Shown here: positions 1 to 47,367 of the stretch, piece by piece
Position numbering within the stretch: position 1 is the first letter of the stretch
Layout: every line of letters starts with the position of its first letter
DNA from: Candidatus Omnitrophota bacterium
Lineage (GTDB): Bacteria; Omnitrophota; Gorgyraeia; Duberdicusellales; 4484-171
Assembly (NCBI GenBank): GCA_028692655.1
Contig: JAQUWY010000012.1
Coordinates: forward strand, 1-47,367
DNA length: 47,367 bases
Direction: 5' to 3'
Notes under the pieces: model-generated
The model's input: the letters and a program-made list of their open reading frames with translations, nothing else
Databases searched by the model: none
What the model was told of the DNA's origin: nothing
Position numbers and translations under genes: made by a program

Positions 1-1009
1 CCAACACAAGGCCGTCAATATAAGTAGAGTAAATAGCGATGGTCCCCTTATTTTCACGAATTACTTTAATCTTATAAAGATTCGCACCCGCGATTCTTGC
101 TTCAGCAGTAGCTGTCGAGGCAAGCATTACCGGTATAGCTTTTCGAGTATAGAAATCACGCTTGCATGAACAATCGCCTATAGCAAATATATCATTATCC
201 GTAGTGGTTCTTGTGTATTCATCGACTAAAATACCTTTGCAACTGCCTATTTCAAGGCCCGCATCAACAGCTAATTTAACATTTGGTTTAGCTCCTACCC
301 CTAATATTATCCCATCCACCGGAAGTTGATCCCCATTGGACAGCATAACTTTCTCAGCTTTATCCTTGCCGGCTATCTCTTTCACAAATACTCCGCACAG
401 GACTTTAACCTTTTTTTCTTTTAGCCTGGATTCGGCCATAAGTGAAAACTCTTTATCAAAAGAGTTGGCTAATAGACGAGGAAGAGCCTCAACCAAAGTA
501 ACATTTTTGCCATTTAGCTTTGACAGCTCATCAGCAAATTCAACGCCAATGAAACCTCCGCCGATTACTAAAATATTTCTGCAATTTTTGATTTGCTTTA
601 TTGTATTCTTTAAATAACCCATTTCTTTATTAATGGGATATACGCCTTCTTTCTCAATTCCCTTGATCGGAAGAGTAATGGGAGTAGAGCCTATTGCTAA
701 AACCAGCTTTTCATAAGCATATTCTTCTTTCTTCAAAGTCTTTACAACTTTTGCCTTCCGGTCGATAGAAACAGCTTCGTCAGTAACAATATTCACATTG
801 TTTTTCTCCAATGAAGCCATACCCAATTTATTATCTTCGGGGTTATTCAAGCTGGCAAACATATAAGGTATTCCGCAGGGAATAACACCTTCCTTTATGT
901 TTTTCATAACTGTAATATTTTTAGAAGGATAATACCTTCTCGCCGTTACAGCACTAACAATACCTGCCGGGCCTCCGCCAACAATAAGAACATCTGTGTT
1001 TTTAGCCAT
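1..1009 (-). CDS. FAD/NAD(P)-dependent oxidoreductase (CoA-disulfide reductase/NADH oxidase-like), C-terminus cut by window edge
   Basis: Reading the minus strand from ATG at 1009 gives MAKNTDVLIVGGGPAGIVSAVTARRYYP... with GxGxxG, VIGGGFIGVEFA and a DxxAIGD motif; runs off the left edge so it is absent from the ORF track. Confidence 0.85.
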   Translation of the reverse strand, partial: MAKNTDVLIVGGGPAGIVSAVTARRYYPSKNITVMKNIKEGVIPCGIPYMFASLNNPEDNKLGMASLEKNNVNIVTDEAVSIDRKAKVVKTLKKEEYAYEKLVLAIGSTPITLPIKGIEKEGVYPINKEMGYLKNTIKQIKNCRNILVIGGGFIGVEFADELSKLNGKNVTLVEALPRLLANSFDKEFSLMAESRLKEKKVKVLCGVFVKEIAGKDKAEKVMLSNGDQLPVDGIILGVGAKPNVKLAVDAGLEIGSCKGILVDEYTRTTTDNDIFAIGDCSCKRDFYTRKAIPVMLASTATAEARIAGANLYKIKVIRENKGTIAIYSTYIDGLVL

Positions 1010-1024
1010 AAGACTCCTTTCATT

Positions 1025-1408
1025 CTACAAAGATTCTAACATCAAACAAAGCCCGTGTATCGCCTTTATTGAATTATCGCGGCAAGATTTTATCGCCGCC
1101 TCACTTTCCGCTCCAGGTTGAAACCAAACTATTTTTACGTGTTTTTCGAGACACTGCTTAAGAAGCTGTTCCGAAATTGCCGGAGGCGTAACTAAACTTA
1201 CACCATCTATTTCAAAAGGTATATCGCTTATATTTTTATAGCAGCGCAGACCTTCTACTTCGCTTATCCCGGGATTAACCGGGTAAACTTGACGCCCCTT
1301 CTTTATCAATATTTTTAATATCTTATAAGCGTATTTTGTTTCATCCCGAAAAGAACCGGCAATAACAAATGTTTTTTGTTCAAAAAAACTTTTAATCAAA
1401 TTTTCCAA
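1025..1408 (-). CDS. CoA-binding domain protein (YccU-like)
   Basis: 127 aa; FVIAGSFRDETKYAYKILKILIKKGRQVYPVNPGISEVEG and ...LVTPPAISEQLL...VWFQPGAESEAA typical of the CoA_binding_2 family. Confidence 0.8.
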   Translation of the reverse strand: MENLIKSFFEQKTFVIAGSFRDETKYAYKILKILIKKGRQVYPVNPGISEVEGLRCYKNISDIPFEIDGVSLVTPPAISEQLLKQCLEKHVKIVWFQPGAESEAAIKSCRDNSIKAIHGLCLMLESL

Positions 1409-1460
1409 TTTGCCTCCAAATTAAATAATCCAATTCGTTTCCTAAGTTATCCGGATAGTC

Positions 1461-2372
1461 TTAAATTATTTTAACATGTTCATCCGCTTTTAGCGGGCCA
1501 GTTTTGTTTTCGACACGCCTTAGGAATCCTCCCACTACATTTATATAATCTTCTATTCTTTCAAGATAGTGAGTATGAGAAGCTTCTTCAAAAATCACAG
1601 CCTCGCTAGATTTAATTAGACTGCTATAATATTTTGTAGCCTCAGGAGACGCTTCATCATAACGGCCGCAGGTAAATAAAACCGGCACTTTTATCTCCGG
1701 AAGCCTTTCGGTAACATCAAACCCGGACAGAGTGCCAGTAACTGTAAATTCGCTCGGCCCCCACATATGATTATACACCTGTTTGCCTACTTTTTTAAAT
1801 GTCGTTTTTAAACATTCGGGCCACGGGTCTAGGCGACAAACACAAATTTTATATAGATTTTCCACTGCCTTATCGTATTCCGGCGAATCAAACTTGCCTT
1901 CGGCTTCACTTTTTCTTATTATGCGCTGATCATTTTCTGAAAGCTCGAGAATATATTTGCGTGTATCTTTGGTGAATCGTGAAGCACTTAGCACCGGGCC
2001 GGATAAAACCATGCTTGCTATGCCATCTTGCCCTTTTTCTAACACATAGCTTACTGCTAACATCGTCCCCCAAGAAACACCTATGATATGCAATTTATCC
2101 AGGCAAAGAGCCTCACGAACTTGTTCAAGCTCTCTGATGAATCTTTTCAAATTCCAAAGGCCGGTATCGCGCGGACGGTCCGAATTGCCTGAACCTAGTT
2201 GGTCATAAAAAATTACCGGACGCTCTCCGGAAAGCTCACTAAGCGGTTCCATATAATCGTGAGTTGCTCCAGGGCCGCCGTGAAGCAACAAAAGGGGGAT
2301 GCCTTTTTCATCTTCGCCGCAAACCCGGTACCAGACACTCCCTCCCTCTACAGAAATATACCCTTCTTTCAT
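1461..2372 (-). CDS. alpha/beta hydrolase, proline iminopeptidase-like
   Basis: LLLHGGPGATHDYMEPL (HGGPG oxyanion motif), GVSWGTMLA nucleophile elbow, late ASHTHYLE histidine. Confidence 0.85.
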   Translation of the reverse strand: MKEGYISVEGGSVWYRVCGEDEKGIPLLLLHGGPGATHDYMEPLSELSGERPVIFYDQLGSGNSDRPRDTGLWNLKRFIRELEQVREALCLDKLHIIGVSWGTMLAVSYVLEKGQDGIASMVLSGPVLSASRFTKDTRKYILELSENDQRIIRKSEAEGKFDSPEYDKAVENLYKICVCRLDPWPECLKTTFKKVGKQVYNHMWGPSEFTVTGTLSGFDVTERLPEIKVPVLFTCGRYDEASPEATKYYSSLIKSSEAVIFEEASHTHYLERIEDYINVVGGFLRRVENKTGPLKADEHVKII

Positions 2373-2584
2373 AATGCTAATACCTTATTGCACGCGTTTG
2401 CCAATAGTTTATAGAATTGGAAAATTTTTTAAAAAAATTACTTGGCGCTCTTAAATCTTTTCAGGCTTTGTCCAAAGTGAATAATTCAACCTGATCAAAT
2501 TTCAAAATAAACCTACAAATAGAACCTTAAAAATCCTATCCTTAAAAAATACGTTAAAAATTTTAGAATAAATATGGCTAAAAA

Positions 2585-2695
2585 TTACCTGTTTTTTTTC
2601 TGAATAAATATATACAGCCAGAATGAAACACAGGTAAAAGCAACAAACGCCTTATAAAGAATAAGCAATGTTTCCGGTAGTTGAAATAAAAACAT
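2585..2695 (-). CDS. small single-TM membrane protein, 36 aa (not in the supplied ORF track)
   Basis: Minus-strand ATG at 2695, stop TAA at 2585-2587: MFLFQLPETLLILYKAFVAFTCVSFWLYIFIQKKNR*. Preceded by AAGGAGGGTGGTGGATATG, a strong Shine-Dalgarno with about 9-nt spacing; about 50 nt after the preceding gene's stop. Confidence 0.55.
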   Translation of the reverse strand: MFLFQLPETLLILYKAFVAFTCVSFWLYIFIQKKNR

Positions 2696-2745
2696 ATCCA
2701 CCACCCTCCTTATTTTTTGATTTGCGGTAATTTAACAGAAAGATA

Positions 2746-3861
2746 TCAAGAAAAATCCTTATATAAACTTATAACTTTTTGAGCCATACCTTTCATCGTA
2801 AATTGTGACTCAACTCTTTCTTTACCTTGTTTTCCCAGCCGACTGCATAAATCAGCATCTTCCAATAGCGTATTTATCGCATTAGCTAAAGCCTGAGAAG
2901 ATTTGGGAGGAACAACCAGCCCTGTTATTCCGTCAAGATTAACAAAAGGAACGCCGGTAGGTAAATCTGTGCTTACAACCGGCTTGGAACAGCAATGCGC
3001 TTCTAACTGGGTAATTCCAAAGGCCTCATTCGCGCCGACAGAAGGCAAAACAACGACACTACTGGCATAATAATAGGCAGCTAAGTCTTTCTCACTTGTT
3101 CTGCCTACAAAAAAAACTTTCTTCTTATCAGAATTAATTCTTTCACCTAAAAATCTCAATTTTTTTCCCTGGGGGCCTTCGCCTACTACAAGAAGGCTGG
3201 CATTTATTTTTTCCATCGCACGTATTAGATAATCAACTCCTTTATATTCAACTAAACGCCCAACAAATAGGATAATGGGGCCTTCATATTGTTTCTTAAT
3301 TTCTTCACTTCTGTCCTTTATTTTATCAGTCAACTTGAACTTCTCTGTTTTTATCCCCAACGGGATAACCACACATTTATCCTTAAACATACTCAAAAAC
3401 GGCGAATGCTCAATAATATAAGGTGAAGTCGCAATAATTCTGTTTGCTCTCTTAAGAAACCTTATTAAAAATGGCCTATAAAAAGCCATTGCCCTTTTGT
3501 GGCCGACGATATCCGCGTGATAAGTAACCACCAAAGGCTTATCTTTTGGCAACAGTGCTAAACAATAAATTTCTGCGACAGGTGAAGGAAAATTAAAATG
3601 TATAATATCATAAGAAAGCCTCTGCCAGCATAAAGGAATCCCTACACCTAAATGGACTGACGATAATATGTTTCCTAAACTAGCGGCTCGAATTATTTTA
3701 CAGCCGTGTTTACACTCAACTTCGGTTCTAAACTTTGTATTTGCGGCTAAGATAGTGAGCTCGACTTGGCCTTTTATTTCTTCACAAAGCCCGTATACCG
3801 ATCTTTCCACCCCTCCGATGCAGGGATGATATAACTTATTAAACATTAATACTTTTAACAT
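2746..3861 (-). CDS. glycosyltransferase family 4
   Basis: GT-B fold: N-terminal GGVERSVYGL, C-terminal ILFVGRLVEYKGVDYLI and EAFGITQLEAHCCSKPVVSTD. Confidence 0.9.
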   Translation of the reverse strand: MLKVLMFNKLYHPCIGGVERSVYGLCEEIKGQVELTILAANTKFRTEVECKHGCKIIRAASLGNILSSVHLGVGIPLCWQRLSYDIIHFNFPSPVAEIYCLALLPKDKPLVVTYHADIVGHKRAMAFYRPFLIRFLKRANRIIATSPYIIEHSPFLSMFKDKCVVIPLGIKTEKFKLTDKIKDRSEEIKKQYEGPIILFVGRLVEYKGVDYLIRAMEKINASLLVVGEGPQGKKLRFLGERINSDKKKVFFVGRTSEKDLAAYYYASSVVVLPSVGANEAFGITQLEAHCCSKPVVSTDLPTGVPFVNLDGITGLVVPPKSSQALANAINTLLEDADLCSRLGKQGKERVESQFTMKGMAQKVISLYKDFS

Positions 3862-5312
3862 TCAATATTATCTAATGGCCTTTGGTTTAAATCATACCTT
3901 ATCTTTTCAGAAATTCTGCGGATAAATTTATTTTGCCTTATTAAATAATGCATAAATTCTATTGGAACAAAGTTCGCTGCCATTCTCCCCAAAAATCCAT
4001 ATTGTTTCAGTTTTCTTTTGAGGTTTTTTCTTAAAATTTTATTCTCAACCCTTTTCAACTGCCTTAATACATTGACTCTTTCCTTAACTGAAAGCTCAGG
4101 CGTCTTAAACAGCGGTTTTCGGCTAAAAGCAACAGCATCATTTAAATAATCCTGAGGTTGCCGAACAAAAAGCCTTCTTTTTTTAATCCACTCAAATAGC
4201 TCAGTCCCGGGATAAGGTATAATGTTATAAAATCTTGCATCAAATATTGGGTACTTTTGAGCCAACTTGACAGAATCCGCTATGTCTGAAAGAGTTTCGC
4301 CAGGCGAACCAGCTAAAAAAAATAGTGTCACGTCATAGCCTAATTCACAAGCGTTTTTAATCGCCTCTTCAATCTTCTCTATTCTTTCCCCTTTTTTAAT
4401 ATTTTTCAGAATCCGGTTATTTCCGGCCTCTACCCCAAAACCTAAATAGCTGAAACCAATTTCACGCATTCTCTTAAGCAAAGGCTTATCTACCCTATCC
4501 GCTCTTACTCCGTTACCGCATCTTAAATCCAAGCCTTTGAGGTTTCTCTTCTCTATTTCATCACAAATATCATAAACTCTGTCCTTAAAAAAGCTGAAAT
4601 TATCATCACCGAAGTTAAATTTTCTGTATTTTTTATTATACCAGTATTCCAGCTCATCCACAATGTTTCCGGCACTTCTTATACGCAGCTTCTGGCCTAT
4701 AGCAAGTTTGACAGGGCAATAAATGCAATCAAAAGGGCATCCACGGGATGAAATTATAAGCATTTCTTTCAATATATATTTGTCAATCTCAAACTTTTTG
4801 TATTTTGGAAATGGTACTGAATCAAGATTATTCAGAAAATCTCTATCTCCTTCGTATCTCACCTCTCCCTTTTCCCAATAGAGCAAACCTTTAATTTCTT
4901 CTAGTTTTCTTCCTCGGCAAAGCTCAAAAAGGGTTTCTTCCCCTTCCAAAACAACGCCATAATCTATATCTTTACAATCCTCCAGTACATTTTTCCTTAA
5001 AGTCGAAACATGCGGGCCGCCAACAGCAATGTCGACATTTGGATATCTTTCCTTGATTCTTCCGATAAACTCATACGTATCTTTATACCGATAAGTCCAA
5101 ATAGTCACACATATCAAATCAGGCCTAAACTTTTCTATTTTTTTCCATAGATGCCGCAGGCTATACCCTAAAGACATATCTATAATGTCAATATTAATGC
5201 CGTTATTTTCCAAATATTGCTCAAGATACCCCAGGCCGGAAGGCGGCCGAATCGGCCCCATATAGCTTTTTAAGACGGCTGGATTGATTAAAAGTACCTT
5301 TCCGTATTTCAT
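3855..5312 (-). CDS. B12-binding domain radical SAM protein
   Basis: N-terminal cobalamin-binding-like Rossmann region (GLGYLEQYLENNG...), ISSRGCPFDCIYCPV CxxxCxxC cluster motif. Confidence 0.9.
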   Translation of the reverse strand: MKYGKVLLINPAVLKSYMGPIRPPSGLGYLEQYLENNGINIDIIDMSLGYSLRHLWKKIEKFRPDLICVTIWTYRYKDTYEFIGRIKERYPNVDIAVGGPHVSTLRKNVLEDCKDIDYGVVLEGEETLFELCRGRKLEEIKGLLYWEKGEVRYEGDRDFLNNLDSVPFPKYKKFEIDKYILKEMLIISSRGCPFDCIYCPVKLAIGQKLRIRSAGNIVDELEYWYNKKYRKFNFGDDNFSFFKDRVYDICDEIEKRNLKGLDLRCGNGVRADRVDKPLLKRMREIGFSYLGFGVEAGNNRILKNIKKGERIEKIEEAIKNACELGYDVTLFFLAGSPGETLSDIADSVKLAQKYPIFDARFYNIIPYPGTELFEWIKKRRLFVRQPQDYLNDAVAFSRKPLFKTPELSVKERVNVLRQLKRVENKILRKNLKRKLKQYGFLGRMAANFVPIEFMHYLIRQNKFIRRISEKIRYDLNQRPLDNIEC

Positions 5313-6451
5313 TTCTTCACTATATCTTGATACAATAAAAAGTGCTTCTCAGCTACGGCTTCCCAGGAGAATCTTTTCGAAAAAAACATAGCCGCATCTC
5401 CCAACTTTATGCGCAAGGAATCAGAGCCTATCAGTTTTTTGATAGCTTCGGTTAACCCGTTAATATCACCGGGAGATACTATAACCACATGGAGCTGTTC
5501 AGAAAGTCCTTGCGGTAGCTTTTTTGCTTTAGTGGTTACTATCGGCAGGCCATGGGATAATGCTGCCAAAAAACTACTCCTCCTAAAAGATACGCCATCA
5601 TGATAAATTTGGACAGCGATATCCGAAGCGGACAAAAACCTTGAAACCGACTCAGGGCTTTGATAGCCTTGCCATATAACGTGTTTTCCTAAATTTAACT
5701 GTTCGACAATTTCCTCAAGACGCGCGTGATACTTATTATGCTTGGGATCAAAATCGCTTATAAAAATCAACTTAACTTTATAGCCGTTATCAAGCAGGAC
5801 TCTCAAAGAATACAATAAAACCTCCATGCCCTTTTTAGGAAGGATATAACCAAAATTTGAAAGCAAAACTTCGTTTTTACCGACACCCAAGCTTAACCGT
5901 AATCCATTTCTCTGTTCTGTTGATAGGTTATACTTGGATATGTTAGAGTTTATATGGATAACCCTTATTCTTTTATTTAAGAATGGCGATCTGCGTAGTA
6001 AATACTCTTTCTCTTCAATAGCCGTAAGTATGATAGTTTGTGAGAAAAACAAAAAAGGCAATAACCTGATTTTGTTTAAGAAGTGTGCGGTTTTTACATC
6101 GTGGATAGTAACAATTAAAGGAACCTTGGGAAAAAGCATTTTGAATATTATCGGAAAAATATTTATCATCAACTTATTTTTATAGCTCTGGGTTGGATAT
6201 TGAATATGAACAATATCGGGATCCTCTTTACGCAAAATCCTCAATAACTTAGATATTTCAGAAATTCGCCAACTTTTTATTATTGGTATAATCTTTATAC
6301 CTTCTATTTGCTTTATCCGGGAATCTAAAGAAGTAATAACGCTTATTTTTAAATTAGCAAAGCGTTTAAGCTCTAAAGATAAGCAACTCGTATAATCCCC
6401 TACTCCACACTTTAAATCAGGCAAAGTCCCGCTTATGATGCATACTTTCAT
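5309..6451 (-). CDS. glycosyltransferase (GT4-like)
   Basis: GVGDYTSCLS, VHIQYPTQSYK, FGYILPKKGMEVLL, SFLAALSHGLPIVTT; ATGA overlap with the next gene. Confidence 0.85.
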   Translation of the reverse strand: MKVCIISGTLPDLKCGVGDYTSCLSLELKRFANLKISVITSLDSRIKQIEGIKIIPIIKSWRISEISKLLRILRKEDPDIVHIQYPTQSYKNKLMINIFPIIFKMLFPKVPLIVTIHDVKTAHFLNKIRLLPFLFFSQTIILTAIEEKEYLLRRSPFLNKRIRVIHINSNISKYNLSTEQRNGLRLSLGVGKNEVLLSNFGYILPKKGMEVLLYSLRVLLDNGYKVKLIFISDFDPKHNKYHARLEEIVEQLNLGKHVIWQGYQSPESVSRFLSASDIAVQIYHDGVSFRRSSFLAALSHGLPIVTTKAKKLPQGLSEQLHVVIVSPGDINGLTEAIKKLIGSDSLRIKLGDAAMFFSKRFSWEAVAEKHFLLYQDIVKK

Positions 6452-6454
6452 AAT

Positions 6455-7666
6455 TTAGTGCTTGCTTTCTGTCTTAATTTGTCTGTTGAACCCTACAACT
6501 TGTTCGTCTACAGCCCTGATAATATCTTCAACCGTTATAGAATTAAGGCATTTAAGCTTACGGCACTGTTTTAACCCGCATGGGCTGCAATCAACCTGCC
6601 TGTGGACAATAATGTCTTTTTTTGATCTCGGCCCCCAATGCGAAGGCTTATTATGGCCGCCCCAAATAGCAATAATAGGAGTTTTTACTGCTGAAGCAAT
6701 ATGCATTACCCCGGAATCTCCGCCTATAAATAAAGCAGCCCTTTTCAGGAGTACTGCCAATTGGTTAATGCTAGTATCACCTATTAAATCGACAACTTTT
6801 CGTTTGCCTGATAAAGATAAAACTTGCGAATAAACCATTTCGTGCTTGCCGCCGATTAATACAATTTTCATAGCATATCTTTTTAAAATTTCATCTATCA
6901 ATTGAGAAAAGTTATTTATCGGCCAACACTTAATCGACAAACCGGCTCCGGGATGTATAGCGACAAAAAGGTCTTTCTTCCTTATGCCATTATGTTTCAG
7001 CAACTCATCTATAAATGACGTATCTTGTTCAGAAAAGAATATTTTCATAGACTTGTCACACTCATAATGCGGCAACCCCCCATTGATCGATGCAATAAAA
7101 TCAAGATTGTGGCCAATCTGATGCTTGTCCTGACGCCTGGCAACATCAAATGGTATTATATCGGTAAGCATAAAAGCACCTCCGGCAAACCGATAGCCGA
7201 CTCTTTTCTTTATCCCGGAAAAATTCATCATAATAATACTTCTTATGTCTCCGCGTAAATCAAGGCCCATATCAAATTTTTTAGAGCGCAATAACCCAAT
7301 AAACTTAAAAGTGTTAAAAAAAGAAAAAGCACTTTTTGAGGTTCGGTTAAACCACGAGGCGTCATAAATCAATATTTCATTGATATCGGGATTACCAACT
7401 AATACATCTTTACCCCAGGAAGCTACTACCACACTAATAAAGCTCTTCGGGAATCTTTTCCTTAAAAGATTTAATGCCGGGGTTATAGCTAAAACGTCAC
7501 CTATATGGGCCAATTCGATAACTAAGATTTTTTTTATTGCAATTTCTGCAGAGGATTTTTTAAAAAAAGAGAGCGGCTTAAATAATAGAAATCCAAAAAA
7601 ATCAATTATGTAAGCTAAAATCAAGCATATTTTGTTCTTATACACATATCTATTATTCATTTTCAT
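6455..7666 (-). CDS. heptosyltransferase/ADP-heptose:LPS transferase-like (GT9)
   Basis: KKILVIELAHIGDVLAITPALNLLRKRFP; VAIHPGAGLSIKCWP; FIGGDSGVMHIASAVKTPIIAIWG. Track start is 7702; an internal ATG at 7666 (MKMNNRY) reduces overlap with the upstream gene. Confidence 0.88.
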   Translation of the reverse strand: MKMNNRYVYKNKICLILAYIIDFFGFLLFKPLSFFKKSSAEIAIKKILVIELAHIGDVLAITPALNLLRKRFPKSFISVVVASWGKDVLVGNPDINEILIYDASWFNRTSKSAFSFFNTFKFIGLLRSKKFDMGLDLRGDIRSIIMMNFSGIKKRVGYRFAGGAFMLTDIIPFDVARRQDKHQIGHNLDFIASINGGLPHYECDKSMKIFFSEQDTSFIDELLKHNGIRKKDLFVAIHPGAGLSIKCWPINNFSQLIDEILKRYAMKIVLIGGKHEMVYSQVLSLSGKRKVVDLIGDTSINQLAVLLKRAALFIGGDSGVMHIASAVKTPIIAIWGGHNKPSHWGPRSKKDIIVHRQVDCSPCGLKQCRKLKCLNSITVEDIIRAVDEQVVGFNRQIKTESKH

Positions 7667-9020
7667 TGCCTGTTGGTTTCTTACTAAGCTGAATGGCCGC
7701 AAACGCTATGCCAAATATAGGCCAAATATGGATACGATAAAAATTGAAAGTAACATAGTATTCCCCTAAAAGAGTTACGATTCCCACCATCAACCCTGCG
7801 GCAACAGCTTTTAAAAGCATATCGTTCGTGCGCCATATACTTTTTGATAATGACCTTAGCATGCTGACAAAAAACCAAACAAACGGAATAAAACCCACCA
7901 CGCCGAGATCCGTTAATATTTCCCAATAAAGGCAGTTATAGGACGGCTTGACAAATGTTTCTTTTGCTACTTGCAAGCTATATGTTTGCTCCGCTTTCCA
8001 AGCCCAGTTACCTGGTCCAACTCCTATAAAAGGATGGTCCATAAACATCCTTTGCCCCATAACCCGGCCGGCCCAACGGCCGTCTTCTCTAGCAATTTTA
8101 TCAAAATAGTTACTTATAGTTACCTGAATAAAATCAACGTTGAAGAATATTCCGACTAAGAAAATGATATATATACTTACCAAAAGAATAATCGCATAAC
8201 GCATTGCTTTACTAGTAGTTACCATCCGATAGTGCTTTATAAAAAAAGGTATCGCGATAACAATCAATGTAATACCGGCTAAGCCTGTGGTAGAAAAAGA
8301 AAAATAATTTGATAAAAGAATGATAAAACTGCCAGCTATAGTAAATATAATGCCTATTTTATAAACACGCAGGATAAACATAAACAGAGCTATCGGAACA
8401 ATAGGCGCCATATAAAGCGATAAATACTGGGGTTCGCTAAAAGTTCCCTTGATACCGACAAAACCTTCTCTTCCAATAAGCGACCAAGTAGCAAAATGTA
8501 TACCAAAAAGATTAAGCACCATCGCAATAAGAGATATACTACATATGCTTAATGTAGAAAGCAACAGCACGCTTATACAATTTTTTAAGTCTTTGGTATC
8601 TTTGATCGCATAACAGACAGACATGGAAACTAAAATAGAAAAAATACACCAAGCCACTACTTTAATAATTCGAAAACCTGCCGAGTTAAAATCTATTTCT
8701 TGCGCAAACCTTACAGCTTCAGGAAGCTGTAATAATCCCAACACAATGTTTACTAAGACAAAAATAAAAAGCGGTAGTAGCAAACGAAAAGGAAAAGCCC
8801 CTTTCCTGGGCCTTGCAAGATAATTCCAGAAGAAAGCCACAATGCAGATAAGCCCCATCCATTCGGCTAATTTTATATTAATGCCAAAGTCTCTCGTAAC
8901 AAAAAGCCTCTCGAATGGTAAAAGCAATATTAGAAAATAGACACCATAGATAAGCTTGCGCAACGTCATTAAAATAATTAGAATTGCACTAATAAAAAAG
9001 AATAATACCGTAAAGTCCAT
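7653..9020 (-). CDS. O-antigen ligase/polymerase (Wzy/WaaL-like) multi-pass membrane protein
   Basis: About 10 hydrophobic segments and the Wzy_C-like motif FMDHPFIGVGPGNW. Confidence 0.85.
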   Translation of the reverse strand: MDFTVLFFFISAILIILMTLRKLIYGVYFLILLLPFERLFVTRDFGINIKLAEWMGLICIVAFFWNYLARPRKGAFPFRLLLPLFIFVLVNIVLGLLQLPEAVRFAQEIDFNSAGFRIIKVVAWCIFSILVSMSVCYAIKDTKDLKNCISVLLLSTLSICSISLIAMVLNLFGIHFATWSLIGREGFVGIKGTFSEPQYLSLYMAPIVPIALFMFILRVYKIGIIFTIAGSFIILLSNYFSFSTTGLAGITLIVIAIPFFIKHYRMVTTSKAMRYAIILLVSIYIIFLVGIFFNVDFIQVTISNYFDKIAREDGRWAGRVMGQRMFMDHPFIGVGPGNWAWKAEQTYSLQVAKETFVKPSYNCLYWEILTDLGVVGFIPFVWFFVSMLRSLSKSIWRTNDMLLKAVAAGLMVGIVTLLGEYYVTFNFYRIHIWPIFGIAFAAIQLSKKPTGNENE

Positions 9021-9031
9021 ATTTATAATTT

Positions 9032-10078
9032 TTAGTTATCCGGCTTTTTCGTTAATAATAAAAGGGGTAAGCCAAAAATGATTATTGCCGGCCAAAAAAC
9101 AAGTTTTTTGATAAACCCCTCGGTTTTTCCACCCCAAAATAAAGAAACAAAAAAAGCAACTTTGTATTTTAAAGTTATTTTCTTAAAATTCACTTTGGCC
9201 TTTCTGATTTCCGATAATCGCGTTTCAAGAGATGCCGGCAAAAACACCTTGATATTGCTAAAGCCTTCAGCTTTCAGATAACGAAAGTATTGCGAGATTG
9301 AGTAAGTATTCTCGTTCCAGTTAAAACGCTTGACAAATGAGGGAAGATTTTGACGATTTTTATCTCTTTTTATAGAAAATATGCTGCAAACAGTTTCGTT
9401 AATTAACGCTAGTTTGCCTCCTTTTTTAAGAACCCTGAACGATTCTTTCAGGACATCTAGCAAATTTGAAGCATGATGTATTGACGAATTACTCATTACA
9501 ATATCAAAGACATTATCTACAAAAGGAAGGTTTTTCATATCCGAAACAATCCTTTCATAATACACTTGGCAAGATTGAAAATACATTTCAGCTGACTCCA
9601 AACCCTTATATTTGGGTAAAGAGATATCTAAAGAAACACACCTGCATCCTTTTTGGGAAAGTTTATTTGAACTCCAAGTATTACCGCTTCCAAGGTCTAA
9701 TATCAACTCACTTCCTGATATTCCTAATTCTCTTATCATCTGATAAAAATTTGAAGAATATTTATAGGAAGAATCAAAAGGATTTTTGCTTTCAGCTGAT
9801 TCAGGCAAAGATAAAAGCATTTTATCATTATATTGAGAACGGCTTTCTTGAAGCGCTTCAATAATACCTTTTATTTCTTCGACAACCTCTTTGCCCGGTC
9901 GATAGAGAAGGCTTAATATGCCATTTTTTATCTCAAATATCTCATGACATAAATTGCATATCAATTGCCCTTCTTTAATCTCCAAGGCAGTAGTTATGTT
10001 TCTAACCAATTTAAAACCTTCATCGCCAAAATTGCCACAGGCTGGGCATTTGATAATGCTAAGTAATTCTTTTCTCAT
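9032..10078 (-). CDS. SAM-dependent methyltransferase with N-terminal zinc ribbon (Trm112-like)
   Basis: CPACGN...CNLCHEIFEIKNGILSLL followed by LILDLGSGNTWSS and FDIVMSNSSIHHASNLLDVLKESFRVLKKGGKL. Confidence 0.85.
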   Translation of the reverse strand: MRKELLSIIKCPACGNFGDEGFKLVRNITTALEIKEGQLICNLCHEIFEIKNGILSLLYRPGKEVVEEIKGIIEALQESRSQYNDKMLLSLPESAESKNPFDSSYKYSSNFYQMIRELGISGSELILDLGSGNTWSSNKLSQKGCRCVSLDISLPKYKGLESAEMYFQSCQVYYERIVSDMKNLPFVDNVFDIVMSNSSIHHASNLLDVLKESFRVLKKGGKLALINETVCSIFSIKRDKNRQNLPSFVKRFNWNENTYSISQYFRYLKAEGFSNIKVFLPASLETRLSEIRKAKVNFKKITLKYKVAFFVSLFWGGKTEGFIKKLVFWPAIIIFGLPLLLLTKKPDN

Positions 10079-11244
10079 TGCAAATTATTTATCATTTCTA
10101 AATAAAGTTTTTTGTGCATTTGAGCTATCTTAGGCCAGGAAAATTTTTCGGATAATTGTCCGGCTGTTTCCGAAATTTTTTTTCTTAGTCCATCATCAAC
10201 ACACAAAATTTTTATAGCTTCCGCTAACTTCTCTACGTCATTTACAGGAATAAGAATAATATTCTTTTTATCAACCAATTGCGCAGGGACATATTCTTTT
10301 AATACGGTGGAAATGATAGCTTTTTTATGCGTAAGGGCTGCCATAAGCGTTCCTCTACGTAAAGTTACACCATCAGTAAAAGGCAATACACATAAGTCCG
10401 ACAACGACAAAAACTTTGAAACCTCCCGGGGCGCAGCATAACCTGTCACAAAAACTGATTTGCACATCGACAAAGAACCAATCATTTTTTCTATTTTATT
10501 ATGATATGCATTATCTTTAGAATATAATTGGGATATAATCAATAGTTGTATATTGGTTCCTTCGGCTACAGCTTTATCAACACTTTTCAATAAACATTCT
10601 AAACCCTTATTGTAATGGATAAAGCCAAAAAATACGATAGTTTTAGCTTGCTTATCAAACCCTGATCTCTCCAAGAAAGCTTCTTTTTCTCCCGGATCAA
10701 TCCCACAAACGTCAATATTGCTTCCTATAGGTATAAATTTAATCTTTCTTTTACTGATAACCATAGTTTTTACAAGATTCCTGGTATCAATATTATCTGT
10801 AACCACCACTCTATGGCTGCCCAGGCTTAAAAAAATCTGGCGTAATTTGCTTATTGGGTAAGAAATAGAAAATTCATGCAAGGTAGTAACGGTATTTTTT
10901 TTCAAAACTACACGAAGCAAAAACGGCAAAAAGCATAAGAAAAAAGTCTTTTTGTACTTTGATGAAGGAAATTGCAAATGGATTATGTCGAATTTTTCTT
11001 TTTTTATTAATTTCAGTATAACAATTATTGCAAACATATTCCATTTCTTTATTATGGGAAAAACTCCAGAAATATTATTTCGTTCAATATATTTTATTAT
11101 TGGCCCTTCATTGCTCGTGATTAGGCTAACCTCTAAACTTTCTCTATCCAAGCTGCTGATAAGTTTGGCAACATAATCACCAATACCGTCGTGACACGCA
11201 GGATATCCACCGCTTATAAAGCAAACATTTATTTTACGTTTCAT
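10075..11244 (-). CDS. glycosyltransferase (GT4-like), paralogue of the 5309-6451 product
   Basis: GIGDYVAKL, IHLQFPSSKYKK, FFGFIHYNKGLECLL, GVTLRRGTLMAALTHKKAIISTV. Confidence 0.85.
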   Translation of the reverse strand: MKRKINVCFISGGYPACHDGIGDYVAKLISSLDRESLEVSLITSNEGPIIKYIERNNISGVFPIIKKWNMFAIIVILKLIKKEKFDIIHLQFPSSKYKKTFFLCFLPFLLRVVLKKNTVTTLHEFSISYPISKLRQIFLSLGSHRVVVTDNIDTRNLVKTMVISKRKIKFIPIGSNIDVCGIDPGEKEAFLERSGFDKQAKTIVFFGFIHYNKGLECLLKSVDKAVAEGTNIQLLIISQLYSKDNAYHNKIEKMIGSLSMCKSVFVTGYAAPREVSKFLSLSDLCVLPFTDGVTLRRGTLMAALTHKKAIISTVLKEYVPAQLVDKKNIILIPVNDVEKLAEAIKILCVDDGLRKKISETAGQLSEKFSWPKIAQMHKKLYLEMINNLQ

Positions 11245-11257
11245 AAGGTTAAGCTTA

Positions 11258-12778
11258 TTATTTCATATAATAACGCCCGTAAATAATATATTTTAATCGT
11301 CTTGCTGCATTGGGATTAATTCTCATAATTAATAATTTAGCCGTTTTGACAGGAAGAAAAACTACAAAAAACAATAGATAAAACTTAAAAGCTATATAAC
11401 TTTTACTTAGGCCTATAATACTTTTATCAATAAAAAGCACTATTCTGGCGAATGTTTTCCTTGGAAAACGATATAAAAAAACATAAAATTTCATAAGAAT
11501 AGGAAAAAAACGGCTGAAAAATAGAACTTGCCTTTTACTAAGTTGCGGCTGGTCTAAAACACTTTCTTTAAAAAAAGTTGAAACTTTATTTTCGGAAATA
11601 AAATTGTTCTCGAAACAAACCTGGCAAGCTTCAGTGTTTGGGTAAGGCTGGAATATAGCATTGTGAGAAGAGTACGGCCTAACTTCTGCATTAAGCTTTA
11701 TAGTTTCAAGTATCATTTCGGGGGTTTCAAAGGGGCACCCAATCATATTGTAGGCAGAAAGTTTTATACCAAAATCACGTGCTAAACTAAAAGCCTTAAA
11801 AATCTGTTTATTTGTAATGCTTCTTTTTAATATTTGCTGGCGTATATAAGAATTACCCGATTCTATACCTACATCAAGCCGCTCGCAACCGCCTCTTTTA
11901 AGCAAAGAAAACATTTCCCTATTCAGAAGATTAACTCTTGTATTGCCATGAAAAGGAAATTTAAATCTTTTCGGAAATTTATCGCACAGCTCTTCCATCC
12001 ACTCTCTACTTAGGCATAAAGTATCATCTATGAAATTCACAAATTCAATATCCTTATACCAAACCAAAACGTCTTCAATTTCGGCTAAAACATTTTCCAC
12101 GCTGCGTAAACGCACATAATTATGGGGATAAAGCTTCTGATATTGATGATTACAGCAATAACTGCAATTGTAAGGACAACCCCTCGAAGCTAAAATAGTC
12201 AGCATCCTTATCTTATAATCATACAAGTGGTGGTAATCAAATATTTTCCTGTCCGGAAAAGGCAGTTTATCTAAATTATATTCGAGCGGCCTTACTTTGT
12301 TTTTAACTACGCCATAACTTTTTTTAAACCAGAGATTCCTTATCCCTAAAGTATTTTCTCCTGCCGATATCTTTTGGCATAACTCCAGTAAAGCATTTTC
12401 ACCTTCTCCCCGGCAAAGCATATCTATTCCAGTTGCATTTATAACTTCATCCGGATCCATTGTAGCATGAACTCCTCCACAAATAATCGGTATATTATAT
12501 TTCTCCTTTAGCCATGCTGACCACTTTTTAATATAAGGAAACTGATGCGACAGGGAACTAAAAGCTATAAGCTGCGGATCTTGTGTTTCAACCGCTGCCA
12601 AAAACTCATCTTTACCCATGTCTTTGGTTACATGTATCAAAGAAGTATGATGGCCATTTTTTTTTAGCACGGCAGAAAGATATCCGATACCATGAGAAAA
12701 AATTCCCGAATAATCGCCACTAAACTGCGGAAACACATTCAAATCAGGAAATATAAAAATAACCTTCATACCTGACAT
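11258..12778 (-). CDS. B12-binding domain radical SAM protein with C-terminal hydrophobic extension
   Basis: GIGYLSAVLKKNGHHTSLIHV; ASRGCPYNCSYCCN; VNFIDDTLCLS; hydrophobic C-terminus. Confidence 0.9.
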   Translation of the reverse strand: MSGMKVIFIFPDLNVFPQFSGDYSGIFSHGIGYLSAVLKKNGHHTSLIHVTKDMGKDEFLAAVETQDPQLIAFSSLSHQFPYIKKWSAWLKEKYNIPIICGGVHATMDPDEVINATGIDMLCRGEGENALLELCQKISAGENTLGIRNLWFKKSYGVVKNKVRPLEYNLDKLPFPDRKIFDYHHLYDYKIRMLTILASRGCPYNCSYCCNHQYQKLYPHNYVRLRSVENVLAEIEDVLVWYKDIEFVNFIDDTLCLSREWMEELCDKFPKRFKFPFHGNTRVNLLNREMFSLLKRGGCERLDVGIESGNSYIRQQILKRSITNKQIFKAFSLARDFGIKLSAYNMIGCPFETPEMILETIKLNAEVRPYSSHNAIFQPYPNTEACQVCFENNFISENKVSTFFKESVLDQPQLSKRQVLFFSRFFPILMKFYVFLYRFPRKTFARIVLFIDKSIIGLSKSYIAFKFYLLFFVVFLPVKTAKLLIMRINPNAARRLKYIIYGRYYMK

Positions 12779-12789
12779 TTCCTTAGAAT

Positions 12790-13680
12790 TTACTTCCCGG
12801 CATAAGCTGATATTTCAGCAGGCATATATACCCTAAATAATTTAAATAATAACCAAACCATCATAACATGCAACATTCTTAAAAGATTACGGAGATATCT
12901 ACCATGATATTTTTCTTTCATACATAAATCAAAACTCACATCCTTGAAACCAGCTTCAATAAGCATCTTCGTAAGGCTGCCGGGCGTAAAGAAATTTATA
13001 TGATACGGTAACCCAAATTCGTTCGCTTTGTACGGTGTACCAGTAAAATTATCCTTATAATACGCTAAAAAAGGAAACATCTTGACAATTTGCGCTTTTA
13101 GCATATACACTTTAACGTTTGGAGTAGTCAGAAAAAATAAACCATCTTTCTTAAGCACTCTATGAATTTCTTGCAATTCGCCAATTGGATCTTTAACATG
13201 CTCAATCACATCAAACATACTAATAACATCAAAATACTCGCTAGGGAAATTAGCGCCTTTGAGCGTCTTGCATTCAACATTTAGCTTTAATTCATTCCTT
13301 GCATATTTTATTGCCGATTGAGACATATCTACGCCGTAAACTTGATAGCCATTTTCCTTGGCTAACTTTAAAAATATTCCGTAATTACATCCAACATCTA
13401 ATAGCTTACCGAAAGTTCTACGCTTTTTTATAGACCTTAGCCTGTCATTAAAAAAAGAACGTTTACCATTTTCAAAGCCCCTAACCACCGTTTCTAATCT
13501 ATCTTTAGAAAATTGATACTTTTCATTATAAACACCTTCCAGTATTTCCTTAAGAAGTGGATTCATATATATATATTTACAATGATCACATTTAACTATA
13601 TTAAATCCGCAATCACTATATATAATTTGACTAAATTGGCAATTACAAAAGGGGCAATTTCTATTTTTTATATCTTCCAT
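12790..13680 (-). CDS. class I SAM methyltransferase with N-terminal zinc-ribbon-like cysteines
   Basis: CPFCNC...CDHCKYIYMNPLL; LLDVGCNYGIFLKLAKENGYQVYGVDMS; FDVISMFDVIEHVKDP. Confidence 0.85.
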   Translation of the reverse strand: MEDIKNRNCPFCNCQFSQIIYSDCGFNIVKCDHCKYIYMNPLLKEILEGVYNEKYQFSKDRLETVVRGFENGKRSFFNDRLRSIKKRRTFGKLLDVGCNYGIFLKLAKENGYQVYGVDMSQSAIKYARNELKLNVECKTLKGANFPSEYFDVISMFDVIEHVKDPIGELQEIHRVLKKDGLFFLTTPNVKVYMLKAQIVKMFPFLAYYKDNFTGTPYKANEFGLPYHINFFTPGSLTKMLIEAGFKDVSFDLCMKEKYHGRYLRNLLRMLHVMMVWLLFKLFRVYMPAEISAYAGK

Positions 13681-13702
13681 GACATTATTTTATTAAAATA
13701 AC

Positions 13703-14971
13703 TTATAGTTTTTCTCCATTAGCCCTTGCTACTTCTAAAAAAATTCTCATAGCGTTCTGTGCAAAACCGGACCTTGCATAGTTATCTATTACGAATTGAC
13801 GGCATACCGCTTGTATGCTTGCCCTTCTTTTGTTATCGGTTAAATACTTAGCGATTAACTCCGCCATTGAAGCAGAGGTAATATCTTTAAAAATTAAGTT
13901 CCTGTCCAGTTTAGTTAATATCTCAGTGCTTCCGCCTACGGGTGTTGCTAAGACAGGGACACCTGAAGCTAAAGCCTCTAAGGTAACTATGCCGAACCCC
14001 TCTAGAGTTTTGCTAGGCAAAATAAATAAATCTGAAGCTTGATAATAGAATGGTAGCTTTTCATCAGGTATTAAGCCAATTAAAAGAATTTTCTCTTTAA
14101 GGCCCGAAGTATCTATCAAACTTTTTAATTGCAGATACAAAGGCCCTTCCCCCCCTATGACCAAAATGGTGTTTGGAAATTTTTTTAAAATTACCGGCAT
14201 AGCCTCAATTAAGTTTCCTAAACCCATACGGGGAACAAGCCGGCGCACGGTAAACAAAATTAATTCGTCTTTCGGCAAGTTCAACATTTTGCGGACAGCC
14301 CCCTTATCCACAGGCAGTTTGAACTTTTCAGTATCTACACCCGCAGGAATTATTACCATCTTTTCCGTAGGTATACTATGTATTTTCTTAAGGCAATCTG
14401 CAGTAAATTCTGATAAAGTGATTATTTTATCCGAATCATTCAAAGCTCTTTTTTCAAGCCATCGGGAAAACAACAGATATATCGGAAACCAAATAAATTT
14501 TACATATTTTCGCCAGTGATACCACTTATACACAACACAAGTTCCATCGCTTGATTCTTCTTCTGCTAATAAAGCATGAAAAGTGTAGACTTTAGGAATT
14601 TTTTTTGCCGCTTTAGACATATTTAATCCAAAGGAAACATATGGAGAATGCAAATTTATTAAATTAAATTTGCAACTTCTTGACATTCTCTTAAAAGCTT
14701 TGCTTACGCTTAATATTGAACTAATTTGATATAAAAATTTAAAATGATATCGTTTAACTTTGTATTTATATACATTAAATCCTTCTAAAATACTAGTATC
14801 AATGGCTTTATTACTCTCACCTTTTATTAGAACATATACATTATGCCCTAAACATTTAAGGCCTTTAGCTAATTCATACACATATGTATGAACACCTCCA
14901 TGCCCATAAGGATATATTTCGTCAGCTACGATCAATATATTAAGTTTTCTTTCGGTAGTCTCTGAAACCAT
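13703..14971 (-). CDS. glycosyltransferase family 4
   Basis: GGVHTYVYELAKGL; FTVRRLVPRMGLGNLIEAM; EGFGIVTLEALASGVPVLATPVGG. Confidence 0.92.
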   Translation of the reverse strand: MVSETTERKLNILIVADEIYPYGHGGVHTYVYELAKGLKCLGHNVYVLIKGESNKAIDTSILEGFNVYKYKVKRYHFKFLYQISSILSVSKAFKRMSRSCKFNLINLHSPYVSFGLNMSKAAKKIPKVYTFHALLAEEESSDGTCVVYKWYHWRKYVKFIWFPIYLLFSRWLEKRALNDSDKIITLSEFTADCLKKIHSIPTEKMVIIPAGVDTEKFKLPVDKGAVRKMLNLPKDELILFTVRRLVPRMGLGNLIEAMPVILKKFPNTILVIGGEGPLYLQLKSLIDTSGLKEKILLIGLIPDEKLPFYYQASDLFILPSKTLEGFGIVTLEALASGVPVLATPVGGSTEILTKLDRNLIFKDITSASMAELIAKYLTDNKRRASIQAVCRQFVIDNYARSGFAQNAMRIFLEVARANGEKL

Positions 14972-15803
14972 CTTTCAAACCTCTAATTCCTTTTAAAACA
15001 ATACCTCGACTTTTTCCGATAAACGCCCGCCGAAAAATACTGATAAGCTGTCTTAAAAAAAATATAGGAAAGAATATTTTGCACATATGCTTTAAATAAA
15101 AAAGCATGAAATTATGATAGTACCAATAAACTTTTTCTCCAGGCAAAATATCCCTGCACCCACCGCGAGCCTGTAAATGCACAGCTTCTGCCAACGGTTC
15201 AAAAACAATTCTATACCCTAACTTTCTTATCTTAAAAGAAACATCAGCATCATCGAATGAACTGGTGCCTATTAGCCGCTCATCATAGCCGCCAACCCTA
15301 AGAAGGAGCTCTTTTCTGAAAGAAACATTGCAGCCATAAGCATGTTCGATTTCAGTTTTAAAATCTGCGTTAAAATTAGCGGTCACTTTTCCATCATACT
15401 TTCGTATTTCCCCTACTTTTTTAATTTTTGAGGTTGGTATATCATTAGCACACAGCACTCTTCCCGAAACAGCGCCGATGTATTTATTCTTATACTCTTT
15501 CACATGATTCTGTATAAAATCTTGTTCTATTCTGATATCGTCATCGCAAGAAATCACGATTTCTCCTTCTGCTTTTCTAATCCCTTTATTTCGCGCATGA
15601 GCAGAATTCTGCATGTCATCATTAAACAATCTTATTTTACTTTTGTTAGCCGTCAGTATTTCGCCTAATTCCTTAGGAAATGACAAACCTTGATTCACTA
15701 TGATTACTTCAAAGTCATCATAACGTTGCCTTAAAATATCTTGCAATAAATTCTTGAGGCTGTCATGCCTTTCGTAGGTTGGGATAACAATTGATACTTT
15801 CAT
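14940..15803 (-). CDS. glycosyltransferase family 2
   Basis: KVSIVIPTYERHDSLKNLL; ARNKGIRKAEGEIVISCDDDIRI; GCNVSFRKELLLRVGGYDERL. Confidence 0.92.
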   Translation of the reverse strand: MKVSIVIPTYERHDSLKNLLQDILRQRYDDFEVIIVNQGLSFPKELGEILTANKSKIRLFNDDMQNSAHARNKGIRKAEGEIVISCDDDIRIEQDFIQNHVKEYKNKYIGAVSGRVLCANDIPTSKIKKVGEIRKYDGKVTANFNADFKTEIEHAYGCNVSFRKELLLRVGGYDERLIGTSSFDDADVSFKIRKLGYRIVFEPLAEAVHLQARGGCRDILPGEKVYWYYHNFMLFYLKHMCKIFFPIFFLRQLISIFRRAFIGKSRGIVLKGIRGLKDGFRDYRKKT

Positions 15804-15812
15804 AAATATTTT

Positions 15813-17039
15813 TTATTTTTTTTCTAAAACAATGATATGATTAGTTCCCATTAATCGAATTAATGGTATTTTTTGTAAAAAGATATTCATTCTGCCCAAC
15901 CACTTACCGCATTTCGACTCGATATGTATCAGCTTTTTCCTAAGCTGCGCATAATCCTTTCCCTGTCCGGATTTTTGTTCCATATCGTTGAGCTGTTTGA
16001 AAAGTTTGCGCACGGACGGGCTCAACCTAAGCAACATTCCGACAAGCCCTCCGCCCATTCCATAAGTCGTCCATTTTTTAACTTTAAAATCATTTTTCAG
16101 CAGGTTTTTAATTTCATTTCTGGAAAATGCAGTGTGAAAAAAGCGTTGTTTTCTCCAAGAATTTATCAATGGCTTTGGCAGGCATAACTCATTAGACCAT
16201 GTAGCCAAAAACTGCACAAAAAGCTTTAACGGGTTTAAGAAATAGCTGGCAGGTATACAATTCAGATTTGGAGTAGTTAAAACCAAAATCCCTCCGGGTT
16301 TTAAAATCCTGCCTACCTCAACGATTACGGAATACGGAGAAGGGAGATGCTCTAAAACTTCTAAAAAAAGTGCTGCGTCAAAAGAATTTGACCCAAAAGG
16401 TATTTTCTCCACATCAGCCTGACAAAGGTATAAGTTCTTATTTTTTGCGATTCTTTGTAAACAGTTCCTATCCAAATCTATACCATAAGCTATGTTGCCA
16501 TAAGATATTAATGTCTTTAAAAAATAACCGCCTGCGCACCCTAACTCAATAGCTCTGCAGTTATTTAAATTAAGTTTCTCGATAAGCGAATCTATAACTA
16601 TTTGGCGGATACAAGACGTAAAATCAAAACTCCATTTCCAATCTTTAACATTCCCCTGGCACAAAAATTCTTGAGAAATGCTTTTCCCGGAATCTTTATA
16701 AAATCTCTGTATATCCTCTTTTTCTAATAACTGTTTTAACAACCATAATTCTCCCTTAAATCTAAGCTTAGCCTGCTTCCTTGTACGGATACAATCGTAT
16801 ATAAAATAAACTGCGCAAAATATTAATAATAAAAAAATAATAATTAAAGGGCTCCCTTTAACTATCTTTGCAAAATATAGGAACAAGTAGCATAAAGAGC
16901 AAACAAAAATGAAAAAAATCGTTGCTTGCACTACCAAGTTATTTCTAACAATTTTGCAATTAATATCGTCGGGCATTACGCCATACCTGTCTATCAGCCT
17001 TTGTACAGTATTTTTGTCTACGTAACTAAAATCATCCAT
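15813..17039 (-). CDS. membrane-anchored SAM-dependent methyltransferase
   Basis: Two N-terminal TM segments (ATIFFIFVCSLCYLFLYF; LIIIFLLLIFCAVYFIY) then AIELGCAGGYFLKTLISYG and FDAALFLEVLEHLPSPYSVIVEVGRILKPGGILVLTTPN. Confidence 0.85.
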   Translation of the reverse strand: MDDFSYVDKNTVQRLIDRYGVMPDDINCKIVRNNLVVQATIFFIFVCSLCYLFLYFAKIVKGSPLIIIFLLLIFCAVYFIYDCIRTRKQAKLRFKGELWLLKQLLEKEDIQRFYKDSGKSISQEFLCQGNVKDWKWSFDFTSCIRQIVIDSLIEKLNLNNCRAIELGCAGGYFLKTLISYGNIAYGIDLDRNCLQRIAKNKNLYLCQADVEKIPFGSNSFDAALFLEVLEHLPSPYSVIVEVGRILKPGGILVLTTPNLNCIPASYFLNPLKLFVQFLATWSNELCLPKPLINSWRKQRFFHTAFSRNEIKNLLKNDFKVKKWTTYGMGGGLVGMLLRLSPSVRKLFKQLNDMEQKSGQGKDYAQLRKKLIHIESKCGKWLGRMNIFLQKIPLIRLMGTNHIIVLEKK

Positions 17040-17052
17040 ATTTTTACCTTAT

Positions 17053-19449
17053 CTACACAGACAAAACTTCATGATATAATCTTTCTACAGCAGCTATGTG
17101 CCTGTCTATACTAAACTTACATAGAACAATCCTCCGGCCTTCTAAGCCCCTATCTCTTGATTGCTGTGTATTCCTTAAAAGTTCAATGATCGCTTTCTTA
17201 ATCTCTTCAGCGTTATTTTGATTAAACATTATGCCGGATTTTTTAGAAATGATTTCAGGCAATGCCCCTGAATTTGAAGCAATAACAGGCCTAGCCGAAG
17301 CTAAAGCCTCAATGGCAACTCTACCGAACGGTTCCGCCTCAGAAGGAATCACTACAACATCCAAAGCCGCTATTGCTTGAGGCAAATCATCCCTGAATCC
17401 GGTAAAAATAACGTTATCTTGCAGCTCCAATTGAACTGTTAAAGCATGGATATCTTGTTTAAATTTCTCCGAACCTAATTTAGCGTCTCCTATAATAATA
17501 AATTTAACATCTTTATAATCTTTTAGAACTTGAGCCGCAGCTCTCAAGAAAACTTCCTGGCCTTTTTCGGGAGAAAGCCTTGCCACCAAACCTACAAGCT
17601 TCTCATGTCTTAAGCCGAATTCTTTTCTAAAACTATCTCCTGAAATATTCGGATTAAATTCCTCAGCATCTACTCCATTATATATTCGTATAATCCGTTG
17701 TTCCGAAATATACAGCTTCTCAATCAAGTCTTTTTTTACTGCCTCAGAAATTGCTATTAATTTGTTTACACCCCTAAATGCTATTGACCTTAATTTTCCT
17801 GCTCCTAAAATAGGCACCAAGTCCCGGATATGGCAAATGCAGGGAACCCCGCATAATCTGGCAGCAAAATAACTTTGTTCAGAAATATATATAGAATTAG
17901 CATGAACGAGAGAAATCTTTTCTTTTCTAATTAATGCCGCCAACCTAAGAACGGAGGCTATGAAGAAAAGCCATTTTTTACGCGAGAACTGGCCTAACGG
18001 AATTGCCTTTGTCTTTATGCCTAAAGCATCTATTCTTTTTGAAAGCAGGCCTGTCGAAGGAAGCGCAACCATAGGAAGAAATCGTTTTTTATCAAGTCCT
18101 TTAAGCAAACCAAGCAAGCTAATTTCTGCGCCTCCAATGCAGGAAGTACCATTAACATACAAAATCTTGATTAATTCTTCTCCGGCTTCATATTCAGTAA
18201 ACAAGCTATACACCCGAGGCAAGTTCTTGCTAAGCGCAAAGTCATTCTCAATTTTTTTTCTAGCGTTTTTTGATAATTTTTTTCTTAAATCTTGGTCTCT
18301 GATCAATTTTTCCATAGCCTCAGCCAGGCCACTTACATTTTTTTCCTCAACCAGCAAACCATTCTCTCCCGAATCAATAAGCTCCGGGATACCGGAAATA
18401 GCCGTTGAAATTACAGAAAGCCCGCTTGCCATAGCCTCTGCCAAAACCATAGGTATGCCGTCCATATCCCCATCTTCGGCCATAACCGACGGTAAAATAA
18501 AAATATCGCCCTTAGACAGCAATTCAGCCAATTTTTTTCTATCCACAATACCTTTATACTCTACAGTATTATTTAATTCCAAATCTATTGTTTTCTTCGA
18601 TAAATCCGCTTCTAGGGGCCCGGAGCCAAAAATGGTTACGTCAAAGTCAACGCCTTTGTCTTTAAGAATCTTGCAAGCCTTTAGAAGATATAAAAACCCT
18701 TTTTTCTCAACAAATCGCCCTCCGCTTATAATCTGAATCCTGCCTGCTTCCTTTTCCTGAAAAGAAAAATTCTGTATATCGACCCCGCAATGGATAACTT
18801 TTATCTTTTCCGGGCAAATATCAGGATAATGCTTGAGCAAATAAGTTTTATTATATTCTGATATCGATATTACGAATTTTGCTTCTTTTAATTTTTCTTC
18901 CAAGAATCTATCCGGTACAAAAATACAATGCGCATGGGCAGTAAAACTGAAAGGTATTCCCAAAAATCGAGAAATTAGCATTGCAGCGGTAGCGCTAAGC
19001 CCGGAAAAATGCGTATGGAGATGCCGCACTTTTTCTTTTTTGATCAAATTACATAAGTAAAAAATTTGAGCAAATTCTTTCTTTCCTATCTTAAAAAAAT
19101 ACTTTAAAAAACATTTGATATACCTTAACGGATTTACAAAAAAATAAAATAGATTATGTAATAATACTCTAATAAATTTCTTTGTGTTTTCTTTGGGATT
19201 TAAGGCATATGACGCATGCTTAACCAACTCTTGCACTTTTCCATAATTAATATCGCTAACCGGAGTTTCGAATGAAAATAAGCGGATATCTATCCCGTTT
19301 TTTTCAGCCCCTAACACCTCATCAATAATGAATGTCTCGGAGATAACAGGAAAACGATGTAAGATATAAGCAATTTTTGGCTTATTTGCCTTGTTCGGAT
19401 TACTCGACCGCATATTTAAAAATAAGTTTGAGAAAATTTTTAATGTCAT
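17053..19449 (-). CDS. tandem fusion of two GT4 glycosyltransferase domains (798 aa)
   Basis: First unit SGGRFVEKKGFLYLLKACK...MVLAEAMASGLSVISTAISGIPE; second unit begins ILYVNGTSCIGGAEISLLGLL and contains VGLVARLSPEKGQEVFL...EPFGRVAIEALASARPVIASNSGALPE. Confidence 0.88.
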   Translation of the reverse strand: MTLKIFSNLFLNMRSSNPNKANKPKIAYILHRFPVISETFIIDEVLGAEKNGIDIRLFSFETPVSDINYGKVQELVKHASYALNPKENTKKFIRVLLHNLFYFFVNPLRYIKCFLKYFFKIGKKEFAQIFYLCNLIKKEKVRHLHTHFSGLSATAAMLISRFLGIPFSFTAHAHCIFVPDRFLEEKLKEAKFVISISEYNKTYLLKHYPDICPEKIKVIHCGVDIQNFSFQEKEAGRIQIISGGRFVEKKGFLYLLKACKILKDKGVDFDVTIFGSGPLEADLSKKTIDLELNNTVEYKGIVDRKKLAELLSKGDIFILPSVMAEDGDMDGIPMVLAEAMASGLSVISTAISGIPELIDSGENGLLVEEKNVSGLAEAMEKLIRDQDLRKKLSKNARKKIENDFALSKNLPRVYSLFTEYEAGEELIKILYVNGTSCIGGAEISLLGLLKGLDKKRFLPMVALPSTGLLSKRIDALGIKTKAIPLGQFSRKKWLFFIASVLRLAALIRKEKISLVHANSIYISEQSYFAARLCGVPCICHIRDLVPILGAGKLRSIAFRGVNKLIAISEAVKKDLIEKLYISEQRIIRIYNGVDAEEFNPNISGDSFRKEFGLRHEKLVGLVARLSPEKGQEVFLRAAAQVLKDYKDVKFIIIGDAKLGSEKFKQDIHALTVQLELQDNVIFTGFRDDLPQAIAALDVVVIPSEAEPFGRVAIEALASARPVIASNSGALPEIISKKSGIMFNQNNAEEIKKAIIELLRNTQQSRDRGLEGRRIVLCKFSIDRHIAAVERLYHEVLSV

Positions 19450-19465
19450 CTATTTTTCGATTGCT

Positions 19466-20230
19466 TTATTTTTTCATTAATGCTACTAGATAGCCTTTGT
19501 TACCTAAAATAGTCTGTGGTGGATAAAATACATCATCTAAAACTAAAATCTTATCCCAAACAGGCATTATCAAATATCTATGAAATGTTGATTCGTAGTA
19601 ACCCTTATCTACCTTAAACACCTTTTTCCATAAACCCCAGGCTTTATATAGAACTCTCTTGAATTTAACCCATGTGATTTCGTGAAATCTACCGAATACA
19701 TTTACCTTCTTAATAACAAGGCCTGATTTCTCAGCTAGAAATTTAACCATATTTAAATCATAATGCCTCAAGTGCCCCCAACTCCTTACAGGCTCTCCTA
19801 AATACGGAACTGTAATTAAAACAAAACCTTCCTTTTTCAATACACGCGTTATCTCTTTTATGGCTTCTATATCGTCTAAATGCTCTAGAACCTCAGCGCA
19901 TATTAAAATATCTGCTGACTCGTCCTGAAAAGGCAGCTTAAAAATATCTGCCTTCATAAACGATATATTATCCAAAGGCTTAAATTTACTTATTAGCCGC
20001 TTTGCTGTCAAAAGGTTAGCAAAAGAAATATCTATGCCTATATACTCTTTATACGCGGCTTTTCTTTGATTTAAGGCGATAAAAAAATCTCCGATGCCGC
20101 AGCCTAATTCTAAAATAATTTTATTTTTGGTATCCGGCAGTAAAGATAACATTTTCCTTCTACGCAACCTGTTGCCGCAATCATAAAGCGTAGCTGGAAT
20201 ATCTATTTTGAAATTTCGATAATCAATCAA
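19466..20230 (-). CDS. class I SAM methyltransferase
   Basis: IILELGCGIGDFFIALNQRK; ADILICAEVLEHLDDIEAIKEITRVLKKEGFVLITVP. Confidence 0.88.
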   Translation of the reverse strand: MIDYRNFKIDIPATLYDCGNRLRRRKMLSLLPDTKNKIILELGCGIGDFFIALNQRKAAYKEYIGIDISFANLLTAKRLISKFKPLDNISFMKADIFKLPFQDESADILICAEVLEHLDDIEAIKEITRVLKKEGFVLITVPYLGEPVRSWGHLRHYDLNMVKFLAEKSGLVIKKVNVFGRFHEITWVKFKRVLYKAWGLWKKVFKVDKGYYESTFHRYLIMPVWDKILVLDDVFYPPQTILGNKGYLVALMKK

Positions 20231-21350
20231 ACAGCCTCCTATATATATTCATTATTTTCTGAGCTACTATTTTAACGGTATAATTATTCAACGCCCGCTG
20301 TTTACCCTCTTGGATATATCTTTTTCTCAAGTTTACATCATTTTTCATTCTAGATATGCCTCGGACAAGATCCTGCACATTCCCCGGTTCAAACATTCTC
20401 CCGGCATCTGCGATAACTTCGGGAATTCCACCGTGCCTTGAGCCAATTACCGGCACCTCGCACAACATTGCCTGAGGTATTACATAGCCAAATTTTTCCT
20501 GCCAATCTTTTGTTCCTTCGGAAGGAAGTATCAAAACATTCATGCAATTAATATATTTAGCAACTTCTTCGTGTTTAACTGCTCCGGTAAAAATGATCTT
20601 TTTTTCTATACTAAGATTTCTGGCTAAGCTCATCAATTTATCCTGTAACTCACCCTTACCAACTATCAGGAGGCGATAGTTGGTATTTAGGAAAGAAAAA
20701 GCTTTAGCTAAAGTGAATAAACCTTTGCCTTCACTTAAACGGCCCACATAACCGACTACAAATTGGTTAGCTAAGCCTAACTTTTCCCTTAGATATTCAA
20801 CGTTAAACTTCTTAAAAATGTCGGGGCTGGTACCAAGAAACTGAAAAACCGAAATTTTACCTTTATAACCTTTCTTTCGAAGTAATTTCTCTACGCTTAA
20901 ATTACAAGCAATAATATGGTCTATTTTTGAAAGGTTATACCTTTCGTAACGCGAAAATGGAAATCTCCGTTTTTTTATGGTGTCTTCAGATGTCCAAACC
21001 ACTATTTTAGATAAAGGGACTATTTTTTTAGCCTTAGATATTATATCAATACAAGCCTTTGAAACTGGTTCCTGGTCAATTTCAATAATATCGGGTTTGT
21101 ATTCTTTAATAATCCTGGAAACATTGCGATAATAGAATCTAAAATAATCGCCGGAGAAACTTATCCGGCAAGGAATAATTTGAAATTCTTCTGCATCCTG
21201 TGCCGGCTTGAATTCATAATTACACAAGGTATGCCTCCAAAGATGAGGCACTACCACTCTAATTTCAAAATCTCCTGAGTCACAAATATATCGAAACTTC
21301 TCGCGATGAATCGGTTCAGTATACATATGCCCAAAAACTAAAACTTTCAT
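20223..21350 (-). CDS. glycosyltransferase family 4
   Basis: VGYVGRLSEGKGLFTLAKAF; EKFGYVIPQAMLCEVPVIGSRHGGIPE. Confidence 0.9.
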   Translation of the reverse strand: MKVLVFGHMYTEPIHREKFRYICDSGDFEIRVVVPHLWRHTLCNYEFKPAQDAEEFQIIPCRISFSGDYFRFYYRNVSRIIKEYKPDIIEIDQEPVSKACIDIISKAKKIVPLSKIVVWTSEDTIKKRRFPFSRYERYNLSKIDHIIACNLSVEKLLRKKGYKGKISVFQFLGTSPDIFKKFNVEYLREKLGLANQFVVGYVGRLSEGKGLFTLAKAFSFLNTNYRLLIVGKGELQDKLMSLARNLSIEKKIIFTGAVKHEEVAKYINCMNVLILPSEGTKDWQEKFGYVIPQAMLCEVPVIGSRHGGIPEVIADAGRMFEPGNVQDLVRGISRMKNDVNLRKRYIQEGKQRALNNYTVKIVAQKIMNIYRRLFD

Positions 21351-21353
21351 AGT

Positions 21354-22169
21354 TTACTGGTTTCTTTTAAGCACAATAAATATATGCTTGCCTGTGTTTC
21401 TTTTTTTCTTCAGCCGCTCTTCCAATTGAACGAATAAATATAATATCGGAAATAAAACTCTGTTGAGGAAAATACAAATTACTGTTGGTAAACGATACCT
21501 ATATCTATCGAATTTCATAAACTTATGGATAATACTACAGCATGCCCGCATTAAAGAATGTTTATAAAAAAAGACATCCTCAATCGAAACTCCTTCAATG
21601 TCAAAAGCAGCTCTTAAACTGGCTGCATCATATCCGTTAACATGCCCGTGTAACCGCTCTCCATAAACTCTCTCTCCTTCCTCTACGGGACAAACATTCT
21701 TATTGGGAGTAGTAATTAGAATTGTCCCGCCAGGCTTAATAATCCTTATCATTTCTCGAACAAAAACTGCGATATTATTTAAATGTTCTATCACCTCATA
21801 ACAGAGAATGCAATCTGCAAAATCTGATTTTAGAAAACTCATCTTTTTTCTTAAGTCATGCAAGTAAATAGTAAGGCTTAATTTTCTACTTTTGCTTTCA
21901 GTTAAAGCAAGATTTTTTTTGAACTCTTCTAATCGTTTGTCGTTATTGTCAAGGGCAATGACATTGGCTCCGGCTAAAGCCAAAGTTAACGACTTCAAGC
22001 CCGGGCCGCAACCCATATCAACGACGGCCTTGCCTTTGATATTCAAAAATAATCTCTCGATGTGTTTCCAAAATAGATAATGACAAGGGCATTTTATCCT
22101 ACCAGTGTATTCTCCAAAACGAGGGTAGGGTATCCAGGAAAAATATTTTTCTTCTAAATACTGATTCAT
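21354..22169 (-). CDS. class I SAM methyltransferase
   Basis: KAVVDMGCGPGLKSLTLALAGANVIALD; DCILCYEVIEHLNNIAVFVREMIRIIKPGGTILITTPN. Confidence 0.88.
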   Translation of the reverse strand: MNQYLEEKYFSWIPYPRFGEYTGRIKCPCHYLFWKHIERLFLNIKGKAVVDMGCGPGLKSLTLALAGANVIALDNNDKRLEEFKKNLALTESKSRKLSLTIYLHDLRKKMSFLKSDFADCILCYEVIEHLNNIAVFVREMIRIIKPGGTILITTPNKNVCPVEEGERVYGERLHGHVNGYDAASLRAAFDIEGVSIEDVFFYKHSLMRACCSIIHKFMKFDRYRYRLPTVICIFLNRVLFPILYLFVQLEERLKKKRNTGKHIFIVLKRNQ

Positions 22170-22177
22170 TCCTATTC

Positions 22178-23338
22178 TTACTGCCCCAATTCCCTGTAAA
22201 TGCCTATCAATTTATCCTGATATCTTTGCCAGGTCTGGCTTTCTGCTTTTACCCTTGCTTTCCGGCTCATATCTTTTCTCTTTTTCTCATCTTCATAAAG
22301 ATATGCTATGGAATCCTTGATAGCTTTAGCATCACGAATCGGAACGATAAACCCATTCTCTCCGTCATTAATCAGGTCTTTCGCTCCTACATTTTCAGAA
22401 ACAACAACCGGTATGCCTGATGCAAGTGCCTCAGTCACCACCATACCAAAACCCTCCTCTATGCTGGGAAATACTGCAACTGATACCTGATTATAAACTT
22501 TCGCTATATCCTCCATACGGTAAAAAGGCCCTAGTATTTTGAAGTCAATTTTCCTTTCATATTTACATAAGGCATAGAGAGCATCTGGATTAATATTGCC
22601 TGCCAATACCAGTTCAACGTTTTTTAACTTAAGCATCCTCCAGGCCTCAAGCAAATATTGAAACCCTTTTCTCAGGCAAATTTGCCCTACAAAAAGCACG
22701 CGAAATTTATCATCATTCCTTACCCTTGGCCGGAAGAGCTCTGTATCTACACCATAAGGAACCCTTCTCAGTTTCTCTTTGGAATAACCTCTGTCAATAA
22801 AGCTCTGAAATGATAGCTTGGACAACACTAAAATTATGTCAGCTGCCTCCAGCGCCCGAACCCTTCTGCCAACGGCAATCTTACTGTAAGCAAGATAGGG
22901 CACTTTCCAAATTCTATACTCCTCAGCCAAGATATTCCGTATGTTCTCCGGATGAGTATTGGGATTGTCGGCAATAACCCTTGCGCCTAATTTCTTTGCC
23001 TGCAATATAGACTTCGTACTTTGAGATGCAAAAGCGTGAAAAATATCACAAGGTTTAACTCTTTTAGCAACTTTATTATCGTAAGAAATATTAGAAAGAT
23101 AATAAGTAAGCCCTAATCTTTTGAGCAATCTTGCCAAAAGTCCATGAGCTAACTCAAATTCATTTATTGATTTAATCTTTACTGCTTCTTTGGCCTTCTC
23201 AGCTAAATCCACATTAAAGTCGCGAGCAAAAAGCTGATAGAGAGACTTTATGATTACAGAAGCCATAACAGTTTTATTAACTATATAGCTCTGTCCTAAT
23301 CCTGCAATTTTGCCGGCATATGAAAAAGCTATTCTCAC
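22178..23338 (-). CDS. glycosyltransferase family 4
   Basis: RVLFVGQICLRKGFQYLLEAW; EEGFGMVVTEALASGIPVVVSENVGAKDLI. Confidence 0.9.
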   Translation of the reverse strand: MRIAFSYAGKIAGLGQSYIVNKTVMASVIIKSLYQLFARDFNVDLAEKAKEAVKIKSINEFELAHGLLARLLKRLGLTYYLSNISYDNKVAKRVKPCDIFHAFASQSTKSILQAKKLGARVIADNPNTHPENIRNILAEEYRIWKVPYLAYSKIAVGRRVRALEAADIILVLSKLSFQSFIDRGYSKEKLRRVPYGVDTELFRPRVRNDDKFRVLFVGQICLRKGFQYLLEAWRMLKLKNVELVLAGNINPDALYALCKYERKIDFKILGPFYRMEDIAKVYNQVSVAVFPSIEEGFGMVVTEALASGIPVVVSENVGAKDLINDGENGFIVPIRDAKAIKDSIAYLYEDEKKRKDMSRKARVKAESQTWQRYQDKLIGIYRELGQ

Positions 23339-23351
23339 TTGTGCTCCTTAT

Positions 23352-24335
23352 TTATCTCCTAACCATTTTTATTGTAGGAAATATCTTATAATAGCTGCAG
23401 CCATATAAAAAATAAATAGTAGCAAATAGATAAGAAACGCTATAGACAAAAAAAGCTTTGACGCGGACTATCATTTTAACTTTAAAAAATCCCGGAATCA
23501 TTTTTGAAATAATTATTATCCAGATAAGCAATATAACGATAGCGGCTAAACAGTTTAAAAAAATTGCAGATATTATAAACAACAGCAGCAATGAACTCAC
23601 AAGAATACGCCGGGCTCTAAAACCCAGATAAGGGGTTATACTCGCCCCGTAAGTTTTGTAGAGATAAGGAATTGCGGTTGATTTTAACGAATTTTTTATA
23701 ATAGAGAGGCCTTTAATCTTATATGAGGCATGATAAGCGACTAAATCATCAGCATAAATGATTTTACCGCCGTTTTCAAGAATCTTAAGCCCTAAAACAT
23801 AATGGCTGCCATAGTTATGCCATACATTCAACTCTTTATCAAGCCAACCTGCTTTTTCTAAAGCAGATTTTCTGTAGAAAATATTGGCTGTACAGTAAGC
23901 GCCTCCATTCATAGACAAATTATGATAAAAAGGCTCTTCTGTAGCATTATTAGTTATAACACGGCCTTCTACAGCTGAAATACCGGAGTTTTTAAAATAA
24001 GCTAGCCCTTTGCTAAGCCAGTCCGAATTTAATTCGATATCATCATCTGTAGAAGCGACAAATTCTCCTTGTGCTTTCTGAAAACCACTGTTGCGGGCCA
24101 TCAGCTGCCCTTTAGTTTTATTATTGGCGCAATAGGAAACTTTTACATTTGATTTTTTAGAAATTTCTTCAACTAATTCTTTGGTTCCGTCTGTTGAATA
24201 ATCGTCCACAACGATAATCTCATAACTGTCATGACAAAGATCCTGTTTAAGAAGAGATTTCAGAGTTTTCTTCAAATATTTTTTTCTATTGAAGGTTGGA
24301 ATTACAACGCTTAATTTTATGCTTTCACTATCCAT
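23352..24335 (-). CDS. glycosyltransferase family 2 with C-terminal TM segments
   Basis: KLSVVIPTFNRKKYLKKTLKSLL; ARNSGFQKAQGEFVASTDDDIEL; hydrophobic C-terminus. Confidence 0.92.
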   Translation of the reverse strand: MDSESIKLSVVIPTFNRKKYLKKTLKSLLKQDLCHDSYEIIVVDDYSTDGTKELVEEISKKSNVKVSYCANNKTKGQLMARNSGFQKAQGEFVASTDDDIELNSDWLSKGLAYFKNSGISAVEGRVITNNATEEPFYHNLSMNGGAYCTANIFYRKSALEKAGWLDKELNVWHNYGSHYVLGLKILENGGKIIYADDLVAYHASYKIKGLSIIKNSLKSTAIPYLYKTYGASITPYLGFRARRILVSSLLLLFIISAIFLNCLAAIVILLIWIIIISKMIPGFFKVKMIVRVKAFFVYSVSYLFATIYFLYGCSYYKIFPTIKMVRR

Positions 24336-25542
24336 CGTTCTTTTTAACTCCTTTTGCGGCTACTCTATTGAAATAATCTAACAAAACCTTAATAGTTTTA
24401 TCGGGAGCAAAATCTTGAATCTTTCGCTTTGCGGCTTCTCCTATTTTTCCCAAATCCGGACGAGACCAAACCTCAATAATTTTCTTTGCTAATGCTTCCG
24501 CGTTTGCCGGAAAAACAAGAAAACCATTCTCTCCGTCTTTAATAACTTCTTCAAAACTGCAGCCGATAGTGCCAATAACAGGCTTGCCCCAACCCATGGC
24601 CTCTATCAACGTATTGGGGAAGTTATCAACTAAAGACGGAAGAACGACTAAACGTGCATGTTGAACAATAGGGTATAATTTATCATGAGAACATTTATCT
24701 ATAAAAATCAACCTTTTTTTATAGCTGGAATTTTTTGATGTGATATACTCTTGCATCAAAAAACCAAACGAGGCAGACGTATCCGAACCCACAAAAACTG
24801 CATGCAGCTCAGGCAAGGAAACAAACACCTCTGGTAAAGCTTGGGCTAAAATGTGTGCACCCTTATGTGATGAAATTTGTCCAAAAAAAAGAAGATACGG
24901 TTTCTCTCCTAAATATTCCCTGTAAAAAGCATCATCTAACTTTTTAATTTCAATATAAAAAGGCGGATGTATAACCTCGATGTTTTTCAGTCCTAATTTC
25001 TGGACTAACAATTTTTCCAAGCTCTTACTGGAAACATATATATTCTTATTCAAACGTAAATAAAGATTTTCAATAGCTTCCAACGCCTTCACATCTAAAC
25101 ATACTCTTACCCCCATAGCCTTATTCCATACCGGACGGTAGGAAGAAACAGACAATACATGCGGTATTTTTGTAAATAAAAGAGAGAATAAACCACAAGC
25201 GTGATAACTAACTGAGTGAACTATATCAAAATGAATCGAAGCATGTAAATACTTTACAAGCCGTAGCGCACAGAAACTAAAAACCAACCAATACACAGCG
25301 CCATTCAACCTGCCAAATGTAATACAACGCAATAACTTTAAAAACACGGAATGTTTTATGCATATCCTATGTACAAAAATACCTTCTTTTTCAAAATTCT
25401 GGTTACAATAAGAATTAACGATAACATGTACAGTGTGGCCTTGTTCTACTTCCCATTTGGCAATCCGATAGAACCTTTGCGAAATCCCACCCCCATATTG
25501 AAGCTCTGTAACAAATTCTGGTATTATTATACAAATGCGCAT
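24328..25542 (-). CDS. glycosyltransferase family 4
   Basis: YGGGISQRFYRIAKW; LLFFGQISSHKGAHILAQAL; LVDNFPNTLIEAMGWGKPVIGTIGCSFEE. Confidence 0.9.
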   Translation of the reverse strand: MRICIIIPEFVTELQYGGGISQRFYRIAKWEVEQGHTVHVIVNSYCNQNFEKEGIFVHRICIKHSVFLKLLRCITFGRLNGAVYWLVFSFCALRLVKYLHASIHFDIVHSVSYHACGLFSLLFTKIPHVLSVSSYRPVWNKAMGVRVCLDVKALEAIENLYLRLNKNIYVSSKSLEKLLVQKLGLKNIEVIHPPFYIEIKKLDDAFYREYLGEKPYLLFFGQISSHKGAHILAQALPEVFVSLPELHAVFVGSDTSASFGFLMQEYITSKNSSYKKRLIFIDKCSHDKLYPIVQHARLVVLPSLVDNFPNTLIEAMGWGKPVIGTIGCSFEEVIKDGENGFLVFPANAEALAKKIIEVWSRPDLGKIGEAAKRKIQDFAPDKTIKVLLDYFNRVAAKGVKKNDG

Positions 25543-25580
25543 TTATAACCCTGAGGATACGAACGTTTTTCCAAAATGTA

Positions 25581-27050
25581 TTATTTAAACGTCTTGAGAA
25601 AACAATTCCGAGTTTTCTTTAAACCTCGCTTAAAAACATCTGCAATTATATCTCTACGGTAAATCTTAATTGAACAGGGTTGTATATTAAAATGCTGACG
25701 CGACAGCTCAATAGAACAAATCTCTGCTATAATCAACCCCCATCCCGGCTTATTCATCGGTTCTTTCAACCATTTTTTCCATATAAGATGCATATTCAAT
25801 CCATAAAATAAATTTAACTTACGTAAGCCAGAAGAAAAGAATAGGGGTTCAAGACGAGGCCGTAGTTCACAACGTAGCCACTTCCACCATTCATGATATC
25901 TAACGCGCAGACTTAAATCTAACTCTCTTGTTCCGTCTGGCGCTACTCCCGTACGTGCATAGGGCAAGGAATAAAGTTTAGAATCCAAATTTTTCAGTAA
26001 CTGGTAATAAACTTCCTTTTTGCGGCATTCCGGGGAAATTGACCATATGTAGGAAACAACTTTATTGTTGGTGTAAGCTTCGTATAGATTGCAAAAGTTA
26101 CGGATATAATTTTTGGGATGACATAACTCTCTGCGTAAATAATTCTCCTGCTCATTCAGTTCATTTAGAACCCAATCCGGCTCTCTCTGCGTGCCTTCCC
26201 ATGCAGTTTGGCGGTCATTCTCAATTAAAGCAACCAGCCCGTTAGGCAATGAGGGGTGCAGTAAACCCATCCTGTTGCGCGATAATGCTTCAATTTTTAT
26301 ATCGTTTAAATGTCTATGGTTATATTCTGCTCGTCCTAAGGAATTGCCGAAAGAACCCGATATTACAAGATCTTCCGGCTTAGCATTTCTAAACCAAGAG
26401 AGCCCGTGCAAGTTAAAACCTGCGACCTCAGAACCACCCCAAACTGCCCCTCGTTTGATATTATCCCAGGTCAATTTGCAATCATATGGTATATGAAAAA
26501 AGCCCCAATTATACCAACCTGCAATTTTTCGCGCATATACAACATCTCTACTATTCAGAAAACCCCAGCTAATACAAGTAATCTGCGCATTTAATTGCGG
26601 TTCTATTTTTTTTATAACCCCCGCAATAATACGGCTATCCAGCCCACCGGAAAGGAGTAGAAACACACGCCGATAACCTTGTATGGCATTATAAAGCTCT
26701 TCCTCTAAAAGCTCTTGTAGATTCTGTGCAATTTCTCTATAACCAACGTAATTATTAGCATGCGGTATAGGTGCGTGCCGCTTTATGAAACCATCCCCCC
26801 TCAGAGTTGCACGCCAAGGCATTCTCTGCACTCCCTGTATCAAGGTACGATTGCCGGGTATATAGTTAAAATGCAGGAGCCCGATTACTGCCACTGGATC
26901 AATAATACGTTTTTTTTCGGGAAAAATAGAGATAATTTCTTCAGCAGTATCGGCAACCATGACTTTCTCGTCCAAGATCGTCCAATAAGGGCAAAAATCT
27001 CCGATTGCCGAAGTAGTAATTCTTTCTGATGCCTTTAATTCATGTATCAC
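25581..27050 (-). CDS. asparagine synthetase-like (AsnB C-terminal ATP-PPase) protein with truncated N-terminal glutaminase region
   Basis: VFLLLSGGLDSRIIAG PP-loop; N-terminal HFNYIPGNRTLIQGVQRMPW resembles the end of a class II amidotransferase domain, but there is no Cys2. Confidence 0.75.
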   Translation of the reverse strand: MIHELKASERITTSAIGDFCPYWTILDEKVMVADTAEEIISIFPEKKRIIDPVAVIGLLHFNYIPGNRTLIQGVQRMPWRATLRGDGFIKRHAPIPHANNYVGYREIAQNLQELLEEELYNAIQGYRRVFLLLSGGLDSRIIAGVIKKIEPQLNAQITCISWGFLNSRDVVYARKIAGWYNWGFFHIPYDCKLTWDNIKRGAVWGGSEVAGFNLHGLSWFRNAKPEDLVISGSFGNSLGRAEYNHRHLNDIKIEALSRNRMGLLHPSLPNGLVALIENDRQTAWEGTQREPDWVLNELNEQENYLRRELCHPKNYIRNFCNLYEAYTNNKVVSYIWSISPECRKKEVYYQLLKNLDSKLYSLPYARTGVAPDGTRELDLSLRVRYHEWWKWLRCELRPRLEPLFFSSGLRKLNLFYGLNMHLIWKKWLKEPMNKPGWGLIIAEICSIELSRQHFNIQPCSIKIYRRDIIADVFKRGLKKTRNCFLKTFK

Positions 27051-27130
27051 AGCTTTTCCTTCAGCTTATTATTCTGCGTAGCATTGCTATCACCTTATTA
27101 AGATCGTGTAATGACACCTAATATTATATA

Positions 27131-27958
27131 TTAAGAATGCTGAGACAGCATAGCTGTGCATTTCTTTATTAACCAGAAAAGATACCCTTTGTATTTTTTG
27201 CATCTTTTATCCTGCCTTTCGTAAAACCGCTCAAGGCTCCAGATAATTTTCCAAATATATAAAGGTAAATGGCTTTGATAAAAGTCTTTTACCTCTTTAT
27301 CCCCAACATGCAAAATAATTGGAATGTCTATAACTCCAACATGTTTTCTGGTTACGCGCCAATTAAACGGTAAACCAAATGGATACTCCTTTGTTCTCCA
27401 TATCGCCCTCCACAAAGCCACAGGGCCCCGGCAAGGCCTCTCTTCCATGCATCTTATCCAATCTAAGAGTAATTTGCTTGAACGGTTACTGTAAAAGACT
27501 ACGGCACAATCAAAACTGGGAGCAAAGACAGGAGCGTGTATTAATTCTTTTCTGTCTTCTTCACTCACGTCTTTTCCTATATCTAAATCAGTTTTCAAGA
27601 ATACTCTCGTATTTATGGGTATTACCATGCCAAAATTTTTGGCAATTTCGAAACCGTCTAAAAAGGCAGAGTTAACAACTAAATAATCATTGTCAATATA
27701 AAGTGTTACATCCCAAACGCTATCACGAAGAGCAATAAGCCTGAAATAATCGCTATTTCTATGACCCCAGCGTTTTTCATAATCTATAGGCTGAACTATT
27801 TCAATAGCTACATTTATTGCGTCAACATCAAAAAGGTGGTCGGAAAGAATTTTTATTGGGTAATCGCAATAGCGGCGAACCGAAGCAATACATTGAACAC
27901 AGTCTTCTGCTGCTTTTTTCCCAAATACTGTATAGACAATACCATATTTTTTATTCAT
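27131..27958 (-). CDS. putative glycosyltransferase (GT-A-like, DxD-like motif)
   Basis: KKYGIVYTVFGKKAAEDCVQCIASVRRYCDYPIKILSD; VTLYIDNDYLVVNSAF; downstream SFDCAVVFYSNRSSKLLLDW. Confidence 0.6.
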   Translation of the reverse strand: MNKKYGIVYTVFGKKAAEDCVQCIASVRRYCDYPIKILSDHLFDVDAINVAIEIVQPIDYEKRWGHRNSDYFRLIALRDSVWDVTLYIDNDYLVVNSAFLDGFEIAKNFGMVIPINTRVFLKTDLDIGKDVSEEDRKELIHAPVFAPSFDCAVVFYSNRSSKLLLDWIRCMEERPCRGPVALWRAIWRTKEYPFGLPFNWRVTRKHVGVIDIPIILHVGDKEVKDFYQSHLPLYIWKIIWSLERFYERQDKRCKKYKGYLFWLIKKCTAMLSQHS

Positions 27959-28163
27959 TATATTTATATTTTTATCAAGTTTTTTAAAAAAAATTCCAAA
28001 ACCATCTAACTTTTATCTAAAAAAATAATTAGCGTTAAAAACTCTTACCTATATTCAATTCTGGCTTACCTAATTAATATTAAGCTTTTTATCCATAACA
28101 TCACCAATAAAAATAAACCCTGTATAATAAACCTACTTTCTTCACAAACCCAAAAGATAAACT

Positions 28164-29006
28164 CTAACCTTTATTATTCAAATAAAAAATCTTGCTGCAT
28201 TTTTTTGCAACAGCGTTAGCTGCCCTGAGAATTTCTTTTCTGCTCGATAATTCAACAATACCTGAACTTTCCAATATCTTTTCCCGCGACAATCCTAACT
28301 CATTGCACAAACAAAAATCTTTATCCTTTGCACCAGGCTGTACTAAGCCTATCCCTATAAAAAAAATTGCAAAAAAAGCATCTATGCTGCCTTTTCCAGC
28401 TAATTTAATAAGCTGCGACATATCAGAATCTAAGCGTCCTTTATTTCTATAGAAAGCTATCTTCTTCCCTTCATGAATAAACTTACACGCTATTTCCTTA
28501 AATGTGTAGTCAGGATGATGAACGCCAAGCAATTTTTTATATTTTTCTAACCTATAACCCTTGGCCTGCATTGCTTGGTCAAACTCCCTGTCTTGGCCTA
28601 TATTGCCAGAATAATGGTAATATTTCGTATAACAAGACCTAAAAATAGAGATCCCCCAGATTCTACCCAAAAAAGGATCTCTTAGTAATCCTTGGACTCG
28701 ACAAAGATTGGTATCTTTTTTTATCCTTCCATACAGCACTTCAACGCAATCCCTGTCAAGCACCATATCCGCATCAACTCTTACGTAGAATTCCGAAGTT
28801 ACTTTTTTATTGACAGCATTAAGCGCATTGTGTATGCCTCTTATATTTCGTACAACAGATATTCTATTTACCGGAATAGACTGATTTAATATTGAATTAT
28901 AGGAATCAGCTTCTGTTCTCTCGCCTACAGAAATAAGAAAGGCCTCTATGGGCGATACGCCATTAAATCTATACATTTTGGTTAGCTTTTCTTTGAAAAT
29001 TAACAT
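28164..29006 (-). CDS. glycosyltransferase family 2-like
   Basis: AFLISVGERTEADSYNSILNQSIPVNRISVV...TSEFYVRVDADMVLDRDCVEVL (VDADM as DxD motif). Confidence 0.7.
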   Translation of the reverse strand: MLIFKEKLTKMYRFNGVSPIEAFLISVGERTEADSYNSILNQSIPVNRISVVRNIRGIHNALNAVNKKVTSEFYVRVDADMVLDRDCVEVLYGRIKKDTNLCRVQGLLRDPFLGRIWGISIFRSCYTKYYHYSGNIGQDREFDQAMQAKGYRLEKYKKLLGVHHPDYTFKEIACKFIHEGKKIAFYRNKGRLDSDMSQLIKLAGKGSIDAFFAIFFIGIGLVQPGAKDKDFCLCNELGLSREKILESSGIVELSSRKEILRAANAVAKKCSKIFYLNNKG

Positions 29007-29110
29007 TATTCACACTTCTAATGTTTAGTGGGTTGGATTACTTTGATTTTAATAACAAATTGGAAAAATTTCGTTAGCAAATCTATGTGACAAAAAACTA
29101 ATAAGTATTC

Positions 29111-30361
29111 TTAGCCGGTAAACCAAGAAACATTTTCGGGATGATAAACGCCATACAATTGAGAAGGAAGGTACTGGGAGCTTGGATTCTGCACAATAAC
29201 ATTACGCTCCCTATGAACAGCCAAAGGAACATTGGCCTTAAGGCTTCTTACTTCGACATCAAACACATAATTGCCGGGTAATAAATTATGCTTTTTCAAT
29301 ATTATTTTAACGCTATCTTTGGAATTTTTAATAGAAAAACCCTGTTTATCAGAAAAAACAGAAAAGCATTTTAGACCATCGGCTTTTCTATAGACAGTAA
29401 AGGAAAAGGTTACATCATCCATGGGATAGGATACCGTATCATATGAAAATTTAATCTCTATATTTTGTAGATAATTCAATTTTATGCATCCTTCTATTAA
29501 TTCTGCTCCTTTGAATTTTACTTTCTCTAAAATGACGCCTCCTCGTGGCTTGGAAGCCGGAACATTACCTGCACTTGTCCAATTCATCTTTTTAGATACT
29601 TCAGCTTCATATACACTGACGACTTTCTCTGGGGATCCCTCAGCGTCTATGCCTCCATCTCTAAGCAAAATAACCCTGTCGCAATAATTAACTATGTGTG
29701 ATAAACTATGTGACACCATAACAATAGTTGTCTTGCTTTTCTTTAAACTATTCATATATTCAAAACACTTACGTTGAAACGTAAAATCTCCGACAGCCAG
29801 CACTTCGTCTACCAATAAAATTTCAGGCTCAACGTGAACGGCTATAGCAAAACCCAGCCTCACGAACATTCCGGAAGAATATCTCTTAACCGGGGTATCG
29901 ATGAATTTCTTATAATCATAGAGTCCATACCCTGCAAATTCAACTATGGAATCAAATTTTCTATCAATCTCTTTTTTCTTCATTCCCATGATGGCCCCAT
30001 TTAAATATATATTCTCTCTTCCGGTAAAAAGAGGATGGAAACCTGCTCCTGCAGCTATAAGGCATGACACACGCCCTTGAGTTACAACCTCGCCCTCGTT
30101 TGGCTTCATAATCCCCGCTAATAGTTTTAAGGTAGTAGTCTTACCGGCTCCATTGTACCCAATGATACCCAGCGTTTCTCCTTTTTCAACTTTGAAAGAT
30201 AAATTTTTAAGCGCCCAAAATTTTTTGTCCGGGAAAGAACCTTTTTGGAATCGTTTAAAAATTAAAGGGATAGCATCACGCAGCAGGGATGCCTTTTCGC
30301 CGCGCTGGAAACTTTTTGAAACATTACAAAATTCAACAGGATATTTCATTATAGATAGCAC
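29111..30361 (-). CDS. wzt: ABC transporter ATP-binding protein for polysaccharide export, with C-terminal carbohydrate-binding-like domain
   Basis: LGIIGYNGAGKTTTLKLLAGIMKPNEGEV; RYSSGMFVRLGFAIAVHVEPEILLVDEVLAVGD; about 150-aa beta-rich C-terminal extension as in Wzt. Confidence 0.92.
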   Translation of the reverse strand: MLSIMKYPVEFCNVSKSFQRGEKASLLRDAIPLIFKRFQKGSFPDKKFWALKNLSFKVEKGETLGIIGYNGAGKTTTLKLLAGIMKPNEGEVVTQGRVSCLIAAGAGFHPLFTGRENIYLNGAIMGMKKKEIDRKFDSIVEFAGYGLYDYKKFIDTPVKRYSSGMFVRLGFAIAVHVEPEILLVDEVLAVGDFTFQRKCFEYMNSLKKSKTTIVMVSHSLSHIVNYCDRVILLRDGGIDAEGSPEKVVSVYEAEVSKKMNWTSAGNVPASKPRGGVILEKVKFKGAELIEGCIKLNYLQNIEIKFSYDTVSYPMDDVTFSFTVYRKADGLKCFSVFSDKQGFSIKNSKDSVKIILKKHNLLPGNYVFDVEVRSLKANVPLAVHRERNVIVQNPSSQYLPSQLYGVYHPENVSWFTG

Positions 30362-30409
30362 TTTTTAGAATAAAAAATATTCGTTTTCTTTTAACAGATA
30401 TGCAAAAGA

Positions 30410-31231
30410 TCAAATATTTTCTGCAAACAAATGCTCTTTTTTATGAAACCAAAATAAACTTATAAAAAAAAGGCAAAAGCATAAAGATACAGCAATGGCC
30501 AGCTCTGTAAAATTAGGCAAGCGACCACGTAATATCAAATCCCTGTAAGCATTAATTATTGGTATCATTGGATTCAAACCAACCATCACTCCCTGCAACT
30601 GTTTTGAACCCATTTGTATAGGATAGATAACCGGCGTTACAAACATCATAAGCGGAACTATGCCTGAAACTATATAGCCAATATCTCGATAGAAAAGGTT
30701 TCCCATAGACAGAAATAAAGCCAATCCTGAAACAAAAATAATTTGAATAAACAAAATCAACGGCACTGCCAAAATGGCAATATGCAGCTCAATATTGTAA
30801 ATCACCATTAAAACTATCAAAAAAATTGAGGCTATCACTAAATCTATTACCTTGGATAAAACTGAAGCCAAAGGTATTATCGCCCGTGGAAAATATATTT
30901 TGTCTATAAGAGATGCGTAATTAACAAGGCTTTGTGTGGACGCATTCAAGGAACCTGCAAAAAAAATCCAGGGCAAAAGGCCGCAATAGACAAATATCGG
31001 ATAAGGGATACTTCCTGTATCAATGGTAATTATTTTTGCCTTATGGATAAAAGCAAAAATAATCATACTTGTAAAAGGAATGAATATAGCCCAAACAATT
31101 CCCAAAAAAGTTTGTTTATATTGAACTTTAATGCCTCTGGTAGTTAACTTAAACAGTAATTCCCTATACTTGAATAACTCTCTTAGTATCTCGAATAAAT
31201 TCTCAGCTTTCTTTTCTTGTCTTGGAACCAT
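30410..31231 (-). CDS. wzm: ABC-2 type polysaccharide export permease
   Basis: YKQTFLGIVWAIFIPFTSMIIFAFIH; six TM segments; NPMIPIINAYRDLILRGRLPN; adjacent to wzt. Confidence 0.92.
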   Translation of the reverse strand: MVPRQEKKAENLFEILRELFKYRELLFKLTTRGIKVQYKQTFLGIVWAIFIPFTSMIIFAFIHKAKIITIDTGSIPYPIFVYCGLLPWIFFAGSLNASTQSLVNYASLIDKIYFPRAIIPLASVLSKVIDLVIASIFLIVLMVIYNIELHIAILAVPLILFIQIIFVSGLALFLSMGNLFYRDIGYIVSGIVPLMMFVTPVIYPIQMGSKQLQGVMVGLNPMIPIINAYRDLILRGRLPNFTELAIAVSLCFCLFFISLFWFHKKEHLFAENI

Positions 31232-31919
31232 AATAATAGTAGTAGTAATAGTGGCTTCTGCGCATGTTAACTTTATTAAAGATTATCCCCGCGACGTCAC
31301 TCTTGACATCATAAAGCATACTCATCGCACGCAGGACAGCTTCCCGCGGAGTTTTTTCTGCCATAACCACCATAAAAATAATATCTGCCAATAAGCTTAA
31401 TATAATTGAGTCAGTAACTGCCAATATGCAGGGCACATCAAGTATAACTATATCGAAAACATTCTTAACCTCTTCTAAAAACAACTTCATTTTATCTGAA
31501 CCTATTATTTCTGAAGGATTATGCGGTATGGCCCCACTTGTAATAACATGCAGATTGTCTACTCCCGTGTTTTTTAAAACTTTATCCCACTCTAATGTGC
31601 CATAAAGCACCTCGCTTAAACCCTGTGCTTTATCCATTCCCAATATGCCATGCACACTGGGACGCCTAAGGTCGCAATCAACCAACAAAGTTTTCTTGCC
31701 TATCTCGGCCATAACAATCGCTAAATTAGTACTGGTAAGGCTTTTACCTTCTTCGGGATGAGCGCTTGTAAGTAAAAGCACCTTTGGTGGATTTTTGAGA
31801 TTACTGCTAAGTATATTAGTGCGTATTGAACGATAAGACTCAGCTTCCGGAGAACGGGGGTCTAAATTAACAACTACTCTTTTATTGAAGGATGAAAAAA
31901 TATCTTTTCTTTTATCCAT
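31203..31919 (-). CDS. CpsD/CapB-type BY-kinase with C-terminal poly-Tyr tail
   Basis: Walker A SAHPEEGKS; Walker A' LLVDCDLRRP; Walker B VILDVP; C-terminus SHYYYYYYYGSKTRKES. Confidence 0.92.
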   Translation of the reverse strand: MDKRKDIFSSFNKRVVVNLDPRSPEAESYRSIRTNILSSNLKNPPKVLLLTSAHPEEGKSLTSTNLAIVMAEIGKKTLLVDCDLRRPSVHGILGMDKAQGLSEVLYGTLEWDKVLKNTGVDNLHVITSGAIPHNPSEIIGSDKMKLFLEEVKNVFDIVILDVPCILAVTDSIILSLLADIIFMVVMAEKTPREAVLRAMSMLYDVKSDVAGIIFNKVNMRRSHYYYYYYYGSKTRKES

Positions 31920-31963
31920 GTAAGTTTACACTCATTTTGTTTGCGGATAGACCTTGAAAAATC

Positions 31964-33346
31964 TCAGCGCCCCCTGTAAACATGCCGGCTTTTTTTGCCG
32001 TCACTTCTGATAAAAGGAATGACCCCGGTAATCGGCTTATGGAGATAATACTCTATATCTTCTAAAGTCTTTAAAGATGTATCTACGTTTTCCTGTATAA
32101 ACGCGGCTGTTATTCCTAAAATCAAACCTAAGGATATAGCCACTACAGCCGCCGGCACACCTTGCGTTTTCTCCGGCTTTTTAGGCTCACTCGCCAGGCG
32201 AAGAATCCTGACTCTAGTAGCATTTAGCACTGTGTCCAGGCGTAATTTTTCTCTTTCTTCTGCCAGTTTATTGTAAGTTTTTTCATCCAGGCTAAGCTCT
32301 CTGGTCAACTGGAGCACTCTGGAATCAGAGTCAGGCTCGCCGGGCTCCTGGTTAGAAACCACAGGAAAACGCGTCTCCAGTACCCCTTTGGCAGTTTCTT
32401 CGGCATTTTTATATTCTAAAATCTGTGCCTGCAAATCTTCCAAAGGCTTTAAAGCCTCTTTTTCGATTTCCTTGTTAATATTTTCCAGCGTCATCCTGGC
32501 CTCTATAACCTTAGGATGCTCCTCGGTAAACTGGACTAATAATGCTGACAGCTGGCGCTGGAAAAATACTAATTTATCTTTAAGCTTTATAAGCTCTTTT
32601 GACTGAGGCACTATTGCCAGGATATCTTCATCCGATTCCCGGGAAGCGACCCTTTCTTCCAACACCTTAAATTTGGCTTCAGCCATTTGCCTGCTTAGCT
32701 TAGCATTTATGTAGTCCTGTTGCAATTTCTCAAGTTCTCGCGCTTCCGCAGAGGACACTCCTGCATCTTCATATTTAGTATAACCGGGAAGATTGCTCTT
32801 GGTTTCTTCCATTTTCCTTTTAACAGCTTCCATCTGCCTCTCCATATATCTTATGGAAGCCTGCGCGCCCCCCGTCATACCCTTGAGGCTCTGTTCAACA
32901 ACAACCTGAGCAGTTATATTTGCTATTTCCATAGCCTTTCTTGGGCTTGCGGATAAAGCGCTAATTACCAAAATATCAGTTCCTTTTTCCTGTTCTACCA
33001 CTACCGAATTGAGTATTCCTTCTGGTGTTATATCTGACAATTCCGCTCCAGCCAAATCTCCGCCCATCCTCAAAGCTTTTGTTTTCTCAAACTCCATATA
33101 CCTTATTACTTCTTCAGCCAATGCATGTGTCTTAGCAAACCTCTGGATAGATTCTAATAGCTCTGTGTTGTAGGGAGAACCTTCTATTATAATAAAAGCG
33201 CTTGCTCTATAAACTACCGGTTTTGAAGGAACAAATAAAATGCTCGCAACAAGCACAACTACTACCGATAGAATAACGACGGCTTTCCTTTTGATTATAA
33301 TCTCAATATAATCTCTTAGGCTTACTTCTCTTTCTCTTTGTTCCAT
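31964..33346 (-). CDS. polysaccharide co-polymerase (Wzz/GNVR chain-length determinant), no kinase domain
   Basis: N-terminal TM (AVVILSVVVVLVASILFVP), long coiled coil, second TM (AAVVAISLGLILGITAAFIQE). Confidence 0.88.
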   Translation of the reverse strand: MEQREREVSLRDYIEIIIKRKAVVILSVVVVLVASILFVPSKPVVYRASAFIIIEGSPYNTELLESIQRFAKTHALAEEVIRYMEFEKTKALRMGGDLAGAELSDITPEGILNSVVVEQEKGTDILVISALSASPRKAMEIANITAQVVVEQSLKGMTGGAQASIRYMERQMEAVKRKMEETKSNLPGYTKYEDAGVSSAEARELEKLQQDYINAKLSRQMAEAKFKVLEERVASRESDEDILAIVPQSKELIKLKDKLVFFQRQLSALLVQFTEEHPKVIEARMTLENINKEIEKEALKPLEDLQAQILEYKNAEETAKGVLETRFPVVSNQEPGEPDSDSRVLQLTRELSLDEKTYNKLAEEREKLRLDTVLNATRVRILRLASEPKKPEKTQGVPAAVVAISLGLILGITAAFIQENVDTSLKTLEDIEYYLHKPITGVIPFIRSDGKKSRHVYRGR

Positions 33347-33354
33347 GGCGGTGT

Positions 33355-35400
33355 TTATTTCCCTAATTTAGATATTCTTTCGTTAGCGTCTTTTACCAAC
33401 TCCGGGCTAGAGCCCCCATCAGAAATTACCTTCATAAACATTTCCTTAGCCTTATCGCTGTATCCCAAGTTCAAATAACAAAGGCCAATCTGGTAATATT
33501 CCTGCCCATCACTTGAGTTTTCCGCAAGATCCAATATCCTTTCATACATATCAATAGCTTCCTGAAATTTATCTTTTTCATACAAACAAAAGGCTATATT
33601 ACGCATAGCTGATAACGCAATGGGATGATCGGGATAGCCATCGGTTAGCTTTTTATACTCCGCAATGGCTTTATCCAGTTCTCCCATATCAAGGTATATT
33701 GTGCCTCTCCAATAGTAAGCATACGGTACCCAGCGGCTCTTAGGATACTTCTTGAGTAAATCCGCATAAGCATTAAGAGCGCCTACGTCTTCTCCTAAAA
33801 TATCCCTACACCCTGCCATATAATATTGAGCACTGTCGGATTTTTGGTTACTGGGAAACTCCAGCAGAAATCTTAAATATGCATCCATCGCCTCCCTGTA
33901 CTCTCCACGGCTATGCAGCACTGCGGCTCTCTGATACAGAGTTACAGGATCCCTGGAGCTAGCTTTTAAAAGTATAGCTACAATAACCACCAGCAACAGG
34001 CTGCCGGCTATAACGGCTATTTTGAAAGACCTAAAATTTATTTTTTTAGCCTTATCTATTAAAAGTTTAAGCAGTTTATCAGCATTGAGCTTTTCTTCCA
34101 TACTTAAATGATCTGAGTTTTTTCCTGCCAAAGCTGCTATTTCCTGAGGGCTTTTTGTTGGGCCTATAATTTTGTGTATTCTATCATCTAAATCTTTTCT
34201 TTCCGGATGGCGCGAGCCGCTGACCGGTCCGAAAATAGTTAGAATAAAATCAATGCCGCTATCGATAAGGACCGGATCTCTTAATCTGTTCTGTTTAAGA
34301 ACGAACTTTATTCTTTTTATGCCTGTTCCTAACTTCTCGATATACCTTCCTGTATGCATAAGCATTTCGGTAATTAGTTTATTTCTTGAGTATTGCGTAT
34401 ATTCCATATTGGCTACAGTTATACCGTCTGCAAGCCCGCCCGGAGTGTATATTTCTATACGGTCATCAAACATAAAAACACGCACTTGAGAAGCCTCTAT
34501 GCCATAATCTCTGTGTACTATAGCGTTAGCAATGGCTTCTCTAACCGCCACCTCGGGATACTCGGTATAATCATCCCGCTTGAGCCCTTCTATCTTAGCT
34601 CCTACATTCATATGCTTGAGAAGAAATTCCCAAGCCTGGTCTATCATCTCCGGTATAACGCCTCTGGCTTCTTTCTGGTCGACAATGACGCTACCTATGT
34701 TTTTTCCTTGAAATCTCACCAGGCGTACTCCACTGAAACTAATAAAATACTGTGGATTCCTACCAAACATCAATAGTGCAGCGGCTGTAGGCACAAGTTG
34801 ATTTGCGCCTTGCGTAAGAATGCCTTTATCCGTAAAAACTTTTTCTTTATTCCTAACCGCTTTATCTTCTTCCAGGGCTTCTATACTCTTAAGATATTTA
34901 TCTACTTTGCCAGAATCTAAATCTTCCCGGGTGGCTGTTTCTACCGGCCAATTATCACTGCCGGCTCTTCTAAAAACTACGGCCTTCCTATACATGTTTT
35001 GAATTTCACCATGACTTGCCACGTATACCTGTTTATCTAACCTGACATAGCAGTCTCCCTCAGCACAATAGGGCCTCTCCATGCCTTTACTTACTTTAAC
35101 TATTCCTATCTGAACTTCGCCTATTTTTTCTAATGAAACTTCAGGATTCGTTGATGGCTTGCAGTATTTTTTATCAATCTCGATTACATCGTTTACATTA
35201 TAAGAAGGGCTTAGGCCGGTTATTTTGCGAGTGCTTTTATCTACTCCTATAAAAATAAAACCGTCGCCTGAATTAGCAAAAGCTACCATAATTTTAGCCA
35301 GTTCTTTTTTATCACTTTCCGTATAAGGCGGCTTTTTCACCAACTCCAGATTCTGGCTGTTTCCTTTAGTAATAAATTCTAAGATCTCTTTATTAGTCAC
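33355..35400 (-). CDS. AlbA/Schlafen-like domain + HATPase_c_4 + TM helix + TPR repeats
   Basis: QNLELVKKPPYTESDKKELAKIMVAFANSGDGFIFIGVD (AlbA_2); AVREAIANAIVHRDY...IEIYTPGGL (HATPase_c_4); TM FKIAVIAGSLLLVVIVAILLKA; then several TPR units (VTLYQRAAVLHSRGEYREAMDAY..., PYAYYWRGTIYLDMGELDKAIAEYKKL...). Confidence 0.85.
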   Translation of the reverse strand: MTNKEILEFITKGNSQNLELVKKPPYTESDKKELAKIMVAFANSGDGFIFIGVDKSTRKITGLSPSYNVNDVIEIDKKYCKPSTNPEVSLEKIGEVQIGIVKVSKGMERPYCAEGDCYVRLDKQVYVASHGEIQNMYRKAVVFRRAGSDNWPVETATREDLDSGKVDKYLKSIEALEEDKAVRNKEKVFTDKGILTQGANQLVPTAAALLMFGRNPQYFISFSGVRLVRFQGKNIGSVIVDQKEARGVIPEMIDQAWEFLLKHMNVGAKIEGLKRDDYTEYPEVAVREAIANAIVHRDYGIEASQVRVFMFDDRIEIYTPGGLADGITVANMEYTQYSRNKLITEMLMHTGRYIEKLGTGIKRIKFVLKQNRLRDPVLIDSGIDFILTIFGPVSGSRHPERKDLDDRIHKIIGPTKSPQEIAALAGKNSDHLSMEEKLNADKLLKLLIDKAKKINFRSFKIAVIAGSLLLVVIVAILLKASSRDPVTLYQRAAVLHSRGEYREAMDAYLRFLLEFPSNQKSDSAQYYMAGCRDILGEDVGALNAYADLLKKYPKSRWVPYAYYWRGTIYLDMGELDKAIAEYKKLTDGYPDHPIALSAMRNIAFCLYEKDKFQEAIDMYERILDLAENSSDGQEYYQIGLCYLNLGYSDKAKEMFMKVISDGGSSPELVKDANERISKLGK

Positions 35401-35433
35401 TTCTTTCCTTTACCTTATTGCCGGCGGCATTAC

Positions 35434-35772
35434 TTATCTGATTTTCTCATCGATTACCCGCCTGCGTTCCACTCGCAAGCTTCCTTTTACATACGACTTC
35501 CAGGAATTTGCTATACCATGCATGGGTTTGTAGATTTTTTCAAACGCGAAGTCGTCTAGAGCACTATAATCAACTTTATCTCTCCTATACGCAGAAGTTA
35601 CGGAAGAGGCTTCCTCTTCTGCCTGGCTGACTAAAGCTTCATAACGCATCCTCATCATGGGTAATTTCCTGGAAGCATAACTGATAGTTGCTCCCGTAAA
35701 AAAGCATACAATGGTAATAATGATATAGATAAAAACTGTCATCTTTTTTCTTTTGCTCTCATATTTTTCCAT
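35434..35772 (-). CDS. small membrane protein, unknown function (112 aa)
   Basis: One N-terminal TM segment TVFIYIIITIVCFFTGATISYA, charged remainder; no family recognised. Confidence 0.6.
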   Translation of the reverse strand: MEKYESKRKKMTVFIYIIITIVCFFTGATISYASRKLPMMRMRYEALVSQAEEEASSVTSAYRRDKVDYSALDDFAFEKIYKPMHGIANSWKSYVKGSLRVERRRVIDEKIR

Positions 35773-35797
35773 ACTACTCCTTAGGCTTTTTTAGCTT

Positions 35798-36598
35798 TTA
35801 CCTGAATTTTTGGTCCTGCTCCAAGGCAATTCCCTGTTCTGTATGCTTCTGCATCCAGTATTTTAATTCATTCAAAGTTTTGTAAAAATCCGATATGCTG
35901 ACTTTTTTATCAGAGTAATACCCGCCGTATAATTTACTGCTGTTTATCTTTGCATAGATATAACCAAATATAGAACCTACCAAGATTCCAACGGCCGTAA
36001 CAATAAAATAAAAATTGTGAGTAATCTTTCTTATTTTTCTCAACATCCCTTTATGACGAAATGAAAAATTATTGTTGCCCAGGTAATATCCGCCTGGAAC
36101 CCCCTCTATGCCTTTCAGACTTTTAAACCTTTCTTTTATTTCTTCTTTAAATGAAATCTCTTTCTCCTGCTTTACTTCTTCCGGAGTCAACTCCCCGCTG
36201 AAAAACTTATCCATATGCTCGGTGTAAGGCAAAGGCTTTAAGTAACAACTCTGGATATGTTTAACCAGGCTTCTGAGATAGTCTAAGTCAAACGGTTTGG
36301 TAACATAATCAAAAACCCCTAACTCTGTTGCTTTTTTAACCGAGGTCATATCTCCAAAGCCGGTTATTATAATAAAGCGTGTTTTCGCATTATTTTTTTT
36401 CATTAACCTTACCGCTTCTACCCCGTTTAACCCTGGTAGGCATAAATCGACAAACGCAAGATCTACAGGCACTTTTTTAGTTATCTCCAAGGCCTCTTCT
36501 GCGCTATTGGCAGACAGAGTCTGGTGGCCATCAGCGGCAAACACCTTTGAAAGAAGCCTTGAGATTGAGATTTCGTCATCAACAATAAGAATTTTCAT
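35798..36598 (-). CDS. response-regulator receiver domain with C-terminal TM segment and no recognisable DNA-binding/output domain
   Basis: Receiver residues ILIVDDE, LAFVDLCLPG, IITGFGD, YVTKPFD; later TM FYFIVTAVGILVGSIFGYIYA. Confidence 0.85.
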   Translation of the reverse strand: MKILIVDDEISISRLLSKVFAADGHQTLSANSAEEALEITKKVPVDLAFVDLCLPGLNGVEAVRLMKKNNAKTRFIIITGFGDMTSVKKATELGVFDYVTKPFDLDYLRSLVKHIQSCYLKPLPYTEHMDKFFSGELTPEEVKQEKEISFKEEIKERFKSLKGIEGVPGGYYLGNNNFSFRHKGMLRKIRKITHNFYFIVTAVGILVGSIFGYIYAKINSSKLYGGYYSDKKVSISDFYKTLNELKYWMQKHTEQGIALEQDQKFR

Positions 36599-36624
36599 TT
36601 TTGAAACAGTATTCTTTTTTAAAA

Positions 36625-37860
36625 CTATTTATACACAGGTAACTTTATGATAAACGTTGTCCCTTTACCGAACCGTGACTCCACCTCTATGGTTCCATTG
36701 TGCAAATCCACGATATGTTTACAAACAGCAAGGCCTAAACCCAGGCCTTGAGGTTTACGAGTACTGAAAAACGGAATAAATATATTGTCTATAACATTAG
36801 CCGGTATTCCCCGGCCAGTATCGCTAATCAATACCTCTGCCATATCTTGAGTTCCTGCCATTTTAGTTTTAATAGTCAATGTCCCGCCGGCAGGCATAGC
36901 CGCTTTAGCATTAAATATTACATTAAATATAACTTCTCTAAACTCATCTAAACCGACAATCACGTTTTTTACATTAGAATCTAAACCCAAATCAATTTTT
37001 ATGCCCTGTTTGGTAAAATTGTTTTTTGCCAATTCAACCACCTGTCTTATTGAATCGTTAACATCAACGGCTTCTTCCTTTTTCTCCAGGGGGCTGCAAT
37101 ATTTAAAAAGCCTTGCAATTATCCGAGAGGAAAGCTGGGCAGCTTCTTTTACATCGTTAATCTCTTCCCAGCCGAAATCACCCTTATGCATATGTTCCAT
37201 TAAATACTGAGCATTGCCTATTATAGTTGTCAAAGGATTGTTAATTTCATGAGCTATACCCGCAGAAAACTGGCCCAAAGCAGCCATTTTTTCTTTTTCT
37301 ACTAACTTTTTCTGCATGAGCCTTATCTCTTCGTTAGCTTTTTTTGTCTCCTCATAAAGCCTCACGCTCCAAATAGATATAGCTGCCTGGTTAGCCAAAA
37401 GCGATAACAGCCCCAAGTCCGGTTCAGAAAATAAGTTATCAGATACCGTATTGTTAAGATTGAGGACACCTATAACCCTTTTTTCCACAATCAGGGGTAC
37501 GCAAATCGAAGATTTTATGCTCTTTTTCTCATCTAAATGGCTGAAACGAGAATCATTTTTTAACCCCCCGACTAAAAGCAAAGGCTTTCCTTCTTTGGCC
37601 ACCCATCCTGATACATGCTCCCCGAGATTAACTTCTACTTTAGCGCAAACTTCTTCACTTAAACCTCTTGCCGCCTTAATCTTTAAAGTTTTGCTGTTTT
37701 CTTCAATCAACATCAAAGAACCGGAATCGGCTTTGAGTAACTCCAAAGATGCATCCAGTATCTGTTTTAAAAGCTTTTCTAAATTGAAAGCGCTCAACAT
37801 CTTTTTCGTAATATTAAGCAGCTCCGTTACATATTTTAATTCTTGTTTCTTTATGTCCAT
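36625..37860 (-). CDS. GAF-domain sensor histidine kinase, predicted soluble
   Basis: GAF region SLMLIEENSKTLKIKAARGLSEE; FSAGIAHEINNPLTTIIGNAQYL H-box; ISDTGRGIPANVIDNIFIPFFSTRKPQGLGLGLAVCKHIV. Track start 37902; ATG at 37860 (MDIKKQE) looks more plausible. Confidence 0.9.
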   Translation of the reverse strand: MDIKKQELKYVTELLNITKKMLSAFNLEKLLKQILDASLELLKADSGSLMLIEENSKTLKIKAARGLSEEVCAKVEVNLGEHVSGWVAKEGKPLLLVGGLKNDSRFSHLDEKKSIKSSICVPLIVEKRVIGVLNLNNTVSDNLFSEPDLGLLSLLANQAAISIWSVRLYEETKKANEEIRLMQKKLVEKEKMAALGQFSAGIAHEINNPLTTIIGNAQYLMEHMHKGDFGWEEINDVKEAAQLSSRIIARLFKYCSPLEKKEEAVDVNDSIRQVVELAKNNFTKQGIKIDLGLDSNVKNVIVGLDEFREVIFNVIFNAKAAMPAGGTLTIKTKMAGTQDMAEVLISDTGRGIPANVIDNIFIPFFSTRKPQGLGLGLAVCKHIVDLHNGTIEVESRFGKGTTFIIKLPVYK

Positions 37861-37916
37861 ATGTTTAAATTTATGAGTTAGACAGAACACATGTCTAATC
37901 AAAATTTTAGGTAACC

Positions 37917-38360
37917 CTATCTTTTCTTCTTCTCAAAAGTTTTAGGAGGCAAGCTGCCTACATCATTCCTATGCGCGGGGCTGGAATCAGTTATCTTACC
38001 GCTTTGACTGTCCATATATGAATAAGAACCGTCAGTACGTTTTTTTAGCACTCCTGTCTTTACGCCATCAGCATTGTAATAATTATAGGCTCGTTTATCC
38101 TTCTTATCCTGTTTCACCTTCCCGACCAAATTACCATGGCTATCATAATAAAAAATATCTTCTCTAATCTTCTTTGAAGAACCGGTTTTTTCTTTTGTTT
38201 TTTCATTATAGAAATCATATCCGCCATCAGCGTTTTCTTTGGTTTCTCCTGCCGGTTGTTCGGTGACTTGCCCAAAAGCATTTGCGGCCATTACACAAAC
38301 TGCTATACAACAGAACACAAAATATTCCGCGAGTTTATTTAGCCTTTTTCCAATCAACAT
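37917..38360 (-). CDS. secreted repeat protein of unknown function
   Basis: Signal peptide FVFCCIAVCVMAANAFG; about four short repeats: YDFYNEKTKEKTGS / IFYYDSHGNLVGKV / YNYYNADGVKTGVL / YSYMDSQSGKITDS. Confidence 0.6.
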   Translation of the reverse strand: MLIGKRLNKLAEYFVFCCIAVCVMAANAFGQVTEQPAGETKENADGGYDFYNEKTKEKTGSSKKIREDIFYYDSHGNLVGKVKQDKKDKRAYNYYNADGVKTGVLKKRTDGSYSYMDSQSGKITDSSPAHRNDVGSLPPKTFEKKKR

Positions 38361-38370
38361 TAGCTCCTCC

Positions 38371-39393
38371 TTAACTTAAGGTATCTTTATCCTTGCTCTT
38401 CCAGGAGAACTTCATCTTTTCTAAATCGGAAACATCCAGGGGCTGGTCTATGTAAAAATATGTCTCTGTCATAAAATCCAGAGATTTAGAACAAGTCAGC
38501 CTCTCGCCCATATGGTTAAAGATTATATTGACCTTTGGCCTTAAAGGGTGGCCTTTATTCATCCCTGTTACCAGGCCTATCTCGCCAGTGCTAAGTTTTA
38601 CCCAGCTGCCCACCGGATATATACCTATATTATTAACAAAAGCCTTCATGATGCTGGGCTGAAAACCTAAAGCTTCCTGGTCTATTATCTCGCTTATCGC
38701 CTGATGAGGAGCCTTGTGTTTCTTGTAAGCACGCGAATGGGTTATTGCTTCATATATATCAGCAAGACTTAAGATTTCAGATATTTTATCCCGGGGCCCT
38801 CTATGATGATGAGTTTCTACCGCTAAGACCCCTTCGTCGCTAAGACAGCCCATTTTTTTTAAAATCTGCGCGCTATACCAGGAATGCTTTTCAACAAGCT
38901 TAATCTCTTCACCTATTAGCTTATCCTTTTTATTGACTATATTTTCCACCTTGACCATTCCTAAATCATGCAAAAATCCTGAAACCGCCAATTCCATAAG
39001 CTCGGATTTATTCAATCCTGCCCAGATGCCTATTTTTGTCGCCATCAGGCCCACATTTAAAGAATGATACGGCAAATAGCTCCCTTGATAAGAATCACGA
39101 TAAAATTGCAGAAAATACTCATTCTCGTTTATTAATATCGTTTCTACTAAGCTTTTAGAGAAATTAACTACCTCCACGGAAGAGGCAGCCTCGTCATTTG
39201 CAATTTTGCTCAGCACTCCCGTTATCAGAGAAATCCCTTCGCTGTACAGATTTGAATCTTCAATCTTGTGGCCTTCCTCCTGGGCCAAGCTGATTATCTT
39301 ATGCATTTGCATGTTTTCAACCAAAATTTTGCTTTCATTTTCCGGATTTTTTCTATCTCCGCTCATTTTAACAATATCACTTATTCTTATCAT
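38371..39393 (-). CDS. HD-domain (HD-GYP-like) phosphohydrolase, GYP motif degenerate
   Basis: SGFLHDLGMVKVENIV; KHSWYSAQIL; ETHHHRGPRDKISEILSLADIYEAITHSRAYK. Confidence 0.82.
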   Translation of the reverse strand: MIRISDIVKMSGDRKNPENESKILVENMQMHKIISLAQEEGHKIEDSNLYSEGISLITGVLSKIANDEAASSVEVVNFSKSLVETILINENEYFLQFYRDSYQGSYLPYHSLNVGLMATKIGIWAGLNKSELMELAVSGFLHDLGMVKVENIVNKKDKLIGEEIKLVEKHSWYSAQILKKMGCLSDEGVLAVETHHHRGPRDKISEILSLADIYEAITHSRAYKKHKAPHQAISEIIDQEALGFQPSIMKAFVNNIGIYPVGSWVKLSTGEIGLVTGMNKGHPLRPKVNIIFNHMGERLTCSKSLDFMTETYFYIDQPLDVSDLEKMKFSWKSKDKDTLS

Positions 39394-40196
39394 ATATAAA
39401 CCTCCTCAAGCACTTTTCCCACTACATCTTCATCTATAACTTTCTTTTCCTCAAACATCCCCTGCAAAAGTGACAGTTCACACATAGTATTTATACTGCG
39501 GGGGATACCCCTGGTGCCTTTTGTTATCATTTTAACCGTTGCCGGGCTAAATAGTTCTGAATCTCCTCCGGCAACCCGGCACCTATAATCTATATACTTA
39601 GCAACATCCTCTTCACCAAAACCGGTCAAATGGTAAGTTGTAGCCAATCTTTGCTTAAACTGCGGCAGCCTATCGATTTTTCTTATGAGTTCGGGCTGCC
39701 CCACAAGAAGCAAGGTTAACAAAAATTTATCATTCATCTGGAAATTTAGAAGAAGCCTTAGCTCCTCAAACATACTGCGGCTTTTTATCGCCTGGGCTTC
39801 ATCAACAATAACAACTGTTTTTTTGCCCTCGTTCATGCTCCTATATAACAACTCATTTAAACTATGAATCAACTTAAGTTTAGTTCCTTTTAGTAGTACA
39901 CTGTCAAATTGGAATATTATTTCTCTTAAAAAATCGTTAGAAGCAAAAGAAGGATTTACGATCAAAGCTACTTTATATTTATTACCTTCCTGCAAAAGCT
40001 TTTTTAAAAGAGCCCGAGTCAAGAGTGTTTTTCCTGAGCCGTATTCTCCGGTAAGCATAGCCGCGCCCCTATTCTCTTCTATACAGTAGCTCATCCTGGT
40101 TAAAGCTTCTTCGTGAGCGGCAGAAGCATACAGGAATTTAGGGTCAGGCGTATTTTCAAATGGTTTTTCTTTTAAGTTCCAATATTCTAAATACAT
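39390..40196 (-). CDS. AAA ATPase, ExeA/GspA-like (resembles the ATPase of PEP-CTERM/exosortase EPS loci)
   Basis: MYLEYWNLKEKPFENTPDPKFLYASAAHEEALTRM; LTGEYGSGKTLLTRALL; VVIVDEAQAI. Confidence 0.88.
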   Translation of the reverse strand: MYLEYWNLKEKPFENTPDPKFLYASAAHEEALTRMSYCIEENRGAAMLTGEYGSGKTLLTRALLKKLLQEGNKYKVALIVNPSFASNDFLREIIFQFDSVLLKGTKLKLIHSLNELLYRSMNEGKKTVVIVDEAQAIKSRSMFEELRLLLNFQMNDKFLLTLLLVGQPELIRKIDRLPQFKQRLATTYHLTGFGEEDVAKYIDYRCRVAGGDSELFSPATVKMITKGTRGIPRSINTMCELSLLQGMFEEKKVIDEDVVGKVLEEVYI

Positions 40197-41959
40197 TGGT
40201 TTAACACAATCCCGTTTAAAGGCTTATTTTTATAATTACCCTGAGAAGGATTCAGCCTTAGAATCGCCGATCTCACACTACTTTTGGAAGTCTTACCCGA
40301 CAAATAAACCATCAGAGACGCATCACATTCAGAAACAAGAGCTGAAATATCAGCACTGTGCAAAATCGAAGGCCCATCTAAAATAACATAATCAAACGTG
40401 GACTTAAACTCGTTTATTAACAAACGCATTCTCTCTGACCTTATAAGCCATGTTCCGTCGGAAACAGGAGAGCCTGAAGTAATAATCTTTAACCTATCCA
40501 ATCCCTTGAACTTGATAGCTTTCTCTACTCCCAAACCGCCTAATAAAAATTCAGTCACGCCGCATATAGCATCTTCAACGGTGACACCTTTATTCAGTAA
40601 ATCTGTAAAACCCGGCCTGCGGCCTTTGATACCAAAAAGAATGTTTATAGATGGGCTGGATAAATTAGAATCAATCAGTAAAACTTTCTTTCCAGACCTT
40701 GCCATAACCAAGGCTAAATTAGAAGCTGTTATTGTTTTACCTTCCCCCCTTTCAGCACTGGTAAAAAATATCGCCTTTCTATCAGAACCAGCGGTAAAAG
40801 CACCTGAACGAATATACGTATAAATAAGCCTATAAGGCTCTATCACACTATTATCACTTTCATATTCTAAAAGCAGATTACCTTTACTCTTTATCTTCAT
40901 TTCTCTTAGAGAAAAGGATTTAAAATAAGGAATAGTTCCTGCAACCGGAATATGCGTCAATGAAAACACTTCTTGTGCCGTTAACATAGCAGTATCCAAA
41001 AACACCGCTATCAACGCTGTAATCAGGCCCGCCAAAAAAGAAGCTGCAAACCCCATTACAAAAATAGTTCTTTTCCTGATTATATGGGTAGTAGCTACAG
41101 GCTTATCGGTATAGCTTATGACCGTAGCAGCGCCCTTTGTGTTTTTTAACTCTTCTATATTTTCTAAATTTACTTCATCCCAATTTTCTTTCAAGGTATT
41201 GTATATTTTCTGGGCATCCTTTAATTCTCTTTCTACTTTCAGGCGGCCGTCCGATTCCTTAGGAGAAACCTCAAGCCTTTTCTTTAGGGCAGTAATGGTA
41301 GCATCTATTCTGACTACGTCAGGGTAAGCAGGAGTGTATATTTTTAAAAAATCCTCCCGTGTTCTTTCCAATTCTGCCAGTTGAGCTTTCAATTCAGAAA
41401 CATTATCCACCACTCCCCGCTCTTGGTCCTGGATTCTCTCCATCTTCCCTTCAGATTCTTCCAGCTGTTTCTTAGCCTCTGCCAATTCCTTCTTCAGGCT
41501 GCTCTTATATTCTTCTGACGCTATCTCCTGATTCTTTATGATTCCCCTTTTAAGCTGGCTGGCTTTAGCATTTACTTCAAGCACATAAATATTGGCAATT
41601 TCCCTGGCTAACTTTGGAACTACATTGTAATCATTGCCCCTTAATGTAATCTCCATTATTCCGGAAGAAGCATCTTTATCTATAGAAATCTTATCTTTCA
41701 AAGAAGCTATGGAGCTGGCAGAACTTATCCTATTGAATTTACCAAGATTGCTCAAGACCCTAGAAAGCACCTCATCGCTCGTAGGCTCAATACCGAAAGA
41801 GTTCTCTAATTTTACAATTGCTTTAGCCTGGTATAAAGGCCTGCGTAATATGCCGTAAATGGAAGCGAAAACAAAAATCACCAGAAAAGGCACAATAAAA
41901 TAAACTTTCTTCTTATAAAACTTCTTTATAAAATTTTGCATTGTTTTCCTTTTACTCAT
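40187..41959 (-). CDS. fused PCP (Wzz-like) + BY-kinase-like domain; kinase motifs degenerate
   Basis: N-terminal TM and PCP region; coiled coil; TM2; Walker A SAERGEGKT; Walker A' reads LLIDSNLSSP; no C-terminal Tyr cluster. Confidence 0.88.
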   Translation of the reverse strand: MSKRKTMQNFIKKFYKKKVYFIVPFLVIFVFASIYGILRRPLYQAKAIVKLENSFGIEPTSDEVLSRVLSNLGKFNRISSASSIASLKDKISIDKDASSGIMEITLRGNDYNVVPKLAREIANIYVLEVNAKASQLKRGIIKNQEIASEEYKSSLKKELAEAKKQLEESEGKMERIQDQERGVVDNVSELKAQLAELERTREDFLKIYTPAYPDVVRIDATITALKKRLEVSPKESDGRLKVERELKDAQKIYNTLKENWDEVNLENIEELKNTKGAATVISYTDKPVATTHIIRKRTIFVMGFAASFLAGLITALIAVFLDTAMLTAQEVFSLTHIPVAGTIPYFKSFSLREMKIKSKGNLLLEYESDNSVIEPYRLIYTYIRSGAFTAGSDRKAIFFTSAERGEGKTITASNLALVMARSGKKVLLIDSNLSSPSINILFGIKGRRPGFTDLLNKGVTVEDAICGVTEFLLGGLGVEKAIKFKGLDRLKIITSGSPVSDGTWLIRSERMRLLINEFKSTFDYVILDGPSILHSADISALVSECDASLMVYLSGKTSKSSVRSAILRLNPSQGNYKNKPLNGIVLNQCI

Positions 41960-42785
41960 CTGTACTCATCTTGTCTATCTGAGTTTTATACTTCCACTGC
42001 TTATTCACACCGCCAAGGTGCCTTCTCCAGGTGTCACCGTAATAAGCTTCGGCATAAGTAACAACTTTGCCAAAAATATTATCCATAAACTGAGTAAAAT
42101 CAGCACTCATAGCCCTCGTCACATAAACTATATCTCCGGAACGCACTAAAACGTTTTCTTTAACGCGGCCATTCTTTAAAACCTGATTTGCATTCACCAT
42201 TATGACTAAGGGCTGCTCTTGGTGCACATCTCTTATAACAAAAACTTTATCCATATTAGCTTTGCTATAAACAAAGCCTCCTGCCAAGGCTACCGCCTCC
42301 ATAACGCTTGTGGGAGTATTGAAACGAATCACGCCTTCATCCTGGACATCTCCCACAACCACAGCCTTTTTTCCGCCAAACTCAAGAATATTTATAGAAA
42401 CTTGAGGTACCTTTATATAAAGCCTTATTTTATCTACTATATCATCCCGCAATTGCTCTATGGTTCTGCCGGCGGTTTCGACGTCCCCTATTAAAGGGAA
42501 AGATATTTTTCCGTCAGGCCTCACGACAACTTCTCTTTGCAACTCCTCAACCTGCCAAACAGAAATCTCCAGTATATCCCCCATAGATATAAGATAATTC
42601 TCCAAAGCCCATTCATCTTCTTGAAAATCTTCAGCCTTGATAAATTTTGCTTTTTTAGAATTTATCTTTTTTGTAGAACCATCTACTGCTTCTTTTTTCT
42701 GGGCTTTTGTATGCATGCAGCCGGAAATAAATAATAAGCCAAATAGAAAACCTGAAATTATAAATCGGCCAGTTTTAGGTTTCAT
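41952..42785 (-). CDS. outer-membrane polysaccharide export protein (OPX/Wza-like lipoprotein)
   Basis: Lipobox-like GLLFISGCMH; YLISMGDILEISVWQVEELQREVVVRPDGKISFPLIGDVETAGRTIEQLRDDI; SLBB-like region. Confidence 0.9.
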   Translation of the reverse strand: MKPKTGRFIISGFLFGLLFISGCMHTKAQKKEAVDGSTKKINSKKAKFIKAEDFQEDEWALENYLISMGDILEISVWQVEELQREVVVRPDGKISFPLIGDVETAGRTIEQLRDDIVDKIRLYIKVPQVSINILEFGGKKAVVVGDVQDEGVIRFNTPTSVMEAVALAGGFVYSKANMDKVFVIRDVHQEQPLVIMVNANQVLKNGRVKENVLVRSGDIVYVTRAMSADFTQFMDNIFGKVVTYAEAYYGDTWRRHLGGVNKQWKYKTQIDKMSTDE

Positions 42786-44868
42786 TGCTATAATACTTAT
42801 TACCGCAATAGTAGTATCCGCCCTTGGCCCCTTTTATTTTGTTTAATACTCCACCCAGAATATTAGCCCCGACATCCTTTAGCAAAAGTTTAGCCCGAGA
42901 GCCTGATTTTTTAGTGGTACTGCTGGCACAAATAATCAATATAGTCCCATCGGTCTTGGCGGATAGAACAAGGCTGTCGCTGACCGCAAGAATAGGGGAA
43001 GAGTCAACTATCACAAAGTTTCCGTCTTCATTTAAAGCAGTAATCAACTCTTGAGTTTTAGACGTTCCTAGGAGCTCATTGGGATTTGCAGGCATCGGCC
43101 CGGAAGGTATCACTTTCAGCCTTTCTAAGGTATCGGGGCAAGTTCTTATATCCTGCAAGGGCCACTCTCCTATAAGATAACTGCTTAACCCCTTTTTATT
43201 TTCAATAGCAAAATATTTATGAATCATGGGCCTGCGCAGATCTGCATCTACCAAAACCACTTTCTCTCCTGCCGAAGCTATGGCTATTGCAAGATTAGCG
43301 GATATAAAAGATTTTCCTTCTGATGGATTTGGGCTAGTGATAAGGATCGATTTTATTTTTTTACCGCCGCCCAAAAAAATTACATTCGTCCTGAGCATCC
43401 TGAAAGCTTCGCTGACTATAGATTTGGGATGGTTTAATGTAACCAGGCCTATATCTCCGGTTTTTTCTTTATCCGCATTTGCTTCCTGATGCCTTTTCCA
43501 AAGAGGCATAGTAGCTAAAACTTTCATATCCATGATATCTTCTACTTCCTCTACGTTTTCTATACAAACATTTATATGCTCCATGACAGCTACAGATATA
43601 CCAGCACTTGACAACGACAACAAAAAAGCGACTAACAAATATGTGCTCTTGCTGACCAACGGCCTTGCTGGCAATGCAGGAGCTTTTATTATTTTAAGAA
43701 AAGGAACATTTTGCACTTTATCAGCTATGTTTATGATTTGTAACTCATTCATAAAGTTATTATGGATGCTTTTTTTTACTTCAAGGTCCCTTTTTAAAGT
43801 ATTATACTCGACCATCTTATCACTTAAGCCTACATCTATTATTTCACGTAGCTTTCTCTCCTCTGCCGCTAACGACTTAACATTCATCTCTATACTTTGT
43901 ATGGCTCTATCTACCTCAAAGGCTATCTTTTTCTGGGCTTCTTCCACTTCGCCGGTTGCAGCAAGCGCGTCAGGATGTATTTCACTCTGTGTTATTAGCA
44001 ATCTGGACAACTCTCTTTCTTTCTCATAAAGAGTATCCCTTAACGTCAAATCCACTATCTTGGGATCCCGCTTGGCAATGGCCGTCAGAGCTAAAAGAAC
44101 ATCTTGGTCTCTATAGTTTTTAATTTCTTTCAAAAATGCTTCCTTATCCATCCTCTGAGATTTTAAAATCAAGTATTTTTCGTTTATCTGCGGCTCTCTA
44201 TCCAAGCGAGTTTTATCTACGCTATTGGTTTCTATTTCACTAGTACCCACTTCCAGTGCCCGCACAATGATTTCATTGTCAAGCAAGAATTTTGTAAGCT
44301 TTTCTTCGGCAACCTCTATCTCCCTGCGTTTTTGAGCAAGCTGTTTAGTTAAAGTTCCATACATATCATTGACACTCTTTAGCCGCCGCTCTTTAATGTC
44401 TTCCATATATACGGCTATTAATGCTTTCAGGACAAAAAAAGCTTTATAGCGGTTTGAACTTACTGCTGATATATCTACGATTTCAGAATTTGGCTTCTGC
44501 TTCACGCCAAGCATAGCTTTTACTTCTCCCGGTGCAACATTGACTTTATACTCTCCGTTATCCTTTAATCGCCCGGAAATATCTTCCGCGATGCTGTCGC
44601 TTCGTATTATTTCACTCTCGTTAGCTATTTTATATATTTCGTTAATAACAAAATCGTTCTCTTTCATTACTTGAACAGTCGGCTGAGTAATAATAACTCT
44701 TGCACTGGCTCTGTATTTTACTTTAAGCACAAAAAATACAAATAAAAAAGAAACTAAAAAACACGAGAAGAAAACTATCAAAAATATACGTTTTCTTTTG
44801 CACAATATCTCCCAATATTCCCTAAGGCCGAGTTCAATATTTCTTTCTAAATCAGCGTTTTCTGTCAT
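42775..44868 (-). CDS. Wzc-like fused PCP + BY-kinase
   Basis: N-terminal PCP with TM; TSPNPSEGKSFISANLAIAIASAGEKVVLVDADLRRP; FVIVDSSPILAVSDS; C-terminal Tyr cluster GGYYYCGNKYYSNET. Confidence 0.92.
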   Translation of the reverse strand: MTENADLERNIELGLREYWEILCKRKRIFLIVFFSCFLVSFLFVFFVLKVKYRASARVIITQPTVQVMKENDFVINEIYKIANESEIIRSDSIAEDISGRLKDNGEYKVNVAPGEVKAMLGVKQKPNSEIVDISAVSSNRYKAFFVLKALIAVYMEDIKERRLKSVNDMYGTLTKQLAQKRREIEVAEEKLTKFLLDNEIIVRALEVGTSEIETNSVDKTRLDREPQINEKYLILKSQRMDKEAFLKEIKNYRDQDVLLALTAIAKRDPKIVDLTLRDTLYEKERELSRLLITQSEIHPDALAATGEVEEAQKKIAFEVDRAIQSIEMNVKSLAAEERKLREIIDVGLSDKMVEYNTLKRDLEVKKSIHNNFMNELQIINIADKVQNVPFLKIIKAPALPARPLVSKSTYLLVAFLLSLSSAGISVAVMEHINVCIENVEEVEDIMDMKVLATMPLWKRHQEANADKEKTGDIGLVTLNHPKSIVSEAFRMLRTNVIFLGGGKKIKSILITSPNPSEGKSFISANLAIAIASAGEKVVLVDADLRRPMIHKYFAIENKKGLSSYLIGEWPLQDIRTCPDTLERLKVIPSGPMPANPNELLGTSKTQELITALNEDGNFVIVDSSPILAVSDSLVLSAKTDGTILIICASSTTKKSGSRAKLLLKDVGANILGGVLNKIKGAKGGYYYCGNKYYSNET

Positions 44869-44970
44869 CTTTGTTTTCCCTGACCAATTTCATAAGTTTT
44901 TTTAAACAACACATAGCCCTTAACGCAAAATCGTAATTATTCTTATGTCCATGCTTACAATTGCAAAAAA

Positions 44971-45159
44971 TCAAAAAGAATGCTTGATCGTATTTTTATA
45001 AACTAAGATTCTTTGAATATCCTGGTCCGTAAAAATTCTAAAATTGTTCCTATCCCTGGCAACATCCCTGACTTTTTTATCCCGAAACCAGTTATAGAGA
45101 GTCGCACGGGAAACACCGATTTTTTTTAGCGCGTCTTTTGTGCGATAAATCTTGTCCAT
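44971..45159 (-). CDS. single-domain MerR-type HTH regulator (BldC-like), 62 aa
   Basis: IYRTKDALKKIGVSRATLYNWFRDKKVRDVARDRNNFRIFTDQDIQRIL: winged HTH of the MerR/excisionase type with no effector or dimerisation domain. Confidence 0.8.
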   Translation of the reverse strand: MDKIYRTKDALKKIGVSRATLYNWFRDKKVRDVARDRNNFRIFTDQDIQRILVYKNTIKHSF

Positions 45160-45210
45160 TTACGAGTTAACCTACCTTTATCACATACTTAAACCTAAGT
45201 TATCACTGGC

Positions 45211-45281
45211 TACTAATAGCTTATTAAAGATTAATAAAGTATAGTAAGCTATATTAATGTCTATTAAAGTATATTATCAAA
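45211..45281. repeat. 10-bp-phased direct-repeat array, consensus TATTAAAGTA (core TANTA)
   Basis: TACTAATAGCT / TATTAAAGAT / TAATAAAGTA / TAGTAAGCTA / TATTAATGTC / TATTAAAGTA / TATTATCAAA at 45211, 45222, 45232, 45242, 45252, 45262, 45272; TA-N-TA conserved in every unit; last six units spaced exactly 10 bp. Confidence 0.8.
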
Positions 45282-45296
45282 ATCCCAATTTGTCAA
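45268..45296 (-). promoter_or_regulatory. sigma70-type promoter for the BldC-like gene and possibly the EPS operon
   Basis: Minus strand: TTGACA (45296-45291), 17-bp spacer AATTGGGATTTTGATAA, TATACT (45273-45268). The -10 lies inside the decamer array. Confidence 0.75.
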
Positions 45297-45317
45297 TGTT
45301 TAAATAAGAAAATAACC

Positions 45318-45352
45318 TTTTGGCTTAACTCTTGATACCAGCATAGCCAAAA
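45318..45352 (-). terminator. possible terminator or structured element downstream of the 45402-45971 gene
   Basis: 8-bp perfect inverted repeat TTTTGGCT...AGCCAAAA with a 19-nt loop, followed on the minus strand by GGTTATTTTCTT. Confidence 0.35.
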
Positions 45353-45401
45353 TTTCCTCTCAAATGTAGCTATCTTCGCAAGCTTATGTTAGAAGCCTTT
45401 G

Positions 45402-45971
45402 TCATCTTTTATAGGAATGGTTATCTCTACCCCCATCCAATTCCATTATAACATGAGGCCTGAATTGGGGCTGCTCAGGATAGCCGGCTTTAGCGCTGAA
45501 AACATTCGTTAACTCTTTCTGATATTGTTCAAAATATTGCCCACCATAATATTGCAGGCGTGTATCTCCATAATTATAATCCAGGCAAAGCTTGTCATAG
45601 TCGGAAGAGCCCGGCCAAGTGTATTCTTCAGTATAAGCATTGTATTTTACCGGCTGGCCGTATTTTTTTGTTAACTCATCCTTAAGCTTTGCGCCCGTCT
45701 CAGTAGAATTCCATATTAAATTCACACTGCCTAAAATCTGTTCGGAAGGGGTAAACAGAAACACAACTTGGCAGTCTCCGTTGAATATTTTCTCGCGATA
45801 GTAGATTGCGTACTGTTCTTCTGTAACTTGCCTGCCCTCTTTTAATAATCTTTGTTTGATAACGCTTCTAGGCTCTCCCCAGGTATAATCCCTGAATTGG
45901 TATGTTGAGGCGCCTAATACCGTATTAGCAAACACTAAGAAACTTATGAAAAGCATATAAAAAATTCTCAT
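45402..45971 (-). CDS. exported protein of unknown function
   Basis: Signal peptide MRIFYMLFISFLVFANTVLGAS; no family recognised. The track's 45980 start is a TTG; ATG at 45971 has an AAAGGAGGT SD upstream. Confidence 0.7.
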   Translation of the reverse strand: MRIFYMLFISFLVFANTVLGASTYQFRDYTWGEPRSVIKQRLLKEGRQVTEEQYAIYYREKIFNGDCQVVFLFTPSEQILGSVNLIWNSTETGAKLKDELTKKYGQPVKYNAYTEEYTWPGSSDYDKLCLDYNYGDTRLQYYGGQYFEQYQKELTNVFSAKAGYPEQPQFRPHVIMELDGGRDNHSYKR

Positions 45972-46015
45972 AAATACCAATACCTCCTTTTTTAAAAGAC
46001 ATTCAACTGCCAGCC

Positions 46016-46981
46016 CTAGAAAGAATAATCTAAAGCCGTTATTACTCTGTAGTCGTTCTTCTTAACTCCTGACAGCGGGTTCGAATCATACTCTTCGATA
46101 AGGGTAAAACGCAAAGCAAGCTTTTCATTTATAGGATTTATAAGAGAGGTTTCTGAATACAAACGATACTGGCCGCCATAGCTTAATGAAGGATATAGCT
46201 TCAAGTTTTCAGAAACTCTTAAGTTACCGATAAGCTTTTTATCTAGAAAAATCCTGGGTATAAGGACTGTTTGGCTTTTATCTCCGCCGCCGCTTCTATA
46301 ACTGGTATGTTCATACCCAAGGCCGCACTCCAGCAAAGCCTTAAAATCTTCCTGGTCAGAAAACCAATAGCCAGCTCCCAAAGAAGGAACGAGACGGTAA
46401 CCAATATCATTAAACCTGTCATGGTCACCCTCTATTTTTACAAAACGATACCATGATTTATTTTTGAAACTAACGGCATAACGAAGTAAGGCCCTCCATT
46501 CCTGAGTATCCATTTTTTTGTTTGATGAACCATAGTACGCGCTACCGCTAGCAGTAAATTCATCTGAATCGGTCTTTCGATTAAGAGAACCACTCACGTT
46601 CAACTGGCTTGTTTTGGTATTCCCCCCGCTTTCATCTGCCCCCAGAGAAAACTTACCTTCCCAGAGACAAGCCTTTTCGCTTTTTCCTTCTTCCCCCTTA
46701 GCCTCATTCTTACTTGCGACTTCCTTTTTCTTATCCGGTTCAATTTTTTCTATAAACTTTTTTTCGATATGAAGCCTGCCGGCAGCATTTGTATCAATAA
46801 CAGCTATTGAAGCATCTTCTCTAATTATCTTTCCGCTTATACGGTCTCCATTCTTTAAATGTATCTCTCCGGTGTAAGCCGAAACTGAAAAAGTTGAAAG
46901 TAAAAGTAATGGCAGTATTTGCCTGCTACAAACAGATATGCGCAATATGCGGTTTAAAAAAATTCTAATAATACTCCTCAT
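46016..46981 (-). CDS. DUF481-like outer-membrane beta-barrel protein
   Basis: GEIHLKNGDRISGKIIRED N-terminal domain then alternating beta-strand pattern (WEGKFSLGADESGGNTKTSQLNVSGSLNRKT ... DYRVITALDYSF). Confidence 0.8.
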   Translation of the reverse strand: MRSIIRIFLNRILRISVCSRQILPLLLLSTFSVSAYTGEIHLKNGDRISGKIIREDASIAVIDTNAAGRLHIEKKFIEKIEPDKKKEVASKNEAKGEEGKSEKACLWEGKFSLGADESGGNTKTSQLNVSGSLNRKTDSDEFTASGSAYYGSSNKKMDTQEWRALLRYAVSFKNKSWYRFVKIEGDHDRFNDIGYRLVPSLGAGYWFSDQEDFKALLECGLGYEHTSYRSGGGDKSQTVLIPRIFLDKKLIGNLRVSENLKLYPSLSYGGQYRLYSETSLINPINEKLALRFTLIEEYDSNPLSGVKKNDYRVITALDYSF

Positions 46982-47045
46982 GCCCAAAAAGCCACACGAT
47001 ACCTCTAGCTTTTAAGCCCTTTATCGATTAAGTTTTGATATCCTG

Positions 47046-47237
47046 TCAGCGTGCCTTTCTTCGGCCAATTATTATTCCAATAATAAAACCGATAAGCATT
47101 GTCAAAGGAAGCAAGATTACGCTGGAAATATCAAATTTCCAGAATAAAAATCTTAGAGAAACCGTTTGGGTATTCTGCAGCAAAACTATTATCAATAAGC
47201 CGCCAAGGATAAGCATTATAATAGTTTTTGGTTTCAT
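47046..47237 (-). CDS. LapA-like (DUF1049) two-TM small membrane protein
   Basis: IIMLILGGLLIIVLLQNTQTVSLRFLFWKFDISSVILLPLTMLIGFIIGIIIGRRKAR. Confidence 0.8.
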   Translation of the reverse strand: MKPKTIIMLILGGLLIIVLLQNTQTVSLRFLFWKFDISSVILLPLTMLIGFIIGIIIGRRKAR

Positions 47238-47288
47238 TGGGCCTCCTATGTTAATTGTCCATAACTAATCTACTCTCAAAACACCAAG

Positions 47289-47329
47289 CCATTTATCGAC
47301 AGCCCTTACGTCAGGCTGGAGATAAATGG
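47289..47329 (+). terminator. strong imperfect hairpin, possible terminator of a plus-strand transcript
   Basis: CCATTTATC-GAC-AGCC-cttacgtca-GGCT-GGA-GATAAATGG: 9-bp outer stem, inner stem, G.A/A.G internal mismatches; T6 run begins 5 nt after the stem. Confidence 0.4.
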
Positions 47330-47367
47330 TAAACTTTTTTATCAGTCTGTAGCTTAAAATTAGCAAA

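Follow-up and report, generated by a model that had tools for sequence, protein, structure and literature searches.

Cytoplasmic modules of the AlbA_2/Schlafen type normally serve to cut RNA or to control genes. In the membrane regulators ToxR and CadC, a cytoplasmic winged helix is joined through a single transmembrane (TM) segment to a periplasmic sensor. AlbA_2 has been described as a DNA-binding domain (PMC6299218), the glutamates E205 and E210 are essential in SLFN13 (PMC5862951), and proteins that join a Schlafen RNase and a minimal histidine kinase to a winged helix-turn-helix (wHTH) are widespread and frequent in BREX loci (PMC12839542). For EPS loci of the XrtA/PEP-CTERM type, the described regulation set is PrsK-PrsR-PrsT (PMC1569441).

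We analysed a stretch of 47,367 nucleotides from a Candidatus Omnitrophota bacterium (contig JAQUWY010000012.1 of assembly GCA_028692655.1; the window), in which a gene with a GTG start on the minus strand, at 33355–35400, encodes a 681-residue protein that carries an AlbA_2-HATPase_c_4 pair, a TM helix and TPRs in one chain. AlbA_2-HATPase_c_4 proteins are a known kind; the variant with a membrane TPR arm is undescribed in the literature searched, as the preliminary description had supposed, and work on AlbA_2 and HATPase_c_4 yielded no protein of AlbA_2-HATPase_c_4-TM-TPR architecture.

Architecture and orthologues of the 33355–35400 protein

From the N to the C terminus, the protein comprises SLFN_AlbA_2, HATPase_c_4, a disordered linker, a single TM helix and about five TPRs. 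Both domains of the AlbA_2-HATPase_c_4 family were found in the sequence above their Pfam cut-offs: SLFN_AlbA_2 at residues 23–126 (35023–35334; E = 1.3e-16, 61.7 bits against a cut-off of 25.3) and the GHKL-like HATPase_c_4 at residues 304–389 (34234–34491; E = 2.2e-18, 66.5 bits against 26). An N-box with E288 and N292 lies just ahead of HATPase_c_4, and the GHKL motifs REAIANAIVHRDY, DDRIEIYTPGGL and EKLGTGIKRI are retained. The linker (residues 393–455; 34036–34224) is modelled with low confidence, has no winged helix and holds a conserved P-[TA]-K-[ST]-P-Q-E-I motif. Beyond the TM helix, matches to TPR families cover residues 483–680 approximately, above the curated Pfam cut-offs and with a best E-value of 4.6e-18; the array, five repeats with a capping helix (33361–33954), is predicted to be periplasmic.

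The sole strongly hydrophobic segment of the chain is residues 460–478, KIAVIAGSLLLVVIVAILL, with a Kyte-Doolittle score of 2.85 against 1.45 for the runner-up, and it falls within a helix at residues 456–481 (33958–34035) of an AlphaFold2 model; both agree with the TM position proposed earlier, at about 33961–34026. In the 20 residues N-terminal of this segment there are six K/R and two D/E, a charge bias that predicts a cytoplasmic N terminus and a periplasmic C terminus. The earlier suggestion that the TPRs lie across the membrane from the AlbA module is thus borne out as a prediction, from the single TM segment and the basic residues that precede it.

The full-length AlphaFold2 model has a confident AlbA_2 domain, the 456–481 helix and the five TPRs with their capping helix, with low confidence in the linker from residue 394 on; it was built on a shallow alignment and has a pTM of 0.37, with uncertain relative placement of the domains. 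A separate model restricted to the cytoplasmic part reached a pTM of 0.60. Its best structural match in the PDB was 3lmm (E = 2.7e-19), DIP2311 of C. diphtheriae, which was also the best sequence match (E = 1.9e-12), and Schlafens ranked next. The cytoplasmic model further matched the catalytic domains of kinases such as CusS and HK853, as well as those of pyruvate dehydrogenase kinases, at weak E-values (about 0.01). N-box and G-box motifs together with a kinase-like fold thus place the module among GHKL ATP-binding domains, with fold matches at weak E-values. Like the window protein, 3lmm and other prokaryotic Schlafen(AlbA_2)-HATPase_c_4-wHTH proteins have the two domains in the same order; unlike them, the window protein and its orthologues have a linker, TM and TPRs in place of the winged helix, have lost the first catalytic Glu and are linked to an EPS cassette.

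The complete architecture recurs in two full-length orthologues, of 674 residues (G034, 60% identity) and 687 residues (G053, 48% identity; another family of the same class). A third orthologue, G029, is 58% identical over its sequenced part and has AlbA_2, HATPase_c_4 and the TM segment, its contig stopping in the first TPR. The clade therefore has four members, three full-length (including the window protein, G000) and one incomplete. All four come from uncultured Omnitrophota; the one scan of genome contigs used a single sequence and so covered close relatives, and the protein may also occur in other phyla. In a sample of the phylum the protein occurs in 2/384 genomes (G000 and G053): matches to its cytoplasmic part have E-values of 1e-240 in these two and then fall to 1e-60, in proteins lacking a TM segment.

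HATPase is the most conserved segment, at 77% identity to G034 and 70% to G053, with AlbA_2, the middle region and the TPRs at 44–66% and the linker and TM at 23–27%. Synonymous sites are saturated or nearly so between the orthologues and the domains are still conserved, a pattern of substitution from which we conclude that the protein is conserved under selection; that HATPase is best conserved under saturated synonymous change argues for strong selection of its own. These comparisons also dispose of an assembly or frameshift artefact joining two genes, which had been named as one of the outcomes that would overturn the finding: the architecture is shared by two orthologues over their full length and by a third as far as its TM, and the domains are conserved while synonymous sites are saturated.

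The Schlafen active site and the C-terminal replacement

None of the 38 other, less related AlbA/HATPase homologues collected has a TM-like segment (hydropathy maximum 1.41), compared with scores of 2.39–2.85 for the clade on the same scan, and we accordingly rejected the idea that TM-bearing AlbA proteins form a larger group. Beyond the last ATP-binding motif, relatives with full C-termini have roughly 100–137 residues, compared with 312–316 in the clade. The C-termini of the soluble relatives inspected resemble winged helices, as judged by eye, and two viral relatives show HTH matches there, whereas no Pfam match was found in the clade linker (34024–34230 in the window), which thus does not class as a winged helix. 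On these comparisons of sequence, linker, TM and TPRs stand in place of the relatives' winged helix.

The catalytic site has changed as well. Pairing bacterial with animal Schlafen positions by motif reading, not by structural superposition, we found the first catalytic Glu replaced by N, C, C and P across the four members (absent in 4/4). In the window protein, N14 occupies this position and E19 lies just ahead of the AlbA_2 domain. The second acidic position is E, E, E and D, and the Asp of GVD/GAD is retained; the three-carboxylate site of Schlafen RNases (Glu-x4-Glu plus Asp) is therefore incomplete. Nucleic-acid binding or weak activity may remain through the retained second Glu/Asp and GVD Asp. 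The clade shares with the animal Schlafen RNase core (SLFN11/13/14) the AlbA_2 fold and a Glu/Asp at the second acidic position; unlike that core, it lacks the first essential Glu and has a GHKL module and a TM in the same chain. With the first Glu lost and the winged helix gone, the clade shows no sign of either known output, and this weighs against the earlier proposal that a working AlbA module is under the control of an envelope signal received by the TPRs.

The polysaccharide export cassette and TM-TPR proteins elsewhere

The gene lies within a cassette on the minus strand that begins with a Wzz-type PCP carrying a BY-kinase domain (42775–44868), an OPX polysaccharide export protein (41952–42785), a PCP with a BY-kinase-type ATPase (40187–41959), an AAA ATPase of the XrtA/PEP-CTERM-associated type (39390–40196; below the NCBI cut-off), an HD-domain protein of the cassette core (38371–39393) and a small conserved protein with a hydrophobic N-terminus that is likely exported (37917–38360). 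It continues with a histidine kinase, GAF-HisKA-HATPase_c (36625–37902), a TM-bearing response regulator (35798–36598), a small single-TM protein of 112 residues (35434–35772), the AlbA-HATPase-TM-TPR protein, a PCP (GNVR; 31964–33346), a BY-kinase with a C-terminal Tyr cluster (31203–31919) and a Wzm/Wzt-type ABC exporter encoded by two genes (29111–31231). Gaps of 33 and 8 bases, the latter before the PCP gene downstream, flank 33355–35400 and are consistent with its co-transcription with its neighbours. The best promoter-like site, TTGACA-17-TATACT, precedes the cassette in the same orientation (45268–45296) and is a consensus match only.

OPX, PCP, BY-kinase and exporter genes in one operon mark an OPX/PCP-type EPS export locus, the setting proposed in the preliminary description. 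The co-occurrence with BY-kinases and OPX, which it had put forward for checking, held in other Omnitrophota: the gene order is identical in all four genomes as far as each contig extends, across two families, and the protein is strictly linked to the histidine kinase, the TM-bearing regulator and the small TM protein. The operon has three PCP/BY-kinase sets (40187–44868 and 31203–33346), two fused and one split. The likely exported protein at 37917–38360 has repeated YDFYN/YYDxxG-type motifs, kept in three genomes, with no confident family. Upstream, on the cassette strand, a DUF481 protein (46016–46987) has a weak match to a Leptospira-type N-terminal domain, and in G029 an unassigned ORF of 127 residues that immediately precedes the first PCP gene (L032, 4558–4941) looks PilZ-like by eye.

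The response regulator consists of a receiver, a C-terminal TM and a predicted periplasmic tail, with no DNA-binding domain; its expected phospho-transfer residues D7, D8, D51, T79 and K101 do not vary among four genomes. The tail, DFYxTLNxLKxWMxKHTEQG, is conserved in the four genomes, and an output domain is absent. The 112-residue protein has a TM and a tail related to those of the regulator, and matches no Pfam or NCBIfam family. The regulator's TM-bearing tail was found in the same 2/384 genomes of the phylum sample, G000 and G053, and in 3/37 genomes of the family (G000, G029 and G034), the AlbA protein occurring in the same three; the pair is thus rare and travels together. On inspection, distant matches to the tail in G367 and G131 belonged to unrelated genes, whose neighbourhoods are housekeeping and type II secretion-like.

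An EPS locus in which genes for a kinase, a regulator and a TPR protein lie close together, with an XrtA-type ATPase, PCP, OPX and a kinase nearby, recalls PrsK-PrsR-PrsT. Unlike PrsR, the cassette regulator has a TM and neither a sigma-54 nor a Fis domain, and unlike PrsT, the TPR protein is no lipoprotein. Matches to TIGR02916 (PrsK) and TIGR02917 (PrsT) reached 121.5 bits against a cut-off of 300 and 31.4 bits against one of 312.2, so the cassette does not class as a Prs set; all XrtA-system NCBI models score below cut-off in it, and in Pfam the regulator is a receiver only. The exosortase family PF09721 was absent from the draft genomes G000, G034 and G029 and present in G053.

The pair of XrtA-type ATPase and HD genes recurs across Omnitrophota, and in G295 and G368 the gene that directly follows HD specifies a protein with a TM segment at its N terminus and TPRs behind it, without AlbA. 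G316 has a related copy beside HD that is broken or shortened; this gene (L098, 9022–9486) seems to be interrupted by a stop, possibly a frameshift or pseudogene. In G185, judging from match positions alone, a TM-TPR match lies about 0.7 kb from the HD match on the same contig and strand. A TM-anchored TPR protein thus occurs at the same place elsewhere in the phylum, and the unusual element of the fusion is the AlbA-HATPase part, which looks added later. The similarity of the window TPRs to those proteins is weak (2e-6 to 1.5e-11); plausibly, we infer, TM-TPR is a standard cassette component and AlbA-HATPase a later graft. The periplasmic TPR proteins CpoB and BamD resemble the clade in the type of TPR array, with scores below the NCBI cut-offs, and differ from it in that the clade TPRs are joined, by way of a TM, to an ATP-binding module in the cytoplasm.

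Candidate roles of the protein

Our leading reading, to which we would give slightly short of an even chance, is that the protein is an inner-membrane, ATP-switched scaffold that couples a phosphorelay to polysaccharide export, and not an RNase or a DNA-binding regulator. The conserved block of export genes around it suggests recruitment to run the export machine, and since the winged helix and a catalytic Glu are gone and two neighbours also have a TM joined to a cytoplasmic end, we favour a membrane complex that would pass the state of the phosphorelay on to the export apparatus. In the mechanism we infer, the TPR arm would hold the PCP/OPX export apparatus on the periplasmic side and the ATP-binding module inside the cell would serve as a switch that depends on nucleotide or as a platform for docking, with the Schlafen domain serving as a binding module rather than an RNase. 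Whether the tethered regulator is phosphorylated would be conveyed to the AlbA-HATPase protein by contact in one membrane complex, of which the small TM protein may also be part, and the complex would determine post-translationally how the PCP/BY-kinase export complex assembles or how active it is. Against such a scaffold, BY-kinases alone could regulate export. A more specific version, which we hold to be rather unlikely in all its parts, is a two-component pathway that dispenses with a transcription factor, in which a soluble histidine kinase would phosphorylate the tethered regulator, and a transmembrane complex of regulator, small TM protein and Schlafen-GHKL-TM-TPR protein would switch export on or off by its ATP state; the Schlafen fold would then have been turned from RNase to signalling or docking.

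An outside-in one-component regulator, in which the TPRs sense the state of the envelope or of export and AlbA_2 binds DNA or RNA in the manner of ToxR and CadC, would accord with the predicted N-in/C-out topology and single TM, with AlbA_2 as a DNA-binding domain (PMC6299218) and with the winged helix of the soluble relatives. Yet that winged helix, the DNA-binding part of the relatives, is exactly what the clade is missing, and in the operon the protein does not stand alone but has a kinase and a tethered regulator beside it; with a histidine kinase and a TM-ended regulator as neighbours, an inside-out phosphorelay fits at least as well. The clade shares with ToxR and CadC a cytoplasmic module, a single TM and a predicted periplasmic part, and falls outside their class in lacking the winged helix and having AlbA_2-GHKL as its cytoplasmic part. 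We consider this regulator a doubtful candidate.

If instead the TPRs were a plain export scaffold, with AlbA-HATPase a mere anchor or stability element of little function of its own, the TM-TPR proteins without AlbA that adjoin HD genes in other families would be their natural counterparts; it is hard to reconcile this with HATPase being the best conserved part despite saturated synonymous change, and we regard it as improbable. Least probable is a membrane-tethered Schlafen RNase, whose activity would be released when the TPRs sense envelope damage or phage entry, with the export locus as sentinel. The frequency of Schlafen RNase-minimal histidine kinase-wHTH proteins in BREX loci (PMC12839542) and partial matches of PADLOC models to the region speak for it, but the first catalytic Glu is absent in 4/4 members, no defence genes were recognised in the neighbourhoods read, and the linkage seen across two families is to export genes. 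We set aside the PADLOC and PHROG matches, since shared domains alone explain them.

We found no tests of surface polysaccharide regulation in Omnitrophota in the literature searched. For these organisms, the clade, which keeps the ATP-binding fold and is tied to an export operon, suggests that a phosphorelay may control polysaccharide export post-translationally. Schlafen-type modules have been studied as RNases and defence effectors, and the clade suggests a non-defence use of their fold.
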